From contig NZ_JADWYQ010000001.1 of NCBI RefSeq assembly GCF_022414575.1, positions 271,241 to 335,240 on the forward strand: a DNA stretch of 64,000 bases, in the 5' to 3' direction. The position numbers and the translations under genes were made by a program. Below the pieces are notes generated by a model. The model worked only from the letters and a program-made list of their open reading frames with translations. It was not told the origin of the DNA and searched no databases. This document shows positions 1 to 64,000 of the stretch, piece by piece. How positions within the stretch are numbered: the first letter of the stretch is position 1; each line of letters opens with the position of its first letter. This DNA comes from Streptomyces sp. MUM 178J. GTDB lineage: Bacteria > Actinomycetota > Actinomycetes > Streptomycetales > Streptomycetaceae.

Positions 1-1
1 C

Positions 2-610
2 ATGCTCACCGGCGACAACGAGGCCACCGCCCGCCGGATCGCCGGTCGGCTGGGCATCGACTCCGTCATCGCCGAGGTCCTCCCAGGCGAGAAGGCCGCG
101 AAGATCGCCGAGTTGCAGCGGGGCGGCGCCGCCGGGGACGGCGCCGCGTCCGGGTCCGCGTCCGGGCCCGGGAGGCGCAGGGTCGCCATGGTCGGAGACG
201 GCGTGAACGACGCGCCCGCCCTCGCCCAGGCCGACGTCGGCATCGCCATCGGCGCCGGCACCGATGTCGCCATCGAGACCGCCGACCTGGTCCTGATGCG
301 CTCCGACCCGCTCGACGTGCCCACCGCACTGCGCATCGGGCGCGGCACCCTGCGCAAGATGCGGCAGAACCTCGGCTGGGCCGTCGGCTACAACGCCATC
401 GCCCTCCCCATCGCCGCAGGCGTCTTCGAGCCCGCCACCGGTCTCGTTCTGCGCCCCGAGATCGCCGCCCTGTCCATGTCCGGCTCCAGCATCATCGTCG
501 CCGTCAACGCCCTCGCCCTCAAAGGCCTGCGCCTGCCCCGGTCCTCAGCCGACGGCCTTGCCGCGTCCGTAGAAGCGGCTCAGGGCCGGCGTCTGCCCGA
601 GGCAGGGTGA
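2..610 (+). CDS. Copper-type P1B ATPase, C-terminal part (cut by window start)
   Basis: This is the last 202 codons of a heavy-metal-transporting P-type ATPase; the start lies before the window. The visible part opens with the hinge motif MLTGDN, continues through the P-domain, and carries GDGVNDAP near residue 66, which binds Mg2+ during phosphoryl transfer. Two membrane helices follow (about residues 122-141 and 158-172). They contain YN and MSxSS, the residues that distinguish Cu+-exporting P1B-1 pumps from zinc or cobalt pumps. A Gly/Ser/Ala-rich insertion sits at about residues 42-58 of the P-domain. The protein should export Cu(I) across the plasma membrane using ATP. The next genes (a DUF6153-like protein and an F510_1955-like lipoprotein) fit a copper-handling group. 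The family is certain; the metal is inferred from the helix motifs. Confidence 0.93.
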   Translation: MLTGDNEATARRIAGRLGIDSVIAEVLPGEKAAKIAELQRGGAAGDGAASGSASGPGRRRVAMVGDGVNDAPALAQADVGIAIGAGTDVAIETADLVLMRSDPLDVPTALRIGRGTLRKMRQNLGWAVGYNAIALPIAAGVFEPATGLVLRPEIAALSMSGSSIIVAVNALALKGLRLPRSSADGLAASVEAAQGRRLPEAG

Positions 611-685
611 GGTACGGACCGTCCGTCGGACGACCGCATCACACTCGATGCGGCGCCGGTACCAGGACCCGCTACGCTCGGCGGC

Positions 686-1135
686 ATGCTGCCGGCCTGG
701 TCGCCTTCCCGGACGACGCGCTCCCGCCCTGTCGCGGGTGCGCTGCGCCTGCTGTGGCTGGCGGCCGCGCTGCTCGCCTTTCTCCTGGCGCACGGGGTGG
801 GCGTCGCCGGCGCGACCGGCCATGCCGCACCCGCGGGCACGGCCGCGGTGAGCACCGCCCACGCCGGCACAGACGCGTCTGCCGATGCGAACGCGGACGC
901 CGTCCGGGGGACGCCCCTGGACGAGCACGGTGATCACGGCCCGCCACATGACGCGCCGGACTGCGTACCCGGCCAGCCCTCGCACGCGCCGGCTCCGCAC
1001 GGCCCCGGCGGTTGCGTCGCGACGCGCGTGGCAGCCCTGCCCGCGCAGCCGCCCGCCCCTGCCGGGGCCGACGCCGCGTCTGCCGTCTGGAAGCCGCCGG
1101 GCGCCGTCTTGAAGGGTGTCGTCCTGCAGGTGTAG
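686..1135 (+). CDS. DUF6153-like secreted/membrane-anchored small protein
   Basis: A 149-residue protein with a positively charged N-terminus and one hydrophobic segment (about residues 21-41), followed by an Ala/Pro/His-rich tail containing two cysteines (DCVPG and GGCVATR). This layout matches the DUF6153 family common in Streptomyces copper loci, whose function is not known. The exposed His and Cys residues make extracytoplasmic metal binding plausible, but that is inference. There is no clear Shine-Dalgarno before the ATG. A TACGCT hexamer at 673-678 could be a -10 element that would put transcription start almost at the ATG, so a near-leaderless transcript is possible. A second member of the same kind lies at 5311-5673. 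Confidence 0.7.
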   Translation: MLPAWSPSRTTRSRPVAGALRLLWLAAALLAFLLAHGVGVAGATGHAAPAGTAAVSTAHAGTDASADANADAVRGTPLDEHGDHGPPHDAPDCVPGQPSHAPAPHGPGGCVATRVAALPAQPPAPAGADAASAVWKPPGAVLKGVVLQV

Positions 1136-1483
1136 GAGACGGACGTTTCTCGTCGGCGACATCGGCCTCCCGTCCGGGCCACCGGTCGAGGCCGACGGCG
1201 CGGACAGCCCCGTCTCCCAGGGACCGGCCCGGCGAAGCACGACGCGTATCCCCTGTCTCCGGGCCGATGCGCGGCTGTCTCCGGGCGATGCGCGGCCGCC
1301 CCGCCGACGGCCGCGAGCGCGGCTGCGCCGACCCGGCCGCCGGTGTGCACCGGGCTCCACCCGACTGCTCAAGGCCCCGCAGCGCTGCCGACGGCGCAGG
1401 CGAGCCCTCACCCGCCGCGGGCCGCGGCATCGGCGAAGCCGACCGCGACGCCGCCACGGGCCACCGGCCCCTGTGCCCCTTCC

Positions 1484-1525
1484 TCAGACCTCGGAACGAC
1501 CACTTCAGACCTCGGAACGACCACT
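1484..1525 (+). repeat. 21-bp tandem repeat (2 copies) just before a copper-locus lipoprotein gene
   Basis: Two identical 21-bp units (1484-1504 and 1505-1525) begin with TCAGACCTCGG; a partial third (TCAGG) runs into the Shine-Dalgarno AGGA at 1528-1531 of the next gene. The 21-bp period is two helical turns, suiting side-by-side binding of a regulator, or the repeat may act in the 5' leader. The remaining sequence back to the previous gene (1136-1483) shows nothing I can assign. Confidence 0.8.
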
Positions 1526-1538
1526 TCAGGACGTGAAC

Positions 1539-2441
1539 ATGAACGCAGCGACCCGTACCCGGGCCATCGCCGCAGCGGCTCTCCTCGCGCTGGCGCTGAC
1601 CGCCTGCACGACGGCCACCACCAGCACGGACGCCGCCCGCGCCGAGAGCGGCCACGACGCCGACGGCGAAGCGCACACCACGCCGATCAGGCATGTGCAC
1701 GGCCTCGGCGTGGACCCCGCGGACCAGCGGCTCTACGTCGCCACCCACGACGGGATCTTCACCGCGGGAAAGGACGGAGCCCCCGTCCGGGTCGGCGACA
1801 GCAAGGACGACTTCATGGGCTTCGCCGTCGCCGGGCCGAAGAGGTTCCTGGCCAGCGGGCACCCGGCCCCCGGTTCCGGCGGGCCGGTCCACCACGGGCT
1901 GATCGAGAGCACCGACGCCGGGAAGACCTGGAAGACCCGCTCCCTCGGCGGCGAGGCCGACTTCCACTCTCTCGAGCATGTCGACGGCGTCGTCTACGGC
2001 TATGACAGCACCAACGCCCAGCTCCGCGTCAGCAAGGACGGAGCGGCCTGGGACGACCGGGCCCGTCTGCAGGCGCTGGACATCGCCGTCGATCCCGGCG
2101 ACCCGGACACCGTCCTGGCCACCACGCCCGACGGTGTCGCGAAGAGCACGGACGGCGGCCGGACCTTCGCCGCCGGAACCCTGCCGACCATGGCCTTCCT
2201 CTCCTGGGCTGCGCCCGACGCCCTGTACGGACTGGACGACTCCGGCGGGCTGCACCGCAGCACCGACGCCGGCGTCACCTGGCAGAAGACCGGAACGGCG
2301 CCCGGTGGTCAGACCCAGGCGCTGACGGCCGTCGACGCGGAACGCGTTCTCGTGGCCACCCAGGACGGCATCTACGAGTCGACGGACGGCGGCAAGTCCT
2401 TCACCAAGCGCCTCGCGGTGGACGCAGGCGACGGCCACTGA
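1539..2441 (+). CDS. F510_1955-like Asp-box (beta-propeller) lipoprotein
   Basis: A 300-residue exported lipoprotein. The signal peptide ends in a lipobox (LTAC, Cys about residue 23), so the protein should be anchored to the outer face of the plasma membrane. The mature part has repeated Asp-box turns (ESTDAGKTW, KSTDGGRTF, RSTDAGVTW, ESTDGGKSF), the signature of sialidase-type beta-propellers, and a His-containing opening (IRHVHGLGVDP) typical of the F510_1955 family. Despite the glycosyl-hydrolase label attached to that family, no catalytic residues of a sialidase are evident. I expect a binding or scaffold role in copper handling, from its neighbours. The ATG at 1539 is chosen because AGGA lies 7 nt upstream; longer upstream reading is open but has no signal peptide. 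Confidence 0.78.
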   Translation: MNAATRTRAIAAAALLALALTACTTATTSTDAARAESGHDADGEAHTTPIRHVHGLGVDPADQRLYVATHDGIFTAGKDGAPVRVGDSKDDFMGFAVAGPKRFLASGHPAPGSGGPVHHGLIESTDAGKTWKTRSLGGEADFHSLEHVDGVVYGYDSTNAQLRVSKDGAAWDDRARLQALDIAVDPGDPDTVLATTPDGVAKSTDGGRTFAAGTLPTMAFLSWAAPDALYGLDDSGGLHRSTDAGVTWQKTGTAPGGQTQALTAVDAERVLVATQDGIYESTDGGKSFTKRLAVDAGDGH

Positions 2442-2504
2442 AACCGGCTGCCGGATTCGTCTGGCGTCCTCGGCCCGGCGGCGGCCGGCCTGCGCCGCCG
2501 TCGG

Positions 2505-2529
2505 GCGGGGCCGGTTCGGCCGGCCCCGC
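2505..2529. terminator. Hairpin terminator between convergent genes
   Basis: A 10-bp perfect GC stem (2505-2514 with 2520-2529, loop TTCGG) lies between the plus-strand lipoprotein gene and the minus-strand TetR gene, so it can end both transcripts. Confidence 0.6.
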
Positions 2530-2535
2530 GGTCGT

Positions 2536-3162
2536 TCAGGGGAGGAGCTGGCGTACCAGGGCGTCTGCGGCCCACCGCTCCCAGCGTGCGGGCGACCAGC
2601 CGCGCCCGTTGACGAGAAGGACGTACGTCTCCGGGCCGAGGACGGTCAGGGCGACGTCGGCGGCCGACTCCGCGCCGTGACCGTCGCGCAGCCGGCCGCC
2701 GGCCTTGGCCGTCAGGGCCTGTGCGAAGCGCAGTTGGACCGCATGCCGCTGGTGCAGGTTGGCCCGCCAGAGTTCGGCGAGTTCGGGGTCGGAGGCCGCC
2801 GCGCCGCGTACGACCTCCAGGACGGGCGCCGCGCGTTCCAGGATGCGGCGGGCGCCGGCCGCCTGGCAGGCGAGCTGGGCGGCCGGATCGGGTTCTGCGA
2901 GGAGTTCGCGGGCCCAGGGGCGGTCGAGCGTGGCGACCGGATCGGTGTCGCCGGCGACCGTCGCGTCCAGCACCTCCTTGAGCACGGCGCGCTTGTTTCC
3001 GAAGGTGAAGTACACGGTCTGCACCCCGACTTCGGCGGTGCGGGCGATGTCCTCGACGGTCGTGCCCGTCCAGCCTCGTTCGACGAAGAGGCGGGCGGCG
3101 GCGTCGAGCATCCGACGGCGCGTGCGACGGGCCTTCTCTGCACGGGTCAGGGGCGCGGGCAC
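2536..3162 (-). CDS. TetR/AcrR-family transcriptional regulator
   Basis: A 208-residue one-component repressor. The N-terminal helix-turn-helix is clear (TVEDIARTAEVGVQTVYFTF, about residues 35-54, preceded by ILDAAARLF-like MLDAAARLFVERGW). The C-terminal part is the variable helical ligand-binding and dimerisation domain. It is divergent from the saccharopine dehydrogenase-like gene at 3224, with only about 60 bp between starts. That gap is filled by two inverted repeats of the same CTGTAGTC core. The simplest reading is a repressor that controls itself and its divergent neighbour and is released by a small molecule related to the neighbour's substrate. The ligand is unknown. Confidence 0.93.
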   Translation of the reverse strand: MPAPLTRAEKARRTRRRMLDAAARLFVERGWTGTTVEDIARTAEVGVQTVYFTFGNKRAVLKEVLDATVAGDTDPVATLDRPWARELLAEPDPAAQLACQAAGARRILERAAPVLEVVRGAAASDPELAELWRANLHQRHAVQLRFAQALTAKAGGRLRDGHGAESAADVALTVLGPETYVLLVNGRGWSPARWERWAADALVRQLLP

Positions 3163-3191
3163 GGTGCTGCCTCCTCGTCCGACAACTTTGA

Positions 3192-3232
3192 CTGTAGTCA
3201 GACTACAGTGTAGTCACTGGAGCATGACTACA
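3192..3232. promoter_or_regulatory. Double palindromic TetR operator
   Basis: Two inverted repeats lie end to end: CTGTAGTC-A-GACTACAG at 3192-3208 and TGTAGTCA-8 nt-TGACTACA at 3209-3232. Half-sites share the core TGTAGTCA. The second overlaps the ATG (3224-3226) of the plus-strand gene, so a bound repressor would cover both the promoter and the start region. Binding by the adjacent TetR protein is inferred from position. Confidence 0.8.
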
Positions 3233-4264
3233 GTGAAATCGAATGGCCGGGCGGGACGGATTCTCGTCGCCGGGGGGTACGGCGCGGTCGGGGCAGAGGT
3301 CACCCGCACGTTGGCGGAGTGGTTTCCCGGGCGGGTGGCGCCCGGCGGGCGCGATGAGTCCCGGGCACGGGCCCACGGGGGCGTGCGGCTCGACGTCAGC
3401 GACGCGGACGGCTTCCGGAAGGCCCTGGACGACCTGGGCGACATCGCCGTGGTGGTGCTGTGCGTCGAGCCCGCGGACGCCGCGGTCGCGCGCCTGTGCC
3501 TGGAGCGCGGGATTCACCTCGTGGACGTCGGCGCGACCCGCCGTCTGCTCGACGCCGTGGGAGACCTGCACGGTCTTGCCGTCGGAACCGGCGCCACGGC
3601 CGTGCTCAGCGTCGGCGTCGCGCCCGGGCTGACCAACCTGCTCGCCCGCCGCGTCCACGACGCCGTCGGCGGCGCCGAGCGGCTGGACATCACCGTGCTC
3701 CTCGGCTCCGGGGAGCGGCACGGCGCCGACGCACTGCGCTGGACCGTGGACGGGCTCGCCGAACCGGCCCCGGCCCGGCCCACGCGTACGGCACTGCCGG
3801 GATACGGAACACGCACCGCGCATCCGTTCCCGTTCTCCGACCAGCACACCCTGCGCCGCACACTCGGCGTTCCGGAGGCGACCACCCGGCTGTGCCTGGA
3901 CTCCCGTCCGCTGACCGCTTCGCTCTTCGCACTGCGCAGGGCCGGACTGCTGCGCGGGGCCCGGCGTCCAAGGCTGCAGCGCCTGCTGACCGGGCTCTTC
4001 AGCCGGGTGCACATCGGGGGCGACGGCTTCGCGGTGCGGGTCGACGCCCACCGCGGCGACCGCCATGCCGCCCAGGCCCTCACCGGGCGCGAACAGAGCC
4101 GGGTGACCGGCCTGACGGCGGCGTACGTCGCCCGAGGGCTGCTCACCGAGGGTGTTCCGGCCGGGGTCCACCACATCGAGCAACTCTCCGTGTTCGCCGA
4201 TCTGCCCGAGAGGCTGGGCGCCCACGGGGTCACCCTGCGGCCGGTCACCGCGACCGGGGGGTGA
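3224..4264 (+). CDS. Saccharopine dehydrogenase-like NAD(P)-binding protein
   Basis: A 346-residue protein with an N-terminal Rossmann motif (VAGGYGAVGAEV, about residues 15-26), followed by a second acidic strand (RLDVSD). This is typical of saccharopine-dehydrogenase-like oxidoreductases that act on unknown carbonyl or imine substrates. It has no signal peptide. A GGAG motif sits 1-2 nt before the ATG, unusually close, because the start codon is embedded in the right-hand TetR operator; a short-leader or leaderless transcript is possible. The pairing with a divergent TetR regulator suggests induction by its own substrate, perhaps a toxic metabolite. The exact reaction cannot be read from the sequence. 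Confidence 0.85.
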   Translation: MTTVKSNGRAGRILVAGGYGAVGAEVTRTLAEWFPGRVAPGGRDESRARAHGGVRLDVSDADGFRKALDDLGDIAVVVLCVEPADAAVARLCLERGIHLVDVGATRRLLDAVGDLHGLAVGTGATAVLSVGVAPGLTNLLARRVHDAVGGAERLDITVLLGSGERHGADALRWTVDGLAEPAPARPTRTALPGYGTRTAHPFPFSDQHTLRRTLGVPEATTRLCLDSRPLTASLFALRRAGLLRGARRPRLQRLLTGLFSRVHIGGDGFAVRVDAHRGDRHAAQALTGREQSRVTGLTAAYVARGLLTEGVPAGVHHIEQLSVFADLPERLGAHGVTLRPVTATGG

Positions 4265-4265
4265 G

Positions 4266-4386
4266 CGGGGCGCGGCGACACGGACGGGGCCGACGGGGCG
4301 AACGGGGCGCGGCGACACGGACGGGGCCGACGGGGCGAACGGGGCGCGGCGACACGGACGGGGCGGACGGGGCGCGGCGACACGGC
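4266..4386. repeat. 37-bp tandem repeat (about 3.3 copies)
   Basis: Units at 4266-4302 and 4303-4339 are identical. A third, from 4340, diverges after about 25 bp, and a partial copy follows. The core is CGGGGCGCGGCGACACGGAC. It fills the space between two convergent genes (ends at 4264 and 4463). No gene or hairpin is evident in the remainder (4387-4462). Confidence 0.85.
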
Positions 4387-4462
4387 TCGTGCCCCGTACG
4401 AGGGGCGGGCCGCCCATCCGGTCCAGAGGGCCGGGCACCCGACCCTCCGGACCGTGATGGCG

Positions 4463-5224
4463 TCAGTGCCCGTGCGGCTCGTCGTCGTCGTGACCGTGGG
4501 CGTCTTCCGCCGGCTCCTCGGCGGGCGTGTCCGCGTCGTGCGGCGCGGGCGTCGCCGATGCAGGGGCGGTGTCCGGCGCGGAGCCCTCCTCCGGGTCGCC
4601 GCTCTTGTGGCCGTCCGGCTGCCCGGCGTCCCCGCCCTCGGGCTCGCCGTCGCCGTGCTCGCCGTCCTCGCCATGGCCGTGCGGAGTGCTTTCGTCCGCC
4701 GTGCCGTGGCCGTGGCTGTGGCTGAGGGCTCCTTGCACCGCCGGCACGGTCAGCCCCATCACGGCCGCGCCGGAGACCCCGGCCAGGGCCACGGCCCTGA
4801 TCGGGGAGGCAAAGCCCCGTCCGGTGCTCCGCCGCAGCCTCCACGCCGCCACCAGGCAGATCACCACCTCGAAGACGACGGCTGTCACATCGGCCGCGGC
4901 GGTCTCCTCGGGCACACCGGCGCCGGGCCCGACCGGCATCCCCGCGGTCCGGCTGACCGCCCAGACCGCCGCCGCACCCGCGTTGGCGACGAGGCCGGTC
5001 CCCATCAGGACCCGGCCGGAGAAGCGCAGTGCGGCCACCGCCCATCCGGCCTGGAAGGCCCCGGTGGCATAGAAGAACAGGCCCGCCGCCCACCATTCGG
5101 CGAAGTGGTCCGGGGCGGCCGCGAAGTGGATCGCGGCGGCTCCCAGTGAGGCGAAGGCCGCGACAACGCGCCCCGCGCCCGGGTCCGCCGTGCTCCGTCT
5201 TTCCTTCCTGCTTCGTGCTCCCAT
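4463..5224 (-). CDS. Membrane protein with histidine-rich C-terminal tail
   Basis: A 253-residue protein with about five hydrophobic segments between residues 19 and 170. A long hydrophilic tail of about 80 residues follows, full of HGH, HSHGHG and DAHGHDDDEPHGH-type clusters with many Asp/Glu residues. Such tails bind Ni, Zn, Co or Cu. The membrane part resembles no transporter I can name with confidence. Its place beside DUF6153-like and copper-ATPase genes suggests metal sensing, storage or delivery at the membrane; this is inference. I chose the ATG at 5224: upstream codons in the same frame contain no good start, and the first helix begins about 18 residues in. Confidence 0.7.
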   Translation of the reverse strand: MGARSRKERRSTADPGAGRVVAAFASLGAAAIHFAAAPDHFAEWWAAGLFFYATGAFQAGWAVAALRFSGRVLMGTGLVANAGAAAVWAVSRTAGMPVGPGAGVPEETAAADVTAVVFEVVICLVAAWRLRRSTGRGFASPIRAVALAGVSGAAVMGLTVPAVQGALSHSHGHGTADESTPHGHGEDGEHGDGEPEGGDAGQPDGHKSGDPEEGSAPDTAPASATPAPHDADTPAEEPAEDAHGHDDDEPHGH

Positions 5225-5310
5225 GAGTGATGTGCGTCCTTTCCGCGTGACATGAAGATCCAGACCTCTGTTCACCCGGCCCCCGCGCGAGCGGCGGCGG
5301 GCGGTCTGCT

Positions 5311-5673
5311 CTAGATGCGCAACACGGACAGGACGACCGGAGACGGTTTCGGCGGCGACCGGGAAGGAACGGATCCCCCGGGCGACAGGACCGCGGAGAG
5401 CTCCATGTCCAGCGGGCTGACCGGCACACCGGCGGCCGGGTGGCAGGAGCCGGGGGCGCTCCCGGTGACGATCTCGCAGGCGGCGCCGGCGTGCCCGTCG
5501 TGGCGATCCTCCTCGCCGCCCGCCTCCGGAGCGGAGTACGCCTCGGCTGTCGTCACCGGCACATGGGCGGGATGGTGAGGGAGGTGAGTGACCGCTCCGG
5601 CGAAGCCATGTCCCAGGGCGACGACGCAGAGGCTGAGCAGAGCCAGCCGGCGCACTACCGCCTGACCGAGCAT
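5311..5673 (-). CDS. Second DUF6153-like small exported protein
   Basis: A 120-residue protein: short basic N-terminus, one hydrophobic stretch (about residues 8-28), then a His-containing tail (THLPHHPAH, RHDGHAG) with two cysteines (ACEIV, SCHPA). The plan is the same as the gene at 686-1135, so the two are probably paralogues flanking the copper block. The ATG at 5673 is preferred over one 13 codons upstream because a strong GGAGGGAG Shine-Dalgarno lies 8-10 nt before it. It lies about 90 bp upstream of the His-tailed membrane protein on the same strand and may be co-transcribed with it. Function unknown; extracytoplasmic metal binding is plausible. Confidence 0.65.
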   Translation of the reverse strand: MLGQAVVRRLALLSLCVVALGHGFAGAVTHLPHHPAHVPVTTAEAYSAPEAGGEEDRHDGHAGAACEIVTGSAPGSCHPAAGVPVSPLDMELSAVLSPGGSVPSRSPPKPSPVVLSVLRI

Positions 5674-5848
5674 CCCGGTGCCTCCCTCCGCCTCTCGCCG
5701 CTGGTGGGCCACCGTACAGCCCGCCGGTTACGGAGCGGCAACGCGCGAGGCGACCGCCCCGGGGCGTGATGCCGATGGGGTGCCACGGCTCCATGCGCCG
5801 GGCCTTCGGTCGCGGGCGGGCGGTGGGTCGATCGTCTCGACGGCCGGG

Positions 5849-5905
5849 CCGCGGGCCTGAAAGAACCGGCCGCGGGCCTGAAAAAACCTGGCCATGGGCC
5901 TGAGA
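5849..5905 (-). repeat. About 21-bp tandem repeat upstream of the second DUF6153-like gene
   Basis: Read on the minus strand, three TCAGGCCC motifs recur at 21-22 nt spacing, the last two inside near-identical 21-bp units (TCAGGCCCGCGGCCGGTTCT-type). The core TTCAG(A/G)CC and the spacing resemble the repeat at 1484-1525 in front of the F510_1955-like gene. The gene start is about 176 nt downstream. The stretch 5906-6060 shows nothing I can assign. Confidence 0.7.
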
Positions 5906-6060
5906 GCCGGGCTGACGAAGCGGCGCGGCGAACGGCCCGGTCCGGCGGGACGCCGCGCGGCGCTCCGCCGGGCCCGGGCGATCGCCCGGTCCGGCCCGTC
6001 CCCCGAGGCCGGGCCGGGCCGATAGCCGGCGGTCAACTCGGCTACCCCCGTGAGCAAAGT

Positions 6061-6155
6061 TAGCTGTCAGCTATCGGCAGGGTCCACGTTGGCGGACTCG
6101 CGCTCGATTGTCAACTAACAGCTAATCTGCGAAAATGGTAGATAGCTGAGAGCTA
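6061..6155. promoter_or_regulatory. Array of TAGCTG-type palindromes before the EspR-like gene
   Basis: Three related sites occur in an unusually AT-rich stretch: a perfect palindrome TAGCTG-T-CAGCTA (6061-6073), a variant TAACAGCTAA (about 6116-6125), and TAGCTG-A-GAGCTA with one mismatch (6143-6155). A possible -35 TTGTCA lies at 6108-6113. Their number and position suggest autoregulation by the following DNA-binding protein. Lines 6121-6180 are 28/60 G+C by hand count. Confidence 0.65.
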
Positions 6156-6186
6156 AACCAAGGAGGTGACAGAAGGGAGATACACC

Positions 6187-6627
6187 ATGTCCGAGACGGA
6201 GGACCGGCCCAAGCTGGCCGTGCGCCTGGACAAGCTCTTCAAGACGGTTCGCCCCAAGGGCAAGCACTGGACCAATGCCGAGGTGGCGGAGGAGCTGAAG
6301 CGGATCAACCCCGAACTCAGGGTCGGAGGGGTGTATCTGTCGCAGTTGCGGACGGGCAAACGCTCCAATCCCTCACCGGACCTGCTCGCCGCGCTGGCTC
6401 GCTTCTTCGGTGTGTCGGTCGCCTACTTCTTCGACGACGAGGTCGCCGAATCGGTGCTGAGCGAAGTCGCCGCCATCGAGGCGCTCCGGCAGGCGGGGGT
6501 CCGCTCCGTGGCGATGCGGGCGGCCGGGATGAAGAAGGAGAACCTCCAGGCCATCACGGCCATCATGGACCAGTACCGGCAGATGCAGGGCCTTCCGCCC
6601 GTCAACGACACCTCAGAGGCCGAGTGA
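6187..6627 (+). CDS. EspR-like helix-turn-helix regulator
   Basis: A 146-residue DNA-binding protein. The N-terminal half is a helix-turn-helix of the EspR type known from Mycobacterium: RLDKLFKTV, then YLSQLRTGKRSNPSP, then ALARFFGVSVAYFFDDE. The C-terminal half is helical and should form the dimer. EspR proteins bind AT-rich or palindromic DNA and can act as architectural regulators. The ATG at 6187 is preceded by AAGGGAG with 7-nt spacing; an in-frame GTG at 6166 overlaps another AAGGAGG and is less likely. It sits immediately downstream of an array of palindromes that it probably binds. It converges on the minus-strand epimerase gene with 17 bp between stops. A paralogue lies at 27712. 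Confidence 0.88.
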   Translation: MSETEDRPKLAVRLDKLFKTVRPKGKHWTNAEVAEELKRINPELRVGGVYLSQLRTGKRSNPSPDLLAALARFFGVSVAYFFDDEVAESVLSEVAAIEALRQAGVRSVAMRAAGMKKENLQAITAIMDQYRQMQGLPPVNDTSEAE

Positions 6628-6644
6628 GGCGAACGATGCCTCCC

Positions 6645-7583
6645 CTACCCGGCGCCCAGCCGCTCACGCCACCAGTCCACCGTCGCTCGGATCTGCTCGT
6701 CGAGCGGGGTGGCCCGTACCGTGAACGCGGCTTCGTAGGCGCTTGAATCCACGGTGAACGGACGGTCGAACTGGTAGCGGATCTCCTTCAGTCCACGGAC
6801 CAGCGGCGAGAAGACCGACGCGACCGCCAGGGCGGCCGGCGGCACCCTGCGCACGGGGACCGGCCCCGACTCCGCCCGGGCGGCGAGGCGGTCGACCATC
6901 TCCCGAGTGGACAGCCAAGGCGCCGTCGGCACGTGCCAGGCCCGTCCCCAGGCCCGCTCCTCCCCCGCGACCTCGACCAGGGCGCCGGCCACATCAGGGA
7001 GATAGGTCCAGCTGTGCGGGGCGTCCGGGTCCCCGAGCGTGGAGACCGGCTTGCCGCGCAGCAGTCGCGGCATGACCCGCCCTGCCAGATGCCCGCCGTC
7101 GGTCACACCGGGTCCGAAGAAGTCCGAGGCGCGCACCTCGACCGCCTTGATGCGGCCCTGCTCGTGCAGTCCCCGCGCCTGCTCCCAAACGGCCGCGCGC
7201 ACCCGCCCCTTGGGGCCGGTCGCCGCGAGCGGCAGCTCCTCGGTCATGGGCCCGTCCACCGGCCCGTACCCGTAGAGGTTGCCCAGCATGACCAGGACGG
7301 CCCCGGTCGCCTCGGCCGCCGCGCAGAGCGACGACGCCAGCGGCGGCCACTCGGTCGCCCATCGGTGGTAGGGCGGTGCGGCACAGCTGAAGACCGCGGC
7401 AGCGCCCTGTGTGGCGCGGATCAGGCTCTCGCTGTCCGTCGCGTCCAGCGCGACATGCTCGATGCCGGGCTCCGGGCTGCGGCCCGACTTGGTGACGACC
7501 CGTACCGAATGGCCCTGCTCGGCCAGTTGCCGAGCGGTGGCCGCTCCGGCGGGCCCGAATCCCACGATGACGTAAAGGCTCAC
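6645..7583 (-). CDS. NAD-dependent epimerase/dehydratase family protein
   Basis: A 312-residue short-chain-type protein with an N-terminal dinucleotide motif (VIVGFGPAGAATARQL, residues 5-20) and the extended-SDR plan: LGNLYGYGP, then EVRASDFFGPG and TYLPDV. The usual catalytic YxxxK is not obvious (NLYGYGP occupies the region), so it may be an atypical member or act on an unusual substrate. It uses a GTG start. It lies 35 bp after the STM4011 gene on the same strand and could be the last gene of that operon. Its substrate is unknown; if it belongs to the operon it would modify or oxidise the pathway product. Confidence 0.85.
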   Translation of the reverse strand: MSLYVIVGFGPAGAATARQLAEQGHSVRVVTKSGRSPEPGIEHVALDATDSESLIRATQGAAAVFSCAAPPYHRWATEWPPLASSLCAAAEATGAVLVMLGNLYGYGPVDGPMTEELPLAATGPKGRVRAAVWEQARGLHEQGRIKAVEVRASDFFGPGVTDGGHLAGRVMPRLLRGKPVSTLGDPDAPHSWTYLPDVAGALVEVAGEERAWGRAWHVPTAPWLSTREMVDRLAARAESGPVPVRRVPPAALAVASVFSPLVRGLKEIRYQFDRPFTVDSSAYEAAFTVRATPLDEQIRATVDWWRERLGAG

Positions 7584-7618
7584 GGTCGCACACTAGCCCG
7601 AGGGCCTGTCGCTTCTCC

Positions 7619-8482
7619 TCATGACGTCGTGCGGCCGGCCGCCCCGGCGGGGATGCGCTCCAGCACTCCCCCGGCGAAGACGTCGTACAGCGGGAGCGTC
7701 TCCAGATGGACGTAGCCGATATGGCAGTCGCACGACGTGAGCGGGCAGGGGCGGGGGGAGAGGGCGGAGCGGTAGGAGCCGTCGTAGAGGTTGCCGAGTT
7801 CCGTGCGGACGAAGTGGCAGCGGCGGACCGTGCCGTCGCCGTCCACCGAGATGACCGACTCGCCGGTGCGGCAGGGCAGGCCGGCGGAGCGGTGGGGGCT
7901 GCGGCTGTACGGGAAGAGAGGGTCGAGCGCGGTCCACACAGCCGCTTCGTCGTCCGTGTAGGCGTGCCCCTCCGCGGCGTTGACCCAGAGGTAGACGTGG
8001 GCGGGCAGGGCAGCGCGGAGGCGGCGGGCGTGCTCCAGGTGCGCTGGCAGGCCGACGACGCCGACGCTGAAGCGGACGCCCCGGTCGGCCAGATCCCGGG
8101 TCTTGGCCAGGAAGCGGTCGTACGGGGTTTCACCGGGGTGGTACGTGCACCACAGCGCCACGGTGTCCGGGTCGGCCTCCGCGAGCCATCCGGTGCGGCA
8201 GCTGAGGTTGGTCTGGATGGCGACGCGTTCGATGTGCGGCTGGTGGGAGAGTTCGACGAGGGCTCGCCGGTACCAGGAGCGGACCAGCCCTTCTCCCCAG
8301 GGGGTGAAGAGGACGGAGAGCCGGTCGTCGGACCGCAGCGCGGCCCAGTCGGTGAAGCGGGTGAGGGCGGCGCGGTCGGCGCGCAGCTGGGCGGCCGTGT
8401 CACGTCGCTTGGCGAACGGGCAGTAGGGGCAGTCGTAGTCGCAGGAGGCGAGCGGGCCCCGGTACAGGATCGTCAGGTCCAC
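7619..8482 (-). CDS. STM4011 family radical SAM protein
   Basis: A 287-residue radical S-adenosylmethionine enzyme. The cluster motif C14-DYD-C18-PY-C21 binds the SAM-reducing [4Fe-4S]. Further cysteines near the C-terminus (LPCRTGES, RRCHFVR, CPLTSCDCHIG) look like an auxiliary iron-sulfur cluster, as in SPASM-type enzymes that modify peptides. Overall it matches the family named after Salmonella STM4011. It starts with GTG, 5 bp after the STM4012 stop, with a GAGG motif in the preceding gene's end. It should act with the second radical SAM enzyme encoded immediately upstream. The substrate is not known; a peptide or protein substrate is an inference from the auxiliary cysteines and the ATP-grasp neighbour. 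Confidence 0.88.
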   Translation of the reverse strand: MDLTILYRGPLASCDYDCPYCPFAKRRDTAAQLRADRAALTRFTDWAALRSDDRLSVLFTPWGEGLVRSWYRRALVELSHQPHIERVAIQTNLSCRTGWLAEADPDTVALWCTYHPGETPYDRFLAKTRDLADRGVRFSVGVVGLPAHLEHARRLRAALPAHVYLWVNAAEGHAYTDDEAAVWTALDPLFPYSRSPHRSAGLPCRTGESVISVDGDGTVRRCHFVRTELGNLYDGSYRSALSPRPCPLTSCDCHIGYVHLETLPLYDVFAGGVLERIPAGAAGRTTS

Positions 8483-8487
8483 GGCGG

Positions 8488-9825
8488 CTACTTCGCCTCG
8501 TACGCGGCCATCGCCGCGCGTACGGCCGGTGAGAACAGCATGGGGCCCAGTGCGTCGGAGTGGGCCAGGCCTTCCGGGGTGAGGCGCAGCAGTTCACCGG
8601 CGCCGTCGCCGTCCAGCCAGCCTTCGGCGGCGAACGCTGCGAGTTCGTCGGGGAAGTCGTCGTGCGGGCCGGCGTCGAAGCGGGCACGGTAGTCGGCGAC
8701 GGGCATGCCCTGGGCCTGGAGCAGCGACTGCAGCAGATGGCGGCGGCGTGCCTCGTCCCCTTCCATGTGCCGGCCGTGCACGGCACGGGTGAAGTCCTCC
8801 GTCGCCGTGTAGTCGTCGATGATCGCCCGTATCTCTCCCATGTCGACGGCGTAGTCGAAGGAGTAGTGCAGCGTGGAGGTGTAGGAGCGGGCGCCGCAGC
8901 CGAGGCCGATCATGCCGTCGGTCTGGCAGGAGTGGTCGTCCGGGCCCTGCGAAGGCGCGTCGGTCCGGCGGAACATGCGCATGGAGACCTGTTCATAGCC
9001 GTGCGCGAGGAGGTGGTCGCGGCCCTGCCGGTAGAGGCCGAGCCGCTGCCGGTCCCATGCGCCGTCGGTGTGGGCGGTGCGGCGGGCCAGGCCGGTGAGG
9101 GGGCGGACGTACAGCGGGTAGAGGTAGAGCTCCTCGGGGCGCCAGGCGAGGGCGGCGTCCAGGGAGGTGCGCCAGCTGTCCGGGGTCTGGCCATCAATTC
9201 CGTAGATGAGGTCGATATTGAGGACGGGGATGCGGGCGTCGCGGATGCGGCCCAGGGCGGCCTCGACGTCGGCGCGGCGCTGCGGCCGCACGGCGGTCCT
9301 GGCTTCGGCGTCGACGAAGCTCTGTACGCCGAGGCTGAGGCGGGTCGCGCCGCGTTCGGCGAGGACGGCCAGCCGGTCGGCGGTGGCGGTGGCGGGTGAC
9401 GCCTCCACGGACAGCGGAACGGCGCGCAGTTCGACGCCCATACGCTTCTCCGCGATGTCGCACAGCCGGGTCAGCTCGTCGGCGCTCAGAAAGGTGGGGG
9501 TGCCGCCGCCGAAGGCGGCGCTGGCGAACCGCACCGGTCCCCCGCCGTCGCCCAGCGCGTCGCGGACGGCCGTCGCCTGGCGGTCGAGGGCGTCGAGATA
9601 GCGGCCGGTGAGCCCGTCGGGGGCGCCGATCCGGGTGAAGAGGTTGCAGAAGCCGCAGCGGACCTCGCAGAAGGGGATGTGCAGGTAGAGGGAGAGCGCG
9701 TCCTTGCGTTCACCGCGCCACAGGTCGCTCAGGGCGGGCCCGGGCTCGGGGAGCGGACGGTACGCGGTCTTGTGGGGGTAGGCGTAGACGTAGCTCTGGT
9801 AGGGGCGGGGGGTTACGGCGTTCAT
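8488..9825 (-). CDS. STM4012 family radical SAM protein (HemW/HemN-like)
   Basis: A 445-residue radical SAM enzyme related to HemN/HemW. It has C53-EVR-C57-GF-C60 in the usual YLHIPFCxxxCxxC context, then AFGGGTPTFL and SVEASPAT and LSLGVQSF, and a HemN-type C-terminal domain. It is therefore from the coproporphyrinogen-oxidase-like branch but belongs to the STM4012 subfamily, so haem synthesis is not its likely job. The ATG at 9825 overlaps the STM4013 stop as ATGA, showing translational coupling; GGAG is 9 nt upstream. An upstream ATG 14 codons earlier lies inside the previous gene and is unlikely. Members of this branch can transfer methyl or methylene groups or bind haem; which applies here is unknown. 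Confidence 0.9.
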   Translation of the reverse strand: MNAVTPRPYQSYVYAYPHKTAYRPLPEPGPALSDLWRGERKDALSLYLHIPFCEVRCGFCNLFTRIGAPDGLTGRYLDALDRQATAVRDALGDGGGPVRFASAAFGGGTPTFLSADELTRLCDIAEKRMGVELRAVPLSVEASPATATADRLAVLAERGATRLSLGVQSFVDAEARTAVRPQRRADVEAALGRIRDARIPVLNIDLIYGIDGQTPDSWRTSLDAALAWRPEELYLYPLYVRPLTGLARRTAHTDGAWDRQRLGLYRQGRDHLLAHGYEQVSMRMFRRTDAPSQGPDDHSCQTDGMIGLGCGARSYTSTLHYSFDYAVDMGEIRAIIDDYTATEDFTRAVHGRHMEGDEARRRHLLQSLLQAQGMPVADYRARFDAGPHDDFPDELAAFAAEGWLDGDGAGELLRLTPEGLAHSDALGPMLFSPAVRAAMAAYEAK

Positions 9826-10685
9826 ACGGAGGGCTCCAGGAAGAAATGGGCGTACGGCACGGTCCACACGGCTTCGTGGCCGAGGCGGTGGCCGGTGTAG
9901 CCGTCGTCGCCGTAGGCGGTGCCGTGGTCGGAGCAGACGACGGCGAAGCAGCGGCGGCGGGAGCTCATCGCGGCGAAGAGGCGGCCGATGTGCCGGTCGA
10001 CGTACTCCAGGGCCGCGGCGTGGGTGGCGCGGGTGTCGCCGGCCTCGCGCGAGGCTCCGTGCAGATGGAACCAGTTGGGCTGGTGCAGCGCGGAGATGTT
10101 GAGGAAGAGGAAGAGCCTTCGGCCGACGGGGAGTTCGGAGACGATCCGCTCCGCGCGCGCGAGCTGCGCCTCAAAGGACGTCGGGGAGGCCACGCCGAAC
10201 TCCGGCTCCCAGTGGCTCTCCTGGAACATCCCGGGGAGTACGCCGCCGAGCGCCCCCTGCTTGTTGAAGAAGCCGACGCCGCCGATGCACACCGTGCGGT
10301 ATCCGGCTGCGGCGAGGCCGGAGACGAGGTCGGGGGTGTCGAAGACATAGGTGCGGCCGGCGGTCGTCTCACTGCCCGCGAAGCGGGCGGCGAACAGCCG
10401 GGGGTGCGGGCCGGGGGCGGCGGGCGTGGGCAGGAACCCGGCGAACATGGCCTGGTGGGAGGCGTAGGTGAAGCTTCCGGGAGCGTGGCGCTTCTCCCAG
10501 ACGCCGCCGGGGAGGCGCCGGGCGAGGTGGGGAATGCGCCCGGCGGCGGCCAGTTCGGCGGCGACGTCGTAGCGGAGGGTGTCGAGGGTGACCAGGAGCA
10601 GATCGTCGCGGCCGACGACCTCGTTCATGTCGGGCATGTCGAGCACGTCGGGATGGGGTACGGGGCGGGGCGTGGGCGGGGTCAT
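9822..10685 (-). CDS. STM4013/SEN3800 family hydrolase (sulfatase/alkaline-phosphatase fold)
   Basis: A 287-residue protein of the sulfatase-like superfamily. The first metal-ligand strand reads LLLVTLDTLRYDV (D35, T36), and the C-terminal metal motif is VVCSDHGTAYGDDGYTGHRLGHE. There is no CxPxR formylglycine sulfatase motif, so it is more like the phosphotransferase or phosphodiesterase members that use a Thr or Ser nucleophile; the Thr in LDTLRYD is the candidate. It matches the STM4013/SEN3800 family that always travels with STM4012 and STM4014. The ATG at 10685 overlaps the STM4014 stop (ATGA). No signal peptide, so it is cytoplasmic. The substrate is unknown. Confidence 0.87.
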   Translation of the reverse strand: MTPPTPRPVPHPDVLDMPDMNEVVGRDDLLLVTLDTLRYDVAAELAAAGRIPHLARRLPGGVWEKRHAPGSFTYASHQAMFAGFLPTPAAPGPHPRLFAARFAGSETTAGRTYVFDTPDLVSGLAAAGYRTVCIGGVGFFNKQGALGGVLPGMFQESHWEPEFGVASPTSFEAQLARAERIVSELPVGRRLFLFLNISALHQPNWFHLHGASREAGDTRATHAAALEYVDRHIGRLFAAMSSRRRCFAVVCSDHGTAYGDDGYTGHRLGHEAVWTVPYAHFFLEPSV

Positions 10686-11791
10686 GTCCGGGAGCGGTTC
10701 CTCGGGTGGCGGGGGTGCTGTACGGCGGCGACTTGGGCGGCGTAGGCGTCCAGGCCCTCGGCGCCGCTGCCGGGCAGTCCGGTGATGCCGGGCAGCAGGT
10801 CCCCGAAGGCGTTGACCTCGCCGACGGCGAATCGCCGCCAGCCGACGGCCGGGAGCAGATCGACGCCGACGCACAACGTGCCGGGGAAGCAGGCCGCGGC
10901 GCGTTCACAGATCTCCAGGGCGATGCTCCAGCGGTCGCCTGCCGCCGTGACGGCGGCGGTCAGATCGCCGCGCCGTCCGCCGAGGTGGAGGTTGGTCATG
11001 GGGGAGCGGCTGGTGCGGACGACGGCGTGCGTGGCCCGGCCGGCCACCACGACGACGCGGAGGTCCGCCGACCGGCTGCCGCCGAGGGAGGCCTTGGGCC
11101 ACCAGCGCTCGATGTGCAGTCCGTCCGGGGCGAGGGCGTCGACCAGGGCGGCGAGCTCCGTTTCGCTTGTACTGCGCTGTATGCGCAGGGAGTTGAACAG
11201 CCGGCCGTCCGCGTCCCGCTCCACGGAGGTGGCCGCCCGCACCCGGCCGGGGCCCGCCGTTTCGACGGCGACGACTCCGGAGGCGGACGACCCGTGGGCC
11301 GGCTTGAGGAACACGCGCGGCATGCCGTGCGCGTCCATCAGGGACCGGACGTCGTCCCAGCCGCGCACCGGAACGCCGCCGCCGGTCGTGGGGGAGGCGG
11401 GGACGGGGACCCCGGCCTCGTCCAGCGCACGGTGGCAGAGCCGCTTGTCGAAGAGGACGGCCAGCTCGTCGGGGTCGTCGAGCCGTATGCCGCCGGTCAG
11501 TGTCCGCACCGCGGCGGTGAACCGCGCGTACCAGCGGGCGCCGCCCTCCACGCGGGTCGGGTCGTCCGCACCGCGCAGCGCGCGGTCCACGGCCGCGTTC
11601 TCCCCCGGCGAGTCGAGCCGCACCACCTCGTCGGCGGCGAAGGCCGCTCCGCCGTCGCGCAGCACGTCCGTCCAGGCCGTGATGCGCGGGGCGGGCAGCC
11701 CGGCGTCCGCCACGGCCCTGGTGAACATCACCACGCGGCGGTTCTCCGGGTTGCCGACGACCGCGAACCGCGGACGGGTCTTGCTCAGCAT
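10682..11791 (-). CDS. STM4014 family protein (ATP-grasp fold)
   Basis: A 369-residue protein of the ATP-grasp type, like RimK and other amide ligases. Visible elements are FDKRLCHRALDEAGVPVPAS (the usual capture motif before the ATP domain), RVFLKPAHGSSASGVVAV (the ATP-binding lysine and glycine-rich loop), and GEVNAFGDLLPGI, with the Mg2+-binding Glu and Asn near the end. ATP-grasp enzymes form a peptide-like or ester bond through an acyl-phosphate. It is the second gene of the operon, 20 bp after STM4015, and overlaps STM4013 by 4 bp. It could ligate an amino acid or a peptide that the radical SAM enzymes then modify; this is inference. The ATG at 11791 fits the family's N-terminus (PRFAVVGNPENRR). 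Confidence 0.86.
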   Translation of the reverse strand: MLSKTRPRFAVVGNPENRRVVMFTRAVADAGLPAPRITAWTDVLRDGGAAFAADEVVRLDSPGENAAVDRALRGADDPTRVEGGARWYARFTAAVRTLTGGIRLDDPDELAVLFDKRLCHRALDEAGVPVPASPTTGGGVPVRGWDDVRSLMDAHGMPRVFLKPAHGSSASGVVAVETAGPGRVRAATSVERDADGRLFNSLRIQRSTSETELAALVDALAPDGLHIERWWPKASLGGSRSADLRVVVVAGRATHAVVRTSRSPMTNLHLGGRRGDLTAAVTAAGDRWSIALEICERAAACFPGTLCVGVDLLPAVGWRRFAVGEVNAFGDLLPGITGLPGSGAEGLDAYAAQVAAVQHPRHPRNRSRT

Positions 11792-11811
11792 GGCCGTGCG
11801 GTCCGCGTCCG

Positions 11812-12789
11812 CTACTCGCCGACCGCCACGAAGCGCCACACCTTGCCGTCCCACTCGTCCTCGTCCGCGTCGCCCCGGTCGAGGTCGAGGGTCACGCCGG
11901 CGCTCTGAAGCGCATCCCGGAAGCGCTGCCGCAGCGGCTCGCTGAGGTAGTTGTGGTGCAGGTCGAGCTTGGTGAGATGGGTCAGGGGCTGCCCGTCGAG
12001 CAGCGCGGCCGCGCCCTCGTCGGTGAGGACGCCCATGGACAGGTCCAGGGTCCGAAGCCGGGCGACGACCGGTGCAGCGGCCATGGCGGCGGCTATCCGG
12101 TCCTGCATGTCGCTGTTGCGCAGCGCCAGATGGCGCAGGTTCGGCAGCCGGGTCCCTTCGAGGAAGGGCGTCAGATCCGAGAGCTCGCTGTCCGCTCCGT
12201 ACTCCTTCGTGCCGAGCCACAGGTCGAGGCGTTGCAGGCCGGGGAGATCGCTGGCGGCGACGGCCCGCACGACGCCGGCGGACAGGCCGCCGCTCTCGAC
12301 GGTGAGGGAACGCAGCCGGCGGCTGGTCAGCGCGGGGAACTCGAGACCCGCGCCGCCGCGGACGCCGAACTCCTCCAGCTCAGGGAAGCCGTTCAGCAGC
12401 GGGCCGACGTCGCCCTGGTTGATCCAGGAGATCTCGCACTCCTCCCACTCCATGTCGCCGAGGAACAGCGCCCGCAGGGCGGGCAGCCGGGGCCGGGCGG
12501 CGAGAAGCGCGTCGATCACATGCTCGGGGCCGGTCTCGTACGCGTCCGTCCAGGCGCCGACGACGATCGACCGGACGCGGGCGGTGTCGACGGCCGCGGT
12601 GAACCGCGCGAAGGCCTCCGGCCAGGTCTCCTCCGCGTCATAGACGTCGGCGGAGATCCGCCATGCGACGGCGTCGGCCTCGGGGAGGGCGACCGGGCCC
12701 TGGCGGTCCTGGTCGCCCCGGTCGTCCGGCCCGGGAAAGTCGAAGACGGGAAGTCCGTAGGACTCCCGGAGGTGTTCCGCTGCGCTCAT
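11812..12789 (-). CDS. STM4015 family leucine-rich-repeat protein
   Basis: A 325-residue cytoplasmic protein. After an N-terminal WGR-like or sensor-like segment it carries several leucine-rich repeats (for example LRTLDLSMGVLTDEG and LTKLDLHHNYLSEP) and ends in an acidic DADEDEWDGKVWRF stretch. Such proteins bind other proteins or peptides rather than catalyse. It is the first gene of the STM4015-4011 operon. It could be the scaffold that presents the substrate to the ATP-grasp and radical SAM enzymes, or itself be modified; the sequence does not decide. The ATG at 12789 has AAGGAG 10 nt upstream. An upstream in-frame TTG-type extension has no ribosome site and is ignored. The promoter must lie in the 226 bp before the divergent P450 gene. 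Confidence 0.87.
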   Translation of the reverse strand: MSAAEHLRESYGLPVFDFPGPDDRGDQDRQGPVALPEADAVAWRISADVYDAEETWPEAFARFTAAVDTARVRSIVVGAWTDAYETGPEHVIDALLAARPRLPALRALFLGDMEWEECEISWINQGDVGPLLNGFPELEEFGVRGGAGLEFPALTSRRLRSLTVESGGLSAGVVRAVAASDLPGLQRLDLWLGTKEYGADSELSDLTPFLEGTRLPNLRHLALRNSDMQDRIAAAMAAAPVVARLRTLDLSMGVLTDEGAAALLDGQPLTHLTKLDLHHNYLSEPLRQRFRDALQSAGVTLDLDRGDADEDEWDGKVWRFVAVGE

Positions 12790-13015
12790 CCGTCCGCCGC
12801 TCCTTGCGTGTCGACTTCTGCCCGGGGCCTGTCCGGTCGCTGCAAGTTGTAGCAAGCGTCACTGACAACGCCCGCGGCGGGACTGTTCCTCGCACGCGTA
12901 GGGAAGTTGCGCTGCCGCGCACTGCCCGGAACGCGATCTCGAAGCAGCGCGCTACCGCACAGTAACGTCCCGGGCACTGAGGGAGTTCGTCGGAGCGAAG
13001 GCCAGGGAGGCCGGC
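12790..13015. promoter_or_regulatory. Divergent control region between the STM4015 operon and a P450 gene
   Basis: 226 bp holding the promoters of both divergent units. An inverted repeat GTTGT...ACAAC spans about 12846-12869 (TTGTAGCAAGCGTCACTGAC-like core on the plus strand). No textbook -10 or -35 pair is clear on either strand. Confidence 0.4.
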
Positions 13016-14245
13016 ATGGCAGAACCGTCCCGTGTGGTGATGGACCCGACCGGACGCGACATCCACGAGGAGGCCGCCCGCATACGGGCCCGCGGGCCGC
13101 TCACACGCGTCGAACTCCCCGGCGGGGTCGAGGCGTGGGCGGTCAGCTCCCCCGCGCTGCTGAAGGAGCTGCTCACCGATCCGCGGGTCTCCAAGGACCC
13201 GCGCCGCCACTGGCCGGCATGGATCGACGGCGAGATCTCCCCCGAGTGGCCGCTGTTCACCTGGGTCGCGGTGGAGAACATGTTCACCGCCTACGGCGAG
13301 GAGCACACCCGGCTGCGCACCCTGGTCGCCAAGGCGTTCACCGCGCGCCGCACCGCCGCGCTGCGGCCACGCATCGAGGAGATCACCGCCGGCCTGCTGG
13401 ACCGCATCGCCGAGGAGGGGCGGGACGGCGGCGTGGTGGATCTGCGGGAGATGTACGCCTATCCGCTGCCGATCCAGGTGATCAGCGAGCTGTTCGGGCT
13501 GCCCGAGGGCAAACGGGACGAGCTGCGCGCCGTCGTGGACAGCATCTTCCACACCTCCGCCGACCCGGAGGAGGTCACCGCGACCTACGCCCGGCTCTAC
13601 GCCGTCATGGCCGAACTCGTCGCCGCCAAGCGGGAGTCGCCCGCCGACGACATGACCAGCGGGCTGATCGCCGCCCGCGACGACGGGGGCGAGTCCCGGC
13701 TCAGCGAGCAGGAGCTGCTCGGCACCCTGGTCCTGATGATCGGCGCAGGGCACGAGACGACGGTCAATCTGATCGACAACGCCATCCACGCCCTGCTCAC
13801 CCATCCCGAGCAGCTCGCACAGGTGCGCAAGGGCCTCGCCTCCTGGGACGACGTCATCGAGGAGAGCCTGCGCCATGACGCGCCGGTCGCCAGTCTGCCG
13901 CTGCGCTACGCGGTGGAGGACATCGAGGTGCCCGGCGCCGCGGTGATCCGCAAGGGGGAGGCGATCCTCGCCGCGTACGCCGCCGCCGGGCGCTGTCCCG
14001 AACGCCACGGCAAGGACGCCGACCGCTTCGACGTCACCCGCCCGGACAAGGAGCATCTGGCCTTTGGCCACGGCGTCCACTTCTGCCTGGGCGCGTCCCT
14101 CGGCCGGCTGGAGGCCCGCATCGCGCTCCCCGCGCTCTTCGAGCGGTTCCCCGGGCTGACCCTGGCCGTCCCGCCCGAAGAGCTGCGCCCCGTGGACTCG
14201 TTCATCTCCAACGGGCACCGCGACCTGCCCGTACGGCTCGGCTGA
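13016..14245 (+). CDS. Cytochrome P450 (CYP154-like)
   Basis: A 409-residue soluble bacterial P450. It has the oxygen-binding I-helix motif AGHETT (about residue 244), the K-helix ExxR (ESLR, about residues 284-287), and the haem loop [12 protein letters not shown] with the cysteine ligand at about residue 357. All catalytic elements are intact. It resembles the CYP154 family, which in Streptomyces is typically paired with a CYP157-like P450 inside conservon operons, as here: the next gene converges on it with only 6 bp between stops. It hydroxylates an unknown small molecule, with electrons from ferredoxin. AGGGAGG precedes the ATG by 5 nt. Confidence 0.93.
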
Positions 14246-14251
14246 CCGCGC

Positions 14252-15673
14252 TCACTCACCGCCCCGCCACCAGCTCCGCAGCCCGGACCACAGGCGCCGT
14301 GCCCTGCTCGTCCCCGCGGCGGCGGGCTGGTGCGCCCAGGGCGGCACGGGGCGGGGCCGCGCGGCCGTCTGCCGCGGCTGCCGGTCCGGCTGCCCGTCGG
14401 GCTGCCGCTCGGGAGTGTCCCCGAGGACGCTCCCGGCGGGCGGGAAGCGCACGGGCAGCGCGGCGAGCGCCCGGTGGAACGGCCCGGGCCGCCACACCAG
14501 TTCTTCGGCGGCCACGGCCAGCTCCACATCGGGCAGCCGGTCCAGCAGCTTCTCGACCGCCACGGAGGCGATCAGCCGGGCCGGTCCCTGCGCGGGACAG
14601 GCGTGCGGCCCCGCGCTCCACGCCAGATGGGCGCGGTTGCCCGCGCGGCGCTCCGCGGTCAGCGCGGGGTCGGTGTTCGCCGCGGCGAAGCTGATGACCA
14701 GCGGCTCGCCTTCGCGCAGCAGCGCACCTTCGTACCGGACGTCGTGGACGGGGAAGTGCACGGCGTAGTTGGCCATGGGCGGGTCCGTCCACAGCACCTC
14801 GTCGAGCGAGTCGTCCACCGGCAGGCTGCCGCCGGACAGGCTGCCGGCGAAGCGTTCGTCGGAGAGCAGCAGTCGCAGGCTGTTGGCTATCAGGTTCTGC
14901 TGGGGCTCGGTGCCCGCGCCCATGAGCAGGACGAGGGTGTGGACGAGTTCCTCGTCACTGAGCCCCGCGGGGTGTGCGATCAGCCAGGACGTCACATCCT
15001 GTGCGGGCCGGCCGCGTTTGAGGCCGACGAGCTCCGTCACGGTCCGGGTGAGCAGCTCGTTCGCCTTCTCCGCGTCCACGCCGTCGAAGATCCCCGACAT
15101 GCCCTCGACAAGCCGGTCCCCGATGTCGGGCGGGCAGCCGAAGAGCCGGTTGAACACCAGCAGCGGCAGGGGCTGTGCGTACGCGGCAAGCAGATCCGCG
15201 CTTCCGTGCGCCGCGAACCGGTCGATGAGCGTGTCGGCGGTCTGCTCGACATGCCCGCGCAGGGCGCTGGGCTCCACTCGCCCCAGGCTGTCGGTGATGG
15301 CCTCGCGCAGCCGACGGTGCTCCTGGCCGTCCGTGAGGAGGGCGTTCGGCCGGTACGCCATCATCGGCACCACCGGGCTGTCCGGCGGGACGGTGCCGTC
15401 GGCGAGGTCGCGCCAGCGGCGCGAGTCCTTGGAGAACGTCTCCGTGGTGCGCAGCACATGCAGGGCGGCGTCGTAGCCGGTGACGAGCGTGGCGCGGACG
15501 CCGGGGGCCAGTTCGACCGGCGCGGTCGGCCCGGCCGTGCGCAGCCTGCGGTAGACGGCGGCCGGGTCGGCCGCGAAGGCGGGGCCGTAGAGCGGCTCCT
15601 GCGGGGAACCGTCTCCGGCGTGCACGGGGCAGCCGGGTGAGGAGTGTTCGGGCGTGGGAAGGGGTGCGTTCAC
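14252..15673 (-). CDS. cvnE: Atypical cytochrome P450 of a conservon (CvnE; CYP157-like, no ExxR)
   Basis: A 473-residue P450 fold protein, last gene of the conservon. The haem cysteine is present (AGPHACPAQ, C359), but two otherwise near-universal motifs are altered. The K-helix ExxR reads E292-V-L-W295, and the I-helix reads GAGTEPQQN in place of AGxxTT. This is the hallmark of CYP157 proteins, which bind haem but keep Glu-x-x-Trp. The C-terminus carries an extra Pro/Arg/Gln-rich tail of about 65 residues (DGQPDRQPRQ and following). The start is GTG, overlapping the CvnD stop as GTGA. Whether it is catalytic or serves as a haem sensor for the conservon complex is not known. Confidence 0.88.
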   Translation of the reverse strand: MNAPLPTPEHSSPGCPVHAGDGSPQEPLYGPAFAADPAAVYRRLRTAGPTAPVELAPGVRATLVTGYDAALHVLRTTETFSKDSRRWRDLADGTVPPDSPVVPMMAYRPNALLTDGQEHRRLREAITDSLGRVEPSALRGHVEQTADTLIDRFAAHGSADLLAAYAQPLPLLVFNRLFGCPPDIGDRLVEGMSGIFDGVDAEKANELLTRTVTELVGLKRGRPAQDVTSWLIAHPAGLSDEELVHTLVLLMGAGTEPQQNLIANSLRLLLSDERFAGSLSGGSLPVDDSLDEVLWTDPPMANYAVHFPVHDVRYEGALLREGEPLVISFAAANTDPALTAERRAGNRAHLAWSAGPHACPAQGPARLIASVAVEKLLDRLPDVELAVAAEELVWRPGPFHRALAALPVRFPPAGSVLGDTPERQPDGQPDRQPRQTAARPRPVPPWAHQPAAAGTSRARRLWSGLRSWWRGGE

Positions 15674-16320
15674 GCTTGCTCCAGAGGGCGGGCATGGCCG
15701 GTACGGGACTGCAGATACTCGACGAGCGCGATCAGCGCGCGGGCGGAGGAGGCCCGGTCGCGTGCGTCGCACCGCACGAGGGGGGTTTCGTCAAGCAGGT
15801 CGAGGGCCTCGCGGATCTCGTCGAGGGTGTGGGCGGGCGCGCCGGGGAACTCGTTGACGGCGACCGCGTAGGGGATGGCCAGTTCCTCCAGTACGCCCAT
15901 GACGTCGAAGGAGCTGCTCAGCCGGCGGGTGTCGGCGAGGACGAGCGCACCGAGCGCTCCTCGGGTCATGTCCTGCCACAACCGGGTGAAGCGGTGCTGT
16001 CCGGGCGCGCCGAAGAGATACAGCACCAGGCTGTCGCTGAGGGTGAGTCGGCCGAAGTCCATGGCGACGGTGGTGGTCGTCTTGCCGGAGACGCCTGCCA
16101 GATCGTCGACCAGCGCGCCGGCCTGTGTCATCAGCTCCTCGGTGTGCAGGGGCCGGATCTCGGACAGCGCGCCGACGAAGGTGGTCTTGCCCACCGCGAA
16201 GTGCCCGACGACCAGGAGCTTGGCCGCGGTGCGCACACCCGGCCCGACATGGACGCCGCTGTGGTGGCCGGCGGCGGCGTGACCGACGGCGCCGCGGTCA
16301 GAGGAGGGAGCGGAGCCCAT
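15670..16320 (-). CDS. cvnD: Conservon small GTPase (CvnD)
   Basis: A 216-residue Ras-like GTP-binding protein of the prokaryotic MglA-related group. G1 P-loop is GHFAVGKTT (about residues 39-47); the switch region has FGRLTL and the G3 loop LFGAPGQ; the usual NKxD base-recognition motif is replaced by VNEF. It would cycle between GTP and GDP forms with the roadblock protein CvnB acting on it, as in other conservons, which link a sensor-kinase-like membrane protein to development or metabolism. It overlaps CvnC by 23 bp upstream and CvnE by 4 bp downstream, so the whole set is translationally coupled. Confidence 0.92.
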   Translation of the reverse strand: MGSAPSSDRGAVGHAAAGHHSGVHVGPGVRTAAKLLVVGHFAVGKTTFVGALSEIRPLHTEELMTQAGALVDDLAGVSGKTTTTVAMDFGRLTLSDSLVLYLFGAPGQHRFTRLWQDMTRGALGALVLADTRRLSSSFDVMGVLEELAIPYAVAVNEFPGAPAHTLDEIREALDLLDETPLVRCDARDRASSARALIALVEYLQSRTGHARPLEQA

Positions 16321-16666
16321 CGAGCACCTCCTGGAGGATTCGGGCGTCGGACGGCTGGGCGGAGGGGATCGCAGCCCGGGTGACGATGTGGCCGCTGTCC
16401 ATCAGATCGGCGATCAGCACTTTGACGACGCTGACCGGCAGCGACAGATGCCCGGCCACCTCGGCGACCGAGAGCGCTCCGGGCCGGCACAGCTCCATCA
16501 GCCTGCGTTTCTCGGGGTTCAGCCCGGTCAGGGGCAGATCGTCGGCGGCGATCAGCAGGGTGACCAGGTCCAGGGTGTTGCGGGTCGGGCAGGCGCGGCC
16601 CTCGGTGACCACGTACGGCCGCACCAGCCCTCGGTCCGGGCGGCGGCGCCGGCTGCCCGGGGTCAT
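16298..16666 (-). CDS. cvnC: Conservon DUF742 protein (CvnC)
   Basis: A 122-residue DUF742 protein: an Arg-rich start, then GLVRPYVVTEGR, a winged-helix-like segment LSVAEVAGHLSLPVSVVKVL, and an N-terminal region usual for this family. DUF742 proteins are an obligate part of conservons and probably form part of a membrane-associated complex with CvnA, CvnB and CvnD. The ATG at 16666 overlaps the CvnB stop as ATGA. Confidence 0.92.
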   Translation of the reverse strand: MTPGSRRRRPDRGLVRPYVVTEGRACPTRNTLDLVTLLIAADDLPLTGLNPEKRRLMELCRPGALSVAEVAGHLSLPVSVVKVLIADLMDSGHIVTRAAIPSAQPSDARILQEVLDGLRSLL

Positions 16667-17091
16667 GCCGGGCTGCCGGTCCGCTGTCCGCCGGCGTCCT
16701 GCCGGGCCGGACTGGTCAGTTCGCGGCCGAGCCGGTCGACCAGCTTGTGCATGCGGTAGGTGACCGCCTCCATGTCCACGCGGTCGCTGGTGGAGACGGC
16801 GAGGTACGCGCCCGTGCCGGCGGCCACCAGAAACACATAGCCGTGCGCGAACTCGATCAGCGTCTGCCGCCAAGGGGTGTCGGGGCGGTCGCAGAACTCG
16901 GCCGTGCTGCGGCTGATCGACTGCACCCCGGAGAGCCCGGCGGCCAGCCGCTCCGCGTCGTCGCGGTCGATGTCGGCGGAGTGGGCGCGCAGCATGCCGT
17001 CGGCCGAGAGCAGGATCGCGTGCCGTGCGTGCGGCACTCTGAGGACCTCGTCGAGCATCCAGCCCAGTTCGTTGGCAGTGGACTCGGTCAT
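16663..17091 (-). CDS. cvnB: Conservon roadblock/LC7 protein (CvnB)
   Basis: A 142-residue roadblock/LC7-fold protein, related to MglB, which stimulates GTP hydrolysis by the partner GTPase. The typical features are visible: helix NELGWMLDEVLRVPHA, strand AILLSADGMLRA, and the central helix ERLAAGLSGVQSISRSTAEF. It should form dimers that bind CvnD. It overlaps CvnA and CvnC by 4 bp each (ATGA), so stoichiometric translation is expected. Confidence 0.93.
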   Translation of the reverse strand: MTESTANELGWMLDEVLRVPHARHAILLSADGMLRAHSADIDRDDAERLAAGLSGVQSISRSTAEFCDRPDTPWRQTLIEFAHGYVFLVAAGTGAYLAVSTSDRVDMEAVTYRMHKLVDRLGRELTSPARQDAGGQRTGSPA

Positions 17092-18536
17092 CCCTGTGTC
17101 TTCCCTTCGTCATGGCCGTCAAGGCGGGCGTCGCGGCCGGAGCGGGTGCCGCGCGCGAACGCGCCCATGCGCACGGCGGTTTCCTCGGCGGTCCGGCTTG
17201 CCTCGTCGGCTGTCGGCAGCTCCGCGGGCGGCGCGGAGCGCGACTGCTGCGGGGCGCGGCGGCGGCGCTTGGGCAGCCCGCCGGCCGTGGTGTCGCCGGC
17301 GGCCGCGTCCTGCGCCGCGGGGGCGGCGTCCCGGGACGGCGGCGCGGGCTCAGTGGCGGACGCCCCCGCGGACTCCGTGGCGGACTCCGTGGCGGACTCC
17401 GTGGCGGACTCCGTGGCGGACTCCGTGGCGGGCTGCGGCTCCGGCGGAGGTGCGGACTGCGGCGTCGCAGCATGGTCGGGCTCCGCCGGCGCGGGTTCCG
17501 GCTCCTCCGTCACATGGGTCAGCAGGGAGGACGGGAGGAACACCACGGCGCGCACGCCTCCGTACGGGGAGCGGGTGTCGGCCGTGACGCCGAAGCCGTA
17601 GCGGGCGGCGAGCGCTCCGATGACGGCGAAGCCGAACTGCGGCGGGTCGTCGAGCCGGGTGACGTCCACGCTCTGTCCGCCGGACAGCAGCACCGACGCC
17701 CGGTCGGCCGCCTGTCCGTCCATGCCGACGCCCGCGTCGTCGATGACGATGCAGGCGCCGTTGTGCACCGCGCGCAGATTGACCTCGACCTTGGTGTTGG
17801 GCTGGGAGTGGCGCGCGGCGTTGTCGAGCAGTTCGGCGACGGCGAGCACCGCGGGCTCAACGGCCCGGCTCTCCACGGCGATGTCGACGTGCCCGTGCAC
17901 CTCGACCCGCCGGTAGTCGCGGATGCGGGAGGTCGCGCCCCGTACCACGTCGGTCAGCGCGGAGGCGGCGCGCTGCCGTCCGGGCCAGGACCCGCACAGT
18001 ACGGCGATGGCCTGGGCGCGCCGCCCGAACTGGGCGTTCGCATGGTCGATCTCCAGCAGGTCGCGCAGCACACCGGGGTGGTCATGGCGGTCCTGCATCT
18101 GCGAGATGGCGACCTGCTGTTCGTTCGCCAGTGCCTGGACGGCGCGCATCGACGTCTTGAGCGCGGCCTTCGCGGCGGCGTCCGCGCGGGCCTGCGCCTG
18201 CTCCACGGCCCCGGCGAACCGGTCCAGCACCTCGTCGACGCTCTTGGCGAAGCCGGTGCCCTCCAGCCGGGGGTCGAGCAGGCCGACGCCCGGGACGGCC
18301 TGCTCCGCCGCGCCCGGGGCGCCCGCGCCGCCGCCCGCGCCGCCCTCCAGGGCGGGCAGCCGGACGGACGCGAGATGCCGCACCTCCTCGTCCCTGGCCC
18401 GCAGGCCGTCCGCCAGTTCGGCGTTCCGCCGGCGCACAAGCGCGGTGATCCCGCGCTGGCGCACGAGCAGGACGGTGACGGCGAGCAGGCCCAGGGCCAG
18501 GCACCAGAACACCGCCTCCGGCATCTGTTGAGTCAT
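17088..18536 (-). CDS. cvnA: Conservon sensor-kinase-like membrane protein (CvnA)
   Basis: A 482-residue protein: one N-terminal membrane helix (residues 8-24), an Arg-rich juxtamembrane helix, a helical domain, and a GHKL ATPase domain with N-box ELLDNAARHSQPNT and G1 box DDAGVGMD. As in other conservon first genes, the histidine-containing dimerisation helix is divergent, so it may bind ATP without classic phosphorelay. The C-terminal third is low-complexity and includes five tandem ATES units and Pro/Glu/Ala-rich segments. It is the first gene of the operon; its 5' leader contains a striking 11-bp repeat. It senses an unknown signal at the membrane and signals through CvnB and CvnD. Confidence 0.92.
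   Translation of the reverse strand: MTQQMPEAVFWCLALGLLAVTVLLVRQRGITALVRRRNAELADGLRARDEEVRHLASVRLPALEGGAGGGAGAPGAAEQAVPGVGLLDPRLEGTGFAKSVDEVLDRFAGAVEQAQARADAAAKAALKTSMRAVQALANEQQVAISQMQDRHDHPGVLRDLLEIDHANAQFGRRAQAIAVLCGSWPGRQRAASALTDVVRGATSRIRDYRRVEVHGHVDIAVESRAVEPAVLAVAELLDNAARHSQPNTKVEVNLRAVHNGACIVIDDAGVGMDGQAADRASVLLSGGQSVDVTRLDDPPQFGFAVIGALAARYGFGVTADTRSPYGGVRAVVFLPSSLLTHVTEEPEPAPAEPDHAATPQSAPPPEPQPATESATESATESATESATESAGASATEPAPPSRDAAPAAQDAAAGDTTAGGLPKRRRRAPQQSRSAPPAELPTADEASRTAEETAVRMGAFARGTRSGRDARLDGHDEGKTQG
17371..17430. repeat. 12-bp in-frame tandem repeat inside cvnA (5 copies)
   Basis: Five perfect copies of GACTCCGTGGCG encode ATES repeated on the minus strand. The unit is a multiple of three, so copy-number change would lengthen or shorten the CvnA tail without a frameshift. 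Confidence 0.95.
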
Positions 18537-18560
18537 GGGGTCCTCGTGGCAGGCGTGCGA

Positions 18561-18625
18561 TGCGTGTGCTGTGCGTGTGCTGTGCGTGTGCTGTGGTGCG
18601 TGTGCTGTGGTGCGTATGAGATGTG
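18561..18625. repeat. 11-bp tandem repeat in the leader of cvnA
   Basis: Three perfect copies of TGCGTGTGCTG (18561-18593), followed by looser copies with a 14-bp period (TGGTGCGTGTGCTG), end about 25 nt before the cvnA start on the opposite strand. Reading toward cvnA it is a CA-rich run (CAGCACACGCA). It lies in the 5' leader or promoter. The rest of the gap to the AraC gene (18626-18891) contains the promoters of both divergent genes, with no clear consensus hexamers. Confidence 0.9.
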
Positions 18626-18891
18626 CGTGAAGCGCGCGAGTGACTGGCCGAACACGCAGATGAGTGGTGACGGGCGGCCGACGGTAGACCAGGGACCGCC
18701 GCCCGCACTTTCCGGCGTACGCAGGAGAGTTGCCGCCGGGCGCACACGAGCCTCCGCGACGGCGTCACGGAATCTATGGAGAATCAGGCGGCTGTACTAC
18801 GCTGCGCGCCCATAACCGCCACTACCTGCAGTTTGGTTGAAAATTGCACGGCAGTGGCACGGGAAGCGGAACGGCGGCGGAGGGATTCTCT

Positions 18892-19851
18892 GTGCCCGCG
18901 AGCACGTACAGCGTGGAGTCGTCGTCGACGGTCGAGGTGGCCCCGCCGCATCGTGCGGAGTTCTGGCGGGAGCACATCGCGTCGTACCAGTCCCTGATGG
19001 ACTACCGGTACACGCGCCCCGGCGACTTCAGCGGCGAGACCGTCCGGCAGCGGACCGCCGCGTATCAGCTCGTCCGTTTCCGTTCGGACGAGATCGAGTA
19101 CACGCGCAGCCTGAACCAGGTCCGCCAGGACCCGGACGAGGACTACCGGTTGCTGGTCCCGCTCCGCGGGCAGATCGTGCTGCGCCAGGACGGCGAGGAG
19201 GCGCGGCTGACCGCGGGGACGGGCGCGCTCGTCACCTTCGGGGCCCCGTTCACCTGCCTCCAGGACGCCGGCACTCAGGCGTTCATCCTCACCATCCCCG
19301 CCCGTGAAGTGGACGGCCCGCTCAGCCTCAAGGCGCCGCTGGCCGCCGGACTGGATCTGACGCGGGGGCTGGGACGGATCGTCGGTTCGATGCTCAACGA
19401 TCTGCACGAGGAACGGGAGCGTCTCACCGACCCCCAGTTCAACGCGGTCTCCGACCGCATCGTCGAGCTGCTGTGCATGCTCGCGGCCGGCGACGACCGG
19501 CCGCCGTCCGGACCGGGACAGCTGGCCGAGGTGGAGGCGCTGGTCCGCCGCTACGTCCGCGAGCGGGCGGCCGACCCCGAGCTGACCGGGGCCGTGGTCG
19601 CCGAGGCGCTCGGCTGGTCGCTGCGGCAGGTGCAGCTGGCTCTCCAGCGGGCGGGCACCACGCCACGGGAGCTGATACGCGAGGAACGCCTGCGGATGGT
19701 CCGCGACCGGCTGCGCGACGCCGCCTTCGCCCGAATGTCCATCACCGATCTCGCATACGCCTCCGGTTTCTCCTCCGCCAGCGCCCTGAGCACCGCGTTC
19801 CGGCAGCGCTTCGGCGTCAGCCCCCGCGAGATGCGCTACGGCGGCGGCTGA
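18892..19851 (+). CDS. AraC-family transcriptional regulator
   Basis: A 319-residue regulator. The N-terminal two-thirds is an AraC-binding-like beta-barrel domain (YQLVRFRSDEIEYTRS, then LLVPLRGQIVLRQDG), and the C-terminal 100 residues are the double helix-turn-helix (VVAEALGWSLRQVQLALQRA and ITDLAYASGFSSASALSTAF). The GTG at 18892 is chosen because GGAGGG lies 7 nt upstream; an earlier in-frame TTG at 18844 lacks a site. It is divergent from the conservon operon, so it may regulate it, but nothing in the sequence proves this. The effector is unknown. Confidence 0.9.
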   Translation: MPASTYSVESSSTVEVAPPHRAEFWREHIASYQSLMDYRYTRPGDFSGETVRQRTAAYQLVRFRSDEIEYTRSLNQVRQDPDEDYRLLVPLRGQIVLRQDGEEARLTAGTGALVTFGAPFTCLQDAGTQAFILTIPAREVDGPLSLKAPLAAGLDLTRGLGRIVGSMLNDLHEERERLTDPQFNAVSDRIVELLCMLAAGDDRPPSGPGQLAEVEALVRRYVRERAADPELTGAVVAEALGWSLRQVQLALQRAGTTPRELIREERLRMVRDRLRDAAFARMSITDLAYASGFSSASALSTAFRQRFGVSPREMRYGGG

Positions 19852-19878
19852 CCCCGCGCGCCCCGACGGCCGCGGACG

Positions 19879-20072
19879 CCGGGCTTGACGTCCCGGTGGA
19901 TGACGCCCTCGGCGTGCAGGGCGAGCAGCGCCCGCACGACGCCCGCCGCGATCGACGGCACGGCCCACGCGGGGAGCGGCCCGGCGTCGCGGACCAGGTC
20001 GGACAGCACGAGGGCCGGTATGTACTCGACGGCCGTCCAGGGCCGCGGTGCGTCCGGGTCCGCGGGCGGCAC
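19879..20072 (-). pseudogene. Remnant of a Ser/Thr protein kinase
   Basis: A minus-strand stretch of about 65 codons reads like the middle of a PknB-type kinase: PRPWTAVEYIPALVLSDLV, then AGPLPAWAVPSIAAGVVRAL and HAEGVIHRDVKPG, where HRDVKPxN is the catalytic loop. Homology stops at the glycine of the catalytic loop and is followed by low-complexity Arg/Gly codons. Nothing of the N-lobe P-loop, the DFG motif or the C-lobe is nearby. It abuts the AraC gene's 3' end. This is a decayed fragment left by a deletion, not a working kinase. The rest of the gap (20073-20184) shows only a probable promoter region for the next gene. Confidence 0.75.
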
Positions 20073-20184
20073 ACCCCCCGGCGTACGACCGGCGCGCCGA
20101 CCGGCGTGGCGGCAACCCGCCGCGCGGGCCGTCCCGTCCTAGCGTCGTACCGGACAGCACGGGCACAGCAGAGAGGCGCGGACC

Positions 20185-20772
20185 ATGGTGTGGCGGCTGG
20201 GGCGGACGGGATGGTTGGCGGTGGTCGGGGCCGCGGTCGGCGGGGTGGCCGCAGCCGCGTATGCGGGGCTGGTGACCGGGGCCGTGCCGCTCGACGTGGG
20301 GGCCGGGCGGCGGCTGCGGCCGCTGGGGCCCCTGAGCGTGGACATCCGCGCACCGCGCGAGGTGGTCTTCGATGTGATCGCACAGCCGTACCTGGGGCGG
20401 CCCACCCGGGCGATGCGCAAGAAGGTCGAAGTACTGGAGCGGGGCGCCGACCTGGTGCTCGCCGCGCACTTCACACCCGTCGCCGACGGGCGGCTGACGG
20501 CGCGGACCGTGGAGACCGTGCACTTCGTCCGCCCCGAGCGGGTCGGCTTCCGGCTGGTGCGCGGGCCGGTGCCGTACGTCGTGGAGTCCTTCGAGCTCAG
20601 CGAGTTCGCCGAGAACGGGGGGACGCGGCTGCTCTATACGGGGGAGCTGGGCACGGACCTGTGGGCCCTCGGCCGGTGGTGGGGCTCCGTGGTCGCCCCG
20701 CGCTGGGAGGCGACCGTCGCCGCCTCGCTGGCGACGGTCAGGGAGGAGGCCGAGCGCCGCGCTCCTCGCTGA
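20185..20772 (+). CDS. SRPBCC (START-like) membrane-anchored protein
   Basis: A 195-residue protein with an N-terminal membrane helix (about residues 9-32), followed by a helix-grip SRPBCC domain (LSVDIRAPREVVFDVIAQPY, then HFTPVADGRLTARTVETVHF). The fold binds hydrophobic ligands in polyketide cyclases and lipid-transfer proteins. A GAGAGG motif precedes the ATG. It lies 48 bp upstream of the radical SAM gene on the same strand and could be co-transcribed. If the radical SAM enzyme acts on lipids, a membrane-tethered hydrophobic-ligand binder would fit, but that is speculative. Confidence 0.8.
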   Translation: MVWRLGRTGWLAVVGAAVGGVAAAAYAGLVTGAVPLDVGAGRRLRPLGPLSVDIRAPREVVFDVIAQPYLGRPTRAMRKKVEVLERGADLVLAAHFTPVADGRLTARTVETVHFVRPERVGFRLVRGPVPYVVESFELSEFAENGGTRLLYTGELGTDLWALGRWWGSVVAPRWEATVAASLATVREEAERRAPR

Positions 20773-20820
20773 GCGTCGTGTCGACCGCTCCCAGCCCCCC
20801 ACCGGGAATAGCGTGCATTC

Positions 20821-22425
20821 ATGAATGAACCGGACACCATGAGGCCGCAGGCCCCGCGCAAGACGGACCGCGACGAGGTGTTCGCGGAGTTCACACGGTC
20901 GATCTGCCCGGTCTGCAAGACCCCCGTCGACGCCCAGGTCAACATCCGCGACAACAAGGTCTATCTGCGGAAAAGCTGCCGCGAGCACGGCGGGTTCGAG
21001 GCGCTGGTGTACGGGGACGCCGAGGAGTACCTGCACTCCGCACGGTTCAACAAGCCGGGCACGATCCCGCTGGCCTTCCAGACCGAGGTGAAGGACGGCT
21101 GCCCCAGCGACTGCGGGCTGTGCCCGGAGCACAAGCAGCACGCCTGTCTCGGCATCATCGAGGTCAACACCGGCTGCAACCTCGACTGCCCGATCTGCTT
21201 CGCCGACTCGGGGCATCAGCAGGACGGTTACGCGATCACCCACGAGCAGTGCGAGCGGATGCTGGACGCCTTCGTGGAGTCCGAGGGGGAGGCGGAGGTC
21301 GTGATGTTCTCCGGCGGAGAGCCCACGATCCACCCGAACATCCTCGACTTCATCGACCTCGCCCAGGCGCGCCCCATCCGCAGCGTCACGCTCAACACAA
21401 ACGGCATCCGGCTGGCGGCCGACCGGAGGTTCGCCGCCGAACTGGGCGAGCGCAACCGCGCCCCCGGCCGGTCGGTGAACGTCTACCTCCAGTTCGACGG
21501 GTTCGACAAGCGGACGCATCTGGAGATCCGGGGCCGTGATCTGCGTACGCTCAAACAGCGGGCGCTGGACAACTGCGCCGAGGCCGGGCTGACCGCCACA
21601 CTCGTCGCCGCCGTCGAGCGCGGCCTCAACGAGCACGAACTGGGCGCGATCGTCGAGTACGGCATCGACCACCCCGCCGTCCGCGCGGTCGCCTTCCAGC
21701 CCGTGACCCACTCCGGCCGGCATGTCCCCTTCGACCCGCTGAACCGGCTCACCAACCCCGACGTCATCCGCCTGATCACGGAACAACGCCCCGACTGGTT
21801 CCGCAAGGGCGACTTCTTCCCTGTGCCGTGCTGCTTCCCCACCTGCCGGTCCATCACCTATCTGCTGGTCGACGGGGAACCGGGCGACCGGACCGTGCTG
21901 CCGGTGCCGCGGCTGCTGAACGTCGAGGACCATCTCGACTACGTCACCAACCGCGTCCTGCCCGACCCCGCCGTCCGCGAGGCCCTGGAGAAGCTGTGGT
22001 CGGCCTCGGCCTCCATGGGCACGGCGACCACCGAGGAGAAGCTGCGGACCGCCGCAGGGGCCGCGGCCGAGGCCCTCGGCTGTGCTCCGGACAGCTGCGG
22101 CATCGATCTGCCCCAGGCCGTCAGGGAACTCGACGACAAGGCGTTCATGATTGTGGTGCAGGACTTCCAGGACCCCTACACGCTCAACGTCAAGCAGCTG
22201 ATGAAGTGCTGCGTCGAGGAGATCACCCCCGACGGCCGGCTGATCCCGTTCTGCGCATACAACTCCGTCGGCTACCGGGAACAGGTCCGCTCCCGGTTGT
22301 CCGGCGTGCCCGTGGCCCCCGTCGCACCCAACGCACTGCCCCTCAAGGACCTGCTGACCTCCACCCCGTACGGCTCCAGGACGCCGAAGCCGTCGACGGC
22401 GTCCGAGGGGGACGGCTCCGCGTGA
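20821..22425 (+). CDS. Tes/MJ0619-like radical SAM enzyme with several Fe-S clusters
   Basis: A 534-residue radical SAM protein of the MJ0619/tetraether-synthase (Tes) type. The radical cluster motif is C119-NLD-C123-PI-C126, in IIEVNTGCNLDCPICFADSG. It is preceded by CPVCKTP...CREHGG and by CPSDCGLCPEHKQHAC, and followed by PCCFPTC, GCAPDSCGI and KCCVEEI plus PFCAYN. This cysteine arrangement supplies further Fe-S clusters, as in Tes, which joins lipid tails by carbon-carbon bonds in archaea. What the bacterial homologue does is not established to my knowledge; lipid or small-molecule C-C coupling or methylation are possibilities. Its stop overlaps the following methyltransferase's GTG (GTGA), so the two proteins act together. 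Confidence 0.9.
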   Translation: MNEPDTMRPQAPRKTDRDEVFAEFTRSICPVCKTPVDAQVNIRDNKVYLRKSCREHGGFEALVYGDAEEYLHSARFNKPGTIPLAFQTEVKDGCPSDCGLCPEHKQHACLGIIEVNTGCNLDCPICFADSGHQQDGYAITHEQCERMLDAFVESEGEAEVVMFSGGEPTIHPNILDFIDLAQARPIRSVTLNTNGIRLAADRRFAAELGERNRAPGRSVNVYLQFDGFDKRTHLEIRGRDLRTLKQRALDNCAEAGLTATLVAAVERGLNEHELGAIVEYGIDHPAVRAVAFQPVTHSGRHVPFDPLNRLTNPDVIRLITEQRPDWFRKGDFFPVPCCFPTCRSITYLLVDGEPGDRTVLPVPRLLNVEDHLDYVTNRVLPDPAVREALEKLWSASASMGTATTEEKLRTAAGAAAEALGCAPDSCGIDLPQAVRELDDKAFMIVVQDFQDPYTLNVKQLMKCCVEEITPDGRLIPFCAYNSVGYREQVRSRLSGVPVAPVAPNALPLKDLLTSTPYGSRTPKPSTASEGDGSA

Positions 22426-23228
22426 ACGACGGACACAAGACCCTCAAGGCCTGCTGCGCCGCGGCCTACCACTCCTCCGACGTCGTCCCGCTGCTGCTCG
22501 GCGACGCCTACCACCCCGGCGGGGCCGCGCTGACCCGCCGGCTCGCGGACGCCCTGGCCGTCGCCCCGGGCGAGCGCGTGCTCGACGTGGCGTCGGGGCG
22601 CGGCGCCACGGCCCTGCTGCTCGCCGACGCGTACGGCGCCGAGGTGGACGGCGTCGACTACTCCCCCGCCGCTGCCGCACTGGCACAAGAAGCGGCCCGC
22701 GCGGCCGGGATGGCCGACAGCGTCCGCTTCACGACCGGGGACGCCGAACGGCTGCCGTACCCCGACGGGGCGTTCGACGCGGCCGTGTGCGAATGCGCGC
22801 TGTGCACCTTCCCCGACAAGGCGCGGGCCGCCGCGGAGTTCGCACGGATCCTGCGGCCCGGCGGACGGCTGGGCCTGACCGACGTCACCGCCGACGCCGA
22901 CCGCCTGCCGCCGGAACTCACCGGCCTGACCGCCCGGATCGCCTGCGTCGCCGACGCCCGGCCGCTGACCGGACCCGCCGGATACAAGAGCCTTCTGGCG
23001 GGCGCGGGGCTCCGCACGACTGCCGCGGAGCGCCACGACGACGCGCTGCTGAGCATGGTCGACCGGATCGAGGCCCGGCTGACGCTGCTGCGGATGGCCG
23101 CCCCGGACCGGCTCCGCGCCACAGGCGTCGACCTCGACGCCGCCCCGGCCGTCCTCGCCGCGGCCCGCGCCGCCGTGGCCTCCGGCACGCTGGGCTATGC
23201 ACTGCTCGTCGCGGTGAAGGCGGACTGA
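22422..23228 (+). CDS. Class I SAM-dependent methyltransferase (UbiE-like)
   Basis: A 268-residue methyltransferase with motif I RVLDVASGRGATALLLAD, motif II/III GDAERLPYPDGAFDAAV and a post-III RPGGRLGLTDV. It is unusual in having cysteines near the active site: KACCAAAYHS at residues 8-17, and VCECALCTFP where UbiE-type enzymes have another sequence. Cysteine placements of this sort occur in arsenite methyltransferases, so a metalloid or thiol substrate is possible; equally the cysteines may be incidental. Translational coupling to the Tes-like radical SAM enzyme (GTGA overlap) indicates a common pathway. The start is GTG. Confidence 0.87.
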   Translation: MNDGHKTLKACCAAAYHSSDVVPLLLGDAYHPGGAALTRRLADALAVAPGERVLDVASGRGATALLLADAYGAEVDGVDYSPAAAALAQEAARAAGMADSVRFTTGDAERLPYPDGAFDAAVCECALCTFPDKARAAAEFARILRPGGRLGLTDVTADADRLPPELTGLTARIACVADARPLTGPAGYKSLLAGAGLRTTAAERHDDALLSMVDRIEARLTLLRMAAPDRLRATGVDLDAAPAVLAAARAAVASGTLGYALLVAVKAD

Positions 23229-23524
23229 AGGCGGCGGGACCGCGCCTGGCGCCGTCCCGCGGCGGCGGTGCGGCCCGCGCCGACCGGCTGCTGCAGCCGG
23301 AGCATCTGACGGATCCGGCCGCTCTCGACGAGGGCGTCGGACATCTGCGGGCCGCCGAGGCCCGACACATGGCGGTCGCCGGGATACGGGCCGACTGTCC
23401 GGCGACCTCCGGCCCGTGGGCGTGCCTGGTGCACGCCGGACCCTGAGCTCCGTGCATCGCGTCCGTATACAGTGCGCTGAATCGTGCGATGCACGACGAC
23501 ATCCGACACCACATGGGGGCTGAC

Positions 23525-23890
23525 ATGGCGCTGTTCGGCAACGCGCACGCGATCGACCCGGGATCGGCGCAGCAGGAGTACGCCCGGCTGCTGGGGCAGG
23601 GGGAGCAGATCCACGCCGCCTACCTGCTGATACGGGACACCATCCTGTTCACCGACCGCCGCCTGATCCTGGTCGACAAGCAGGGGATCACCGGCAAGAA
23701 GGTGGAGTACCACTCGATTCCGTACCGCAGCATCACGCACTTCGCGGTGGAGACGGCGGGCACCTTCGACCTCGACGCCGAGCTGAAGATCTGGCTGTCG
23801 GGCAGCGCCACACCGGTCCAGAAGACGTTCACCAAGGGTGTGGACATCTACGAGGTGCAGGCGATCCTGACCCAGTTCGTGGCGGGGTGA
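23525..23890 (+). CDS. Bacterial PH-domain protein
   Basis: A 121-residue cytoplasmic protein that matches small bacterial pleckstrin-homology-like (bPH) proteins: GEQIHAAYLLIRDTILFTDRRLILVDKQG, then KKVEYHSIPYRSITHF, with the typical final helix (VDIYEVQAILTQF). Function unknown; such proteins form oligomers and may bind lipids or proteins under stress. The ATG at 23525 follows a GGGGG run. The 296 bp upstream (23229-23524) contain the methyltransferase 3' side and no gene I can support. Confidence 0.85.
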   Translation: MALFGNAHAIDPGSAQQEYARLLGQGEQIHAAYLLIRDTILFTDRRLILVDKQGITGKKVEYHSIPYRSITHFAVETAGTFDLDAELKIWLSGSATPVQKTFTKGVDIYEVQAILTQFVAG

Positions 23891-23936
23891 CCGCGGCCGC
23901 CGCGGCCGCCTCGACGGCCGCGGCGGCGGGAGCCTC

Positions 23937-23977
23937 CGGCCGGCCGGCGCGTCTGTGAGAGACGCCGGCCGGCCGGC
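23937..23977. terminator. Bidirectional hairpin between convergent genes
   Basis: A long GC stem (CCGGCCGGCGCGTCT paired with AGACGCCGGCCGG, one bulge, loop GTG-like) sits in the 92 bp between the convergent PH-like and VOC genes. Confidence 0.65.
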
Positions 23978-23982
23978 AGTCG

Positions 23983-24381
23983 TCAGGAGCCCCCTTCGGC
24001 GTCCTGCGGGTACCAGCGCAACTCCACGGTGTTGCCGTCCGGGTCCCGCACATAGACGGACTGGGCCTCGCCACGCGCCCCGAAACGCCCCACCGGGCCC
24101 TCCAGCACCGTGAACTCACCCGAGTCGATGACCTCCGCCCAGTCCAGCGGCTCGACGACCAGGCAGATGTGGTCCACATTGGACTCGCCGCGGGAGCGGT
24201 CGACCAGATCGATGATCGTCGTCGGCGTGACCCGCACCGAGGGGAACGGGGCCTCCCCGGCCCGCCACTCCTCCACCCGTACCGGCTCCAGACCCAGCAG
24301 CCCGCAGTAGAAGCCGAGGGAGCGCTCGACGTCCTGCACGTTGAGCACCAGATGGTCAAAGTCCTTGACCTTCACACGCAT
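23983..24381 (-). CDS. VOC-family (glyoxalase/dioxygenase-like) protein
   Basis: A 132-residue protein with the paired beta-alpha-beta-beta-beta modules of the vicinal-oxygen-chelate fold: DFDHLVLNVQDVERSLGFYC at the start, VDHICLVVEP in the middle and RDPDGNTVELRWYP at the end. The metal ligands (His in DHLVL and DHICL, Glu in VELRW) are present, so it may be a metal-dependent lyase, dioxygenase or a resistance protein; the substrate is unknown. The ATG at 24381 has GGAGG 7 nt upstream. Confidence 0.88.
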   Translation of the reverse strand: MRVKVKDFDHLVLNVQDVERSLGFYCGLLGLEPVRVEEWRAGEAPFPSVRVTPTTIIDLVDRSRGESNVDHICLVVEPLDWAEVIDSGEFTVLEGPVGRFGARGEAQSVYVRDPDGNTVELRWYPQDAEGGS

Positions 24382-24435
24382 GAGAGAACCTCCAGTCCTG
24401 CGCAATTCAACACGCCGACGCAGCCGTCACCGGCG

Positions 24436-25299
24436 TCACTCAGCCGCGGGCGGGGCAGGCGGCCAGGGGATCTCCGCAAGCGCGGGCAGCAGGGACTCCT
24501 CCTCGTAGTCGAGATGAGCGAGCAACTCGCTGTTCATCCGGTCCAGTTCGGCCCGGAAGCGCTGCGGCTGGGCGGATCCGCTCCGACCGGCGTCGGCCAG
24601 CAGTGCGAGGAGCCCGTCCTTGAGGCGGGCGACGGTCAGATGTTCCTCGCGGAGGCGGTCGAGCGCCTCGCGCAGATGGGGGTGATGGTCCGCCATCGCC
24701 GGGAAGAGATGAGCGTCCTCGCTGCTGTGATGGAAGGCCAGCGAGTCGCAGAAGGCGAGGCAGTGCTGTCTGATCTGCATGCCGAGGCCGGGTGCGGGAG
24801 GTTCGCCCGACCCCTGGTGGTCAGCCAACGCGGCGAGGTGCGCGTCCGCCTCCGTCCGCAGGTGCCGCAGCTGGGCGCGGAGCCAGGTGTGGACCTCGAG
24901 CAACTTCGCGGCGAGCGTGTCGATCCGCTGCGGCGGAGCGCCGTCACCCTCGTTTTCCTGCGGCTCTATGCGCTTCAGGGCCACGGCGGGGTCCGGGCTC
25001 TCGCCTGCGGCGGGCTGGTCACTGCTCTCGCCTGCGGCGGACTCGACGGGCGCGGCAGGCGCGTATGGCACGGCGATCGCGGCGAACGTCTCGCCGTCGA
25101 GCTGCACCCGCACCATGGGGTGGGCGAGGACGTCGCCGTACCAGTCGGGGAGGCGGGACCGGTCCCCGTCGGAGGCGACGATCAGCGGCGCGCCGTCGTC
25201 GGGTCGGCGGCGGAAGCCGAGGGTGACGGTGTGCTCCTGTCCGGATCGCGCGCCGGTGGTGGTCAGCTGAAGCCTCGGCGTGGACATGGGCGTGGGCAT
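24436..25299 (-). CDS. Deazaflavin-type nitroreductase fused to hemerythrin domain
   Basis: A 287-residue fusion. Residues 1-85 are a DUF385/DDN-type domain (TTTGARSGQEHTVTLGF, then PLIVASDGDR, then DWYGDVLAHPMVRVQL), the split-barrel that binds coenzyme F420 in Streptomyces and mycobacteria. After an Ala/Ser/Pro-rich linker with repeated AAGES units, residues 125-287 form a hemerythrin/HHE four-helix bundle with the iron ligands seen in FHHSSEDAHLF, REEHLTVARLKDG and LLAHLDYEEESLLP. It could couple F420-dependent reduction to oxygen or NO sensing at a di-iron site. The start at 25299 (ATG) is chosen for the GGAG upstream; a second ATG four codons on is possible. Confidence 0.85.
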   Translation of the reverse strand: MPTPMSTPRLQLTTTGARSGQEHTVTLGFRRRPDDGAPLIVASDGDRSRLPDWYGDVLAHPMVRVQLDGETFAAIAVPYAPAAPVESAAGESSDQPAAGESPDPAVALKRIEPQENEGDGAPPQRIDTLAAKLLEVHTWLRAQLRHLRTEADAHLAALADHQGSGEPPAPGLGMQIRQHCLAFCDSLAFHHSSEDAHLFPAMADHHPHLREALDRLREEHLTVARLKDGLLALLADAGRSGSAQPQRFRAELDRMNSELLAHLDYEEESLLPALAEIPWPPAPPAAE

Positions 25300-25670
25300 G
25301 CGAAGAAGCTCTCCAGATGTGGGTGCGTACGGGCGCACGAAGCGCGTACGGAGGAAAAGGGAGGAAGAGAGACGTACGGGAGTACGGAAGAGGAGCCGAA
25401 CGGACGACAGGACGGCGGGACCGCAGACGGCGCGGCAAACGCACACCGCGGTGGCGCGCTCGGCCCGGCCGCTGGCGCGCGGCGGCTCAGCTCGGACTGA
25501 GGTCGGAGACGCTCAGCTACTCAGATACAGGGCGCGGAGTGAGAACTCATGGCGTCAGCCCTTCTGTACAGGTGCTCGCCCAGCCGCCGACCGGCCCACT
25601 TCTCTTTGGTCGACGCCACACGGCACGCCCCTCATTACAGATGCCGGACCGTGCGGGTGTCAACGGCGAA
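25300..25670. other. Intergenic stretch without a recognised gene
   Basis: About 370 bp hold the promoter of the fusion gene and no convincing coding region. A short plus-strand open frame at 25549-25737 lacks a good ribosome site and typical Streptomyces codon bias. Confidence 0.4.
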
Positions 25671-25701
25671 GGGGCTGCCCGGCCTCCGGCCGGACAGCCC
25701 C
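25671..25701. terminator. Hairpin terminator
   Basis: A 14-bp GC stem with one mismatch (GGGGCTGCCCGGCC with GGCCGGACAGCCCC, loop TCC) lies 37 bp past the stop of the minus-strand secreted-protein gene. Confidence 0.65.
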
Positions 25702-25737
25702 TCCCCATCACTCACCTACGACGGGGTCGGCTGGTGA

Positions 25738-26154
25738 TCAGGAGTTCGCGCAGATGGCGAACACGCTGATGCCCACCGACGGGTACGCGTTCTGTCGGCC
25801 GAGGCCGATCCAGCCCCTGTTGTCGTCCGTGGGGAAGCTGCCGACCAGGATCGCGTCATTGCCCCGCGCCTCGGCGCCGCCGCCGAGGACCACCTTCCCC
25901 GCCGGGCAGTAGACCGTTCGCCGCTGGAAGTTGGGGACGTTGGCGTTGGGCAGTCGCACCACCTCGTAGCCCGGCACCCCGCCGGCGGCCGGCCCGGCCG
26001 TGTCTCGTTTCTCCTGGGACGCAGCTGCCGTACCCGTCTCCGCCTGGGCGGCCCAGCCGCCGCCCACCGCCAGGGCGAGAGCGAGGGCGGATGCGCCGAT
26101 CACCCGCCTCGCATGCTGCGTCTTCATCGTCTTCATCGTCTTGATCGCCTTCAT
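25738..26154 (-). CDS. Small secreted protein of unknown function
   Basis: A 138-residue protein. The start carries repeated Met-Lys-Thr units from 9-bp repeats (AIKTMKTMKT), then a signal peptide (GASALALALAVGGGWAAQAE), so the mature protein of about 100 residues is exported. The mature part has NFQRRTVYCPAGKVVLGGGAE and GWIGLGRQNAYPSVGISVFAICANS; the two cysteines can form a disulfide. Proteins of this form are widespread in Streptomyces and have no known function. AAGGAG lies 7 nt before the ATG at 26154. A terminator hairpin follows the gene. Confidence 0.75.
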   Translation of the reverse strand: MKAIKTMKTMKTQHARRVIGASALALALAVGGGWAAQAETGTAAASQEKRDTAGPAAGGVPGYEVVRLPNANVPNFQRRTVYCPAGKVVLGGGAEARGNDAILVGSFPTDDNRGWIGLGRQNAYPSVGISVFAICANS

Positions 26155-26406
26155 CGCTGCTTCTCCTTGTCGCCGTCGGCGAACCGCCACGGGCCCGCCC
26201 AGCGATGAGCCTGCCGCAGGAAGGCCATCAAAGGCCTATGAAATCGGCATAAACCTACCTTTCAGGTGCCCTGGAAGCACATGGGGCACATGCCGTCAGG
26301 ACCCGCGCTCCACAAACGCCGCCGTCCTCCGGTGCGCGCGCATGCTGCGGACGGCCGCGCCGAGCGTTCCCCCCGGCGTGTGCCGCCGCGCCCCGCAGGA
26401 GCCACA

Positions 26407-27333
26407 ATGTCCGACGTGAACCTGCACCAGACCCTGCACGACGCCATGGAATCCGCCCGTCCGGTGATCGGCCGCGGCAATGTCGCCGACTACATCCCGG
26501 CCCTGACCGAAGTCGATCCGCATGCCTTCGGCATGGCGCTCGCGACCGTGGACGGCGAGGTGTACGGGGTCGGCGACTGGGAGCAGCCGTTCTCCATCCA
26601 GAGCGTGTCCAAGCTCTTCACACTCGCGCTCGCGCTCAGCCACGGCCCGCACGGCGACGAGCTGTGGAAGCGCGTGGGCCGCGAGCCCTCCGGCAACCGG
26701 TTCAACTCGCTGGTGCAGCTGGAGACCGAGCACGGCATCCCGCGCAACCCCTTCATCAACGCGGGCGCGGTCGTCGTCACCGACCGGCTGCACACCCTGA
26801 CGGGGGACGCCGCCGGGGCCGTACGGGGGTTCCTGCGCACCGAGTCGGGCAACCGGCACCTCGACACCGACGCCCGGGTCGCCGCCTCCGAGGCCCTGCA
26901 CGGCCACCGCAACGCCGCGCTCGCCCACTTCCTGGCCAGCTACGGCAATCTGGAGAACCCGGTCGAGACCGTCCTCGACCACTACTACGCGCACTGCTCC
27001 ATCGCCGCGAGCTGCCGCGACCTCGCCCTGGCCGGCGGCTTCCTGGCCCGTCACGGCCTGCGCTCCGACGGCGCCCGGCTGCTGCCGCGCAGCGACGCCA
27101 AGCGGATCAACGCGGTGCTGCTGACCTGCGGCATGTACGACGCGGCGGGCGAGTTCGCCTACCGGGTCGGGCTGCCCGGCAAGAGCGGCGTGGGCGGCGG
27201 CATCCTCGCCGTCATCCCGGGCCGCGGCACCCTGTGCGCCTGGAGCCCGGCCCTCGACCCCGCGGGCAACTCCCTCGCCGCCGTCCACGCCCTGGACGCG
27301 TTCACGACCATGACGGGCTGGTCCGTCTTCTGA
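26407..27333 (+). CDS. glsA: Glutaminase (class A)
   Basis: A 308-residue glutaminase, converting glutamine to glutamate and ammonia. It belongs to the serine-dependent beta-lactamase-like fold: S66-V-S-K69 in PFSIQSVSKLF is the nucleophile/general-base pair, followed by EPSGNRFNSLVQLE, NPFINAGAV and the KSGVGGGI motif near the end. The length matches the family (about 305-310). ATG at 26407 with GGAG 6 nt upstream. It would supply ammonia or glutamate, or aid acid resistance. No operon partner: a strong terminator follows 48 bp downstream. Confidence 0.95.
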   Translation: MSDVNLHQTLHDAMESARPVIGRGNVADYIPALTEVDPHAFGMALATVDGEVYGVGDWEQPFSIQSVSKLFTLALALSHGPHGDELWKRVGREPSGNRFNSLVQLETEHGIPRNPFINAGAVVVTDRLHTLTGDAAGAVRGFLRTESGNRHLDTDARVAASEALHGHRNAALAHFLASYGNLENPVETVLDHYYAHCSIAASCRDLALAGGFLARHGLRSDGARLLPRSDAKRINAVLLTCGMYDAAGEFAYRVGLPGKSGVGGGILAVIPGRGTLCAWSPALDPAGNSLAAVHALDAFTTMTGWSVF

Positions 27334-27381
27334 CCTGACGCCCCCGGTGCACCCGGTCATTGACAAGGTGTCATAATGGCT

Positions 27382-27421
27382 GTGTAGCCCTTCGCGCATC
27401 CCCCGTCGCGAAGGGCTACAC
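27382..27421. terminator. Strong hairpin terminator after glsA
   Basis: A perfect 15-bp stem (27382-27396 with 27407-27421, 10-nt loop) ends in GGGCTACAC-CTTT. A small palindrome TGACA-AGG-TGTCA (27361-27373) precedes it; its TTGACA could also be read as a -35 box, but no matching -10 is present. Confidence 0.75.
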
Positions 27422-27551
27422 CTTTGCGCGGGTTTGCAGTCGCGTCGCATGCGGCCGGCCCCGGCCGACGGCCGTCGGCCGGGCAGCGCGCCGGCGGCGG
27501 GCAGGACGGCAGGCACGGACAAGGGACTCCCCTCGTGGCCCCCTGCCCGTG

Positions 27552-27600
27552 TTTTTTCGAGTTAACAGTGGCGTAGAGTGTTTACGCAAGCCCGGCCCGC
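27552..27600 (+). promoter_or_regulatory. Putative promoter/operator of the second EspR-like gene
   Basis: An AT-richer stretch (TTTTTTCGAGTTAACAGTGG) is followed by GCGTA-7 nt-TACGC (27571-27587), an inverted repeat suited to a dimeric regulator. Nothing else is seen from 27422 to 27711. Confidence 0.4.
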
Positions 27601-27711
27601 CCCCCTGCAACGGGCCGACCCACTCCCTCGCGCACGCCACGGCGTCCGTGACAGGGTTGGATACGTACACGCCCGTTGACCGCGGGCCGATGTGAACGTT
27701 GGGGGATCCGG

Positions 27712-28176
27712 ATGGACGGCAACGGAGCGTCGCGAACACCCGAACTGAAGACGCTGCAGCAGAAGGTCGAGTACATGGTGGAGAAGACCTTCCCCGGCGA
27801 GAAGGTCTCGGGGCGGGCCTTCGCCGAGCTGGTCAGACAGCGAGGCGGTTCGCTCTCGCACAGCTACTTCTCCAACATCCTCGCCGGGAAGGTCACCCAC
27901 CCCTCGGAGGACATCCTCAAGGCGCTGGGGCTGGGCTTCGGGGTGGACTGGCGGTTCTTCAAGGAGGAGTCCGAGGTCGTCGACGACGTCGTCGCCGGAC
28001 TGCAGTTCCTGGCCAGGCGGCGCACGGGAGAGATCAGCGGCGTGGCCGAGCGTGGGCTCGACGAGGACGGGATGCCGCCCGAGCTGCTGCAGTTCGCCCT
28101 GGCCCTCCTGGAGGAGACCAAGGAGAAGCAGGCGGGAGAACGGCACGGGAAGGAGCCGGCACGCGGGGGACAGTAA
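27712..28176 (+). CDS. EspR-like helix-turn-helix regulator (second copy)
   Basis: A 154-residue regulator related to the gene at 6187. The DNA-binding part has VEYMVEKTFPGEK, then RAFAELVRQRGGSLSHSYFS, then NILAGKVTHPSEDILKALG and WRFFKEE, and a helical C-terminal part for dimerisation. In Streptomyces this type of regulator is often followed by an ImmA/IrrE-like toxin gene and membrane proteins; here the next gene resembles only the N-terminus of such a toxin. The ATG at 27712 follows a GGGGG run. It probably binds the inverted repeat at 27571-27587 in its own promoter. Confidence 0.85.
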   Translation: MDGNGASRTPELKTLQQKVEYMVEKTFPGEKVSGRAFAELVRQRGGSLSHSYFSNILAGKVTHPSEDILKALGLGFGVDWRFFKEESEVVDDVVAGLQFLARRRTGEISGVAERGLDEDGMPPELLQFALALLEETKEKQAGERHGKEPARGGQ

Positions 28177-28226
28177 AATCGCCGATCGCATGTCACCCGT
28201 ACGCGTGACGACGATCACGAGGCCCC

Positions 28227-28424
28227 ATGTCCATGCGTGAGCTGCGGAAAGAGTGCGAGGCCGGACTCGCCGACCTGCCCGTCCCCGCCCCCTTCGGCGT
28301 CAAGGGCCCGGTGGCGAACATGGAGGCGGCGCGCGGCCGCACCATCGACGAGCGGCAGGCGCGGCACGTGCTCGCCGGGGCGCGCCGGCCGGCGGCCGCG
28401 GACTCGGCCGGGGCGACCCCATGA
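28227..28424 (+). CDS. Short protein resembling a truncated IrrE-like toxin
   Basis: A 65-residue protein. The first 40 residues (MSMRELRKECEAGLADLPVP and following) look like the N-terminus of the roughly 150-170-residue ImmA/IrrE-like toxins that follow regulators of this type in Streptomyces. The expected HExxH zinc site and the rest of the domain are missing, and the C-terminal 25 residues are an unrelated Ala/Arg-rich end. An internal deletion is the simplest reading. Its stop overlaps the next ATG (ATGA), so it may persist mainly as a coupling leader. The family resemblance is from memory of sequence patterns and not certain. Confidence 0.5.
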   Translation: MSMRELRKECEAGLADLPVPAPFGVKGPVANMEAARGRTIDERQARHVLAGARRPAAADSAGATP

Positions 28425-29014
28425 GCGCGACCGCAGCCGAGACGGGGGCCGCCAAAGCCGCCCGCCGCGTCACCGACGTCCTCCAGCCCCGCAACGTACT
28501 CCTCGCCGGCATGCCCGGCATCGGCCTCGCCGCCGCCGGGGACTGGACCGGCCTGGCCTGGGGCTTCCTCGGCGCACTGTGCGCAGGGCTCATCCCCGCC
28601 GGCTACATCGAGTGGGAGCGCGGCCGAGGCGCCTGGGGCGACCGGCATGTCGTCGACCGCACCCAGCGCGCGCCGATCTTCTTCGTCATCCTCGGCTCGA
28701 TCGGCGCCGGCTCCGCCGTGATGGTCGCCGGACGGGCCCCGGCGGGCATCCTCGCCTCGATGCTCGGGCTCTGGGTGATGACCGTCGGGCTCCTCGCCGT
28801 CAACACCCTGTGGAAGATCTCGGTGGACTCGGCCGTCGCCTCGGCCGTCGTCACACTGCTGTCCGCCGTGCACTCCCCCTGGTGGCTGCTCGCCTGCCCC
28901 CTTGCCGTCGCCGTCTGCTGGTCCCGCGTCGCGCTCGCGTACCACACCGTCGGGCAGGCCGTCGCCGGAGCGTCACTCGGAGCGGCCACGGCGACGGCCC
29001 TGCTCTTCGTCTGA
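28421..29014 (+). CDS. PAP2-like integral membrane protein
   Basis: A 197-residue protein with five or six hydrophobic segments. Near the C-terminus it carries the last PAP2 phosphatase motif (SRVALAYHTVGQAVAG, like SRVxxxxHxxxDVxxG), while the earlier KxxxxxxRP and PSGH motifs of that family are not obvious. It may be a divergent or inactive PAP2 protein. It is translationally coupled to the short gene before it (ATGA). In related loci a PAP2-type protein follows the regulator/toxin pair, so the arrangement is conserved even though the toxin is truncated. Confidence 0.7.
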   Translation: MSATAAETGAAKAARRVTDVLQPRNVLLAGMPGIGLAAAGDWTGLAWGFLGALCAGLIPAGYIEWERGRGAWGDRHVVDRTQRAPIFFVILGSIGAGSAVMVAGRAPAGILASMLGLWVMTVGLLAVNTLWKISVDSAVASAVVTLLSAVHSPWWLLACPLAVAVCWSRVALAYHTVGQAVAGASLGAATATALLFV

Positions 29015-29125
29015 ACGGTTCGCGCGAGGGCGTGTTTTCGCCATTGGCCCGGCATCCGCCGGAGGCGGACCCCCGCGATGCGGTGCAATGACGCGGAGGG
29101 CGCAGCACGCGGGGAAGGCGGCACG

Positions 29126-30493
29126 GTGGCAGGCGAGGACACGGCGGCGAAGGCCGTACCGGACCCGGCGTCGGCGTCGGCCGATCCGCGCGGCATGCGA
29201 CGGGTGGCGACGGCCGGCTTCGTCGGCACGGCGATCGAGTTCTACGACTTCTTCCTCTACGGCACCGCCGCCGCCCTCGTGCTGAACGACGCGTTCTTTC
29301 CCAACCTCTCCCCCGTCAACGGCACCCTCGCCTCGATGTCCACCTTCGCCGTGGCCTTCCTCGCCCGCCCCCTCGGGGCCGTGCTCTTCGGCCACTTCGG
29401 CGACCGGGTGGGCCGCAAGGCCACCCTGGTCGCCTCCCTCCTCCTCATGGGCCTGTCCACGGCCGCCGTCGGGCTGCTGCCCGGATACCGGGAGTGGGGC
29501 GTCTGGGCCCCCGCCCTGCTGGTGTTCCTGCGGCTGTGCCAGGGCATCGGCATCGGCGGCGAGTGGGGCGGCGCCGTCCTGCTGTCCGCCGAGCACGCGC
29601 CGCCCGGAAGGCGCGGCCTGTACGGCGCGTTCCCCCAGTTCGGCCCGGCCGCCGGCTTCTTCGCCTCCACCGGCGTGTTCATGCTGCTGTCGGGCGCACT
29701 CGACGACGGGCAGTTCCGCAGCTGGGGCTGGCGGCTGCCGTTCCTGCTCTCGTTCGCGCTCGTCGGAGTGGGGCTGGCGGTCCGGCTGAGGATCAGCGAG
29801 ACGCCGGTGTTCGCCCGTGCCGCCGCCGCCCGCGAGACCAGCCGCGCCCCGGTGGCAGACGTCGTACGGCTGCACTGGCGGCAGCTGCTCCTCGGCGGCG
29901 GCGCGATGGTCGTCGTCTACGGGCTCTTCTACACCGCGACTGCCTACGCCCTGTCCTACGCCACGTCCGCCGCCGTCGGCGTGGACCGCACCACCATGCT
30001 GCTGCTGTCCATGGCCTCCGTCATCCCGCTGATCGCCGGCACCTGGTGGGGCGCCCTCCGCTCGGACACCCTCGGCCGCAGGCGCGTCTGCCTCCTCGGC
30101 GCGGCGCTGTGCACCGTCTGGGGGCCGCTGCTGCTCGCGCTGCTGGACACCGCGCGGCCCGCGCTGGTCCTCCTCGGGCTCTGCGGAGCGCTCGCCTGCG
30201 TCGGCGTCATCTACGGCCCGATGGGCTCCTGGCTGCCCGAGCTGTTCTCCACGAAGGTGCGGTACTCGGGCGCGTCGCTCGCATACAACCTGGGCGGGGT
30301 GCTGGGCGGCGCGGTCGCGCCGCTCGTCGCCACCCGGCTGCAGGACGCCCACGGCTCCCACGCCGTCGGCGGATACCTCACCGCGATGGGCGTGGTGTCG
30401 CTGGTGTGCGTGTGGCTGCTGCCGGAGACCAGGGAGCGGGACCTCGACGCGGCCCCCAGCGCCCCGGCGCGCCGACGGCCCGGCCCACGGTGA
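29126..30493 (+). CDS. MHS-family MFS transporter (metabolite:H+ symporter)
   Basis: A 455-residue transporter with twelve predicted helices. The first helix motif GFVGTAIEFYDFFLYGTAAAL and the loop GHFGDRVGRKATLV are diagnostic of the metabolite-H+-symporter group (ProP, ShiA, KgtP). A second group motif LRLCQGIGIGGEWGGAVLLSAE follows helix 4. Substrates of the group are organic acids, shikimate or betaines; this one cannot be assigned. I chose the GTG at 29126, with GGGGAAGG 7 nt upstream, over an ATG 16 codons earlier that lacks a site. Monocistronic as far as can be seen. Confidence 0.92.
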   Translation: MAGEDTAAKAVPDPASASADPRGMRRVATAGFVGTAIEFYDFFLYGTAAALVLNDAFFPNLSPVNGTLASMSTFAVAFLARPLGAVLFGHFGDRVGRKATLVASLLLMGLSTAAVGLLPGYREWGVWAPALLVFLRLCQGIGIGGEWGGAVLLSAEHAPPGRRGLYGAFPQFGPAAGFFASTGVFMLLSGALDDGQFRSWGWRLPFLLSFALVGVGLAVRLRISETPVFARAAAARETSRAPVADVVRLHWRQLLLGGGAMVVVYGLFYTATAYALSYATSAAVGVDRTTMLLLSMASVIPLIAGTWWGALRSDTLGRRRVCLLGAALCTVWGPLLLALLDTARPALVLLGLCGALACVGVIYGPMGSWLPELFSTKVRYSGASLAYNLGGVLGGAVAPLVATRLQDAHGSHAVGGYLTAMGVVSLVCVWLLPETRERDLDAAPSAPARRRPGPR

Positions 30494-30501
30494 CGTCACC
30501 G
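30488..30501. promoter_or_regulatory. 14-bp perfect palindrome CGGTGACGTCACCG
   Basis: The palindrome overlaps the stop codon of the transporter gene and lies about 80 bp before the thioredoxin lipoprotein gene. It may be an operator for the latter; a possible -10 (TAGTCT, 30544-30549) follows. Position is the only support. Confidence 0.35.
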
Positions 30502-30579
30502 AACCGTAAGAGTTGCCGGGGCCCGCGGGAAGCGCATCCGCCCTAGTCTCAGGACGTCACCCGACCCACAGGAGCCGAC

Positions 30580-31182
30580 ATGCGCGCCCGTGCCCGTACC
30601 CTCCTCGCCGTTCTGCTGTCCGCAACCCTGCTCAGCGGATGCGGTTCGGGCGGCGGTTCCGAGGCGCCCGGGGACTCCCAGGACTCCCAGGACGCCGCGG
30701 CCGCGAGCACGCCCTCCCAGACCCCGCCCTCCGAGGCGACCGCGCCGCCGGAGGAAGCACCCGCGACGGCCGGGGCGCCCGAGGTGCTGCGCTTCACCGG
30801 GAAGACGGTCGACGGAAAGGACTTCGACGGCGCGACGCTCGCCGGAAAGCCGACCGTGCTGTGGTTCTGGGCCCCCTGGTGCCCCAAGTGCCGCGCGCAG
30901 GCCGCCGAGACCGCGAAGGTGGCCGCCGACTTCTCCGGCAGGGCGAACGTCGTCGGCGTCGCCGGGCTCGACCGGAACGACTCCATGCGCGACTTCGTCG
31001 CACAGACCCGGTCCGGGACGTTCCCGCATGTCTCCGACGAGGCGGGCGAGGTGTGGAAGCGCTTCAAGGTGACCCAGCAGAGCGTGTACGTCATCCTCGA
31101 CAAGGACGGCAAGGAGACCTACAGCGGGGTGCTGCCCGGCGGCAAGGGCCTGGCCGAGAAGGTCGGGAAGCTCGTCGGCTGA
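30580..31182 (+). CDS. Thioredoxin-like (TlpA/redoxin) lipoprotein
   Basis: A 200-residue exported lipoprotein. The lipobox LLSGC puts the lipidated Cys at residue 21; a Ser/Pro/Glu-rich tether of about 45 residues follows. The thioredoxin-fold domain has the redox motif WCPKC (C101, C104) after VLWFWAP. It would reduce or exchange disulfides on the outer face of the membrane. The next gene encodes a CcdA/DsbD-type membrane protein that would carry electrons from cytoplasmic thioredoxin to it, so the two form an extracytoplasmic thiol-redox pair. Confidence 0.93.
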   Translation: MRARARTLLAVLLSATLLSGCGSGGGSEAPGDSQDSQDAAAASTPSQTPPSEATAPPEEAPATAGAPEVLRFTGKTVDGKDFDGATLAGKPTVLWFWAPWCPKCRAQAAETAKVAADFSGRANVVGVAGLDRNDSMRDFVAQTRSGTFPHVSDEAGEVWKRFKVTQQSVYVILDKDGKETYSGVLPGGKGLAEKVGKLVG

Positions 31183-31221
31183 GCGCCGGACAGCGCGCAC
31201 AGGACCCCCGCGACCACCGCC

Positions 31222-32124
31222 ATGGCCGACCTCCCTCTCGCCCTCGCCCTCAGCGCCGGAATGCTCGCCGCGGTCAACCCGTGCGGCTTCGCCCTGCTTC
31301 CGGCGTACCTCTCCCTCCTCGTCCTCGGTGACGACTCCCCCGGCCGTACGGCGGCCGTCGGCCGGGCGCTGACCGCCACCGCCGCGATCACCGCCGGATT
31401 CGCCGCCCTCTTCGGCGTCTTCGGGCTGGCGATCCTGCCCGTCGCCGGCCGGGTGCAGGAGCAACTCCCGTGGTTCACCATCGGCTTCGGCGCACTGATG
31501 GCGGCCGCCGGGGCGTGGCTGGCCGCCGGACGCCAACTGCCGGCCCTCGCCCCCAAGGTGCGGCGCGCTCCGTCCGTGACCCGCTCGGTTCCCTCGATGG
31601 CGCTGTTCGGGATGGCGTACGCCACCGCCTCGCTGGGCTGCACCATCGCGCCGTTCCTCGCCATCGTCGTCTCCGCCTTCCGCAGCGGCTCGACCGGCGA
31701 GGGGATCGCGCTGTTCGCCGCGTACGCCGCCGGTATGGGCATCATCGTCGGCGCGGCCTCGCTGACCGTCGCCCTCACCCGCAGCGCCGCCGTCGGCCGG
31801 CTGCGCGCCCTCGGCCGGCTCGCGCCCCGCATCGGCGGCGTACTGCTGCTGCTCATCGGCGCGTATGTGGCGTACTACGGCTGGTACGAGATCCGGGTGC
31901 AGAACGACCCGGCTGCCCAGGACCCGGTCATCGACGCGGCCGGAGCCGTCCAGCGCGCCATCGCGGACGCCGTGGACGCCGCCGGGCCCGGAACCGCCGC
32001 CGCGGCCTTCGCGGTGCTGCTGGCCGTCGCCGGAACCGCGGCCGTACGGCGGCGCAGGCGGTCCGGTCGACGGCCCGAGGGGAGCGCGGGCGCGGGGGCG
32101 GGGGCGCACGGTAGTGCGGAGTGA
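31222..32124 (+). CDS. CcdA/DsbD-type membrane electron transporter
   Basis: A 300-residue membrane protein with about seven helices. The two halves each carry the conserved Cys-containing helix: NPCGFALLPAYL (residues 19-30) and LGCTIAPFLAI (about residues 138-148). The two cysteines relay electrons across the membrane to periplasmic-side thioredoxin-like proteins, evidently the lipoprotein encoded 40 bp upstream. The C-terminal end adds one more helix and a basic, Gly/Ala-rich tail. ATG at 31222 has only a weak ribosome site. A cobalamin riboswitch begins just after the stop. Confidence 0.92.
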   Translation: MADLPLALALSAGMLAAVNPCGFALLPAYLSLLVLGDDSPGRTAAVGRALTATAAITAGFAALFGVFGLAILPVAGRVQEQLPWFTIGFGALMAAAGAWLAAGRQLPALAPKVRRAPSVTRSVPSMALFGMAYATASLGCTIAPFLAIVVSAFRSGSTGEGIALFAAYAAGMGIIVGAASLTVALTRSAAVGRLRALGRLAPRIGGVLLLLIGAYVAYYGWYEIRVQNDPAAQDPVIDAAGAVQRAIADAVDAAGPGTAAAAFAVLLAVAGTAAVRRRRRSGRRPEGSAGAGAGAHGSAE

Positions 32125-32149
32125 GCCAGGCCCTGGCACACCCCGCCCC

Positions 32150-32345
32150 CCTCTGAGATGCTTCCTGACGACAACGCGACGGCGGACGAGGAAGCCGGTG
32201 AGATTCCGGCACGGTACCGCCACTGTGTAGGGGGAGCGACTCCGCCATGGCCACCGCCCGCTGAAGGGTGGGAAGGCCGGGGAAGCGTCGATCCCGAGTC
32301 AGGAGACTCACGCCGTCGCACCTCGACGTTCCGGGGCGGATCTCC
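32150..32345 (+). promoter_or_regulatory. Cobalamin riboswitch
   Basis: The leader carries the conserved core of the cobalamin (B12) aptamer: GAGGAAGCCGGTGAGATTCC, then GGCACGGTACCGCCACTGT at about 32188-32226, and the arm GAGTCAGGAGACTC at 32296-32309. High cobalamin should fold it and switch off the following genes, at transcription or translation; the 160 nt to the GTG at 32505 leave room for either. It supports a cobalamin substrate for the ABC transporter. Confidence 0.92.
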
Positions 32346-32504
32346 CCGAGAGAGGACGGTGGCACCCGTGTGCCCGCGTATCTGTGACAGCTCCTCCGTG
32401 CAGCCTGCCGTGCCGACCCCGGGCCGCTGCTGAGCGGCTCCCGGCACCGGACGTCTTCTTCCCCACGCCGTCAGGCGTTTCCCTTTCGCACGCCAGGAGC
32501 CATC

Positions 32505-33779
32505 GTGCCCGTTTCCCTGCTGCGCAGGCGCATGCCCGCGCGCCGCTCGACCGCCACGACCGCCACGACCGCCGCCGCCACCGCGTCGCTGCTCGCGCTG
32601 AGCCTCGCCCTCACCGCCTGCGGCGGCGACTCCGCACCGCCCGCCGCGGACACCAAGGCCGCCGAGAGCGGCGGCGACGGCTGCATCGCGGACTTCGACC
32701 CCGCCAAGGACTACTTCCCCGTCAAGTCCCGGGTGCAGCACGCCAAGAACTTCACCCTCCGCTATGCGAAGAGCTATCAGGTCCTCACCGTCAAGGAACC
32801 CTTCCCCAAGGGCAAGCCGGAGACCTACGTCCTGGTCAGGTGCGGAGCCCCCAAGCCGAAGCTGACCGGCGAACTGGCGGAGGCGCCACAGATCACCACA
32901 CCGGTCAAGAGCCTCTACTCGGCGTCCACCACGCATCTGCCGCTGCTGACCGAGACCGGCGCACTCGATGTGCTGACCGGCGTCGGCAACAGCGCCTACA
33001 TCAGCTCGCCCGAGGTGCGTGAGCGGGTGAAGTCCGGCGAGGTCGCGGTGTACGCGGCCGACAACAGCATCGACGCGGAGAAGGTCATCGCGGCCAAGCC
33101 CGATGTGCTGATGACCGGCGGCGCCGACGACCCGCAGTACCCGAAGCTGCGCCAGGCGGGCGTCGCGGTCGTCGCCAACGCCGAGTGGCTGGAGCCCAGT
33201 CCGCTGGGCCGGGCCGAGTGGGTCAAGGCGGTGGCCGCGCTGACCGGGGCCGAGAAGCGGGCGGGCGAACTGTTCGACACCATCGAGTCGGACTACGGCA
33301 AGGTAGCCGCCAGGGCCGCCAAGGCCGCGGAGAAGGGCGAGCCGGTGAAGGTGCTGCCCGGCGCCATGTACCAGGGCCAGTGGAGCATGGCCCCCGGCGG
33401 CAGCTACCTCGGCCGGCTCATCAGGGACGCCGGCGGCACGTATCCCTGGGCGGGCGACAGAAGCACCGGCAACCTTCAGCTCGGCTTCGAGGCCGTGTAC
33501 GCCAAGGGTGGCGACGCGAAGATCTGGCTGACGGGCGAGCAGTGGACGTCTTCCGCCGACGCGGTCAAGGCGGACCGCCGCTACGGCGAGCTGGCGGCCG
33601 TCAAGGACGGGGAGATCTGGACGAACACCAAGGCCCTCGGCCCAGAGGGCGGCAACGACTACTTCGAACGCGGGGTGCTGCGGCCCGACCTGGTGCTCGC
33701 GGACCTCTTCGCGATCCTGCACCCGGAGGAGGCGGCCGGCCACACCTTTGCCTTCCACCAGAAGGTGCCCAGGGCGTGA
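32505..33779 (+). CDS. Cobalamin-regulated ABC transporter binding lipoprotein
   Basis: A 424-residue solute-binding lipoprotein (lipobox LTAC). It belongs to the BtuF/FhuD-like helical-backbone class: LPLLTETGALDVLTGVGNS, KPDVLMTGGADDP and RAEWVKAVAALTGAEKRAG. Because a B12 riboswitch precedes it and the class transports cobalamin or siderophores, corrinoid binding is the best assignment. Two cysteines (GDGCIADF, LVRCGAP) may form a disulfide. GTG start with AGGAG upstream; its stop overlaps the permease start as GTGA. Confidence 0.9.
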   Translation: MPVSLLRRRMPARRSTATTATTAAATASLLALSLALTACGGDSAPPAADTKAAESGGDGCIADFDPAKDYFPVKSRVQHAKNFTLRYAKSYQVLTVKEPFPKGKPETYVLVRCGAPKPKLTGELAEAPQITTPVKSLYSASTTHLPLLTETGALDVLTGVGNSAYISSPEVRERVKSGEVAVYAADNSIDAEKVIAAKPDVLMTGGADDPQYPKLRQAGVAVVANAEWLEPSPLGRAEWVKAVAALTGAEKRAGELFDTIESDYGKVAARAAKAAEKGEPVKVLPGAMYQGQWSMAPGGSYLGRLIRDAGGTYPWAGDRSTGNLQLGFEAVYAKGGDAKIWLTGEQWTSSADAVKADRRYGELAAVKDGEIWTNTKALGPEGGNDYFERGVLRPDLVLADLFAILHPEEAAGHTFAFHQKVPRA

Positions 33780-34882
33780 CGGCCGTCACCGACACATCGC
33801 CGACCGCCCGCGAGCCGGTCCCCGAACCGGCCCGCGGGCCCGCGCGGCGGCGGCTTCTCGCCGTCGGCGCGCTGGCCGCGGGCACGGCCGCGCTGTTCGT
33901 GCTGACGATCGCCGTCGGCTCGTACCACGTCCCGGTCGGGGAGGTGGTACGCGTGCTGTTCGGGGACGACGGGGCCGATCCGCGGTGGGCCGTCATCGTC
34001 CACGAGGTGCGGCTGCCGCGCGCGCTGACCGCCGTCGCCGTCGGCGCAGCGCTGGCCGTGGCCGGAGTGCAGATGCAGACGCTGTTCCGCAACGCCCTCG
34101 CCGACCCGTTCTCCCTCGGTGTGAGCAGCGGGGCAAGCATGGGCGTCGCGGCGGTGGTCGTCACCACCGGCGGCGTCGCCGGGAGCTTCACCGGCGATCT
34201 GGCCGGCCTCGGCCGGATCGGCGTCATCGTCGCGGCCGCCCTCGGCGCGGCCTGTGTGCTGGCGCTGGTGCTCACGCTGTCGCGCTGGGTGCGGTCGGCG
34301 GTCACTCTGCTGGTCATCGGCGTGATGATCGGCTCGGCCGCGACCGCGCTGGTGAGCGTGGCGCTGGTGTATGCCAGGCCGGAGCGCGCCCAGCAGTTCG
34401 TCATCTGGGGTCTGGGCAGCTTCTCCGCCACGACCTGGCCCGACCTCGCGGTGATGCTGCCCGTGATCGGAGCGGGTCTGCTGACCGCACTGCTGACGGC
34501 CAAGCGGCTCAACGCGCTGCTGCTCGGCGAGGACTACGCCCGCACCATGGGCCTCAACGTCCGGCGCACCAGGGACCTCGCCCTGCTCGGCACCTCGCTG
34601 CTCGCCGGGGCCGCCACCGCGTTCTGCGGTCCGGTGGCCTTCCTCGGGCTCGCGGTGCCGCATCTGACCCGGGTCGCCCTGGGCACCTCCGACCATCGGG
34701 CGCTCATCCCGGCGTCGATGCTCGCGGGCGCGTTTCTGGCGCTGGCGTGCGCGCTGCTCAGCCGGCCGCCGGGCTTGGACGCGGTGCTGCCGCTGAACGC
34801 GATCACCTCCCTGTTCGGCGCGCCCGTCGTCATCGCCTTCCTGGTGCGCAGCCGCCGCGGACTGCAAGGAGTGACGCCATGA
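33776..34882 (+). CDS. FecCD/BtuC-type ABC permease
   Basis: A 368-residue permease with nine or ten helices and the family signatures LPRALTAVAVGAALAVAG, QTLFRNALADPFSLGVSSGA and GPVAFLGLAVPHLTR. The length fits the FecCD family. It forms the membrane channel with the ATPase encoded next (ATGA overlap at the 3' end) and receives substrate from the upstream binding protein. GTG start overlapping the preceding stop. Confidence 0.93.
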   Translation: MTAVTDTSPTAREPVPEPARGPARRRLLAVGALAAGTAALFVLTIAVGSYHVPVGEVVRVLFGDDGADPRWAVIVHEVRLPRALTAVAVGAALAVAGVQMQTLFRNALADPFSLGVSSGASMGVAAVVVTTGGVAGSFTGDLAGLGRIGVIVAAALGAACVLALVLTLSRWVRSAVTLLVIGVMIGSAATALVSVALVYARPERAQQFVIWGLGSFSATTWPDLAVMLPVIGAGLLTALLTAKRLNALLLGEDYARTMGLNVRRTRDLALLGTSLLAGAATAFCGPVAFLGLAVPHLTRVALGTSDHRALIPASMLAGAFLALACALLSRPPGLDAVLPLNAITSLFGAPVVIAFLVRSRRGLQGVTP

Positions 34883-36036
34883 CGGAACTGATGGAGACAG
34901 CGACCGAGGACGCTTCCGCCGCGACCGGCACGACCGGCGCCGCGAACAGGACCCGCACCACGGACACAACCGGCGCCGCGAACAGGACCCGCACCATGGA
35001 CACGACCCGCACCATGGACACGACGGACACGACCGGCACGGCGGGGATCAGCACCCGCGGGCTCACCGTCGGCTACCGCATGCGCCGGGCGTCCGGGCGG
35101 CGGCGGGAGCGGGCCGTGCTCCGCGAGCTCGACCTGACCGCGCGCGCCGGAGAGCTGACCGTGCTCCTCGGTCCCAACGGCGCGGGCAAGTCCACCCTGC
35201 TGCGCACCCTGTGCGGACTGCAGCCTCCGCTCGCCGGGTCCGTGCGCATCGGCGGCCTCGACATCGCCGGCCAGTCGCCCGCGGCGCTCGCCCGGCGTCT
35301 CGCGGTCGTACTGACCGACCGGGTGGACGCGGGACTGCTGTCCGCCCGCGAACTGGTCGCCCTGGGCCGCCATCCGCACACCGGGTTCACCGGACGCCTC
35401 TCCGACGCCGATCACACGGCCGTGGAGTGGGCCCTGGACGCGGTGGCCGCCGGGCATCTCGGGGACCGGCCCGCCGCCGAACTCTCCGACGGAGAGCGCC
35501 AGCGGGTGCTCACCGCACGCGCCCTCGCCCAGGAGCCGGCGGCCGTGCTGCTGGACGAGCCGACCGCGTTCCTCGATGTGCCGTCACGGGTGGCGCTGAC
35601 CGTGCTGCTGCGCGACCTGGCCCGCAGCAGGGGCCTGACGGTGGTGGTCAGCACCCACGATCTGGAGCTGGCGCTGCGCGTCGCCGACGCCGTCTGGCTG
35701 GTCGACCGCTCCTTGAGGGTGCACGCGGGCGCACCCGAGGACCTCATCGCCCGCGGGGCGGTCGCCGCGGCCTTTGACGCCGAACATCTGGCCTTCGACG
35801 CCGCCTCTGGCAGCTTCGGGCTGCGCCGCCCCGCGCGGGCGACCGTGGCCATGGACGCCCCGCCCGCGCTGCGCCCGCTGCTGGAGCGAGCCCTGGCAAG
35901 GGAGGACCTGGCCACAGGGGACGGCGACACCCTCGTCACCGCGGGCTCCGACGGGACGCTGACGGTGCGCGGGCGCGGCAGGACCGTACGGACGCGGTCC
36001 TTCCAGGAGCTGACCCGGGAGGTACGGACATGGTGA
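34879..36036 (+). CDS. ABC transporter ATP-binding protein (BtuD-like)
   Basis: A 385-residue ATPase. Walker A is GPNGAGKST, Walker B VLLDEPTAFLD, H-loop STHDLE; the signature reads LSDGERQRV instead of LSGGxxQR, a common variant. Before the domain lies a 55-residue Thr/Arg-rich segment made of repeated TTGAANRTRT and MDTTRT units from DNA tandem repeats, not part of the fold. After the domain, about 130 extra residues extend the C-terminus. It powers uptake by the permease encoded before it. Its end overlaps the FhuF-like gene by 7 bp. Confidence 0.92.
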   Translation: MTELMETATEDASAATGTTGAANRTRTTDTTGAANRTRTMDTTRTMDTTDTTGTAGISTRGLTVGYRMRRASGRRRERAVLRELDLTARAGELTVLLGPNGAGKSTLLRTLCGLQPPLAGSVRIGGLDIAGQSPAALARRLAVVLTDRVDAGLLSARELVALGRHPHTGFTGRLSDADHTAVEWALDAVAAGHLGDRPAAELSDGERQRVLTARALAQEPAAVLLDEPTAFLDVPSRVALTVLLRDLARSRGLTVVVSTHDLELALRVADAVWLVDRSLRVHAGAPEDLIARGAVAAAFDAEHLAFDAASGSFGLRRPARATVAMDAPPALRPLLERALAREDLATGDGDTLVTAGSDGTLTVRGRGRTVRTRSFQELTREVRTW

Positions 36037-36872
36037 GGAACACCGCGCACACCGCGCACACCGCGCACACCGCCGCCCTCGGCCTGGCCGGCCGTCTGGA
36101 GCGGATCAGCGCCGTGGGACCGTACTTCGCCGTCCACTGCGGCGATCTGCCGGACTCGGACGCCGCGGGCTTCCGCCCGATGACGGAGCTGTACGAGGAC
36201 GGCGCGCTCACCGCCTACACGGAGACGGTGCGCGGGCGCATGGGCGTCGACCAGCCGCGCGTCGCCGCCTCCACGGTGCAGTTGGGCACCGCCTCCCGGC
36301 TGTGGTCGATCGCCCTCGCGGCGGCCGCCGTCGGCGGACGCGTGCCCGATCTGCATCCCCGGACGCTGTGGTGGCGGCCGGGCGCGTCGGGACCGGTCGA
36401 GCTCTGGCTGCCCGTGCCGCGGGAGCTGCCGGACGCCGCCGCGGACGGCCCGGCCGACGCCGTGCACCGCACCGTGGCCGAGGCCAACCTCCGCCCCCTC
36501 GCCGACGCGGTCCACCGCGTGTTCGGCGTCTCCCCGCACATCCTGCGCGGCAACGCCGCCTCCGCCCTCATCGGCTCCCTGCGCGTGCTGCTCGCCCGCG
36601 TCCCGGAGGCGGACCGGGCGGCGGCCCTCTCGGTCGTACGCGACCTGCTCGGCCGGGAGCCGCTGGCCGGAGCCGGGGACTTCACCGCCGACGCGGACGG
36701 GAACATCGCCTTCCGCCGCCGCAGCTGCTGCCTTTACTACCGCGTGCCGGGCGCGGGCGTCTGCGGCGACTGCGTCCTGACCGGCCGCCCGAGCCGGGCC
36801 GACCGAACCACCCTGGACAGCGGGACCACGCGGAACAGCAGGACCGACCGGACCACCCGAAACAGCCGCTGA
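36030..36872 (+). CDS. FhuF-like ferric/corrinoid reductase-type [2Fe-2S] protein
   Basis: A 280-residue protein whose C-terminal region has the FhuF iron-sulfur signature C-C-x10-C-x2-C (RRSCCLYYRVPGAGVCGDCV, about residues 231-250). FhuF-type proteins reduce imported ferric siderophores to release iron. Here the gene lies in a B12-riboswitch operon, so its substrate could be cob(III)alamin or another corrinoid, or the operon may also serve a siderophore. The N-terminus has repeated AHT units (TAHTAHTAHTAA) and the C-terminus a Thr/Arg-rich repeat, both of low complexity. It overlaps the ATPase gene by 7 bp. Confidence 0.82.
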   Translation: MVRNTAHTAHTAHTAALGLAGRLERISAVGPYFAVHCGDLPDSDAAGFRPMTELYEDGALTAYTETVRGRMGVDQPRVAASTVQLGTASRLWSIALAAAAVGGRVPDLHPRTLWWRPGASGPVELWLPVPRELPDAAADGPADAVHRTVAEANLRPLADAVHRVFGVSPHILRGNAASALIGSLRVLLARVPEADRAAALSVVRDLLGREPLAGAGDFTADADGNIAFRRRSCCLYYRVPGAGVCGDCVLTGRPSRADRTTLDSGTTRNSRTDRTTRNSR

Positions 36873-36886
36873 GGAAGGAAACAGCC

Positions 36887-37444
36887 ATGACTGCCACGGA
36901 GTACGCCGTCGTCGAGACCCCCGGCGGCGGCGTCGAGCACGTCTGGGCGCTGCCCGCCGACGAGTCCACCCTCCTCGACCTGATCACCGCCGTCTTCACC
37001 GACCACTGGCAGCACATCCACTTCGGCCCCATCATCGAGGGCGCGGCCTGGGAGGTCGGCGCGCCGAACGCCCCGACCGGCATCACCGTGAACGACGGCT
37101 ATGCCACGGTCGACTTCGGGGCCTGGCACTTCCATCTGTGCATCGGCGAGCACACCGCGTCCGGGCCTGAGATGGGCCGTATCCGCCGCTGCTCGCGCGC
37201 CGAGCTGTACCGCACCGTCGGCACGGACGGCGCCCCGGTCAGCTGGGGCCTGCGGCTCTTCAACGGCCGGGACGAGCAGATGATGACCGTCCTGCTGCCC
37301 AATCCGTTCCTGAGCGACCGCCAGTCCATTCTGGACACACCCGACTTCGGCCGCCTCGCCGCCTGGGACGAGCTGCGTGAGAGGTTCCTGTCCCTGCCGC
37401 CCGATCCGCTGGACCGCACGGGCAAGGGCTTCGCCCACGGCTGA
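36887..37444 (+). CDS. Conserved protein of unknown function in the cobalamin operon (DUF7676-like)
   Basis: A 185-residue cytoplasmic protein. It contains HWQHIHFGPIIEGAAWEV, then a WHFHLCIGEHTASG stretch with closely spaced His, Cys and Glu residues that could bind a metal or haem-like ligand. I recognise it only as a small conserved family found beside such transporters. Its place as the last gene of a riboswitch-controlled uptake operon, 15 bp after a FhuF-like gene, suggests a role in receiving or processing the imported corrinoid or metal. GAGGAAGGAA lies 7 nt before the ATG. Confidence 0.7.
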   Translation: MTATEYAVVETPGGGVEHVWALPADESTLLDLITAVFTDHWQHIHFGPIIEGAAWEVGAPNAPTGITVNDGYATVDFGAWHFHLCIGEHTASGPEMGRIRRCSRAELYRTVGTDGAPVSWGLRLFNGRDEQMMTVLLPNPFLSDRQSILDTPDFGRLAAWDELRERFLSLPPDPLDRTGKGFAHG

Positions 37445-37590
37445 GGCGGCCCGGTCCGGCTCGGCGCGGCTCGGGTCAGCTCAGCGCGGCGCGGCGCGGC
37501 GCGGCGCGGGTCAGCGCGGCGCGGCGCGGGTCAGCGCGGCTCGGCGCGGGTCAGCGCGGCTCGGCGCGGCTCGGCTCGGCGCGGCGCGGG
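37445..37590. repeat. Hypervariable-looking GC repeat tract
   Basis: 146 bp composed of CGGCGCGG, CGGCTCGG and GGTCAGCGC words, with three near-perfect 20-bp units (GCGCGGGTCAGCGCGGCTCG type) at about 37504-37563. It fills the space between convergent genes (ends at 37444 and 37591). No reading frame is supported. It probably contains the terminator function. Confidence 0.85.
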
Positions 37591-38310
37591 TCAGCTCAGC
37601 TCGGCGAAGGTCTCCACCGCTCGTGTCCTGCCGGTCACGATGATCACATCGCCCTTCTCGATGACCGTCTCGGCGGTCGCGTAGGTGAAGTCCTGTCCGG
37701 GCCGTTTGATGCCGACGACCGTGACGCCGTACTTGCTGCGCACGGCGCTCCGCCCGAGCGGCACCCCGGTGGCGATCTCCGGCGCGACCGTCTTGACCAG
37801 CGCGAAGTCGTCGTCGAACTCGATGAAGTCCAGCATCCGCCCGGTGACCAGATGGGCCACCCGCTCGCCCATCTCATGCTCGGGCAGCACCACATGGTGT
37901 GCGCCGAGGCGTTCGAGGATCTGGCCGTGCTGGCGGCTGATGGCCTTGGCCCAGATGTTGGGCACGTTCTCCTCCAGCAGGTTGGAGGTGACCAGGATGC
38001 TGGCCTCTATGTCGGTGCCGATGCCGACGACCGCGCTGGTGAACTCGTGCACGCCGAGCTGCCGCAGCACCTCCGGGTCGGTGCAGTCGGCGACGGCGGA
38101 GTGGGTGAGGGCGTCACTGTGCCGCTGGACGAGCCCGGGGTCGGTGTCGATGCCCAGCACGTCCCAGCCGCGCCGGGTCAGTTCATGGGCGAGCGAGCTG
38201 CCGAAGCGTCCCAGGCCGATCACCGCGACCCGCTGGTCGCCCAGCTCCGGACGCTGCTCGACGAGCCGCCTGCGGCGACGGCGGCGCAGTTGGTGCAGGT
38301 AGTTACCCAA
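37591..38310 (-). CDS. TrkA-type potassium-uptake regulatory protein
   Basis: A 239-residue cytoplasmic RCK protein: NAD-binding motif VAVIGLGRFGSSLAHEL (residues 28-44), acidic strand GIDTDP, then a TrkA-C domain (residues 155-239). It gates the TrkH channel encoded immediately upstream in response to nucleotide. The N-terminal LRRRRRRRLVEQ stretch is very basic. The start appears to be TTG at 38310, overlapping the TrkH stop by 8 bp; no better start exists before the Rossmann motif, and the overlap gives coupling. Confidence 0.92.
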   Translation of the reverse strand: MGNYLHQLRRRRRRRLVEQRPELGDQRVAVIGLGRFGSSLAHELTRRGWDVLGIDTDPGLVQRHSDALTHSAVADCTDPEVLRQLGVHEFTSAVVGIGTDIEASILVTSNLLEENVPNIWAKAISRQHGQILERLGAHHVVLPEHEMGERVAHLVTGRMLDFIEFDDDFALVKTVAPEIATGVPLGRSAVRSKYGVTVVGIKRPGQDFTYATAETVIEKGDVIIVTGRTRAVETFAELS

Positions 38311-39676
38311 TGACAGGTCGCTCCTCGGGTAGCTGGTAGCGGCGTGTGCGCTCGCGCAGGGCGAGCGCCGACACCAGGGTGATGGGCCCCAGTCGGCCGA
38401 CGAACATCAGCATGATCAGGATCAGCCGGCCGGAGTCCGGGAATTCGGCGGTGATGCCGGTGGACAGACCGACCGTGCCGAAGGCGGAGACGGCCTCGAA
38501 CAGCACGTCCTCGAAGGGGGCCCGAATGACGGTGAGCAGCGCCAGTGTGGCGCTGATGACCAGGCCCACGCCCAGCAGCGCCACCGTCAGCGCCTGGCGC
38601 AGCGCGTGCGGCGCGAGGCGGCGGCTCATGACCGTGGAGTTGGGCTCGCCGCGCACCTCGGCCAGCATGGCCGCGGCCAGCACCGCGAAGGTGGTGACCT
38701 TGATGCCTCCCGCGGTGCCCGCGCTGCCGCCGCCGATGAACATCAGGGTGCAGGTCATCAGCAGCGTGGAGGCTTCCATCGCGCCGATGTCGAGGGCGTT
38801 GAAGCCGGCGGTGCGGCTCATCGCGGAGTAAAAGAAGCTCTCCAGCAGCTTGTCGCCCCAGGTGAAGGGGCCGAGCGTCGCCGCGTTGCCCCACTCAAGC
38901 AGGGCGGTGAAGAGCGTGCCCGACGCCAGCAGCGCAGCCGTTGTGACCAGCGTCAGCTTGGTGTGCAGCGTCCAGCCCCGCCGTCCCGTGGTGCGCATAC
39001 GACGCCGGTGCCGCAGCAGTTCCAGCAGCACCGGGAAGCCGAGACCCCCCAGAATCACCGCGGCGGCGATCGGCAGGGTCACCCAGGGGTCGGTGGCGTA
39101 CCGGGTCAGGCTGTCCGGATGCAGCCCGAAGCCGGCGTTGTTGAACGCGGAGACCGCATGGAAGAACCCCAGATACACGGAGTCGGCTGTGGACTCGCCG
39201 TACCCGAGGCGGAAGCGCAGCGCGAGGGCCGTGCCGATGGCCAGTTCCACGGCGACGGTCGTGCCCGCCACCCCGAGCAGCACCCGGCGTACGTCTCCGA
39301 TGCCCAGGCTCTTGGTCTCCGCCTGCGCGGTCAGCTGCATCCGCAGCCGCAGCTTCCCCGACACCAGCAGCGCCAGCAGGGACGCCATGGCCATGATGCC
39401 GAAGCCGCCGACCTGGATGAGGGTGAGGATGACGCCTTCGCCGAAGCCGCTCCAGTAGGTTCCGGTGTCCACCACGACCAGACCGGTCACACAGACCGCC
39501 GACGTCGATGTGAACAGCGACGTCACAAGGTCCGTCGCACGGCCGTCCTGGGAGGAGACCGGGAGGGACAGTACCGCGGCGCCCGCGAGGATCACCATGG
39601 CGAAGGCCATCACGACTGTACGGGCCGGGTGGGTGGTGAACAGCTTCTGCCACACCCGCGTCACGCGTCCCGCCAC
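38303..39676 (-). CDS. TrkH/KtrB-type potassium transporter
   Basis: A 457-residue membrane protein of the TrkH/KtrB family, with four pore-loop repeats (SAVCVTGLVVVDTG, SAFNNAGFGLHP, SRTAGFNALDIGAME, SAFGTVGLSTGIT). Each carries a selectivity glycine. It imports K+, with the TrkA protein encoded just downstream as its gating ring. The GTG at 39676 has GGGAAGG upstream and gives a short N-terminus suited to the family; the longer open frame upstream is low-complexity and unlikely to be translated. Strand and overlap show a trkH-trkA operon. Confidence 0.93.
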   Translation of the reverse strand: MAGRVTRVWQKLFTTHPARTVVMAFAMVILAGAAVLSLPVSSQDGRATDLVTSLFTSTSAVCVTGLVVVDTGTYWSGFGEGVILTLIQVGGFGIMAMASLLALLVSGKLRLRMQLTAQAETKSLGIGDVRRVLLGVAGTTVAVELAIGTALALRFRLGYGESTADSVYLGFFHAVSAFNNAGFGLHPDSLTRYATDPWVTLPIAAAVILGGLGFPVLLELLRHRRRMRTTGRRGWTLHTKLTLVTTAALLASGTLFTALLEWGNAATLGPFTWGDKLLESFFYSAMSRTAGFNALDIGAMEASTLLMTCTLMFIGGGSAGTAGGIKVTTFAVLAAAMLAEVRGEPNSTVMSRRLAPHALRQALTVALLGVGLVISATLALLTVIRAPFEDVLFEAVSAFGTVGLSTGITAEFPDSGRLILIMLMFVGRLGPITLVSALALRERTRRYQLPEERPVIG

Positions 39677-39765
39677 CTGCCGGCCTTCCCGAAATCCCGT
39701 TATCGCGTTCCGAGGTCCTGCCGGTCGACAGGGCCGGAGAGACCCTACCTGTACGGACTTATCCG

Positions 39766-40374
39766 TTACGCGGCGAGTCCCGGCGCGCCCCACACCGGAA
39801 ACCAGCGGGACAGGTCCTTCTCGATGCGCAGATCGTCGGAGAGGAGCGACCTGATCTGGAGTTCGAGGGCATTGTCGCGCTTCTCGACGGCGCCGGGGAG
39901 CGGAGCGAAGGGGTAGAAGGCGCCGCGCTTGTAGAGGTAGACCAAGGCCAGGGGCCGCTCGGCCCGGTGCGCGTCCTCCTTCTGCTCCGTGAAGGCCATC
40001 AGTGAGCACAGCAGCTGCGGCCCAAAGCCCGCCTCCTGGAGCAGGGTGTTCACCGCGTGCAGATCGTTGACCAGAGCGGCCGTGTCCTCGGCGGGCTGGC
40101 GGGCCAGCAGCCATGTGTAGCCGTAGGCGTCCTGGCTGAACTCGACGGGGACGCCGCCGCGTGCGGTGTCGGCGTCGAGCAGCTCCCGTACGTCCTTCTG
40201 GAGCCGGCCGAAGGCCCCGCCTTCGACGCTGGCGAAGCAGACGGATCCGACGCCGGTGGGGGTGAATCCGGCGGCGGCCTGGAGTGTGATGGCCGCGCCG
40301 GGGAGGGCGAAGAGCTGGTCGAGGTCGGGGCGTACGGGCTTGCTGCGCCCCAGCAGGGCGTCGAGGAATCCCAC
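39766..40374 (-). CDS. pspAB: PspA-associated protein PspAB
   Basis: A 202-residue protein matching the PspAB family: a start VGFLDALLGRSKPV, then FALPGAAITLQAAAGFTPTG and DAYGYTWLLARQPAED, ending with DLRIEKDLSRWFPVWGAPGL. PspAB is found beside PspA or HtpX in actinomycetes and takes part in the membrane-stress response; its activity is not known. It lies 38 bp after htpX on the same strand. The start is GTG, without a clear Shine-Dalgarno. Confidence 0.85.
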   Translation of the reverse strand: MGFLDALLGRSKPVRPDLDQLFALPGAAITLQAAAGFTPTGVGSVCFASVEGGAFGRLQKDVRELLDADTARGGVPVEFSQDAYGYTWLLARQPAEDTAALVNDLHAVNTLLQEAGFGPQLLCSLMAFTEQKEDAHRAERPLALVYLYKRGAFYPFAPLPGAVEKRDNALELQIRSLLSDDLRIEKDLSRWFPVWGAPGLAA

Positions 40375-40412
40375 GGGCTCATCACGTCTCTCGTCGTTCG
40401 CGCCTGTCGGCG

Positions 40413-41324
40413 TCAGCGGCCGAGCTGAGCGGAGATCCGGCCGAGCTGGTCCAGGCGCTGCTCCAGGGTGGGGTGGGTGGACAGCAGCCGGGCCAGGCTC
40501 TCCTTGGAGGAGAAGGCGGGGGTGAAGAAGAAGGCGTTGAACGGCTCCGCCTTGCGCAGGTCCCTGGTGGGTATCCGCGCCATCTCGCCGTCGACCTTGG
40601 TGAGGGCGGCGGCGAGCGCGGAGGGCCGGCCGGTCAGCAGCGCGGCGGCGCGGTCGGCGGACAGCTCCCGGTAGCGGGAGAGGACGCGGGTGAGCAGGAA
40701 GCTGATGACATAGACCACCGCACTGACCAGGGGTATCAGGATCATGGCGATGGCGGTGCTGCTGTCCCGGCTGCTGCGGCCGAGGCCGCCCCAGAGCCAG
40801 ACACGGGTCATGACGCCGGCCAGCACGCCGAGGAACGACGCGATGGTCATCACGGCGACGTCGCGGTGGGCGACATGCGACAGCTCATGGGCCAGGACGC
40901 CTTCGAGCTCCTCCGGCTCCAGCCGGCGCAGCAGCCCGGTGGTGGCGCAGACGAGGGCGGTCTCCTGGTTGCGGCCGGTGGCGAAGGCGTTGGGCACGTC
41001 GCTGTCGGCGATGGCCACCCGCGGCTTGGGCATGTCGGCGAGGGCGCAGATCCGGTCGACCGCGCCGTGCAGCTCCGGGGCCTGCTGGGGGGTGACCTCG
41101 CGGGCGCCCATGCTGTAGGCGGCGATCCGGTCGCTGAACCAGAACTGGACGATGAACAGACCGCCCGCGATCAGCAGGATGATGGGCCAGGCGCCGCGCA
41201 TCAGGGCCATCAGCACGCCGACGAAGACGACGTAGAGCAGCCCGATGAGGAACATGGTGGTCGCCATGCGGGCCGTCAGCCCCCGGTCGGGGGCGTAGCG
41301 GGTGTGGGACCGGGCTGCTGCCAT
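40413..41324 (-). CDS. htpX: Zinc metalloprotease HtpX
   Basis: A 303-residue integral membrane protease. It has two N-terminal helices, the zinc-binding HELSH motif (VLAHELSHVAHRDV, about residues 144-157) with a downstream Glu (RELSADRAAALL), and a second pair of helices, as in HtpX proteins that degrade damaged membrane proteins. The length matches the family. PspAB follows, so envelope stress response is the likely role. The AT-rich stretch upstream, 24/60 G+C in line 41401-41460, may contain a stress-type promoter. Confidence 0.95.
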   Translation of the reverse strand: MAAARSHTRYAPDRGLTARMATTMFLIGLLYVVFVGVLMALMRGAWPIILLIAGGLFIVQFWFSDRIAAYSMGAREVTPQQAPELHGAVDRICALADMPKPRVAIADSDVPNAFATGRNQETALVCATTGLLRRLEPEELEGVLAHELSHVAHRDVAVMTIASFLGVLAGVMTRVWLWGGLGRSSRDSSTAIAMILIPLVSAVVYVISFLLTRVLSRYRELSADRAAALLTGRPSALAAALTKVDGEMARIPTRDLRKAEPFNAFFFTPAFSSKESLARLLSTHPTLEQRLDQLGRISAQLGR

Positions 41325-41459
41325 CGGATGTCCCTTCTGTTCCGGCCCCGGCTGCCGCCGGGCGCCTCTGGTACGCCTCCCCCCTCCCTCGATTGTGCCT
41401 TTTCGACCATATTTGCGAGATAAATCTTTTCTCAGGTAAAAGGCGTCAGCTGAGAAGTG
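41325..41459 (-). promoter_or_regulatory. AT-rich upstream region of htpX
   Basis: The plus strand reads CATATTTGCGAGATAAATC at 41408-41426; on the htpX strand TATGGT and TATCTC hexamers could serve as -10 boxes. GTCAGCTGAGA occurs twice (41445-41455 and 41459-41469), the second overlapping the stop of the next gene. Confidence 0.4.
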
Positions 41460-43109
41460 TCAGCTGAGAGAGGCCTCGAAGTCGGCGAAAGCCCGCTCCA
41501 GACGCCACTGGAGAGCCGCCTTGGGGCTGGCGTCGAGGAACCCGGCACAGGCCGCCGACGGCGGCGGGGCAAAGACCCGCGGGCCGGGGGCGCGGCAGAC
41601 CCCCGCCATGCGGTACGGCGCCGGGTCCTGCCACAGGCTGCGGCCGGGCAGGAAGGCGTGCTCAAGCGAGGCGCGGGCGAGGTCCTTCAGCTCCGGATAG
41701 CTCAGTGCGTAGGTGCGGGCGGCGCGCTGGTACTCGTGCGAGACGTCGGTCCGCGAGACGCCCGGATCGTCGGTGGCCAGCACCACCGGGACGCCGTAGG
41801 CGCGATAGGCGTCAAAGGAGTGGTCCTCTCCCGCGACGCCGAGGATCTGCTCGTTGCTGGTGAGCGGGGCCTCTACGGCGACGCGCCGCTCGGCCATCGT
41901 GCGGGCGAGCTGCCGCCAGTCGTCCTCGTACTGCAGATCGACGCCGTGCCCGATGCGCTCGGCGCCGGCGGTGAGCACGGCCTCCCTGATGTGGAAGCGC
42001 AGGTGCTCGGGCTTGACCAGCCCCGGGACGAGCTCCCCGGCGTGCAGGGTGAGCCGGACGCCGGGGTGGACGCGGCGCAGCAGCCGGAGCATGCGCATAT
42101 GGAGCCGGTAGTCGCGCAGCGCGATCTCGCCGTCCTCCGGCTGGACGAGGTTGACGGCGACGAAGCGGGGGTCGGCCTCGGCGAGCCGCATGCCGAGGAG
42201 CATCTGGGTGAAGACCTGCTCCGGCGGCGTTTCGCGCAGCACCTGGTAGACGTACCGGACCGGCAGGCGGCAGGCCCTCGGCTGCGGGCGGGCCGTGTCG
42301 CAGCGCGCGACCCTGCGGAACTGCGCCGCCTCCGCGTCCGCCTCGGCGCGGGCGCGCGCGACGAGCCGGTCCATCCTGCCTTCGGCGAGCAGCGTGCGGT
42401 GCAGCCGGCGCAGCTCCGGGTCCCAGCCCACCTCGGCGGCCAGGGCGGCGGCCCCGTCCGACGCGGGGTTGACCATCGTCTCCAGGTAGAGCTGGTTGTG
42501 GTCGACGAGGGACCGGGCGACCTCTGCGAGCAGCCTGCCGCCGTTGCCCTTGAGCACCGCGCCGAACTTGCCGAAGGTGGCGAAGAAATGGTCGTGGCCG
42601 GACTGGCCCGTGGGCGCGCCGGCGGGAAAGTCCTGCATGGACCAGGCGCGCAGCAGCACACGGTGGAAGGCGGCGTCGGTGCGGGCGTCGGCGGCCGGCC
42701 GGCTGCCGGGCGCATCGCAGGGCGGAGGCACCGCGGTCAGCGTCCCCTCCTCGATGCACAGCCTGTCCTCGCCCGCGATCCGGATCAGCAGTTCGGTCGT
42801 GGCCGCACCCACGAGGTGGCTGTGCAGCTCGCCCCCTTTGGGCATGGCCCGGAAGAAGTTCCGCAGGGCCTGCGGCCGGTCCTGCACCCGCTTCAGATAC
42901 GCGTCGACACGCCGCTCGGCGGGCGTGACGGGACGCGGACGGGGGTGCGGGTGCGCGTGCGGGAGGGGGTGCGGGTGCGCGTGCGGGAGCGGATGGGGGT
43001 GCGGGTGCTCCGTGGCTGTGGCTGTGGCGGGGGCGGCGGGCAGCAGGGCCGCGACGGCCAGGCCACAGGCGGGGAGGACGAGACGGCGGTCGGTACGCGA
43101 GAAGCCCAC
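41460..43109 (-). CDS. Secreted adenosine deaminase-like protein (ADGF/CECR1 type)
   Basis: A 549-residue exported protein. A signal peptide (LACGLAVAALLPAAPATATA-like, residues 10-33) is followed by a His-Pro-rich segment of about 25 residues (HPHPHPLPHAHPHP and repeats), then the amidohydrolase domain. All adenosine deaminase motifs are present: GELHSHLVGA (metal His-x-His), HAGEL (catalytic Glu), GHGVDL, SNEQILG and ATDDPGVSRTD (metal Asp). It should deaminate extracellular adenosine to inosine, using zinc. The His-Pro arm might collect the zinc. The GTG at 43109 is the likely start. Confidence 0.88.
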   Translation of the reverse strand: MGFSRTDRRLVLPACGLAVAALLPAAPATATATEHPHPHPLPHAHPHPLPHAHPHPRPRPVTPAERRVDAYLKRVQDRPQALRNFFRAMPKGGELHSHLVGAATTELLIRIAGEDRLCIEEGTLTAVPPPCDAPGSRPAADARTDAAFHRVLLRAWSMQDFPAGAPTGQSGHDHFFATFGKFGAVLKGNGGRLLAEVARSLVDHNQLYLETMVNPASDGAAALAAEVGWDPELRRLHRTLLAEGRMDRLVARARAEADAEAAQFRRVARCDTARPQPRACRLPVRYVYQVLRETPPEQVFTQMLLGMRLAEADPRFVAVNLVQPEDGEIALRDYRLHMRMLRLLRRVHPGVRLTLHAGELVPGLVKPEHLRFHIREAVLTAGAERIGHGVDLQYEDDWRQLARTMAERRVAVEAPLTSNEQILGVAGEDHSFDAYRAYGVPVVLATDDPGVSRTDVSHEYQRAARTYALSYPELKDLARASLEHAFLPGRSLWQDPAPYRMAGVCRAPGPRVFAPPPSAACAGFLDASPKAALQWRLERAFADFEASLS

Positions 43110-43379
43110 GCCCGCATCATCGCCACCCGCCCCCGCCGTCCCGGAGCCGACAGGCGGACGCGCGGCCCCGCGTCACCCGCACGCCCGGCGGGGCGCGCGC
43201 CTCCCTGCCGGGGCTTCGCCTCCACACCCCCTGGCAGGCTCGCGGCGCTGTCGCCGCCAAGGCACACACATGGCGACAGCCGTGCATCCCGAGGTGCGGA
43301 ACGCCCCTCGCGCCACCACGCCCTGAATGCCGTGCCGGCCACCAGCGAGCCGGCCCGACGGCGCGAAACTGCCGCGCAG

Positions 43380-43409
43380 AGGGGTGCGGGGCGGCAGCCC
43401 CGCACCCCT
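43380..43409. terminator. Hairpin terminator
   Basis: A perfect 13-bp stem AGGGGTGCGGGGC/GCCCCGCACCCCT (loop GGCA) is followed by a second short stem (CCCCCC-GAA-GGGGG). It lies 42 bp past the PucR gene's stop on the minus strand. The rest of the gap (43110-43379) holds the promoter of the deaminase gene and nothing I can assign. Confidence 0.7.
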
Positions 43410-43450
43410 CCCCCCGAAGGGGGTCCGGGAGCCGGAGCCCCCGGAAACAC

Positions 43451-44521
43451 TCAGAACGCCTGGGACGGCCAGTCCAGCAGACGCGCCCCGATCACCGCCG
43501 TCTGCAGCGTGTAGCGGTGCATCGGATCCGCCGGGTTCGAACCCGTCAGCTTGTGGATGCGCTCCAGGCGGTACGTCAGCGCCCGCACGCTCAGCGACAG
43601 CCGCCGTGCCGCCTCCGCCGACACGCAGCCCGAGTCGAAGTACGCGGTCAGCGTGTCCAGCAGCGGCACCGCGCCGCCGCGGGCGTTCTGCAGGGGGCCG
43701 AGCGTGGACCGCACCAGGTCCGCCATCGCCTGGCGGTCGCGCGCCAGGACCGGGAAGACCAGCAGGTCCGCGGCGCGCAGCAGCGGTTCGTCGATGCCCA
43801 TGCGCAGCGCCAGGTCGAGCGCCGTGAGGGCCTCCTCGTACGAGTGGACGATGCCGCCCGCGCCGGGCTGCGGCCGGCCGATCGCGACGCGGCCGCCGTC
43901 CGTGGCCGCGTGCGCCTGCTTGGCGAAGTGCGTCAGCACATCCGCCTGGTCGCCCGGCGCGATGCACACCAGCCGCCCGTCCTTGGTGGCGATCAGGGTG
44001 CTGCGGTTGCCGTACCGCGCGCTCACCGCCTGGTCCACCCGCCGCGTCACCGGATGCGTGTCGTCGTATGTGCCGTCGCCCTCCGCCACCGCCACCGCAT
44101 GGGCGTGCGACAGCAGCAGCCCGAACCGCTCCGCCCGCTGCGCCAGCCGCCCCAGGTCGCTGCGCCCGTGCAGCAGGTCGTCGACGAACTCCCGGCGGTC
44201 CGCGACCTCCTGCCGCACCGCCAGCCGCTGTGCCCGCTCGTATCCTTCGGCGAGCGCGTCCACGGCGTGCTCGACCGCCGCCAGCACCCGGTCCGTCCCC
44301 GTGGCGGTGTCCGCAGACCGCGCGGGCCAGTGCTCGCGCGTCGCCGACAGGTACGCCGAGACGAGCGCGCGCAGCGTGTGCCCGGCCTCCGCGGCCTGCT
44401 CCCCCAGCGTCCGGCGCGTCTCCAACTCGTCGCGTGTGAGCCGCCGTCCGGTGTCCGCCGCCTCCGCCAGGATCTTGTCGTACCCGGCCAGGTACTCGTC
44501 CGGAATCTCCCGCCCGGTCAT
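43451..44521 (-). CDS. PucR-family transcriptional regulator
   Basis: A 356-residue regulator. The C-terminal 60 residues are the PucR helix-turn-helix (LLDTLTAYFDSGCVSAEAAR, then RLSLSVRALTYRLERIHKLTG), and the middle is a GGDEF-like ligand domain characteristic of this family. The N-terminus is a helical RsbRD-like region. PucR proteins activate purine-degradation or other catabolic genes; the secreted adenosine deaminase lies next to it on the same strand, with a terminator between them. That makes purine sensing an attractive but unproven idea. The ATG at 44521 has GAGAGGGG upstream. Confidence 0.87.
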   Translation of the reverse strand: MTGREIPDEYLAGYDKILAEAADTGRRLTRDELETRRTLGEQAAEAGHTLRALVSAYLSATREHWPARSADTATGTDRVLAAVEHAVDALAEGYERAQRLAVRQEVADRREFVDDLLHGRSDLGRLAQRAERFGLLLSHAHAVAVAEGDGTYDDTHPVTRRVDQAVSARYGNRSTLIATKDGRLVCIAPGDQADVLTHFAKQAHAATDGGRVAIGRPQPGAGGIVHSYEEALTALDLALRMGIDEPLLRAADLLVFPVLARDRQAMADLVRSTLGPLQNARGGAVPLLDTLTAYFDSGCVSAEAARRLSLSVRALTYRLERIHKLTGSNPADPMHRYTLQTAVIGARLLDWPSQAF

Positions 44522-44820
44522 CCGCGGCCCCTCTCCCCGTCGTCGCCCCGTTGTGGTCACTTCACTGAATCCAGGTCCAAAGCGGGCAGCCTGTTCCCGC
44601 CCCAAGCCGAGCCCGTCCGGACAGAAAATGCCGGAACCCGGCAATGAACGGCCCCCAGGTCATACCGCCAGGTTCCTGTCAACGAACCATACGAGACGTG
44701 TAAAGTCCCCGGCGGAGTGCCGGGAAGTCTGGTCGGCGATCAGGAGACGCCTCCCTCTTGCAGGTGTCTCCGCCCGTGTCCGCTAGCGTCACCTCTCGCC
44801 GATCGGGGGACCCAGAACCC

Positions 44821-46200
44821 ATGGTGCTCGTTGCCGTCTTCGGTGTGGCACTGCTCATCGCCGTCCTGCTCTCCGGCCTCGCGGCCCGCACGGTGCTGTC
44901 CACCTCCTTCCTCTTCCTCGTCGGCGGCGCGCTTGTCAGCGACGGATTCCTCGGGCTGATCCACATCACCCCGGACAGCGGCATCGTCGCCGTCACCGCC
45001 GACCTCGCCCTGTTCGCGGTGCTGTTCACGGACGGCATGCACGTCTCCTTCCCCAAACTGAAGGAGAACTGGAAGAACCCGGCCCGAGCCCTCGCCCTCG
45101 GCATGCCTCTCGCCCTGGTCGGCATGGCGCTGATCACGCACTATGTCGTCGGCCTCGACTGGACGACCTCGTTCCTGGTCGGCGCGGTGCTCGCGCCCAC
45201 CGACCCGGTGTTCGCCTCGGCCATCATCGGCCGCAAGGAAGTGCCGTCGAAGCTGCGTCAGCTGCTCAATGTGGAGAGCGGCATCAACGACGGCCTCGCG
45301 CTGCCCGTCGTACTGGTCCTCATCGCCGCCGCCGGTCCCACCGCGGGCCACACGGCCGAGATGTCGTTCGGCTCGATCGGCCTGGAGCTGGCCCTCGGCC
45401 TGGCCTTCGGCGTCGCCGCCCCGCTGCTGGTGCACTGGCTCGTACGGTTCCGGCTGCTGGGCGCCGAGCCCAAGCTGCAGCCGCTGCTGCCGCTGGCGAC
45501 GGGCGTGATCCTGTACGGGGTGTGCCATCTGACGCACGCCAACCCGTATCTGGCCGCCTTCTCCGCGGGCGCGGTCATCGCCGCCACCTCCGAGGAGGCC
45601 AAGCACGCCTTCGAGCCGCTCGGCGAGGCGCTGGCGGAACTGGCCAAGTTCGCGGCGCTGCTGGTCTTCGGCGCGCTGCTCACCCCGCAGCTCTTCGGCG
45701 ACCTGTCCGTCGGCGGCTACATCGCCGTCATCCTGGCGATCGTGCTGATCCGGCCCGCCTCGCTGCTGCTCTCCCTGATCGGGACCCGCTTCGAGCGCAA
45801 GGAGAAGCTGGTGGCAGCCTGGTTCGGCCCCAAGGGCTTCGCCTCGGTGGTGTACGGACTGCTGGTGCTGCAGGCCGGCATCCCGCACGGCCAGGAGGCG
45901 TTCACTCTGATCGCCGTCTGCATCGCCTTCTCGATCATCGCGCACAGCAGCACAGATGTGCCGATCGCCCGCATCTTCCATGTGGAGAAGCTCGCCGGCA
46001 TCCCGGGCAGCGATGACGACCACCGCTCCGGCGCCGCGACCCGCGCCGACAGCGTCACCCGCCCCCGGACCGACGCACACACAGACACAGAAACAGCCAC
46101 AGTCGCAGACACCGACACCGACGCCAGCCATGACGACGCCCCGCCGGCCGCGCTGCCGGAGCAGGGCAGCAAGGAGAGCAGCGGACGTGCTCGCACATGA
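44821..46200 (+). CDS. CPA-family sodium/proton antiporter
   Basis: A 459-residue monovalent-cation:proton antiporter with about twelve helices. The ion-binding region reads GAVLAPTDPVFASAI (helix 5) and LLNVESGINDGLALPVVL (helix 6, with the conserved ND pair), typical of CPA1 exchangers. The last 80 residues are a hydrophilic, Asp/Thr/His-rich tail with repeated DTD/TDT units that may be regulatory. It exports Na+ (or K+) in exchange for protons. The start at 44821 has GGGGG 11 nt upstream. A possible promoter lies 44670-44700 (CTGTCA and TAAAGT, 19-nt spacing). It overlaps the CBS gene by 14 bp. Confidence 0.92.
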   Translation: MVLVAVFGVALLIAVLLSGLAARTVLSTSFLFLVGGALVSDGFLGLIHITPDSGIVAVTADLALFAVLFTDGMHVSFPKLKENWKNPARALALGMPLALVGMALITHYVVGLDWTTSFLVGAVLAPTDPVFASAIIGRKEVPSKLRQLLNVESGINDGLALPVVLVLIAAAGPTAGHTAEMSFGSIGLELALGLAFGVAAPLLVHWLVRFRLLGAEPKLQPLLPLATGVILYGVCHLTHANPYLAAFSAGAVIAATSEEAKHAFEPLGEALAELAKFAALLVFGALLTPQLFGDLSVGGYIAVILAIVLIRPASLLLSLIGTRFERKEKLVAAWFGPKGFASVVYGLLVLQAGIPHGQEAFTLIAVCIAFSIIAHSSTDVPIARIFHVEKLAGIPGSDDDHRSGAATRADSVTRPRTDAHTDTETATVADTDTDASHDDAPPAALPEQGSKESSGRART

Positions 46201-46684
46201 CCTCGCGGAGCCCTATCCCTCGGTGACGACGGACGACCCGGCGTCCGACGCGGCACGGCTGCTCGCCGAGAAGCAGCTGCCCGCGCTGCTGGTGCTCGAC
46301 GCGGACGGCCAGCCGTATGCGATCGTGCCCGGCTCCCAGCTCGTACGGCAGCTGGTGCCGGAGTACGTCATGGAGGACCCGCTGCTCGCCTCCGTGATCG
46401 GCGACCGCCACGAGGAGGGGCTGATCGACGCGATCGCCGATCTGACGGTCGCCGAGTGGCTGCCGCGGCGGGCCTACTCACCGCCTTTTGTGGGCCCCGA
46501 CGCGGGCGCCCTGCAGGTGGCGGCCCTGATGGCGAGAACCCACAGCCCGTTGGTCGCGGTGATCGAACGGGATGCGCAAGGGGTCCGGCTGCTGGGCGCG
46601 ATCACCGCGGCGCGCCTGGTGCGCCACTTCCTCAACGAGGGGGACGGTCCCCCTCGCCCCGAGCCGGACGGCCCCGGAGCCTAG
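46187..46684 (+). CDS. CBS-domain protein coupled to the antiporter
   Basis: A 165-residue protein with two CBS motifs (LAEKQLPALLVLDADGQPYAIV and MARTHSPLVAVIERDAQGVRLLG, followed by AITAARLV). CBS pairs bind adenosyl compounds such as ATP or c-di-AMP and often control ion transporters. It overlaps the antiporter by 14 bp, and a GTG start with AAGGAG 10 nt upstream is chosen. A regulatory subunit of the antiporter is the most likely role. Its stop shares the tetramer CTAG with the convergent gene's stop. Confidence 0.85.
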   Translation: MLAHDLAEPYPSVTTDDPASDAARLLAEKQLPALLVLDADGQPYAIVPGSQLVRQLVPEYVMEDPLLASVIGDRHEEGLIDAIADLTVAEWLPRRAYSPPFVGPDAGALQVAALMARTHSPLVAVIERDAQGVRLLGAITAARLVRHFLNEGDGPPRPEPDGPGA

Positions 46685-47259
46685 ACGCCGCCCGGGGGCA
46701 GGGTCTCGCCGGGGACGCCGTCTTCCCGGAGGCGTACGAAGGGAATCCGCTCCCCGGCGGCGCGATAGGACTCCGCGGCGCGGTCGGCGCGGTCGGCGCG
46801 GTCGGCGCGGTCGGCGCGGTCGGCGCGGTCGGCGCGGTCCACAGTGAGTCCCATGTACCGGCAGAGCCGTCTCGCGGTCCTCGGGTGCTTCGCCGCATAG
46901 CGGGCCATGATCCGTCCGCCCTCCTCCGGCTCCACGAAATACGCCGTGACCAGCCGGTACCGCCGGCCGGACTGGATCGTGGCCTGCGGCTGCACCCGCA
47001 GATTCCGGTACCAGTCGGCCTGCGGGCCGAATCCGGAGGCCACCACCCAGCTGGAGGAGCCCGGGGTGTGCTCGACGACCTCGACGACCGTCTCCCTGGT
47101 CAGGCCCGTGCTGCGGCCCGTGTGCACCAGCCGCAGCAGCCGCCCGCCGAACAGCGGACCGAGACCGATGCGGAAGAGAAGGTTCGGCAACCGGAAGGCG
47201 ACACGCCGCCAGCCCTTCGGACGCGTCGGCCAGTGCCCTTCCAGGGGATCGGACGTCAC
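46681..47259 (-). CDS. Nitroreductase-family deazaflavin-dependent oxidoreductase
   Basis: A 192-residue F420-binding split-barrel protein of the DDN family: LVHTGRSTGLTRETVVEVVE, then VVASGFGPQADWYRNLRVQP and YRLVTAYFVEPEEGGRIM. It is related to the N-terminal domain of the fusion at 24436. Near its end, six 9-bp repeats add Asp-Arg-Ala units (DRADRADRA...), outside the fold. It would reduce quinones, nitro compounds or unsaturated substrates with F420H2. It is convergent with the CBS gene; their stop codons overlap within CTAG. Confidence 0.9.
   Translation of the reverse strand: MTSDPLEGHWPTRPKGWRRVAFRLPNLLFRIGLGPLFGGRLLRLVHTGRSTGLTRETVVEVVEHTPGSSSWVVASGFGPQADWYRNLRVQPQATIQSGRRYRLVTAYFVEPEEGGRIMARYAAKHPRTARRLCRYMGLTVDRADRADRADRADRADRADRAAESYRAAGERIPFVRLREDGVPGETLPPGGV
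46781..46834. repeat. 9-bp in-frame tandem repeat (6 copies)
   Basis: Six perfect copies of CGGTCGGCG in the 3' part of the deazaflavin-reductase gene encode a run of Asp-Arg-Ala on the minus strand. Length changes keep the frame. Confidence 0.95.
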
Positions 47260-47504
47260 GGTTCCGCCTTCTTTTCGGTAACGGAGAGATGAGCGGGAAC
47301 GAGCGGGAAGATTCGCCAGTGGAACCTTTGCATAGTCTCATTGTCGGGCGGGAGAGGAGGCCGTCCGTCAACGGCCTGTGTCGCGGCCGCGCCCCCTGGC
47401 ACGATGCATTGGGGAGAGCCGTTGTCCCGGACGCCGGGCGCACGCCGGGCGCCGATGCCCGGAACACATCCGCCGGCAGTCGGAGCGATCACCTGGAGTA
47501 GGCC

Positions 47505-48566
47505 TTGGCCGAGAAGCGTCCGCCGCCGTACCACCTGCTGCTGTCGGTGCTGCCGTTCGCCGTCATGGCCGTCGTCGCCGTCGTCGACGTCACGGCCGGG
47601 CCCAGCGTGGGCTTCCTGCCGCTGGTGTCGCTGGGGCCCGCCTTCGCCGGACTGGTCGGAGGGTGGCGGCGCACGGCGCTCATCGGCGCGCTCGCGCTCG
47701 TCCTGTGTGCGGGGCTGGGCCTGTACGACGGGCTCTTCGACACCCGGCGCGGCTACACCTCGATGGCCTCGGTCGCCGGTGTCACCGCGGCAGGCGTCGC
47801 CGCGGCCGTGATGCGGCAGCGCCGCGAGGCGGAGCTCGCCGGCGTGCGGAGCATCGCGGAGGTCGCCCAGCGAGTGCTGCTGCGGCCGGTCCCGCGCAGC
47901 GCCGGGCATCTGCGGGTGGCCGTCTCCTACACCTCGGCGGTCGCGGAGGCCCGCATCGGCGGGGACCTGTACGAGGTCGTCACCTCCCCCGGCGGGGTGC
48001 GCGTGGTGGTGGGGGACGTCCAGGGCAAGGGCCTGGAGGCGGTGGAGACGGCGGCGGTGGTGCTGGGCGCGTTCCGGGAGGCCGCGCACGACGAGCCCGA
48101 TCTGATGTCGGTGAGCGCCCGTTTGGAGCGTGCCGTGGACCGCACCCTTCGGGGGGAGAAGTTCGTCACCGCGGTGCTCGCCGAGATCACCTCGACGGGG
48201 CGGGTGACGTTCCTCAACTACGGGCACCCGCCGCCGATGATCGTACGGCCGGACGGCGCCGCACGGTTTGCCGAACCGCCCCAGTACGCGCTGCCGCTCG
48301 GACTCGCGGCCCATGGAACACCCGGCCCCGAGCCGTACACCGCGCCGTTCGCGCCCGGCGACCAGCTGCTGCTCTACACCGACGGGGTGAGCGAGGCGCG
48401 GGACCGGGAGCGCAACTTCTATCCGCTGGCCGAGCGGGCCGGGCTGCTCAAGGACCCCGATCCGGAGGCCGCGCTGGAGGCGCTGCGCCACGATCTGAGC
48501 CGCCATGCGGAGGGACCGCCGCACGACGACGCGGCGATGCTGCTGATCAGACACCGGACGGGCTGA
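47505..48566 (+). CDS. Membrane PP2C/SpoIIE-type protein phosphatase
   Basis: A 353-residue protein: three N-terminal membrane helices (about residues 10-85), then a SpoIIE/RsbU-type serine phosphatase domain. The metal-binding aspartates are in RIGGDLYEV, VVGDVQGKGLEA and the end motif HDDAAMLLI. Such enzymes dephosphorylate anti-sigma-factor antagonists and turn on stress sigma factors. No anti-sigma factor gene is adjacent. The start is a TTG at 47505 with GGAG 8 nt upstream. The 245 bp before it (47260-47504) show no gene. Confidence 0.9.
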   Translation: MAEKRPPPYHLLLSVLPFAVMAVVAVVDVTAGPSVGFLPLVSLGPAFAGLVGGWRRTALIGALALVLCAGLGLYDGLFDTRRGYTSMASVAGVTAAGVAAAVMRQRREAELAGVRSIAEVAQRVLLRPVPRSAGHLRVAVSYTSAVAEARIGGDLYEVVTSPGGVRVVVGDVQGKGLEAVETAAVVLGAFREAAHDEPDLMSVSARLERAVDRTLRGEKFVTAVLAEITSTGRVTFLNYGHPPPMIVRPDGAARFAEPPQYALPLGLAAHGTPGPEPYTAPFAPGDQLLLYTDGVSEARDRERNFYPLAERAGLLKDPDPEAALEALRHDLSRHAEGPPHDDAAMLLIRHRTG

Positions 48567-48783
48567 CGCCGCACAGTCTGACGCCGCCGCGGGCCCGCGG
48601 GGCCCTGCTGTGCGCGGCCGACGCCCGACGGCCGACGCCGACGGGCGGCACCGCGTCCGGGCGGCACCGCGTCCGGGCGGCTCGGCGCGGCACGCGCCGT
48701 GCACCCGGCCAGCGGCGGCTCCGGTCCCACCGACTGCGGGGGCGGAGGCTCCCTCCCTGCCTCGCGCCCCCGACGGCGGCCGG

Positions 48784-50862
48784 TCACCGCGTGACGCGCG
48801 ACGCATCCGGCCGGGGGCGGCGGCCGAGGAGTTCGGCGAGTCCGCGCCGGGTGGCGGCCAGCACCACGCGGTCCTCCGGTTGCAGCACATAGCCGGGGTG
48901 GAGGTCCCACATCAGGCCGGTGGGGTGCTCCTCGCCGTCCGCCGGGTGGGGCGTGGCGAGATCCGGGCGGCGGTCGTCCGGCGCGGTGGTGTCCAGCGCG
49001 AGGAGCCGCCAGGCCCCGGGGCTGAAGGCCTCGGCGACCGTACGGCCCTCCAACTGCGCATGGCCCGCCACTTCGAGCGCGGCGAAGAGCAGCACCTTGC
49101 GCTCCACGGGGATCGCGCCGAGGATCTGGCGGCCCATCATGGCCCCGGCGAAGGCGGGCGCGGCCAGAGTGGAGACGCTGCGGCTGCGGGTCAGCGCCTC
49201 GGGGTGGGCGGCGCGCAGGGTGCGGTAGACCGCGGTGGCGAAGTCGTCGTCGTACAGGCGCAGCGCGACCCGCAGATCGGGCTTGACGGTGCGCGCGTAG
49301 AGCGCTGCCTCCAGATTGGTGGTGTCGATGCTGGTGAGCGCGAGCAGCGCATGCGCACGGTGGATCTTGGCGGCCTCCAGGACGCCTTCCTCCGTGACGT
49401 CCCCGAGGACGGTCGGCACCCGCAGCCGCCGGGCGAGGGGTATGCCGCGGGCATCGGGGTCCTCTTCCACCACGACCACCGGGATGTCGAGTTCGCGCAG
49501 CCGGGCGAGCACCCGGGTGCCGATCTTGCCGAGGCCGAGCAGCACGACATGCCCGGACAGACCGCGGGGCGGGCGGCGCAGCGCGGAGTTGCCGCGGAAC
49601 GCGCCCAGCGCCTCCAGCGCGCCCGCCACCAGCAGCGGCAGCAGTGCGAGCCCGACGAGCCCGGACAGCAGCTGGAGGATCTGCCGGGCCGGATTCTCCC
49701 CGACGGCCGGGTCGTTGATGGCGAACAGGTCGAGGATCGTGATGTACGCGGCGTGCAGCGGGCCTTCGTCGGTGGTGACGATGGAGGCCACGGTGAGCGC
49801 GAGCACGGCGAGCCCGATGGCGGCGACGGCCCAGCGCAGCCGGCGGGAGAACACTTCGCCGAGCGGTACGGAGCGACCGCCGAGCCGCCCGGCGGGCAGC
49901 GCGGGGCCCGCATGGCTGACGGTCTCCAGCACGACGGCGCCGCGGCCGACGGCGGCGTTCACGCTGCGGTCGTCGGGCAGCAGGGCCGGCCCCTCGGGTC
50001 CGCTGGCGTCCGAACCCTCCGAGCCCGCGGGGTCGTTGCGGGTCGCGGACAGCAGGGCGAGCGTGCACAGCCCGGGGTCCACGACCTCGCCGTCGGCGGG
50101 CGGGGTGCGCTCCACGGCCCGCAGCAGCAGCCCGTCCGCATGCACGATCTTTCTTGTCCCGGCGATGGCGGTGGCGGCGAGCGCGGGCGCGGCGGTGTCG
50201 GCATCGGACAGCACCGTGGTCGACGCGTCCAGCGCGGCGGCGTCCAGCTCCGGCATGGCGACGGCGGCGGCCTGGTCGAGGAGTTCCTCCAGATGCTGGC
50301 CGAGCTTGCGGTTGTAGAGCCTGATGACCAGCCGGAGCCGGGGGTTGAGTCTTCGGGCGGTCAGCGCGGCGCGGATGTTGGTCTCGTCGACGTCATAGAC
50401 GAGCGCGAGGGCGGCCGCCTGCTCGACCCCCGCCTCCGCAAGCACCGTCTCGGTCGGCTCCGCTGCCTCGATCAGCCGGTCCGCCGCCTGCTCGGGCACC
50501 CCCTCGGCCGCGGCCGCCGCCTGCGCCGCCCGGCCCATCACCGCGGACATCCGCTCCAGCAGCACCGACGCCCGCCCCCGCCCCGGCACGGTGAGCGGCG
50601 CGCTCGCCCCCTCGGGCGCGGCGTCGATGACGAGGGTGACCCGCTCCCCGTACACATCCCGGAGCTCTGCCCCGAGCCGGTGCGCGAGCGCATCGTCCCC
50701 GCACACGATCATGTGCCCGTCGGGTGTGCCGTACCGGCCCTGCGAGGAAGGTGAAGTCTGCTGAGGAAGTGAAACCACGGCCAAAGCCTGCACCGCACAC
50801 GGACTTTCATGCACGCGGGGTGCCGATGTGCGTTCGGCAGCGCCTTCGTGAAGCGCAGGCAT
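48784..50862 (-). CDS. Membrane protein with two TrkA/RCK NAD-binding regions
   Basis: A 692-residue protein. A first RCK-like region (IVCGDDALAHRLGAELRDVY from about residue 51), then two membrane helices (about 340-365 and 398-422), then a second RCK domain (VVLLGLGKIGTRVLARLREL near residue 437) and a TrkA-C-like end. The plan resembles two-helix potassium channels gated by RCK rings, but the segment between the helices (TILDLFAINDP) has no TVGYG selectivity filter. The channel type and ion are unknown. The start at 50862 is uncertain: no clear ribosome site is seen, and an internal ATG about 50 codons on (MIVCGDD) is an alternative. A TATAAT -10 lies 65 nt upstream. Confidence 0.75.
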   Translation of the reverse strand: MPALHEGAAERTSAPRVHESPCAVQALAVVSLPQQTSPSSQGRYGTPDGHMIVCGDDALAHRLGAELRDVYGERVTLVIDAAPEGASAPLTVPGRGRASVLLERMSAVMGRAAQAAAAAEGVPEQAADRLIEAAEPTETVLAEAGVEQAAALALVYDVDETNIRAALTARRLNPRLRLVIRLYNRKLGQHLEELLDQAAAVAMPELDAAALDASTTVLSDADTAAPALAATAIAGTRKIVHADGLLLRAVERTPPADGEVVDPGLCTLALLSATRNDPAGSEGSDASGPEGPALLPDDRSVNAAVGRGAVVLETVSHAGPALPAGRLGGRSVPLGEVFSRRLRWAVAAIGLAVLALTVASIVTTDEGPLHAAYITILDLFAINDPAVGENPARQILQLLSGLVGLALLPLLVAGALEALGAFRGNSALRRPPRGLSGHVVLLGLGKIGTRVLARLRELDIPVVVVEEDPDARGIPLARRLRVPTVLGDVTEEGVLEAAKIHRAHALLALTSIDTTNLEAALYARTVKPDLRVALRLYDDDFATAVYRTLRAAHPEALTRSRSVSTLAAPAFAGAMMGRQILGAIPVERKVLLFAALEVAGHAQLEGRTVAEAFSPGAWRLLALDTTAPDDRRPDLATPHPADGEEHPTGLMWDLHPGYVLQPEDRVVLAATRRGLAELLGRRPRPDASRVTR

Positions 50863-50926
50863 GCGAAAAGTACGGATCTGACCAATCGTGATCGATGTGT
50901 GACCGTCACCAGGACGACATATCCGA

Positions 50927-50932
50927 ATTATA
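50927..50932 (-). promoter_or_regulatory. Perfect -10 hexamer TATAAT upstream of the RCK membrane protein
   Basis: The plus strand reads ATTATA here; on the minus strand it is TATAAT, preceded 17 nt upstream by AACCTT, a weak -35. The predicted transcript would have a leader of about 55-60 nt. The surrounding 138-bp gap also carries the plus-strand promoter for the FG-GAP gene (TTTGACC about 50973). Confidence 0.5.
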
Positions 50933-51000
50933 ACGAGTGCTCACAGTGAAGGTTCCGTAAAGATCTCCTTTGACCTGTGTAACAAAACGGAGGGGATCTG

Positions 51001-52545
51001 GTGCTCATTCGCAGAGCCAGAAGCACACAAGCCTCACTGGTACTTGGGATATCGATGGCGCTGTGCGGGCTGTCCCTGGGAGCGCTCAGCGGATCGACCG
51101 CTGCGGCGGCGTCGGGCTGCACCGCAGGAACGGATTCGGACTTCAACGGGGACGGCATCCGCGACATGGCGATCGCCGACCCGGAAGCGACAGTCGCCGG
51201 GCAGGCCGAAGCCGGGCTGGTCCGCGTCGTCTACGGCGGCGGCAAGGGGACGGCCGAAGTCCATCAGGGGTCGAAGGGCGTCACCGGTGGCCCGGAGGCG
51301 GATGACAAGTTCGGCCACACGCTCGCGGTCTACGACGGCAACAAGGACGGGTGCAGCGATCTCGTCGTGGGTGTCCCCTATGAGGGCGTCGGCGCCGAGG
51401 CAGAGGCGGGTGCAGTGCATGTGATCTACGGCGCTCCCGCCGGGCTGGGCGAAGGACCCGCGGGCATCAGCCTGATCCAGGGCACCGGGACCGGCGGCAT
51501 CGCCGGTTCGGCGCCCGAGGGGGGCGACTGGTTCGGCTTTTCGCTCGCAGCCGGGGCCACCGCCGGCGGCGAACCGTATCTGGTCATAGGCGTGCCCGGC
51601 GAGGACTTGGGCACAACACGGGATTCCGGCGTCATCCACTACGTGCGCCGAGAGAGCAATGTGACCATCCATCAGGATGTTGCCGGGATGGCCGGGGTGC
51701 CCGAGGAGAACGACCGATTCGGCTACTCCCTCGCCGGCTCGCCCCGCCACGTCGCTATCGGCACCCCGGGGGAGGCCATCGGCGCGGAGCAGTTCTCCGG
51801 CGGTGTTCAAGTAGTCGCCCACCAACTGAACTCCGACGGCGTGCCCGCGCCGGTCATCGGGTTCGACCAGGACAGTCCCGGCATCAACGGGGTAGCAGAG
51901 GCGGACGACCGGTTCGGCGGGTCGCTGGCCATGGTTCCGTACCGTCCTTCGGGAGCTTCTGCGGCCACCGACTCGATCCTGGCGATCGGCTCCCCCGGAG
52001 AGGACCTGACCAGCGGAAAGGACGCGGGACGCGTCATCCTGGCGCACATCCGGGCATCCGGGGCGATGTCCCAGACCGCCGACATCAGCCAGGACGTCTC
52101 GGGTGTTCTCGGCGCAGGCGAGAACGGCGACTTCTTCGGTCAGACGCTCACGGCAGTCAACGCCAAGCCCAAATCCGTCGGTTCTGCCTCGACCATGCTG
52201 CTCGCCGTGGGCATCCCCGGGGAGGACCTGGCCGACAACGTGGATGCCGGAGCCGTGCAGGTGTTCCCCATGACAGGGCCGATCGGGGACGGCCGTTGGA
52301 TCCAGCAGGGCGAACTCGGTCTGCCTGGCGTGGCGGGACCCGGACAGTATGTGGGCACCGGCCTGCTCGCGACCGCCGACCGGCTGTACCTCGGCCAGCC
52401 GTACGGGCCGACGGCCCAACGCGGCGTCTACGGCCTGCCCTGGGCGAACATCCTCTCCGACGGAACCGGCGCGGTCACCGCCACCAGGCCCGGCGAGGGC
52501 GGCCTGCCCGCCGAGCAGACGTCCTTCGGCGCGGTGATCCGCTGA
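51001..52545 (+). CDS. Secreted FG-GAP repeat (integrin-type propeller) protein
   Basis: A 514-residue exported protein. Signal peptide residues 1-38 (LVLGISMALCGLSLGALSGS). The mature part is a seven-bladed propeller of FG-GAP repeats, with at least five clear ones (DKFGHTLAVYDGNKDGCSDLVVGVP, then FGFSLAAG, FGYSLAGSP, FGGSLAMV and FGQTLTAV, each followed by VGVPGED or IGTPGEA). The first blade has a Ca2+-binding loop DSDFNGDGIRD. It is the first gene of the LamG/RHS locus, 50 bp upstream of the LamG gene. It probably binds surfaces or partners outside the cell. Start is GTG with GGAGGGG upstream. Confidence 0.88.
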   Translation: MLIRRARSTQASLVLGISMALCGLSLGALSGSTAAAASGCTAGTDSDFNGDGIRDMAIADPEATVAGQAEAGLVRVVYGGGKGTAEVHQGSKGVTGGPEADDKFGHTLAVYDGNKDGCSDLVVGVPYEGVGAEAEAGAVHVIYGAPAGLGEGPAGISLIQGTGTGGIAGSAPEGGDWFGFSLAAGATAGGEPYLVIGVPGEDLGTTRDSGVIHYVRRESNVTIHQDVAGMAGVPEENDRFGYSLAGSPRHVAIGTPGEAIGAEQFSGGVQVVAHQLNSDGVPAPVIGFDQDSPGINGVAEADDRFGGSLAMVPYRPSGASAATDSILAIGSPGEDLTSGKDAGRVILAHIRASGAMSQTADISQDVSGVLGAGENGDFFGQTLTAVNAKPKSVGSASTMLLAVGIPGEDLADNVDAGAVQVFPMTGPIGDGRWIQQGELGLPGVAGPGQYVGTGLLATADRLYLGQPYGPTAQRGVYGLPWANILSDGTGAVTATRPGEGGLPAEQTSFGAVIR

Positions 52546-52595
52546 TGAGCGCGGTCACACCCCAACACGGCAGAGACCAACGGGGAAGAGAACAC

Positions 52596-55500
52596 ATGAG
52601 CATCCATCGGCGACGCGCCGCGTCGTCCCGCACGGCCGCCGGCCTCGCCGCCGCCCTCGGGCTGCTGGCCACCGGCCTCACCTGGCCCGCCGCACAGCCC
52701 GCGGAAACGGCCATCGCGGCGGGTAGCGCGGCGCGCGCCGTCGGCGCGACTGCCGAGACCGACGAAGCGCACGGCGCCTTCAGCGAGCAGGCGGCGAGCG
52801 CCGCCGCCGAGAAGAACGGCCAGCGGGTCGAGGTCACCGGGCTCCGGCAGGAGCGGCGCGAGGTCTTCGCCAACCCGGACGGCTCCTTCACCGCGATCGA
52901 GTACACCGAGCCCGTCCGCACCCTGCGCGGCGGCGACTGGGTCGACGTCGACGACACCCTGGCCCGGCGCGAGGACGGCAGTTGGTCGCCCAAGGCGGCG
53001 ACCGTGGAGCTGGAGTTCTCAGGCGGCGGCGAGGGGCCCTTCGCCCGGATACGCAAGGCGGGCCGGGAGTTCGCGCTGACCTGGCCAGGCGGTGCACTGC
53101 CCGCGCCTCAGGTGGAGGCCAACACCGCTACGTACCGCGACGTACTGCCGGGCGTGGACCTCGTGGCGAAGGCCGAGGTCGACGGACTGGGCCACCTCTT
53201 GGTGGTCAAGACGCCGGAGGCGGCCAAGAACCCTGAGCTGGCACGCATCGAACTGGGCATCAAGACCGAGGGCCTGAAGGTCGAGGAGACCGAATCGGGC
53301 GCGCTCCGGGCCGTCGACGCCACGGTCGGCGGCACGGTCTTCGAGGCGGGCCGGCCCGCGATGTGGGACTCGGCGGCTGTCGCAGAGCAGCGCGCGGACT
53401 CCACGGGCGGCCCCGCACCGCAGCTGGCAGCTGCGCGGCCGGCATCGGTCCGCGCCACCGCGTCGGCCCGTGCTGCCGCCGAGCCGCAAGCGAACCCCGA
53501 GGTGCCGGCCGGCGAGGCGGAACTGGACGGTCCTGGCGGCGGTGGCGCCACCGCGGCCGTGGACTTGGAGGTGGCGGACGAGAAGCTCACCCTCGTGCCG
53601 GACGCCAAGCTGCTGAACAGCGAAGAGACGGTCTACCCGGTCGTCATCGACCCCGTATCCAAGACCACGCACCGCTCTGCCTGGACCGCCGTGATGTCCG
53701 GCATGCCGAGCACCAAGGAGTGGAAGTACTCCGGCAGCGCGGGCGTGGGCAAGTGCCCGCTCAACTACAACCCGACAAGCTGCAAGAACGTCGGCGTACG
53801 GCGGACGCTGTACACCGTGCCCACGTCCTTCTACAAGGGCAAGCAGATCATCAAGGCCACCTTCTCGGCCCGCGTCCAGCATGTGTACTGGGCCGACGCC
53901 AAGGCGGAGCCGATTCAGCTCTACCGGATCGGCGGGAAGAACTACAAGGTCACCTCGTCCAGCAACTGGAGTAACACCAAGGACGACTGGGACGACTTCC
54001 TGATGACGGTGGACAAGAAGATCTCGCCGACATCGTGCTCCAGCTCGGCGAATCTGCACTTCGAGGGCGGCGAGCTGACCAGCGAGGTGAAGACCGCGGC
54101 AAGCGGCGGCTGGACCTCGCTGTCGCTGGGCCTGAAAGCCGGGAACGAGAGCAGCTACGCCGGCTGGAAGCGCATCTGCGGCAACACCTACCTCTCCGTG
54201 GACTACAACAACCCGCCGAGGCAGGTGGACTCCCGGCTGATGTCGTCGTCCCCCGGCGGCAAGTGCGTCTGGGGCTCCGGCCGCCCGTACGTCGACGAAC
54301 CTCCGGAGCTGCGCGCCGAGGCACGCGACCCGGACCACTCCTCGTCCAGGACCGACAAGGTCAAGATGCGGTTCCAGGTGGACTGGACGGATTCCGCGGG
54401 CAAGGCCCAGTCGTACACCTATGACACCTCCTACAAGGCGCCGAACGCGGGCACGGTCTTCCGCCACCGGGTGAAGTCGTCGATCCCGGAGAACACGGTC
54501 ATCTACTGGAGCGCCCGGGCCTACGACGGTGACGCCTGGGGCGAGTGGAGCCACGCCGGCAGTCCGCAGCGCTGTGAGTTCATCTACGACGCCTCCAGGC
54601 CGGGCGCACCGCTGGTGAATTCCGAGCAGTACCCGGACGACGAGATCTGGCATCACGGCGTGGGCACCGCGGGGACGTTCACCTTCAGTCCCGACACCGA
54701 GGACAGCACCCCGGACGATGACCTGGTCGAGTACCGCTACGCCTTCGACGGCGATGCGGTGAAGACGATTGCGGCCGACAAGACCGGAGGCTCCGCCTCG
54801 GTGACCTGGACTCCCCAGAGCGCGGGCCGCCACTGGGTGACGGTGGAGGCGTTCGACAAGGCCGGTCACTCCAGCACACGAGCCCAGCACGAGTTTCTGG
54901 TGACCGACGGCCTGCCTGCGGCCGGGCAGTGGAACCTGGCCGACGAGGAGGGCGCCGCCGACGCCCACGACGAGTCGGGCCGCAACCCTGCGGCAGCCGG
55001 CAGCGGGGTGAAGTTCGGTGTACCGGGGCCCGGCGGCGGCGCCGACTTCGCGGCCCGGCTGGACGGCTCCCAGAACGCCTACCTGGACGCCGGCCAGACC
55101 GTCGTGGACAGCGACGCCGGCTTCAGCGTCAGCGCCTGGGTCCGCCCCGCGTCACTGGACCGGGACATGGCCGTCGTCAGCCAGGACGGCACCGGCGAGC
55201 CCGGCTTCGTCCTCGGCTATGACGCGGCGGAGCGTTCCTGGGCCTTCTCCATCCCGGTGTCCGACGTGAACACGCTCGGGCACTGGAAGGTCAGCGCGGG
55301 CGTCACTCCCGTCAAGGACCAGTGGGTGCTGCTGACCGGCGTCTACGACGCCCACGCCGCCGGCGGCCCGGAGCTGCGGATCTACGTCAACAACCAGGCC
55401 AAGGGCAGCGTCAAACGGCACTCCCACTGGACCTCGTACGGTCCGCTGCAGATCGGCCGCACGCTGGCCAAGAGCGGCTACCGGGACCACTTCCACGGCG

Positions 55501-56270
55501 ACCTGGCAGAGGTACGGGTGTTTGACCGCGTCCTGCCGCCTGCCCAGGTGGCCGAGCTGATGACGGTCAAGCCGCAGCGCAGGGGCTACTGGATGCTGGA
55601 CGAGGCCCCAGGCGGATCCGCGGCCAATGTGCAGCAGGACGGCGAGCCGCTGACGCTCGCGGGCGGCGCGTCCGTCTACCAGCCGGACCCGCTGTTCGGC
55701 TGGCCCACCGCGCTGGTCGGCGAGGGGCATCTCGAACTCGATGGATCGACCGGCTATGCGGCGACCAAGAGCGCCCCGGTAGGCGGCGACTCCAGCTTCA
55801 CCGTCGCCGTACGGGCTCAGCCCACGACACTGGCTCCCGAGCGCTCGCAGACGGTGATCTCTCTGCCCGGCGCCCACGCAGAGCGATTCGCTGTGCGGTA
55901 CCAAGCGGCCACCGGACGGTGGGAGCTGGCCGTGGCCGAGGAGAACACGGCGGGCTCGCCGACCGTGACGGTCGACGATGACCAGCAGCTCCCTTCGAAC
56001 GAGGGATCAGGCCAGCACCTGGCCGTCGTGTATGACGCGTTCGCCAATGAACTGCGGCTCTACGTGGAGGGACAGCTCGCCGACTCGGCGATCACGTCCG
56101 ACGACACGATGTGGAAGGCCACAGGCGGCCTGCAGGTCGGCCGCTCGGCGCTGGGCGGCGGCAGCGAGTACTTCGCGGGAGCCCTGGACGAGGTCCGGGT
56201 GTACGCGGGTGCGGCCGACCCCCTCGCCATCCGGCATCTGGCGCGGATCACAGCCAAGCCGGACATCTAA
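52596..56270 (+). CDS. Large secreted LamG-domain protein
   Basis: A 1224-residue exported protein. The signal peptide (residues 12-45) is followed by a module common in secreted Streptomyces wall-type proteins (VEVTGLRQERREVFANPDGS, then DVLPGVDLVAKAEVDGLGHL), then a DNRLRE-like beta region and fibronectin-like material, and two LamG/concanavalin-fold domains (about 778-990 and 995-1218), each ending with AEVRVFDRVL or DEVRVYAG. Such proteins bind carbohydrates or protein partners. It precedes the RHS toxin, a pairing that is frequent in Streptomyces. A terminator hairpin follows its stop. The ATG at 52596 is preceded by GGGGAAGAG. Confidence 0.87.
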   Translation: MSIHRRRAASSRTAAGLAAALGLLATGLTWPAAQPAETAIAAGSAARAVGATAETDEAHGAFSEQAASAAAEKNGQRVEVTGLRQERREVFANPDGSFTAIEYTEPVRTLRGGDWVDVDDTLARREDGSWSPKAATVELEFSGGGEGPFARIRKAGREFALTWPGGALPAPQVEANTATYRDVLPGVDLVAKAEVDGLGHLLVVKTPEAAKNPELARIELGIKTEGLKVEETESGALRAVDATVGGTVFEAGRPAMWDSAAVAEQRADSTGGPAPQLAAARPASVRATASARAAAEPQANPEVPAGEAELDGPGGGGATAAVDLEVADEKLTLVPDAKLLNSEETVYPVVIDPVSKTTHRSAWTAVMSGMPSTKEWKYSGSAGVGKCPLNYNPTSCKNVGVRRTLYTVPTSFYKGKQIIKATFSARVQHVYWADAKAEPIQLYRIGGKNYKVTSSSNWSNTKDDWDDFLMTVDKKISPTSCSSSANLHFEGGELTSEVKTAASGGWTSLSLGLKAGNESSYAGWKRICGNTYLSVDYNNPPRQVDSRLMSSSPGGKCVWGSGRPYVDEPPELRAEARDPDHSSSRTDKVKMRFQVDWTDSAGKAQSYTYDTSYKAPNAGTVFRHRVKSSIPENTVIYWSARAYDGDAWGEWSHAGSPQRCEFIYDASRPGAPLVNSEQYPDDEIWHHGVGTAGTFTFSPDTEDSTPDDDLVEYRYAFDGDAVKTIAADKTGGSASVTWTPQSAGRHWVTVEAFDKAGHSSTRAQHEFLVTDGLPAAGQWNLADEEGAADAHDESGRNPAAAGSGVKFGVPGPGGGADFAARLDGSQNAYLDAGQTVVDSDAGFSVSAWVRPASLDRDMAVVSQDGTGEPGFVLGYDAAERSWAFSIPVSDVNTLGHWKVSAGVTPVKDQWVLLTGVYDAHAAGGPELRIYVNNQAKGSVKRHSHWTSYGPLQIGRTLAKSGYRDHFHGDLAEVRVFDRVLPPAQVAELMTVKPQRRGYWMLDEAPGGSAANVQQDGEPLTLAGGASVYQPDPLFGWPTALVGEGHLELDGSTGYAATKSAPVGGDSSFTVAVRAQPTTLAPERSQTVISLPGAHAERFAVRYQAATGRWELAVAEENTAGSPTVTVDDDQQLPSNEGSGQHLAVVYDAFANELRLYVEGQLADSAITSDDTMWKATGGLQVGRSALGGGSEYFAGALDEVRVYAGAADPLAIRHLARITAKPDI

Positions 56271-56284
56271 ACGAGCGGTTGAGC

Positions 56285-56311
56285 GGGCCGGTCCGATTTC
56301 CGGACCGGCCC
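56285..56311. terminator. Hairpin between the LamG and RHS genes
   Basis: An 11-bp perfect stem GGGCCGGTCCG/CGGACCGGCCC with loop ATTTC. It could end the LamG transcript, so the RHS gene may have its own promoter in the 55 bp that follow, or it may only attenuate. Confidence 0.65.
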
Positions 56312-56365
56312 ACTCAAGCAGCTCTTCTATGAAGACGCCCGCATGGGCACAATCGGGGAGATTCA

Positions 56366-59300
56366 GTGAAGTCCTTCAGAGGACGATTGTTGACTCGGCG
56401 CATACCGCGCCGATGGGCGGGATCGGTCGTCATCGGCCTGAGCCTCGCCCTGTCGGCAGGGATGGTGGAAGCCATCCCGGTAGAGGCCGCAGGAAAAGAC
56501 CGGCCGGGCGTCCAGGACCTGGGCGACCCGGCACAGGGGAAGAACGCCAAGACCAAGCCACGCAGCGCCGACCCGGCGGCGAAGGCCGCCGTGAAGACGC
56601 TGGACGCGGCCGAGTGGCCGGACGACGACAGCGCCACGCTGCGCGTCGGCGGAAATCTCGGCAGCCGCAATGACGTGCCCAAGGGCGCTGCCGCGCCCGG
56701 CGGTACAGGTGATGCCGCCACGATCGGCGGCCTTCCGGTCAAGGCGAGCGACGCACACATCTCGGCGAAGGCCACGGCCAAGAGCGCACACTCCTCGGCT
56801 GCAAGGGCCGGGGGCACGGCCCCGGACCGCGTGCGGGTCTCATCGCTGGGCCGGGAGCGGGCCGCCGAACTGGGCAGCGCGGCCCTGCTGCGGGTGCAGC
56901 GCGCGGACGGAGTGGAGACGTCCGCACCGGTCGAGCTGACCGTGAACTACGCGGAGTTCGCCGAAGCGTACGGCGGCGACTACGGGGCCCGGCTGCGGCT
57001 GGTGGAGCTTCCCGCCTGTGCCGCCAAGGCGACCCCGGGCAGCAAGGAGTGCCCCGAGCTGCCGAAACCGCTCGACTCCCGCAACGACGCGGGCGCTCGG
57101 ACGGTGACCGCCACCGTCGAGGCCGACGCCGACCGGGCGGGCCTGTCCACCCAGGCGGGTGAGGCGGCCCCGCTGCTGGCCGTGACCGCCGGGGACTCCT
57201 CCTCGCAGGGCGACTACAAGGCGACGCCGCTGTCCCCTTCGTCGAAGTGGTCGGTGGCCAACTCGTCCGGCGGGTTCTCCTGGAACTACCCGGTCCGGAC
57301 GGTGCCGACCCCGGGCGGTCTGACCCCCTCCGTCGGGCTGAGCTACTCCTCCCAGGCGGTCGACGGCCGGACTTCCGCGACCAACAACCAGGGTTCCTGG
57401 GTCGGTGAGGGCTTCTCCTTCGAGCCCGGCTATGTCGAGCGCCGCTACAAGCCCTGCTCGGACGACGGCCACAAGTCCTCCGCCGAGCAGTGCTGGGCGT
57501 TCGACAACGCCACCATCATGCTGGCGGGCGCCTCCGGCGAGCTGATCAAGGATGACAAGTCCGGCAAGTGGCATCTCACCGGCGAGAACGGTGCCAAGGT
57601 CGAGCAGCTGACCGGGGCGCACAACGGCGACAACAACGGTGAGCACTGGAAGGTGACCACCACCGACGGCACGGAGTACTACTTCGGCCTGAACCGCCGC
57701 CCCGGCTGGACGTCCGGCAAGGAGGAGACCAACTCCACGTGGACAGTGCCGGTCTTCGGAGATGACTCCGGCGAACCCTGCTACAACGCGACGTTCAGCA
57801 AGGCCCACTGCCAGCAGGCCTGGCGCTGGAACCTCGACTACGTCAAGGACTCCCGCGGCAACGTGATGTCCTACCTGTACGGCAAGGAGACCAACCACTA
57901 CGCCCTGAACGGCAAGACCGACGTCAAGGGCACCGCGTACACACGCGGCGGCTACCTGAAGCGCATCGACTACGGTCAGCGCGACGGCAAGGTGTTCTCC
58001 GGTGACGCCGCGGCGCGCGTCGACTTCCACACCGCCGAGCGCTGCCTGCCGACGAAGGACTTCGACTGCGCGGCGAGCAAGTTCACCAAGGCCAATGCCA
58101 AGCACTGGCCGGACACGCCGGTGGACCGCTACTGCAAGGCTGGAGCGAAGTGCGACTCCAGCCAGGTCGCGGCGACCTTCTGGACCCGTAAGCGGCTGAC
58201 CGGCATCACCACACGGATGCACAAGGGGTCCGGCGCCTACGCGGATGTGGACGCCTGGACCTTCACGCACCTGTTCACCGACAACGGCGACGACTCCAAG
58301 ACCCTGTGGCTCTCCGAGATCGACCACGAGGGCAAGGTCGGCGGCAGCGCCAAGCTGCCCTCGCTCGAACTGCAGGGCATCCAGCTGAAGAACCGGGTGG
58401 ACAAGGACGGCGACAACATCGCGCCGTTCCACCGCTTCCGACTGGCCTCCGTGCTCACCGAGACCGGCGCTCAGCTGGACGTCAACTACGCGCCGGCCGA
58501 GTGCACGGCCGACAAGCTGCCCAAGCCGGGTGAGCAGACGGGCCGCTGCTATCCCGTGAGGTGGGCGCCGCCCGGCCATATCGACCCGATCACCGACTGG
58601 TTCCACAAGTACGTCGTCGCCGAGATCATCGAGACCGACCGCACCGGCGGCGGCGAGGATGTCGTCACCCGCTACGACTACAAGGGGGACGCCGGCTGGC
58701 GGCACGGCGAGCCGGACGGCATCACCGACGAGAAGTTCCTGACCTGGGACCAGTGGCAGGGCTACGGCAAGGTCACCGTCACCAGCGGCAACGGCCAGAC
58801 CATGTCGACGCGGCTCGACTACACGTATCTCAGGGGGCTGGACGGCGACAAGAAGCCAGGAGGCGGCACCCGCACCGAGAAGGTCACCGACTCCACCGGC
58901 AAGACCTACACCGGGCACAAGGAGTACACCGGCTTCGAGCTCGAGACCCAGACCTGGGACGGGGACAAGGTCGTCTCCAAGGTGATCAGCGAGCCGTGGA
59001 AGCATGACACGGCCACGCAGACCAAGAAGTGGAAGACGACCAAGGCCACCATCGTCCAGCCGAGGGTCACCCGCGGGTACACCGCCCTCGCGTCCGGCGG
59101 CTGGCGGGAGACCAAGTCCACCTCGTGGTACGAGACCGGGAACCGCACCGGCCGGGTCAGCATGGTCGAGGACCTGGGCGATGTCTCCACCGCCGAGGAC
59201 GACAAGTGCACCCGGCTGTGGTACGCGGACAACCCGTCCGAGCACATGTACGAGCTGCCCTCTCGCAGTGAAGCCGTGTCGGTCGGCTGCTCGGCCACGC

Positions 59301-62300
59301 CGGACCGCAGGACGCAGGTGATAGCCGACGAGCGGACCTCGTACGACGGCGGCTCGTTCGGCGACCAGCCGAAGAGGGGCGACGCCACCAGGACGGAGCG
59401 GCTGACCTCCCACGACGGCTCCAAGGCGACCTACCAGGTCACCGGCCACACCACATATGACGCCTTCGGCCGCCCCACGTCCCAGACCGACGCTGCCGGG
59501 GCAAAGACGACCACGGAGTACACCGATGTCAACGGCCTGATCTCGAAGACCAAGGCCACCAACGCTCTCGGGCATGTCACCACCACCGACTTCGCCCCCG
59601 CGTGGGGCCAGTCGGCCGGCCAGACCGACCCGAACGGCAAGCGCACGGACCTGGCGTATGACCCGCTGGGCCGACTGGTGTCGGTCTGGCTGCCCGACCG
59701 CGCCAAGAGGCAGACCCCGAGCATCAAGTACTCGTATCTCGTCCGCCGCGACAAGCCGGTCGCGGTCAAGACCGAGAAGGTCGAGATCAGCGGCTCCTAC
59801 GGTGTGGAGTGGCAGCTCTATGACGGACTGCTCAGGCCCCGGCAGAAGCAGACAGAGGGCCCGGACGGCAGCCGCATGGTCGCCGATGCCTTCTATGACG
59901 GCGTCGGCAAGATCAAGAAGGCCAACAGCACCTACAACGCCGTGGGCGCGCCCTCCAGCGAGCTGCTGGAGGTCAGGAACGGCGAGGTCGGCGCGCAGAC
60001 GCTCTACGAGTACGACGGTCTCGGCCGCCCGACGAAGGAGACCTTCGCCGTCGCCGGTGCGCCTCAGTGGTCCACCACGACCCGGTACGACGGCGACCGC
60101 ACTCATCTCGTCCCGCCGCAGGGCGGCGTGCCCGTAACCAAGATCACCAACGCAGCCGACCAGATCACGGAGCTGCGCTACCACCACGTCGAGTCACCCG
60201 CGGTGAACGGGCCTTCCGGTCCGGGCGCAGGGTACGACGCGACGAAGTTCAGCTACACGCCGGGCGGCGAACTGGCCAAGGTCACCGACGCCAAGGGCAA
60301 CATCTGGCAGTTCGAGTACGACCAGATGGGCCGCAAGGTCAAGACGGTCGACCCGGACACCGGCGTCTCCACATTCACCTATGACGCCGCGGACCGTCCG
60401 GTCTCCGGCACCGACGCTCGGGGCGAGAAGCGCTCCACCGTCTACGACAAGCTCGGCCGCACTCTGACCACCTGGGAGGGCGAGCCGAACACCGGCGCCA
60501 AGCTCACCGAGACCCGCTACGACCGGCCGGGCTGGCTGGGCAAGGCGTGGGCCTCCCTGCGCTATGTCAACGGCGGCAGCGAGTACTTCGCCACCGTCAC
60601 CCAGTCCATGGACGCCTACTACCGGCCGCTGAAGACCGCGTACTCGGTGCCCAAGTCCGAAGGCGCGCTGGCGGGGATCTACACCTTCACCACCGGCTAC
60701 AACCGGGACGGCACCGTCCAGGGCATGGGCATGCCGGCCGCTGGCGACCTGGGCGCCGAAACAGTGGTGTTCGGCTATGACGAGCTGCAGCGCCCCACGT
60801 CCATGCACGGCAAGACGTCGTATGTCACGAACACGGTGTACTCCAACACCAGTCTGCTCCAGCAGCTGGAGCTGTCCGACGGCAGCGGCAAGACGCTGTG
60901 GCAGACCTTCCAGTACGAGAAGGGCACCGACCGGCTCACCCGCGCGGTGGTCGACGTGTCCTCGCAGAGCCGTTCGCTGAAGGCCGCGCACTACTCCTAC
61001 GACCAGGTCGGCAAGGTGCTGTCCATCTCGGACACCGCCAACACCGCGGCCGGCTCTGCGGATGTCCAGTGCTTCGCCTACGACAGCGGCCAGCGCCTCG
61101 CCGAGGCGTGGACGCCCGCTGCCACCGCCGAAACGGCGGCGGGCGCGGGTACGTCCGGCGCGACGATGGGCGGCTCCCGGCCGTCCGCCTGTACCGCCCC
61201 CGCGGGCAGCAAGGCGCTGGGCGGCCCCGCGCCGTACTGGAAGTCGTACGAGGTCGACGCGATCGGCAACCGCACCAAGGAGGTCATCCACGACACCGGT
61301 CTGAACGCCGCCAAGGACATCACCCGCACCTACACCTACGGTGAAGGCGCGGCCGGACCGCACGCGGTGACCAAGGTCGTCGAGGACGGCCCGAGCGTGG
61401 ACCAGCAGTACACCTACGCCTACGACGCGACCGGCAACACCACCGAGCGGGTCATCAGCGGCGACGCCCAGAAGCTGGAATGGGACGTCGAGGGCCAACT
61501 GGTCAAGACGACCGAGGCGGACGGCGCGGAGGCGACCTACGTCTACGACGCCGGGGGCAACCGCGTGGTCCGCCGTGACGCCACGGCCACCACGGTCTAC
61601 CTGCCCGGCATGGAGCTGCGACTGGCCAAGGGCTCGTCCAAGGCCGAGGCCACCCGCTACTACTCCTACGCCGGCCAGACGATCGCGGTCCGCTCCGACA
61701 ACGGAGACCTGGCCTTCCTGTCCTCCGACCACCACGGCACAGCCCAGCTGGCGGTCAACGCCACCACGGGCGCGGTGTCCCAGCGCCGCTTCGACCCGTA
61801 CGGGCTCGACCGGGGCAAGCCGGTCGGCGAGTGGCCCGGCGAGAAGGGCTTCGTCGGCGGCACGATCGACAAGCAGACCGGCCTGACCAGCGTCGGGGCA
61901 CGCGAATACGACGCCTCACTGGGCAAGTTCATCTCGGTCGACCCGGTCATCGACTACAGCCAGCCACAGCAGATCAACGGCTACGCCTACGCCAACAACA
62001 ACCCCGTGACACTGTCCGATCCGTCGGGCTTGTTCCTCTGGGGGATGATCAAGCGGGCCATTTGGCGCGCGGTGCAAGCCATACGGCAGCAGACCACCAA
62101 GGAGGAGCAGGCGGTCTACCGGGCTCAGAACGAGAAGAACCGGGCGGAGCGCCAGTACAACGACGCCAAGCAGCAGACGAAGCAGGCTGCCAAGGAACTA
62201 GTCAAAATCGCCAAGAAGGAGCTTGGCATCGACGCCGCTCTGGACTGCTTCTCCAGTGGCGACCTGGGCGCCTGCGGCGAGACGGCACTGAACGTCGCAG

Positions 62301-63280
62301 GCAGCTTCGTCGGCGGCCTGGCAGGCAAGGTCTTCGCCAAGTACGTTGCTCGCTGGAAGTGGGATGAGGGTGCCCAACTGGTCAAGCGTCTCTGGGGCTT
62401 GCTCGACGACCTGGTCGACGGTGCAGAGGGCATGTGGAAGCGCTCCGGCACCCTGGACAAGGCGAACGACAAACTCGCCGCCGCCAAGGCGAAAGCCAAG
62501 GCCGCGAGGAGCAAGCAGGCGACTGACTGCGCGGTCGAGCACAGCTTCCTACCCGGCACCGGAGTCCTCCTTGCCAACGGCAAGACAAAGCCAATCGAAG
62601 AGATCGAACTCGGTGACAACGTCACCGTCACCGACCCGGAGACCGGCGAGACCACCACACGTGAGGTGGTCGCCACGATCGCCACGGAGGACGACAAGGA
62701 CTTCGTCGACCTGACGATCAAGAGCGACGACAGCACAGCGGCGCTGATTTCCACCACGACGCATCCGCTCTGGAGCATCGATGAGGCGGCCTGGATCGAC
62801 GCCGGGGACATCAAGCCGGGCACGCACCTGCGCACCCCGGAAGGCGACACGGTCGAGGTCGTCAAGATCCGCCACTTCGAGAAGCGCCAGCGCACGCATG
62901 ACCTAACGGTCCGAGACGTCCACACGTACTATGTGCTGGCTGGGGACACGCCTGTCCTAGTTCACAACAGCAATGGCAAGGGGTGCGGGCCGAGCGGGTC
63001 GGGAATATCTGCACGTCACGAAAATGCTGGTGATCTCGGCCAGTACACCGATGGGCAGAAGACCCGGGACCCGGCTTCGCAGTGGTATCACGAGGAGCTG
63101 AGTAATGATGAGCTCCTGGACGGCATCAATAATGCTGCTGAGGGAGATGGAATCCTCGTCTCGCGTGATGGCACGATTCTGGGAGGTCATCACCGAAAGG
63201 ACGAGGTTCTGAGAAGGATCAGGGACGGGAGTCTTGACCCGGATACGCAGATTCGTATCGACGTCTACGATGGGGATTAG
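56366..63280 (+). CDS. RHS-repeat polymorphic toxin with Hint domain and ParB-like tip
   Basis: A 2304-residue exported protein. Signal-like N-terminus (SVVIGLSLALSAG, residues 20-32), an SpvB/TcaC-like segment (GLTPSVGLSYSS, about residue 320), long YD/RHS repeats (about 960-1850), and the RHS core end YDASLGKFISVDP (about 1848). A helical linker (about 1912-1955) follows, then a Hint auto-processing domain beginning at C2055 (CAVEHSFLPGTGVLLANGKT) and ending at HNS (H2200-N2201). The last 103 residues (2202-2304) are the variable toxin: DGILVSRDGTILGGHHRKDE resembles the ParB/Srx-fold core. Hint cleavage would release the toxin. GTG start with GGGGAG 6 nt upstream. Confidence 0.92.
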   Translation: MKSFRGRLLTRRIPRRWAGSVVIGLSLALSAGMVEAIPVEAAGKDRPGVQDLGDPAQGKNAKTKPRSADPAAKAAVKTLDAAEWPDDDSATLRVGGNLGSRNDVPKGAAAPGGTGDAATIGGLPVKASDAHISAKATAKSAHSSAARAGGTAPDRVRVSSLGRERAAELGSAALLRVQRADGVETSAPVELTVNYAEFAEAYGGDYGARLRLVELPACAAKATPGSKECPELPKPLDSRNDAGARTVTATVEADADRAGLSTQAGEAAPLLAVTAGDSSSQGDYKATPLSPSSKWSVANSSGGFSWNYPVRTVPTPGGLTPSVGLSYSSQAVDGRTSATNNQGSWVGEGFSFEPGYVERRYKPCSDDGHKSSAEQCWAFDNATIMLAGASGELIKDDKSGKWHLTGENGAKVEQLTGAHNGDNNGEHWKVTTTDGTEYYFGLNRRPGWTSGKEETNSTWTVPVFGDDSGEPCYNATFSKAHCQQAWRWNLDYVKDSRGNVMSYLYGKETNHYALNGKTDVKGTAYTRGGYLKRIDYGQRDGKVFSGDAAARVDFHTAERCLPTKDFDCAASKFTKANAKHWPDTPVDRYCKAGAKCDSSQVAATFWTRKRLTGITTRMHKGSGAYADVDAWTFTHLFTDNGDDSKTLWLSEIDHEGKVGGSAKLPSLELQGIQLKNRVDKDGDNIAPFHRFRLASVLTETGAQLDVNYAPAECTADKLPKPGEQTGRCYPVRWAPPGHIDPITDWFHKYVVAEIIETDRTGGGEDVVTRYDYKGDAGWRHGEPDGITDEKFLTWDQWQGYGKVTVTSGNGQTMSTRLDYTYLRGLDGDKKPGGGTRTEKVTDSTGKTYTGHKEYTGFELETQTWDGDKVVSKVISEPWKHDTATQTKKWKTTKATIVQPRVTRGYTALASGGWRETKSTSWYETGNRTGRVSMVEDLGDVSTAEDDKCTRLWYADNPSEHMYELPSRSEAVSVGCSATPDRRTQVIADERTSYDGGSFGDQPKRGDATRTERLTSHDGSKATYQVTGHTTYDAFGRPTSQTDAAGAKTTTEYTDVNGLISKTKATNALGHVTTTDFAPAWGQSAGQTDPNGKRTDLAYDPLGRLVSVWLPDRAKRQTPSIKYSYLVRRDKPVAVKTEKVEISGSYGVEWQLYDGLLRPRQKQTEGPDGSRMVADAFYDGVGKIKKANSTYNAVGAPSSELLEVRNGEVGAQTLYEYDGLGRPTKETFAVAGAPQWSTTTRYDGDRTHLVPPQGGVPVTKITNAADQITELRYHHVESPAVNGPSGPGAGYDATKFSYTPGGELAKVTDAKGNIWQFEYDQMGRKVKTVDPDTGVSTFTYDAADRPVSGTDARGEKRSTVYDKLGRTLTTWEGEPNTGAKLTETRYDRPGWLGKAWASLRYVNGGSEYFATVTQSMDAYYRPLKTAYSVPKSEGALAGIYTFTTGYNRDGTVQGMGMPAAGDLGAETVVFGYDELQRPTSMHGKTSYVTNTVYSNTSLLQQLELSDGSGKTLWQTFQYEKGTDRLTRAVVDVSSQSRSLKAAHYSYDQVGKVLSISDTANTAAGSADVQCFAYDSGQRLAEAWTPAATAETAAGAGTSGATMGGSRPSACTAPAGSKALGGPAPYWKSYEVDAIGNRTKEVIHDTGLNAAKDITRTYTYGEGAAGPHAVTKVVEDGPSVDQQYTYAYDATGNTTERVISGDAQKLEWDVEGQLVKTTEADGAEATYVYDAGGNRVVRRDATATTVYLPGMELRLAKGSSKAEATRYYSYAGQTIAVRSDNGDLAFLSSDHHGTAQLAVNATTGAVSQRRFDPYGLDRGKPVGEWPGEKGFVGGTIDKQTGLTSVGAREYDASLGKFISVDPVIDYSQPQQINGYAYANNNPVTLSDPSGLFLWGMIKRAIWRAVQAIRQQTTKEEQAVYRAQNEKNRAERQYNDAKQQTKQAAKELVKIAKKELGIDAALDCFSSGDLGACGETALNVAGSFVGGLAGKVFAKYVARWKWDEGAQLVKRLWGLLDDLVDGAEGMWKRSGTLDKANDKLAAAKAKAKAARSKQATDCAVEHSFLPGTGVLLANGKTKPIEEIELGDNVTVTDPETGETTTREVVATIATEDDKDFVDLTIKSDDSTAALISTTTHPLWSIDEAAWIDAGDIKPGTHLRTPEGDTVEVVKIRHFEKRQRTHDLTVRDVHTYYVLAGDTPVLVHNSNGKGCGPSGSGISARHENAGDLGQYTDGQKTRDPASQWYHEELSNDELLDGINNAAEGDGILVSRDGTILGGHHRKDEVLRRIRDGSLDPDTQIRIDVYDGD

Positions 63281-63285
63281 TTCTG

Positions 63286-63675
63286 ATGGCACTCATCCAT
63301 TTGACAGACCCTGACTTCCGCGTATGTGAGATCAGCTTCGACTCGTTGCTGGTGATCCAGGCAGAGGCGGAGGAGCGAGGCTGGGCAACTCGATGGTCCT
63401 CCGTGGATGCGCTTCGGAGTCAGGTCAGGGAAGGCGCCGTTTTTCTCCGGCCGTTGATGCGGGAGGAGCGCGGAGGGGTTGTGCAGGCGTATCGATGTCT
63501 GCTGCTTTTCGCGACGGATGGTGACCAGAATGCTGGTGGAGTCGCCACTATCGACCTTGATCCGGCAAGGCTGAAATCTCTGGATCGAATCGATCGAGAT
63601 CCTGCTGTTCGGAGAGTTCTCGCGCGGATGTTCACGCTAGCGACAGGCGGGATTTCGATGATCTCGAAGAAATAG
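63286..63675 (+). CDS. Presumed immunity protein
   Basis: A 129-residue cytoplasmic protein that starts 5 bp after the RHS stop. Its place and size are those of an immunity protein neutralising the ParB-like tip. I recognise no family: it has an N-terminal DPDFRVCEISFDSLL segment, a central FLRPLMREERGGVVQAYRCLLLF strand-rich part and a C-terminal helix RRVLARMFTLATG. Codon use is unlike the rest of the window (many AAT, GAT, CGA, TTG), shared with the toxin tip, so toxin and immunity were probably gained together. It probably binds the tip directly and protects the producer and its siblings. Confidence 0.75.
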   Translation: MALIHLTDPDFRVCEISFDSLLVIQAEAEERGWATRWSSVDALRSQVREGAVFLRPLMREERGGVVQAYRCLLLFATDGDQNAGGVATIDLDPARLKSLDRIDRDPAVRRVLARMFTLATGGISMISKK

Positions 63676-63816
63676 CATATGGATCTGCATAGAAAGGCGA
63701 CAGTCAGTTCACTGATTGGCGCTATTGTGGAACTCTGCATGTTCGCTATAGCGAAATCAAGAGGTTCTCGCGTGACCGGCTTCGCCTGTTATGCCGTCAC
63801 CTGACGGCAGTATTTG

Positions 63817-63861
63817 ACGGCAACGGCGGCGAACACCAGAGGTGTTCGCCGCCGTTGCCGT
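63817..63861. terminator. Strong bidirectional hairpin
   Basis: A perfect 21-bp stem with a 3-nt loop AGA (63817-63837 with 63841-63861) separates the immunity gene from a convergent minus-strand gene end. A smaller hairpin GCCGTC-ACCT-GACGGC (63793-63808) lies just upstream. Confidence 0.85.
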
Positions 63862-63870
63862 GCGTCGGGG

Positions 63871-64000
63871 TCAGGGGCGGTCGAGAGCGTTTCCGAGGGC
63901 GGTTACGGCTTCGTGTTGGAGGCGGATGCGTACGTGTAATGGTGCAGTCGGATATTGGAACTCTCGGAATGCCTCACCCTGTGCGGACCCATGCCGTGAA
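63871..64000 (-). CDS. 3' end of a minus-strand gene (cut by window end)
   Basis: The minus strand is open from the window edge to a TGA at 63871-63873, giving about 42 codons ending in HVRIRLQHEAVTALGNALDR-P. The sequence has the codon pattern of a real gene and is followed by a strong hairpin exactly where a 3' end should be. I do not recognise the family; the helical, charged end could belong to a transposase, a regulator or another polymorphic-toxin gene. Confidence 0.4.
   Translation of the reverse strand, partial: SRHGSAQGEAFREFQYPTAPLHVRIRLQHEAVTALGNALDRP

Follow-up and report, generated by a model that had tools for sequence, protein, structure and literature searches.

The five adjacent genes STM4015 to STM4011 of the analysed window, a 64,000-nucleotide stretch of DNA from Streptomyces sp. 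MUM 178J, appear from sequence comparison to assemble or alter something at the C-terminal residue, a glutamate (Glu), of the LRR protein STM4015. The evidence comprises the gene set and its co-inheritance, the classes of the enzymes, and a terminal Glu that is invariant in operon-linked STM4015 copies but missing from some of the unlinked copies.

The five-gene operon and its inheritance

The genes lie in the order STM4015-4014-4013-4012-4011 on the minus strand at positions 7619-12789 of the window, and all five exceed the cut-offs of their NCBIfam families (gene coordinates include the stop codons):

11812-12789, minus strand: STM4015, LRR protein of 325 aa, proposed carrier or substrate (NF038076, 390 bits vs cut-off 275)
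10682-11791, minus strand: STM4014, RimK/LysX-like ATP-grasp ligase of 369 aa (NF038074, 437 bits vs cut-off 175)
9822-10685, minus strand: STM4013, NPP-like hydrolase of the alkaline phosphatase superfamily, 287 aa (NF038075, 424 bits vs cut-off 250)
8488-9825, minus strand: STM4012, HemN-like radical SAM enzyme of 445 aa (NF006067, 642 bits vs cut-off 380)
7619-8482, minus strand: STM4011, radical SAM enzyme of 287 aa with a SPASM/twitch-like C-terminus (NF038073, 416 bits vs cut-off 200)

ATGA overlaps connect STM4014 with STM4013 (10682-10685) and STM4013 with STM4012 (9822-9825), and gaps of 20 bp and 5 bp separate STM4015 from STM4014 and STM4012 from STM4011, respectively. The five families, their order and their tight coupling, as described in an earlier note on this DNA, are thus borne out. 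The NCBIfam families are exactly those named for this operon, and their names carry no function.

The earlier note had also treated an epimerase gene as appended to the operon. This gene (6645-7583) is indeed on the same strand and adjacent, 35 bp downstream, but a homologue above 60 bits was found in none of the 80 stretches fetched from relatives (L008 ends inside the operon, L080 and L021 less than 2 kb downstream of it), and it was rejected as a sixth operon gene. A TauE/SafE transporter gene directly follows STM4011 in S. cadmiisoli (L124); it has no relative in loci L001-L123 or in the window and was likewise rejected as a member.

The complete five-gene order is kept in 78 of the 80 fetched relatives (78 Streptomyces, one Nocardia and one Actinacidiphila; loci L088-L114, with weak STM4013-like matches, are excluded from this listing), and in the other two, L008 and L019, the operon is cut by contig ends. 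The same order occurs in Deinococcus, Methylobacterium, Paenibacillus, Salmonella, E. coli and Bacteroides. The comparison between actinomycetes and enterobacteria that had been proposed finds the order recurring on both sides, in these 78 relatives as well as in Salmonella and E. coli.

Among 101 Streptomyces genomes, STM4014 was above the cut-off in 42, STM4011 in 43 and both in 41 (Fisher p about 1e-24, with kinship between genomes ignored). STM4015 was present in every one of the 42 STM4014-bearing genomes, and the association of the five genes exceeds chance. Single and scattered homologues, which had been named as a finding that would speak against a system, are thus not the pattern of STM4014 (0/42 genomes without STM4015), while solo STM4015 copies apart from the enzymes do occur. 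In E. coli, the STM4012 gene was found in 154 of 5426 complete genomes. Divergence is fastest in STM4015, with a mean identity of 62% vs 74-85% for the enzymes at loci picked by STM4013.

The C-terminal glutamate of STM4015

Two features characterize the C-terminal region of STM4015:

11836-11901, minus strand: variable acidic linker that joins the LRR body to the tail (roughly residues 297-318), supported by column entropy
11815-11835, minus strand: C-terminal heptapeptide RFVAVGE, whose last residue is the invariant Glu (encoded by GAG and followed by the stop TAG)

Pfam LRR matches to STM4015 are weak. The protein is acidic, with a pI of 4.5 for the window copy and 4.2-4.6 in 9/9 sequences, and the linker has a mean column entropy of 2.3 bits vs 1.35-1.62 at non-core LRR-body positions. 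The sequence set behind these entropies was filtered on the terminal Glu; its 52/52 Glu is circular and was left out of the counts below.

The last residue is Glu in all 122 operon-linked STM4015 copies, a count that leaves out ORFs without a stop inside the fetched piece; one further Glu-ending copy (L214) is labelled unlinked only because its fetched piece breaks off within STM4014. In other genera, 37 of 37 linked copies (15 chosen stretches) end in Glu, as do the 120 best-listed STM4015 homologues, the window copy among them, and 18/18 STM4015 clusters at 60% identity. For comparison, the C-terminal residue of STM4014 itself is Glu in only one of its 120 best-listed sequences (the homologue lists hold the best 120 of 2546, 4331 and 7494 matches). 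A fixed last residue within Streptomyces alone would be weak evidence, because 80 of 92 STM4012 ORFs have Lys as their last residue. The terminal Glu is strict across lineages in which STM4015 identity falls to 28-35%, with tails that read RYVAVGE in Streptomyces, RFVALGE in Deinococcus, RYPSLTE in Paenibacillus, RSIAVSE in Methylobacterium, MNAMYTE in Salmonella, MTPMFTE in E. coli and YYPMITE in Bacteroides. An artefact of start/stop overlap was rejected as its source, because TAA or TAG serves as the stop in 49 of 122 copies (a set without the window and with the L214 copy) and both Glu codons are used.

Among 15 STM4015 copies away from the enzymes, Glu is kept in nine, which counts against the carrier pathway proposed below, and lost in six; four of these six resemble one another in a new tail and seemingly form a single clade, which leaves perhaps three independent losses. 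Furthermore, Glu is lost in all three genomes that carry a sizeable STM4015 with STM4014 below the cut-off (G173, G214 and G241); G175, where the operon is seemingly split over contigs, and G197, a 24.9-bit fragment, were set aside from this count, and the tail counts exclude G197 and G213 (an operon with stops). Up to five tandem STM4015 copies accompany one enzyme set, all retaining the terminal Glu, and of seven arrays with at least three copies, six show greater likeness in the tail than in the body (the exception, L252, has a tail likeness of 0.60 vs 0.64 for the body). The invariant Glu of linked copies supports the earlier suggestion that the LRR protein is a scaffold or substrate.

Tail positions other than Glu are also conserved, and the tail could therefore be only a docking or localisation peptide that the operon's enzymes recognize. 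STM4015 would then only assemble the enzymes, and the true substrate would be a free small molecule. Constraint over the entire heptapeptide, beyond Glu, is consistent with this, as are the LRR nature of the protein, LRR proteins being typical scaffolds, and the slightly lower variability of its concave positions (mean entropy 1.35 bits, vs 1.62 for the remaining ones). Nevertheless, strict invariance of a last residue down to 28-35% identity would be unusual for such a peptide, and a RimK/LysX-like ligase is encoded adjacent to STM4015; we regard this explanation as clearly unlikely. On the same lower variability of the concave positions, the LRR as a diversifying receptor was rejected.

Even less probable, and in our judgement quite improbable, is that the enzymes modify some other cellular protein or RNA to which STM4015 would act as an adaptor. 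The Bacteroides STM4015 carries a WGR domain and paralogues have diverged bodies, which would fit a role in bringing a target. On the other hand, the concave LRR positions are not hypervariable, the inspected neighbours suggest no target, and the invariant Glu would be left unexplained.

The enzymes encoded with STM4015

The following motifs were located in the four enzymes:

10982-10996, minus strand: TNLHL block at residues 266-270 of STM4014, which aligns with ITN in LysX
10811-10819, minus strand: ExN motif of STM4014 (E325, N327), invariant in 35 sequences
10455-10472, minus strand: proposed nucleophile stretch FTYASH of STM4013 (T73), aligned with LTFPNH of NPP
9646-9669, minus strand: radical SAM cluster motif CX3CX2C of STM4012 (C53, C57, C60)
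7724-7873, minus strand: auxiliary-cluster region of STM4011 with five invariant Cys (204, 222, 246, 251, 253), starting CX12GX4C

A profile of STM4014 matched LysX 1uc8/1uc9 and 3vpd best in the PDB, followed by biotin carboxylase and then RimK 5zct/4iwx. This LysX/RimK likeness is weak: the whole-sequence E is about 2e-5, neither of the two LysX stretches reaches significance by itself, and a biotin carboxylase matches nearly as well (E 6.5e-5). Against the family models, STM4014 scored 30.7 bits for RimK (cut-off 143) and 20.9 for LysX_arch (cut-off 276). LysX is the ligase partner of LysW, a small globular domain, and RimK is not known to have radical SAM partners. The TNLHL block is invariant in 35 aligned STM4014 sequences, with H269 replaced by D once in a 9-sequence set. 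As described in PMC4431377, the signature of active ATP-grasp ligases consists of a pair of basic residues that bind ATP, one acidic residue and the ExN motif; mapping located it in STM4014, with K116, D311, E325 and N327 invariant and K163 nearly so (35 sequences). The role proposed for STM4014 resembles that of RimK, an ATP-dependent glutamyl ligase that adds Glu to the C-terminus of RpsF (S6) (PMC7343187), with the difference that the target protein here is another one.

STM4013 had been described as a sulfatase-fold hydrolase. Its best PDB matches are the nucleotide pyrophosphatase/phosphodiesterase (NPP) structures 7n1s, 2gsn and 7mw8 (E about 1e-7), and sulfatases come next (from E 3.5e-6 on). 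The active-site motif of formylglycine sulfatases, C/S-X-P-X-R, is missing in 9/9 STM4013 sequences, with FTYASH at the equivalent place, which argues against a sulfatase and refines the assignment to an NPP-like enzyme. NPP-type phosphodiesterases combine a Thr nucleophile stretch with a DHG metal motif. Both were found in STM4013 by alignment to 7n1s and 2gsn, and F72, T73, H77, D253, H254 and H270 are invariant in nine sequences; one NPP metal Asp is presumably replaced by N196. In Salmonella, E. coli and Bacteroides, a HAD phosphatase accompanies the operon.

STM4012 matches HemN 1olt in the PDB (E 2e-54), followed by the RiPP methyltransferase NocN 9p2u. On the strength of the HemN match, and of HemN, HemW and HutW family matches below the cut-off, the operon might handle haem, with STM4012 as a coproporphyrinogen oxidase or haem chaperone; such an unrelated function had been named earlier as a potential refutation. 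HemN, however, carries a fourth Cys (CX3CX2CXC) and HemW the motif HNxxYW, and both are missing in 8/8 aligned STM4012 sequences, on which ground haem handling by STM4012 was rejected. Porphyrin genes were absent among the annotated neighbours inspected, one truncated hemoglobin lying close by in L118. Overall, a haem function is highly improbable.

For STM4011, SkfB 6efn, which aligns with its C-terminal region at E 2.6e-4, is the sole PDB match under an E of 0.001. The SPASM pattern is CX9-15GX4C, then CX2CX5CX3C and a last C; the first part is present in STM4011 (C204-X12-G217-X4-C222), whereas the second differs (C246-X4-C251-X-C253). A PADLOC scan of eight proteins returned a single match, of STM4012 residues 150-240 to the candidate-system model PDC-M51A (28.1 bits, E 2e-7), and with just this one partial match an anti-phage defence system was discarded.

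Flanking genes, related systems and the proposed carrier pathway

Genes around the operon were surveyed by clustering, over the 80 loci, the ORFs up to 5 kb away that show a streptomycete codon pattern. The largest clusters are a DUF6745 protein (51 loci) and a His-rich protein of about 108 aa (40 loci), followed by a cluster with 21. The first two form a second module, which adjoins most sampled streptomycete operons and is absent from that of the window. Apart from this module, no separate short precursor ORF recurs widely in these flanks, which answers the earlier proposal to search for one; 25 clusters are listed unannotated. Nothing resembling the release peptidase, the kinase or the reductase that serve LysW was recognized, with the 25 largest flank clusters left unannotated; this counts against the carrier pathway proposed below.

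These results bear on a further alternative, in which STM4015 is an oversized RiPP-like precursor: the radical SAM pair would modify residues in the tail of STM4015 and STM4014 would cyclise or extend the terminal Glu, with either a cofactor borne by the protein or a later-excised peptide as the outcome. The closest solved relatives include radical SAM enzymes that act on peptides (SkfB for STM4011 and, second after HemN, NocN for STM4012), the tandem STM4015 copies resemble precursor arrays, and, the second module aside, no single gene recurs in more than 21 of 80 flanks by the filter used, which is consistent with a product that remains protein-bound. In graspetide loci, SPASM radical SAM enzymes and ATP-grasp ligases likewise occur together (PMC8939145). 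Unlike graspetides, however, the operon has no short precursor that we found, and its tail lacks a conserved Thr, Ser or Lys ring partner. Glu is the sole invariant tail residue, and because the other positions vary (e.g., Y, F, S or N at -6), no single reactive side chain is common to the tails. The STM4013 hydrolase and the HAD phosphatase would also be without an obvious role, and we consider this explanation somewhat unlikely.

The reading that we favour, while holding it at somewhat less than even confidence, is that STM4014 loads the terminal Glu of STM4015 and that the radical SAM pair and STM4013 process the loaded group. We infer the ligation, the order of steps, the substrate, the product and all of the chemistry. 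STM4015 would be the carrier, its acidic LRR body docking the pathway enzymes and its flexible acidic linker presenting the Glu-ending heptapeptide. STM4014 would use ATP to activate a carboxylate of the terminal Glu and couple to it an amino acid or small molecule through the amino group of this partner. What is thus tethered would then be rebuilt by STM4011 (SPASM/twitch-like) and STM4012 (HemN/NocN-like), and STM4013, as a Thr-nucleophile NPP-like phosphoesterase, would remove or cleave a phospho-group, joined by the HAD phosphatase in Salmonella, E. coli and Bacteroides. The product may remain on STM4015, or a peptidase encoded elsewhere may free it.

Known carrier systems offer partial parallels. 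Like the amino-group carrier proteins LysW and Vzb22 (of vazabitide A), STM4015 is acidic and ends in Glu; in these proteins, according to PMC9303977, the gamma-carboxylate of the C-terminal Glu is loaded and negative charge drives recognition. STM4015 differs in being an LRR protein (about 300 residues, 325 aa here) rather than a small LysW-type domain, and the five genes include radical SAM enzymes and an NPP-like hydrolase instead of LysZ/LysY/LysK-type partners. Pearlins (TglA/TglB and TmoA/TmoB) also assemble C-terminal groups on an encoded carrier, with a radical SAM enzyme in Tmo. Their carriers, however, are short peptides loaded from aminoacyl-tRNA by a PEARL, and no such ligase is among the five operon genes.

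In the literature searched, with most subscription journals outside the search, we found no published function for STM4011-STM4015, DUF6745 or an LRR/radical SAM/ATP-grasp set, in agreement with the earlier note. Just two of the papers searched contain the locus tags: STM4015 appears as one row of a positive-selection table and STM4013.S as one row of a table of sigma-54 binding sites. No text found mentions the invariant tail, the tandem STM4015 copies or the second module. The genes are nevertheless widespread: 42 of 101 Streptomyces genomes have STM4014 above the cut-off, the STM4012 gene was found in 154 of 5426 complete E. coli genomes, and the operon occurs in Bacteroides. The invariant terminal Glu of STM4015 reduces a set of unknown function to one testable question, namely the mass on the STM4015 C-terminus. 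We tentatively propose that these genes may encode a carrier pathway of a new kind, extending from Streptomyces to Bacteroides and E. coli, in which an ATP-grasp ligase of their own would load LRR paralogues (up to five per operon) at the invariant C-terminal Glu, after which two radical SAM enzymes and a phosphodiesterase would convert the attached group into a cofactor or natural product. If a group is indeed loaded, LRR proteins would take their place beside acyl carrier proteins, amino-group carriers and pearlin peptides among the scaffolds of tethered chemistry, and a new metabolite or cofactor would be the probable outcome of the radical SAM steps.

The operon and its surroundings in the window

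The minus strand carries the five genes one after another: STM4015 (LRR protein), STM4014 (ATP-grasp), STM4013 (hydrolase), STM4012 and STM4011 (both radical SAM). The features of this region are:

6060-6627, plus strand, XRE-type regulator gene (HTH_3)
6645-7583, epimerase gene, 35 bp downstream of the operon
7619-12789, minus strand, STM4015 to STM4011 operon
13016-14245, opposite orientation, cytochrome P450 gene upstream of the operon
13016-16320, group of this P450, a second P450-like ORF and a small GTPase-like ORF

Each of the five genes widely exceeds its NCBIfam cut-off, two junctions are ATGA overlaps and the other two are gaps of 20 and 5 bp, which bears out the families, order and tight coupling claimed in the earlier note. 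Pfam identified LRR, Sulfatase-superfamily and Radical_SAM domains, with only a trace of ATP-grasp and no match for STM4011. The epimerase had been proposed as an appended member; since no counterpart was found in any of the 80 fetched operon stretches, we place it outside the system. Repeated, operator-like TAGCTGTCAGCTA-like words precede the regulator gene. The P450 group, in which the Pfam test covers the first P450 alone, resembles a streptomycete conservon.

Distribution, co-inheritance and a second gene pair

A scan of genome contigs for STM4013 relatives returned 571 stretches, of which the best 80 were taken (78 Streptomyces, one Nocardia, one Actinacidiphila); the homology listings are mostly Streptomyces. 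The five genes keep their order in 78 of these 80 loci, the other two being cut by contig ends, and Salmonella and E. coli carry the same operon, so that the suggested comparison of gene order across actinomycetes and enterobacteria speaks for the operon. It is plasmid-borne in Methylobacterium, three Deinococcus, Paenibacillus, Salmonella and Streptomyces, and a viral-collection contig (L207) holds an intact Bacteroides-like operon. The chromosomal E. coli operon sits between ompL and typA (two loci read), and an STM4012 gene occurs in 154 of 5426 E. coli genomes. On a Bacteroides plasmid (L122:9587-9953), remnants of STM4013 and STM4012 flanked by intact-looking STM4014 and STM4011-HAD mark a decayed operon.

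Of 101 Streptomyces genomes, 47 have an STM4015 match (over cut-off in 45), and the cut-off is exceeded by STM4014 in 42 and by STM4011 in 43. The 42 STM4014 genomes all hold STM4015 and 41 hold STM4011, with co-occurrence p values of 1e-23 to 1e-24 that ignore relatedness. A class-wide sample gave STM4015 in 42 of 296 genomes (40 over cut-off) and 15 of 114 genera.

A divergently oriented gene for a His-rich protein of ~108 aa, whose TGHxH and HxEH motifs are invariant in ten aligned sequences, adjoins 72 of the 80 loci, and a DUF6745 gene adjoins 71, both counts taking in remnants and contig-end pieces. The pair also lies beside the operon, in differing orientations, in Deinococcus and Methylobacterium. 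Its sites are L115-L118, L124 and the upstream flank of stretches L001-L080, and the linkage spans phyla. DUF6745 matches above 300 bits occur in 34 of the 101 Streptomyces genomes, every one with STM4015, from which they start 1.6-2.7 kb away; none occurs in the 54 genomes without STM4015, and weaker matches (90-107 bits) without STM4015 are present in G169, G187 and G194. The window's genome has no DUF6745 match and no convincing match to the ~108-aa protein (best E 0.008), so the pair is not essential. In 48 viral contigs there are relatives of the ~108-aa protein, and in 33 of these the same stretch also contains a DUF6745-like ORF.

The C terminus of STM4015

At the end of STM4015 a variable acidic linker leads into a short motif, the C-terminal heptapeptide or tail (RYVAVGE, RFVALGE, RYPSLTE, MNAMYTE, MTPMFTE, YYPMITE, RSIAVSE). 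Every one of the 122 operon-linked copies has Glu as its last residue, in keeping with the earlier suggestion that the LRR protein is scaffold or substrate. Glu likewise ends all 120 homologues among the matches listed (the window's copy included), 39 of 39 copies (37 adjoining the enzymes) from 15 further actinomycete stretches hand-picked from the class-wide sample, and 18 of 18 clusters at 60% identity. As controls, Glu ends STM4014 in 1 of 120 among the matches listed, and 49 of 122 STM4015 genes use TAA or TAG as their stop codon, which means that the last codon is not forced by an overlapping start codon. Lys, as a warning, ends 80 of 92 STM4012 ORFs, mostly from Streptomyces, and the weight of the terminal Glu therefore rests on its spread over phyla.

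The 15 copies unlinked to the enzymes (all 12 among the Streptomyces genome matches that stand apart from the main operon copy, one in L064, two in L253) keep Glu in nine cases and have lost it in six, which differs from the linked copies (Fisher p about 1e-7). The STM4015 copy lacks Glu in all three genomes with a sizeable STM4015 and no STM4014 over cut-off (G173, G214, G241), a count that leaves out G175, whose operon is apparently split over contigs, and G197, which holds a fragment. Four of the six Glu-less copies resemble one another in their new tail and probably form a single clade. We consider it quite likely that the operon's enzymes use the tail as a handle or substrate. Solo relatives without the enzymes (L211, L212, L213, L215) have a C-terminus in common that differs from this tail (SVGPLSY, for example) and may play another role.

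STM4015 forms a tandem pair in 29 of the 80 loci; in other genera, up to five copies in a row precede a single STM4014-4011 set. Across seven arrays of at least three copies, mean identity is 56-71% for whole copies and 60-94% for tails, the tail being more alike in all except L252. No other gene of the operon diverges as fast as STM4015, whose mean identity to the window is 62%, against 74% for STM4014, 79% for STM4012, 83% for STM4011 and 85% for STM4013, the last favoured by the choice of loci via STM4013. A diversifying receptor is spoken against by the LRR concave positions, which are not hypervariable (1.35 vs 1.62 bits). In Bacteroides, STM4015 has a WGR domain at its N-terminus (L122:7513-8583, by Pfam; L207:1318-2394, by sequence likeness).

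The enzymes and a carrier-like reading

Among PDB structures, a profile of nine diverse STM4014 members ranked LysX (1uc8/1uc9) and 3vpd first, a biotin carboxylase next and RimK (5zct and 4iwx) after it, with modest E-values (2e-5 to 4e-4). The LysX and RimK matches extend into the C-terminal region, and the block DlRvvv...TNLhL aligns in the LysX match. In our mapping onto ATP-grasp residues listed in PMC4431377, K116, D311, E325 and N327 are invariant and K163 nearly so across 35 sequences.

STM4013 best matches nucleotide pyrophosphatase/phosphodiesterases (NPP; E about 1e-7), its FTYASH aligning with the NPP stretch LTFPNH. Sulfatases come next (E from 3.5e-6), and the sulfatase motif C/S-X-P-X-R is absent from all nine sequences; of the earlier label 'sulfatase-fold hydrolase', the kinship survives in second place, behind NPP. 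A diverged STM4013 lies in Kitasatospora (L123:7738-11157) with a short conserved ORF and, by our own reading, radical SAM, P-loop kinase-like and NUDIX proteins, and a diverged paralogue in S. albidoflavus (L120:9681-11252) is likewise accompanied by a short conserved ORF, together with a NUDIX protein; these neighbours fit a nucleotide-like or phospho-substrate.

STM4012 matches HemN (1olt) and then NocN, and all eight sequences lack both the fourth Cys of HemN and the HNxxYW motif of HemW. STM4011, whose C-terminal region is matched by SkfB, has CX12GX4C and three further invariant Cys. In Salmonella and E. coli a HAD phosphatase gene comes after STM4011; in Bacteroides the two are fused. 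In S. cadmiisoli (L124:11216-11926) a TauE/SafE transporter gene overlaps the 3' end of STM4011, with no relative found in L001-L123 or the window.

No published function for STM4011-STM4015 was found in the literature searched, in which subscription journals are thinly covered. By analogy, the operon's anatomy appears to match carrier-protein chemistry. In amino-group carriers, as described in PMC9303977, the C-terminal Glu is activated at its gamma-carboxylate and coupled to an amino group; the group so tethered undergoes modification and is later released by hydrolysis, and the carrier's negative charge is recognised by the enzymes. STM4015 resembles them in its C-terminal Glu, its acidity (pI 4.2-4.6, nine sequences) and, putatively, its LysX/RimK-like ligase neighbour. 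That the tail itself is a RiPP-like substrate we hold to be rather unlikely; we favour, tentatively and at somewhat less than even chances, loading of a small group by STM4014 onto the terminal Glu of STM4015. However, STM4015 lacks the small LysW-type domain and the five genes lack LysZ, LysY and LysK, so the protein would work like an amino-group carrier rather than be one.
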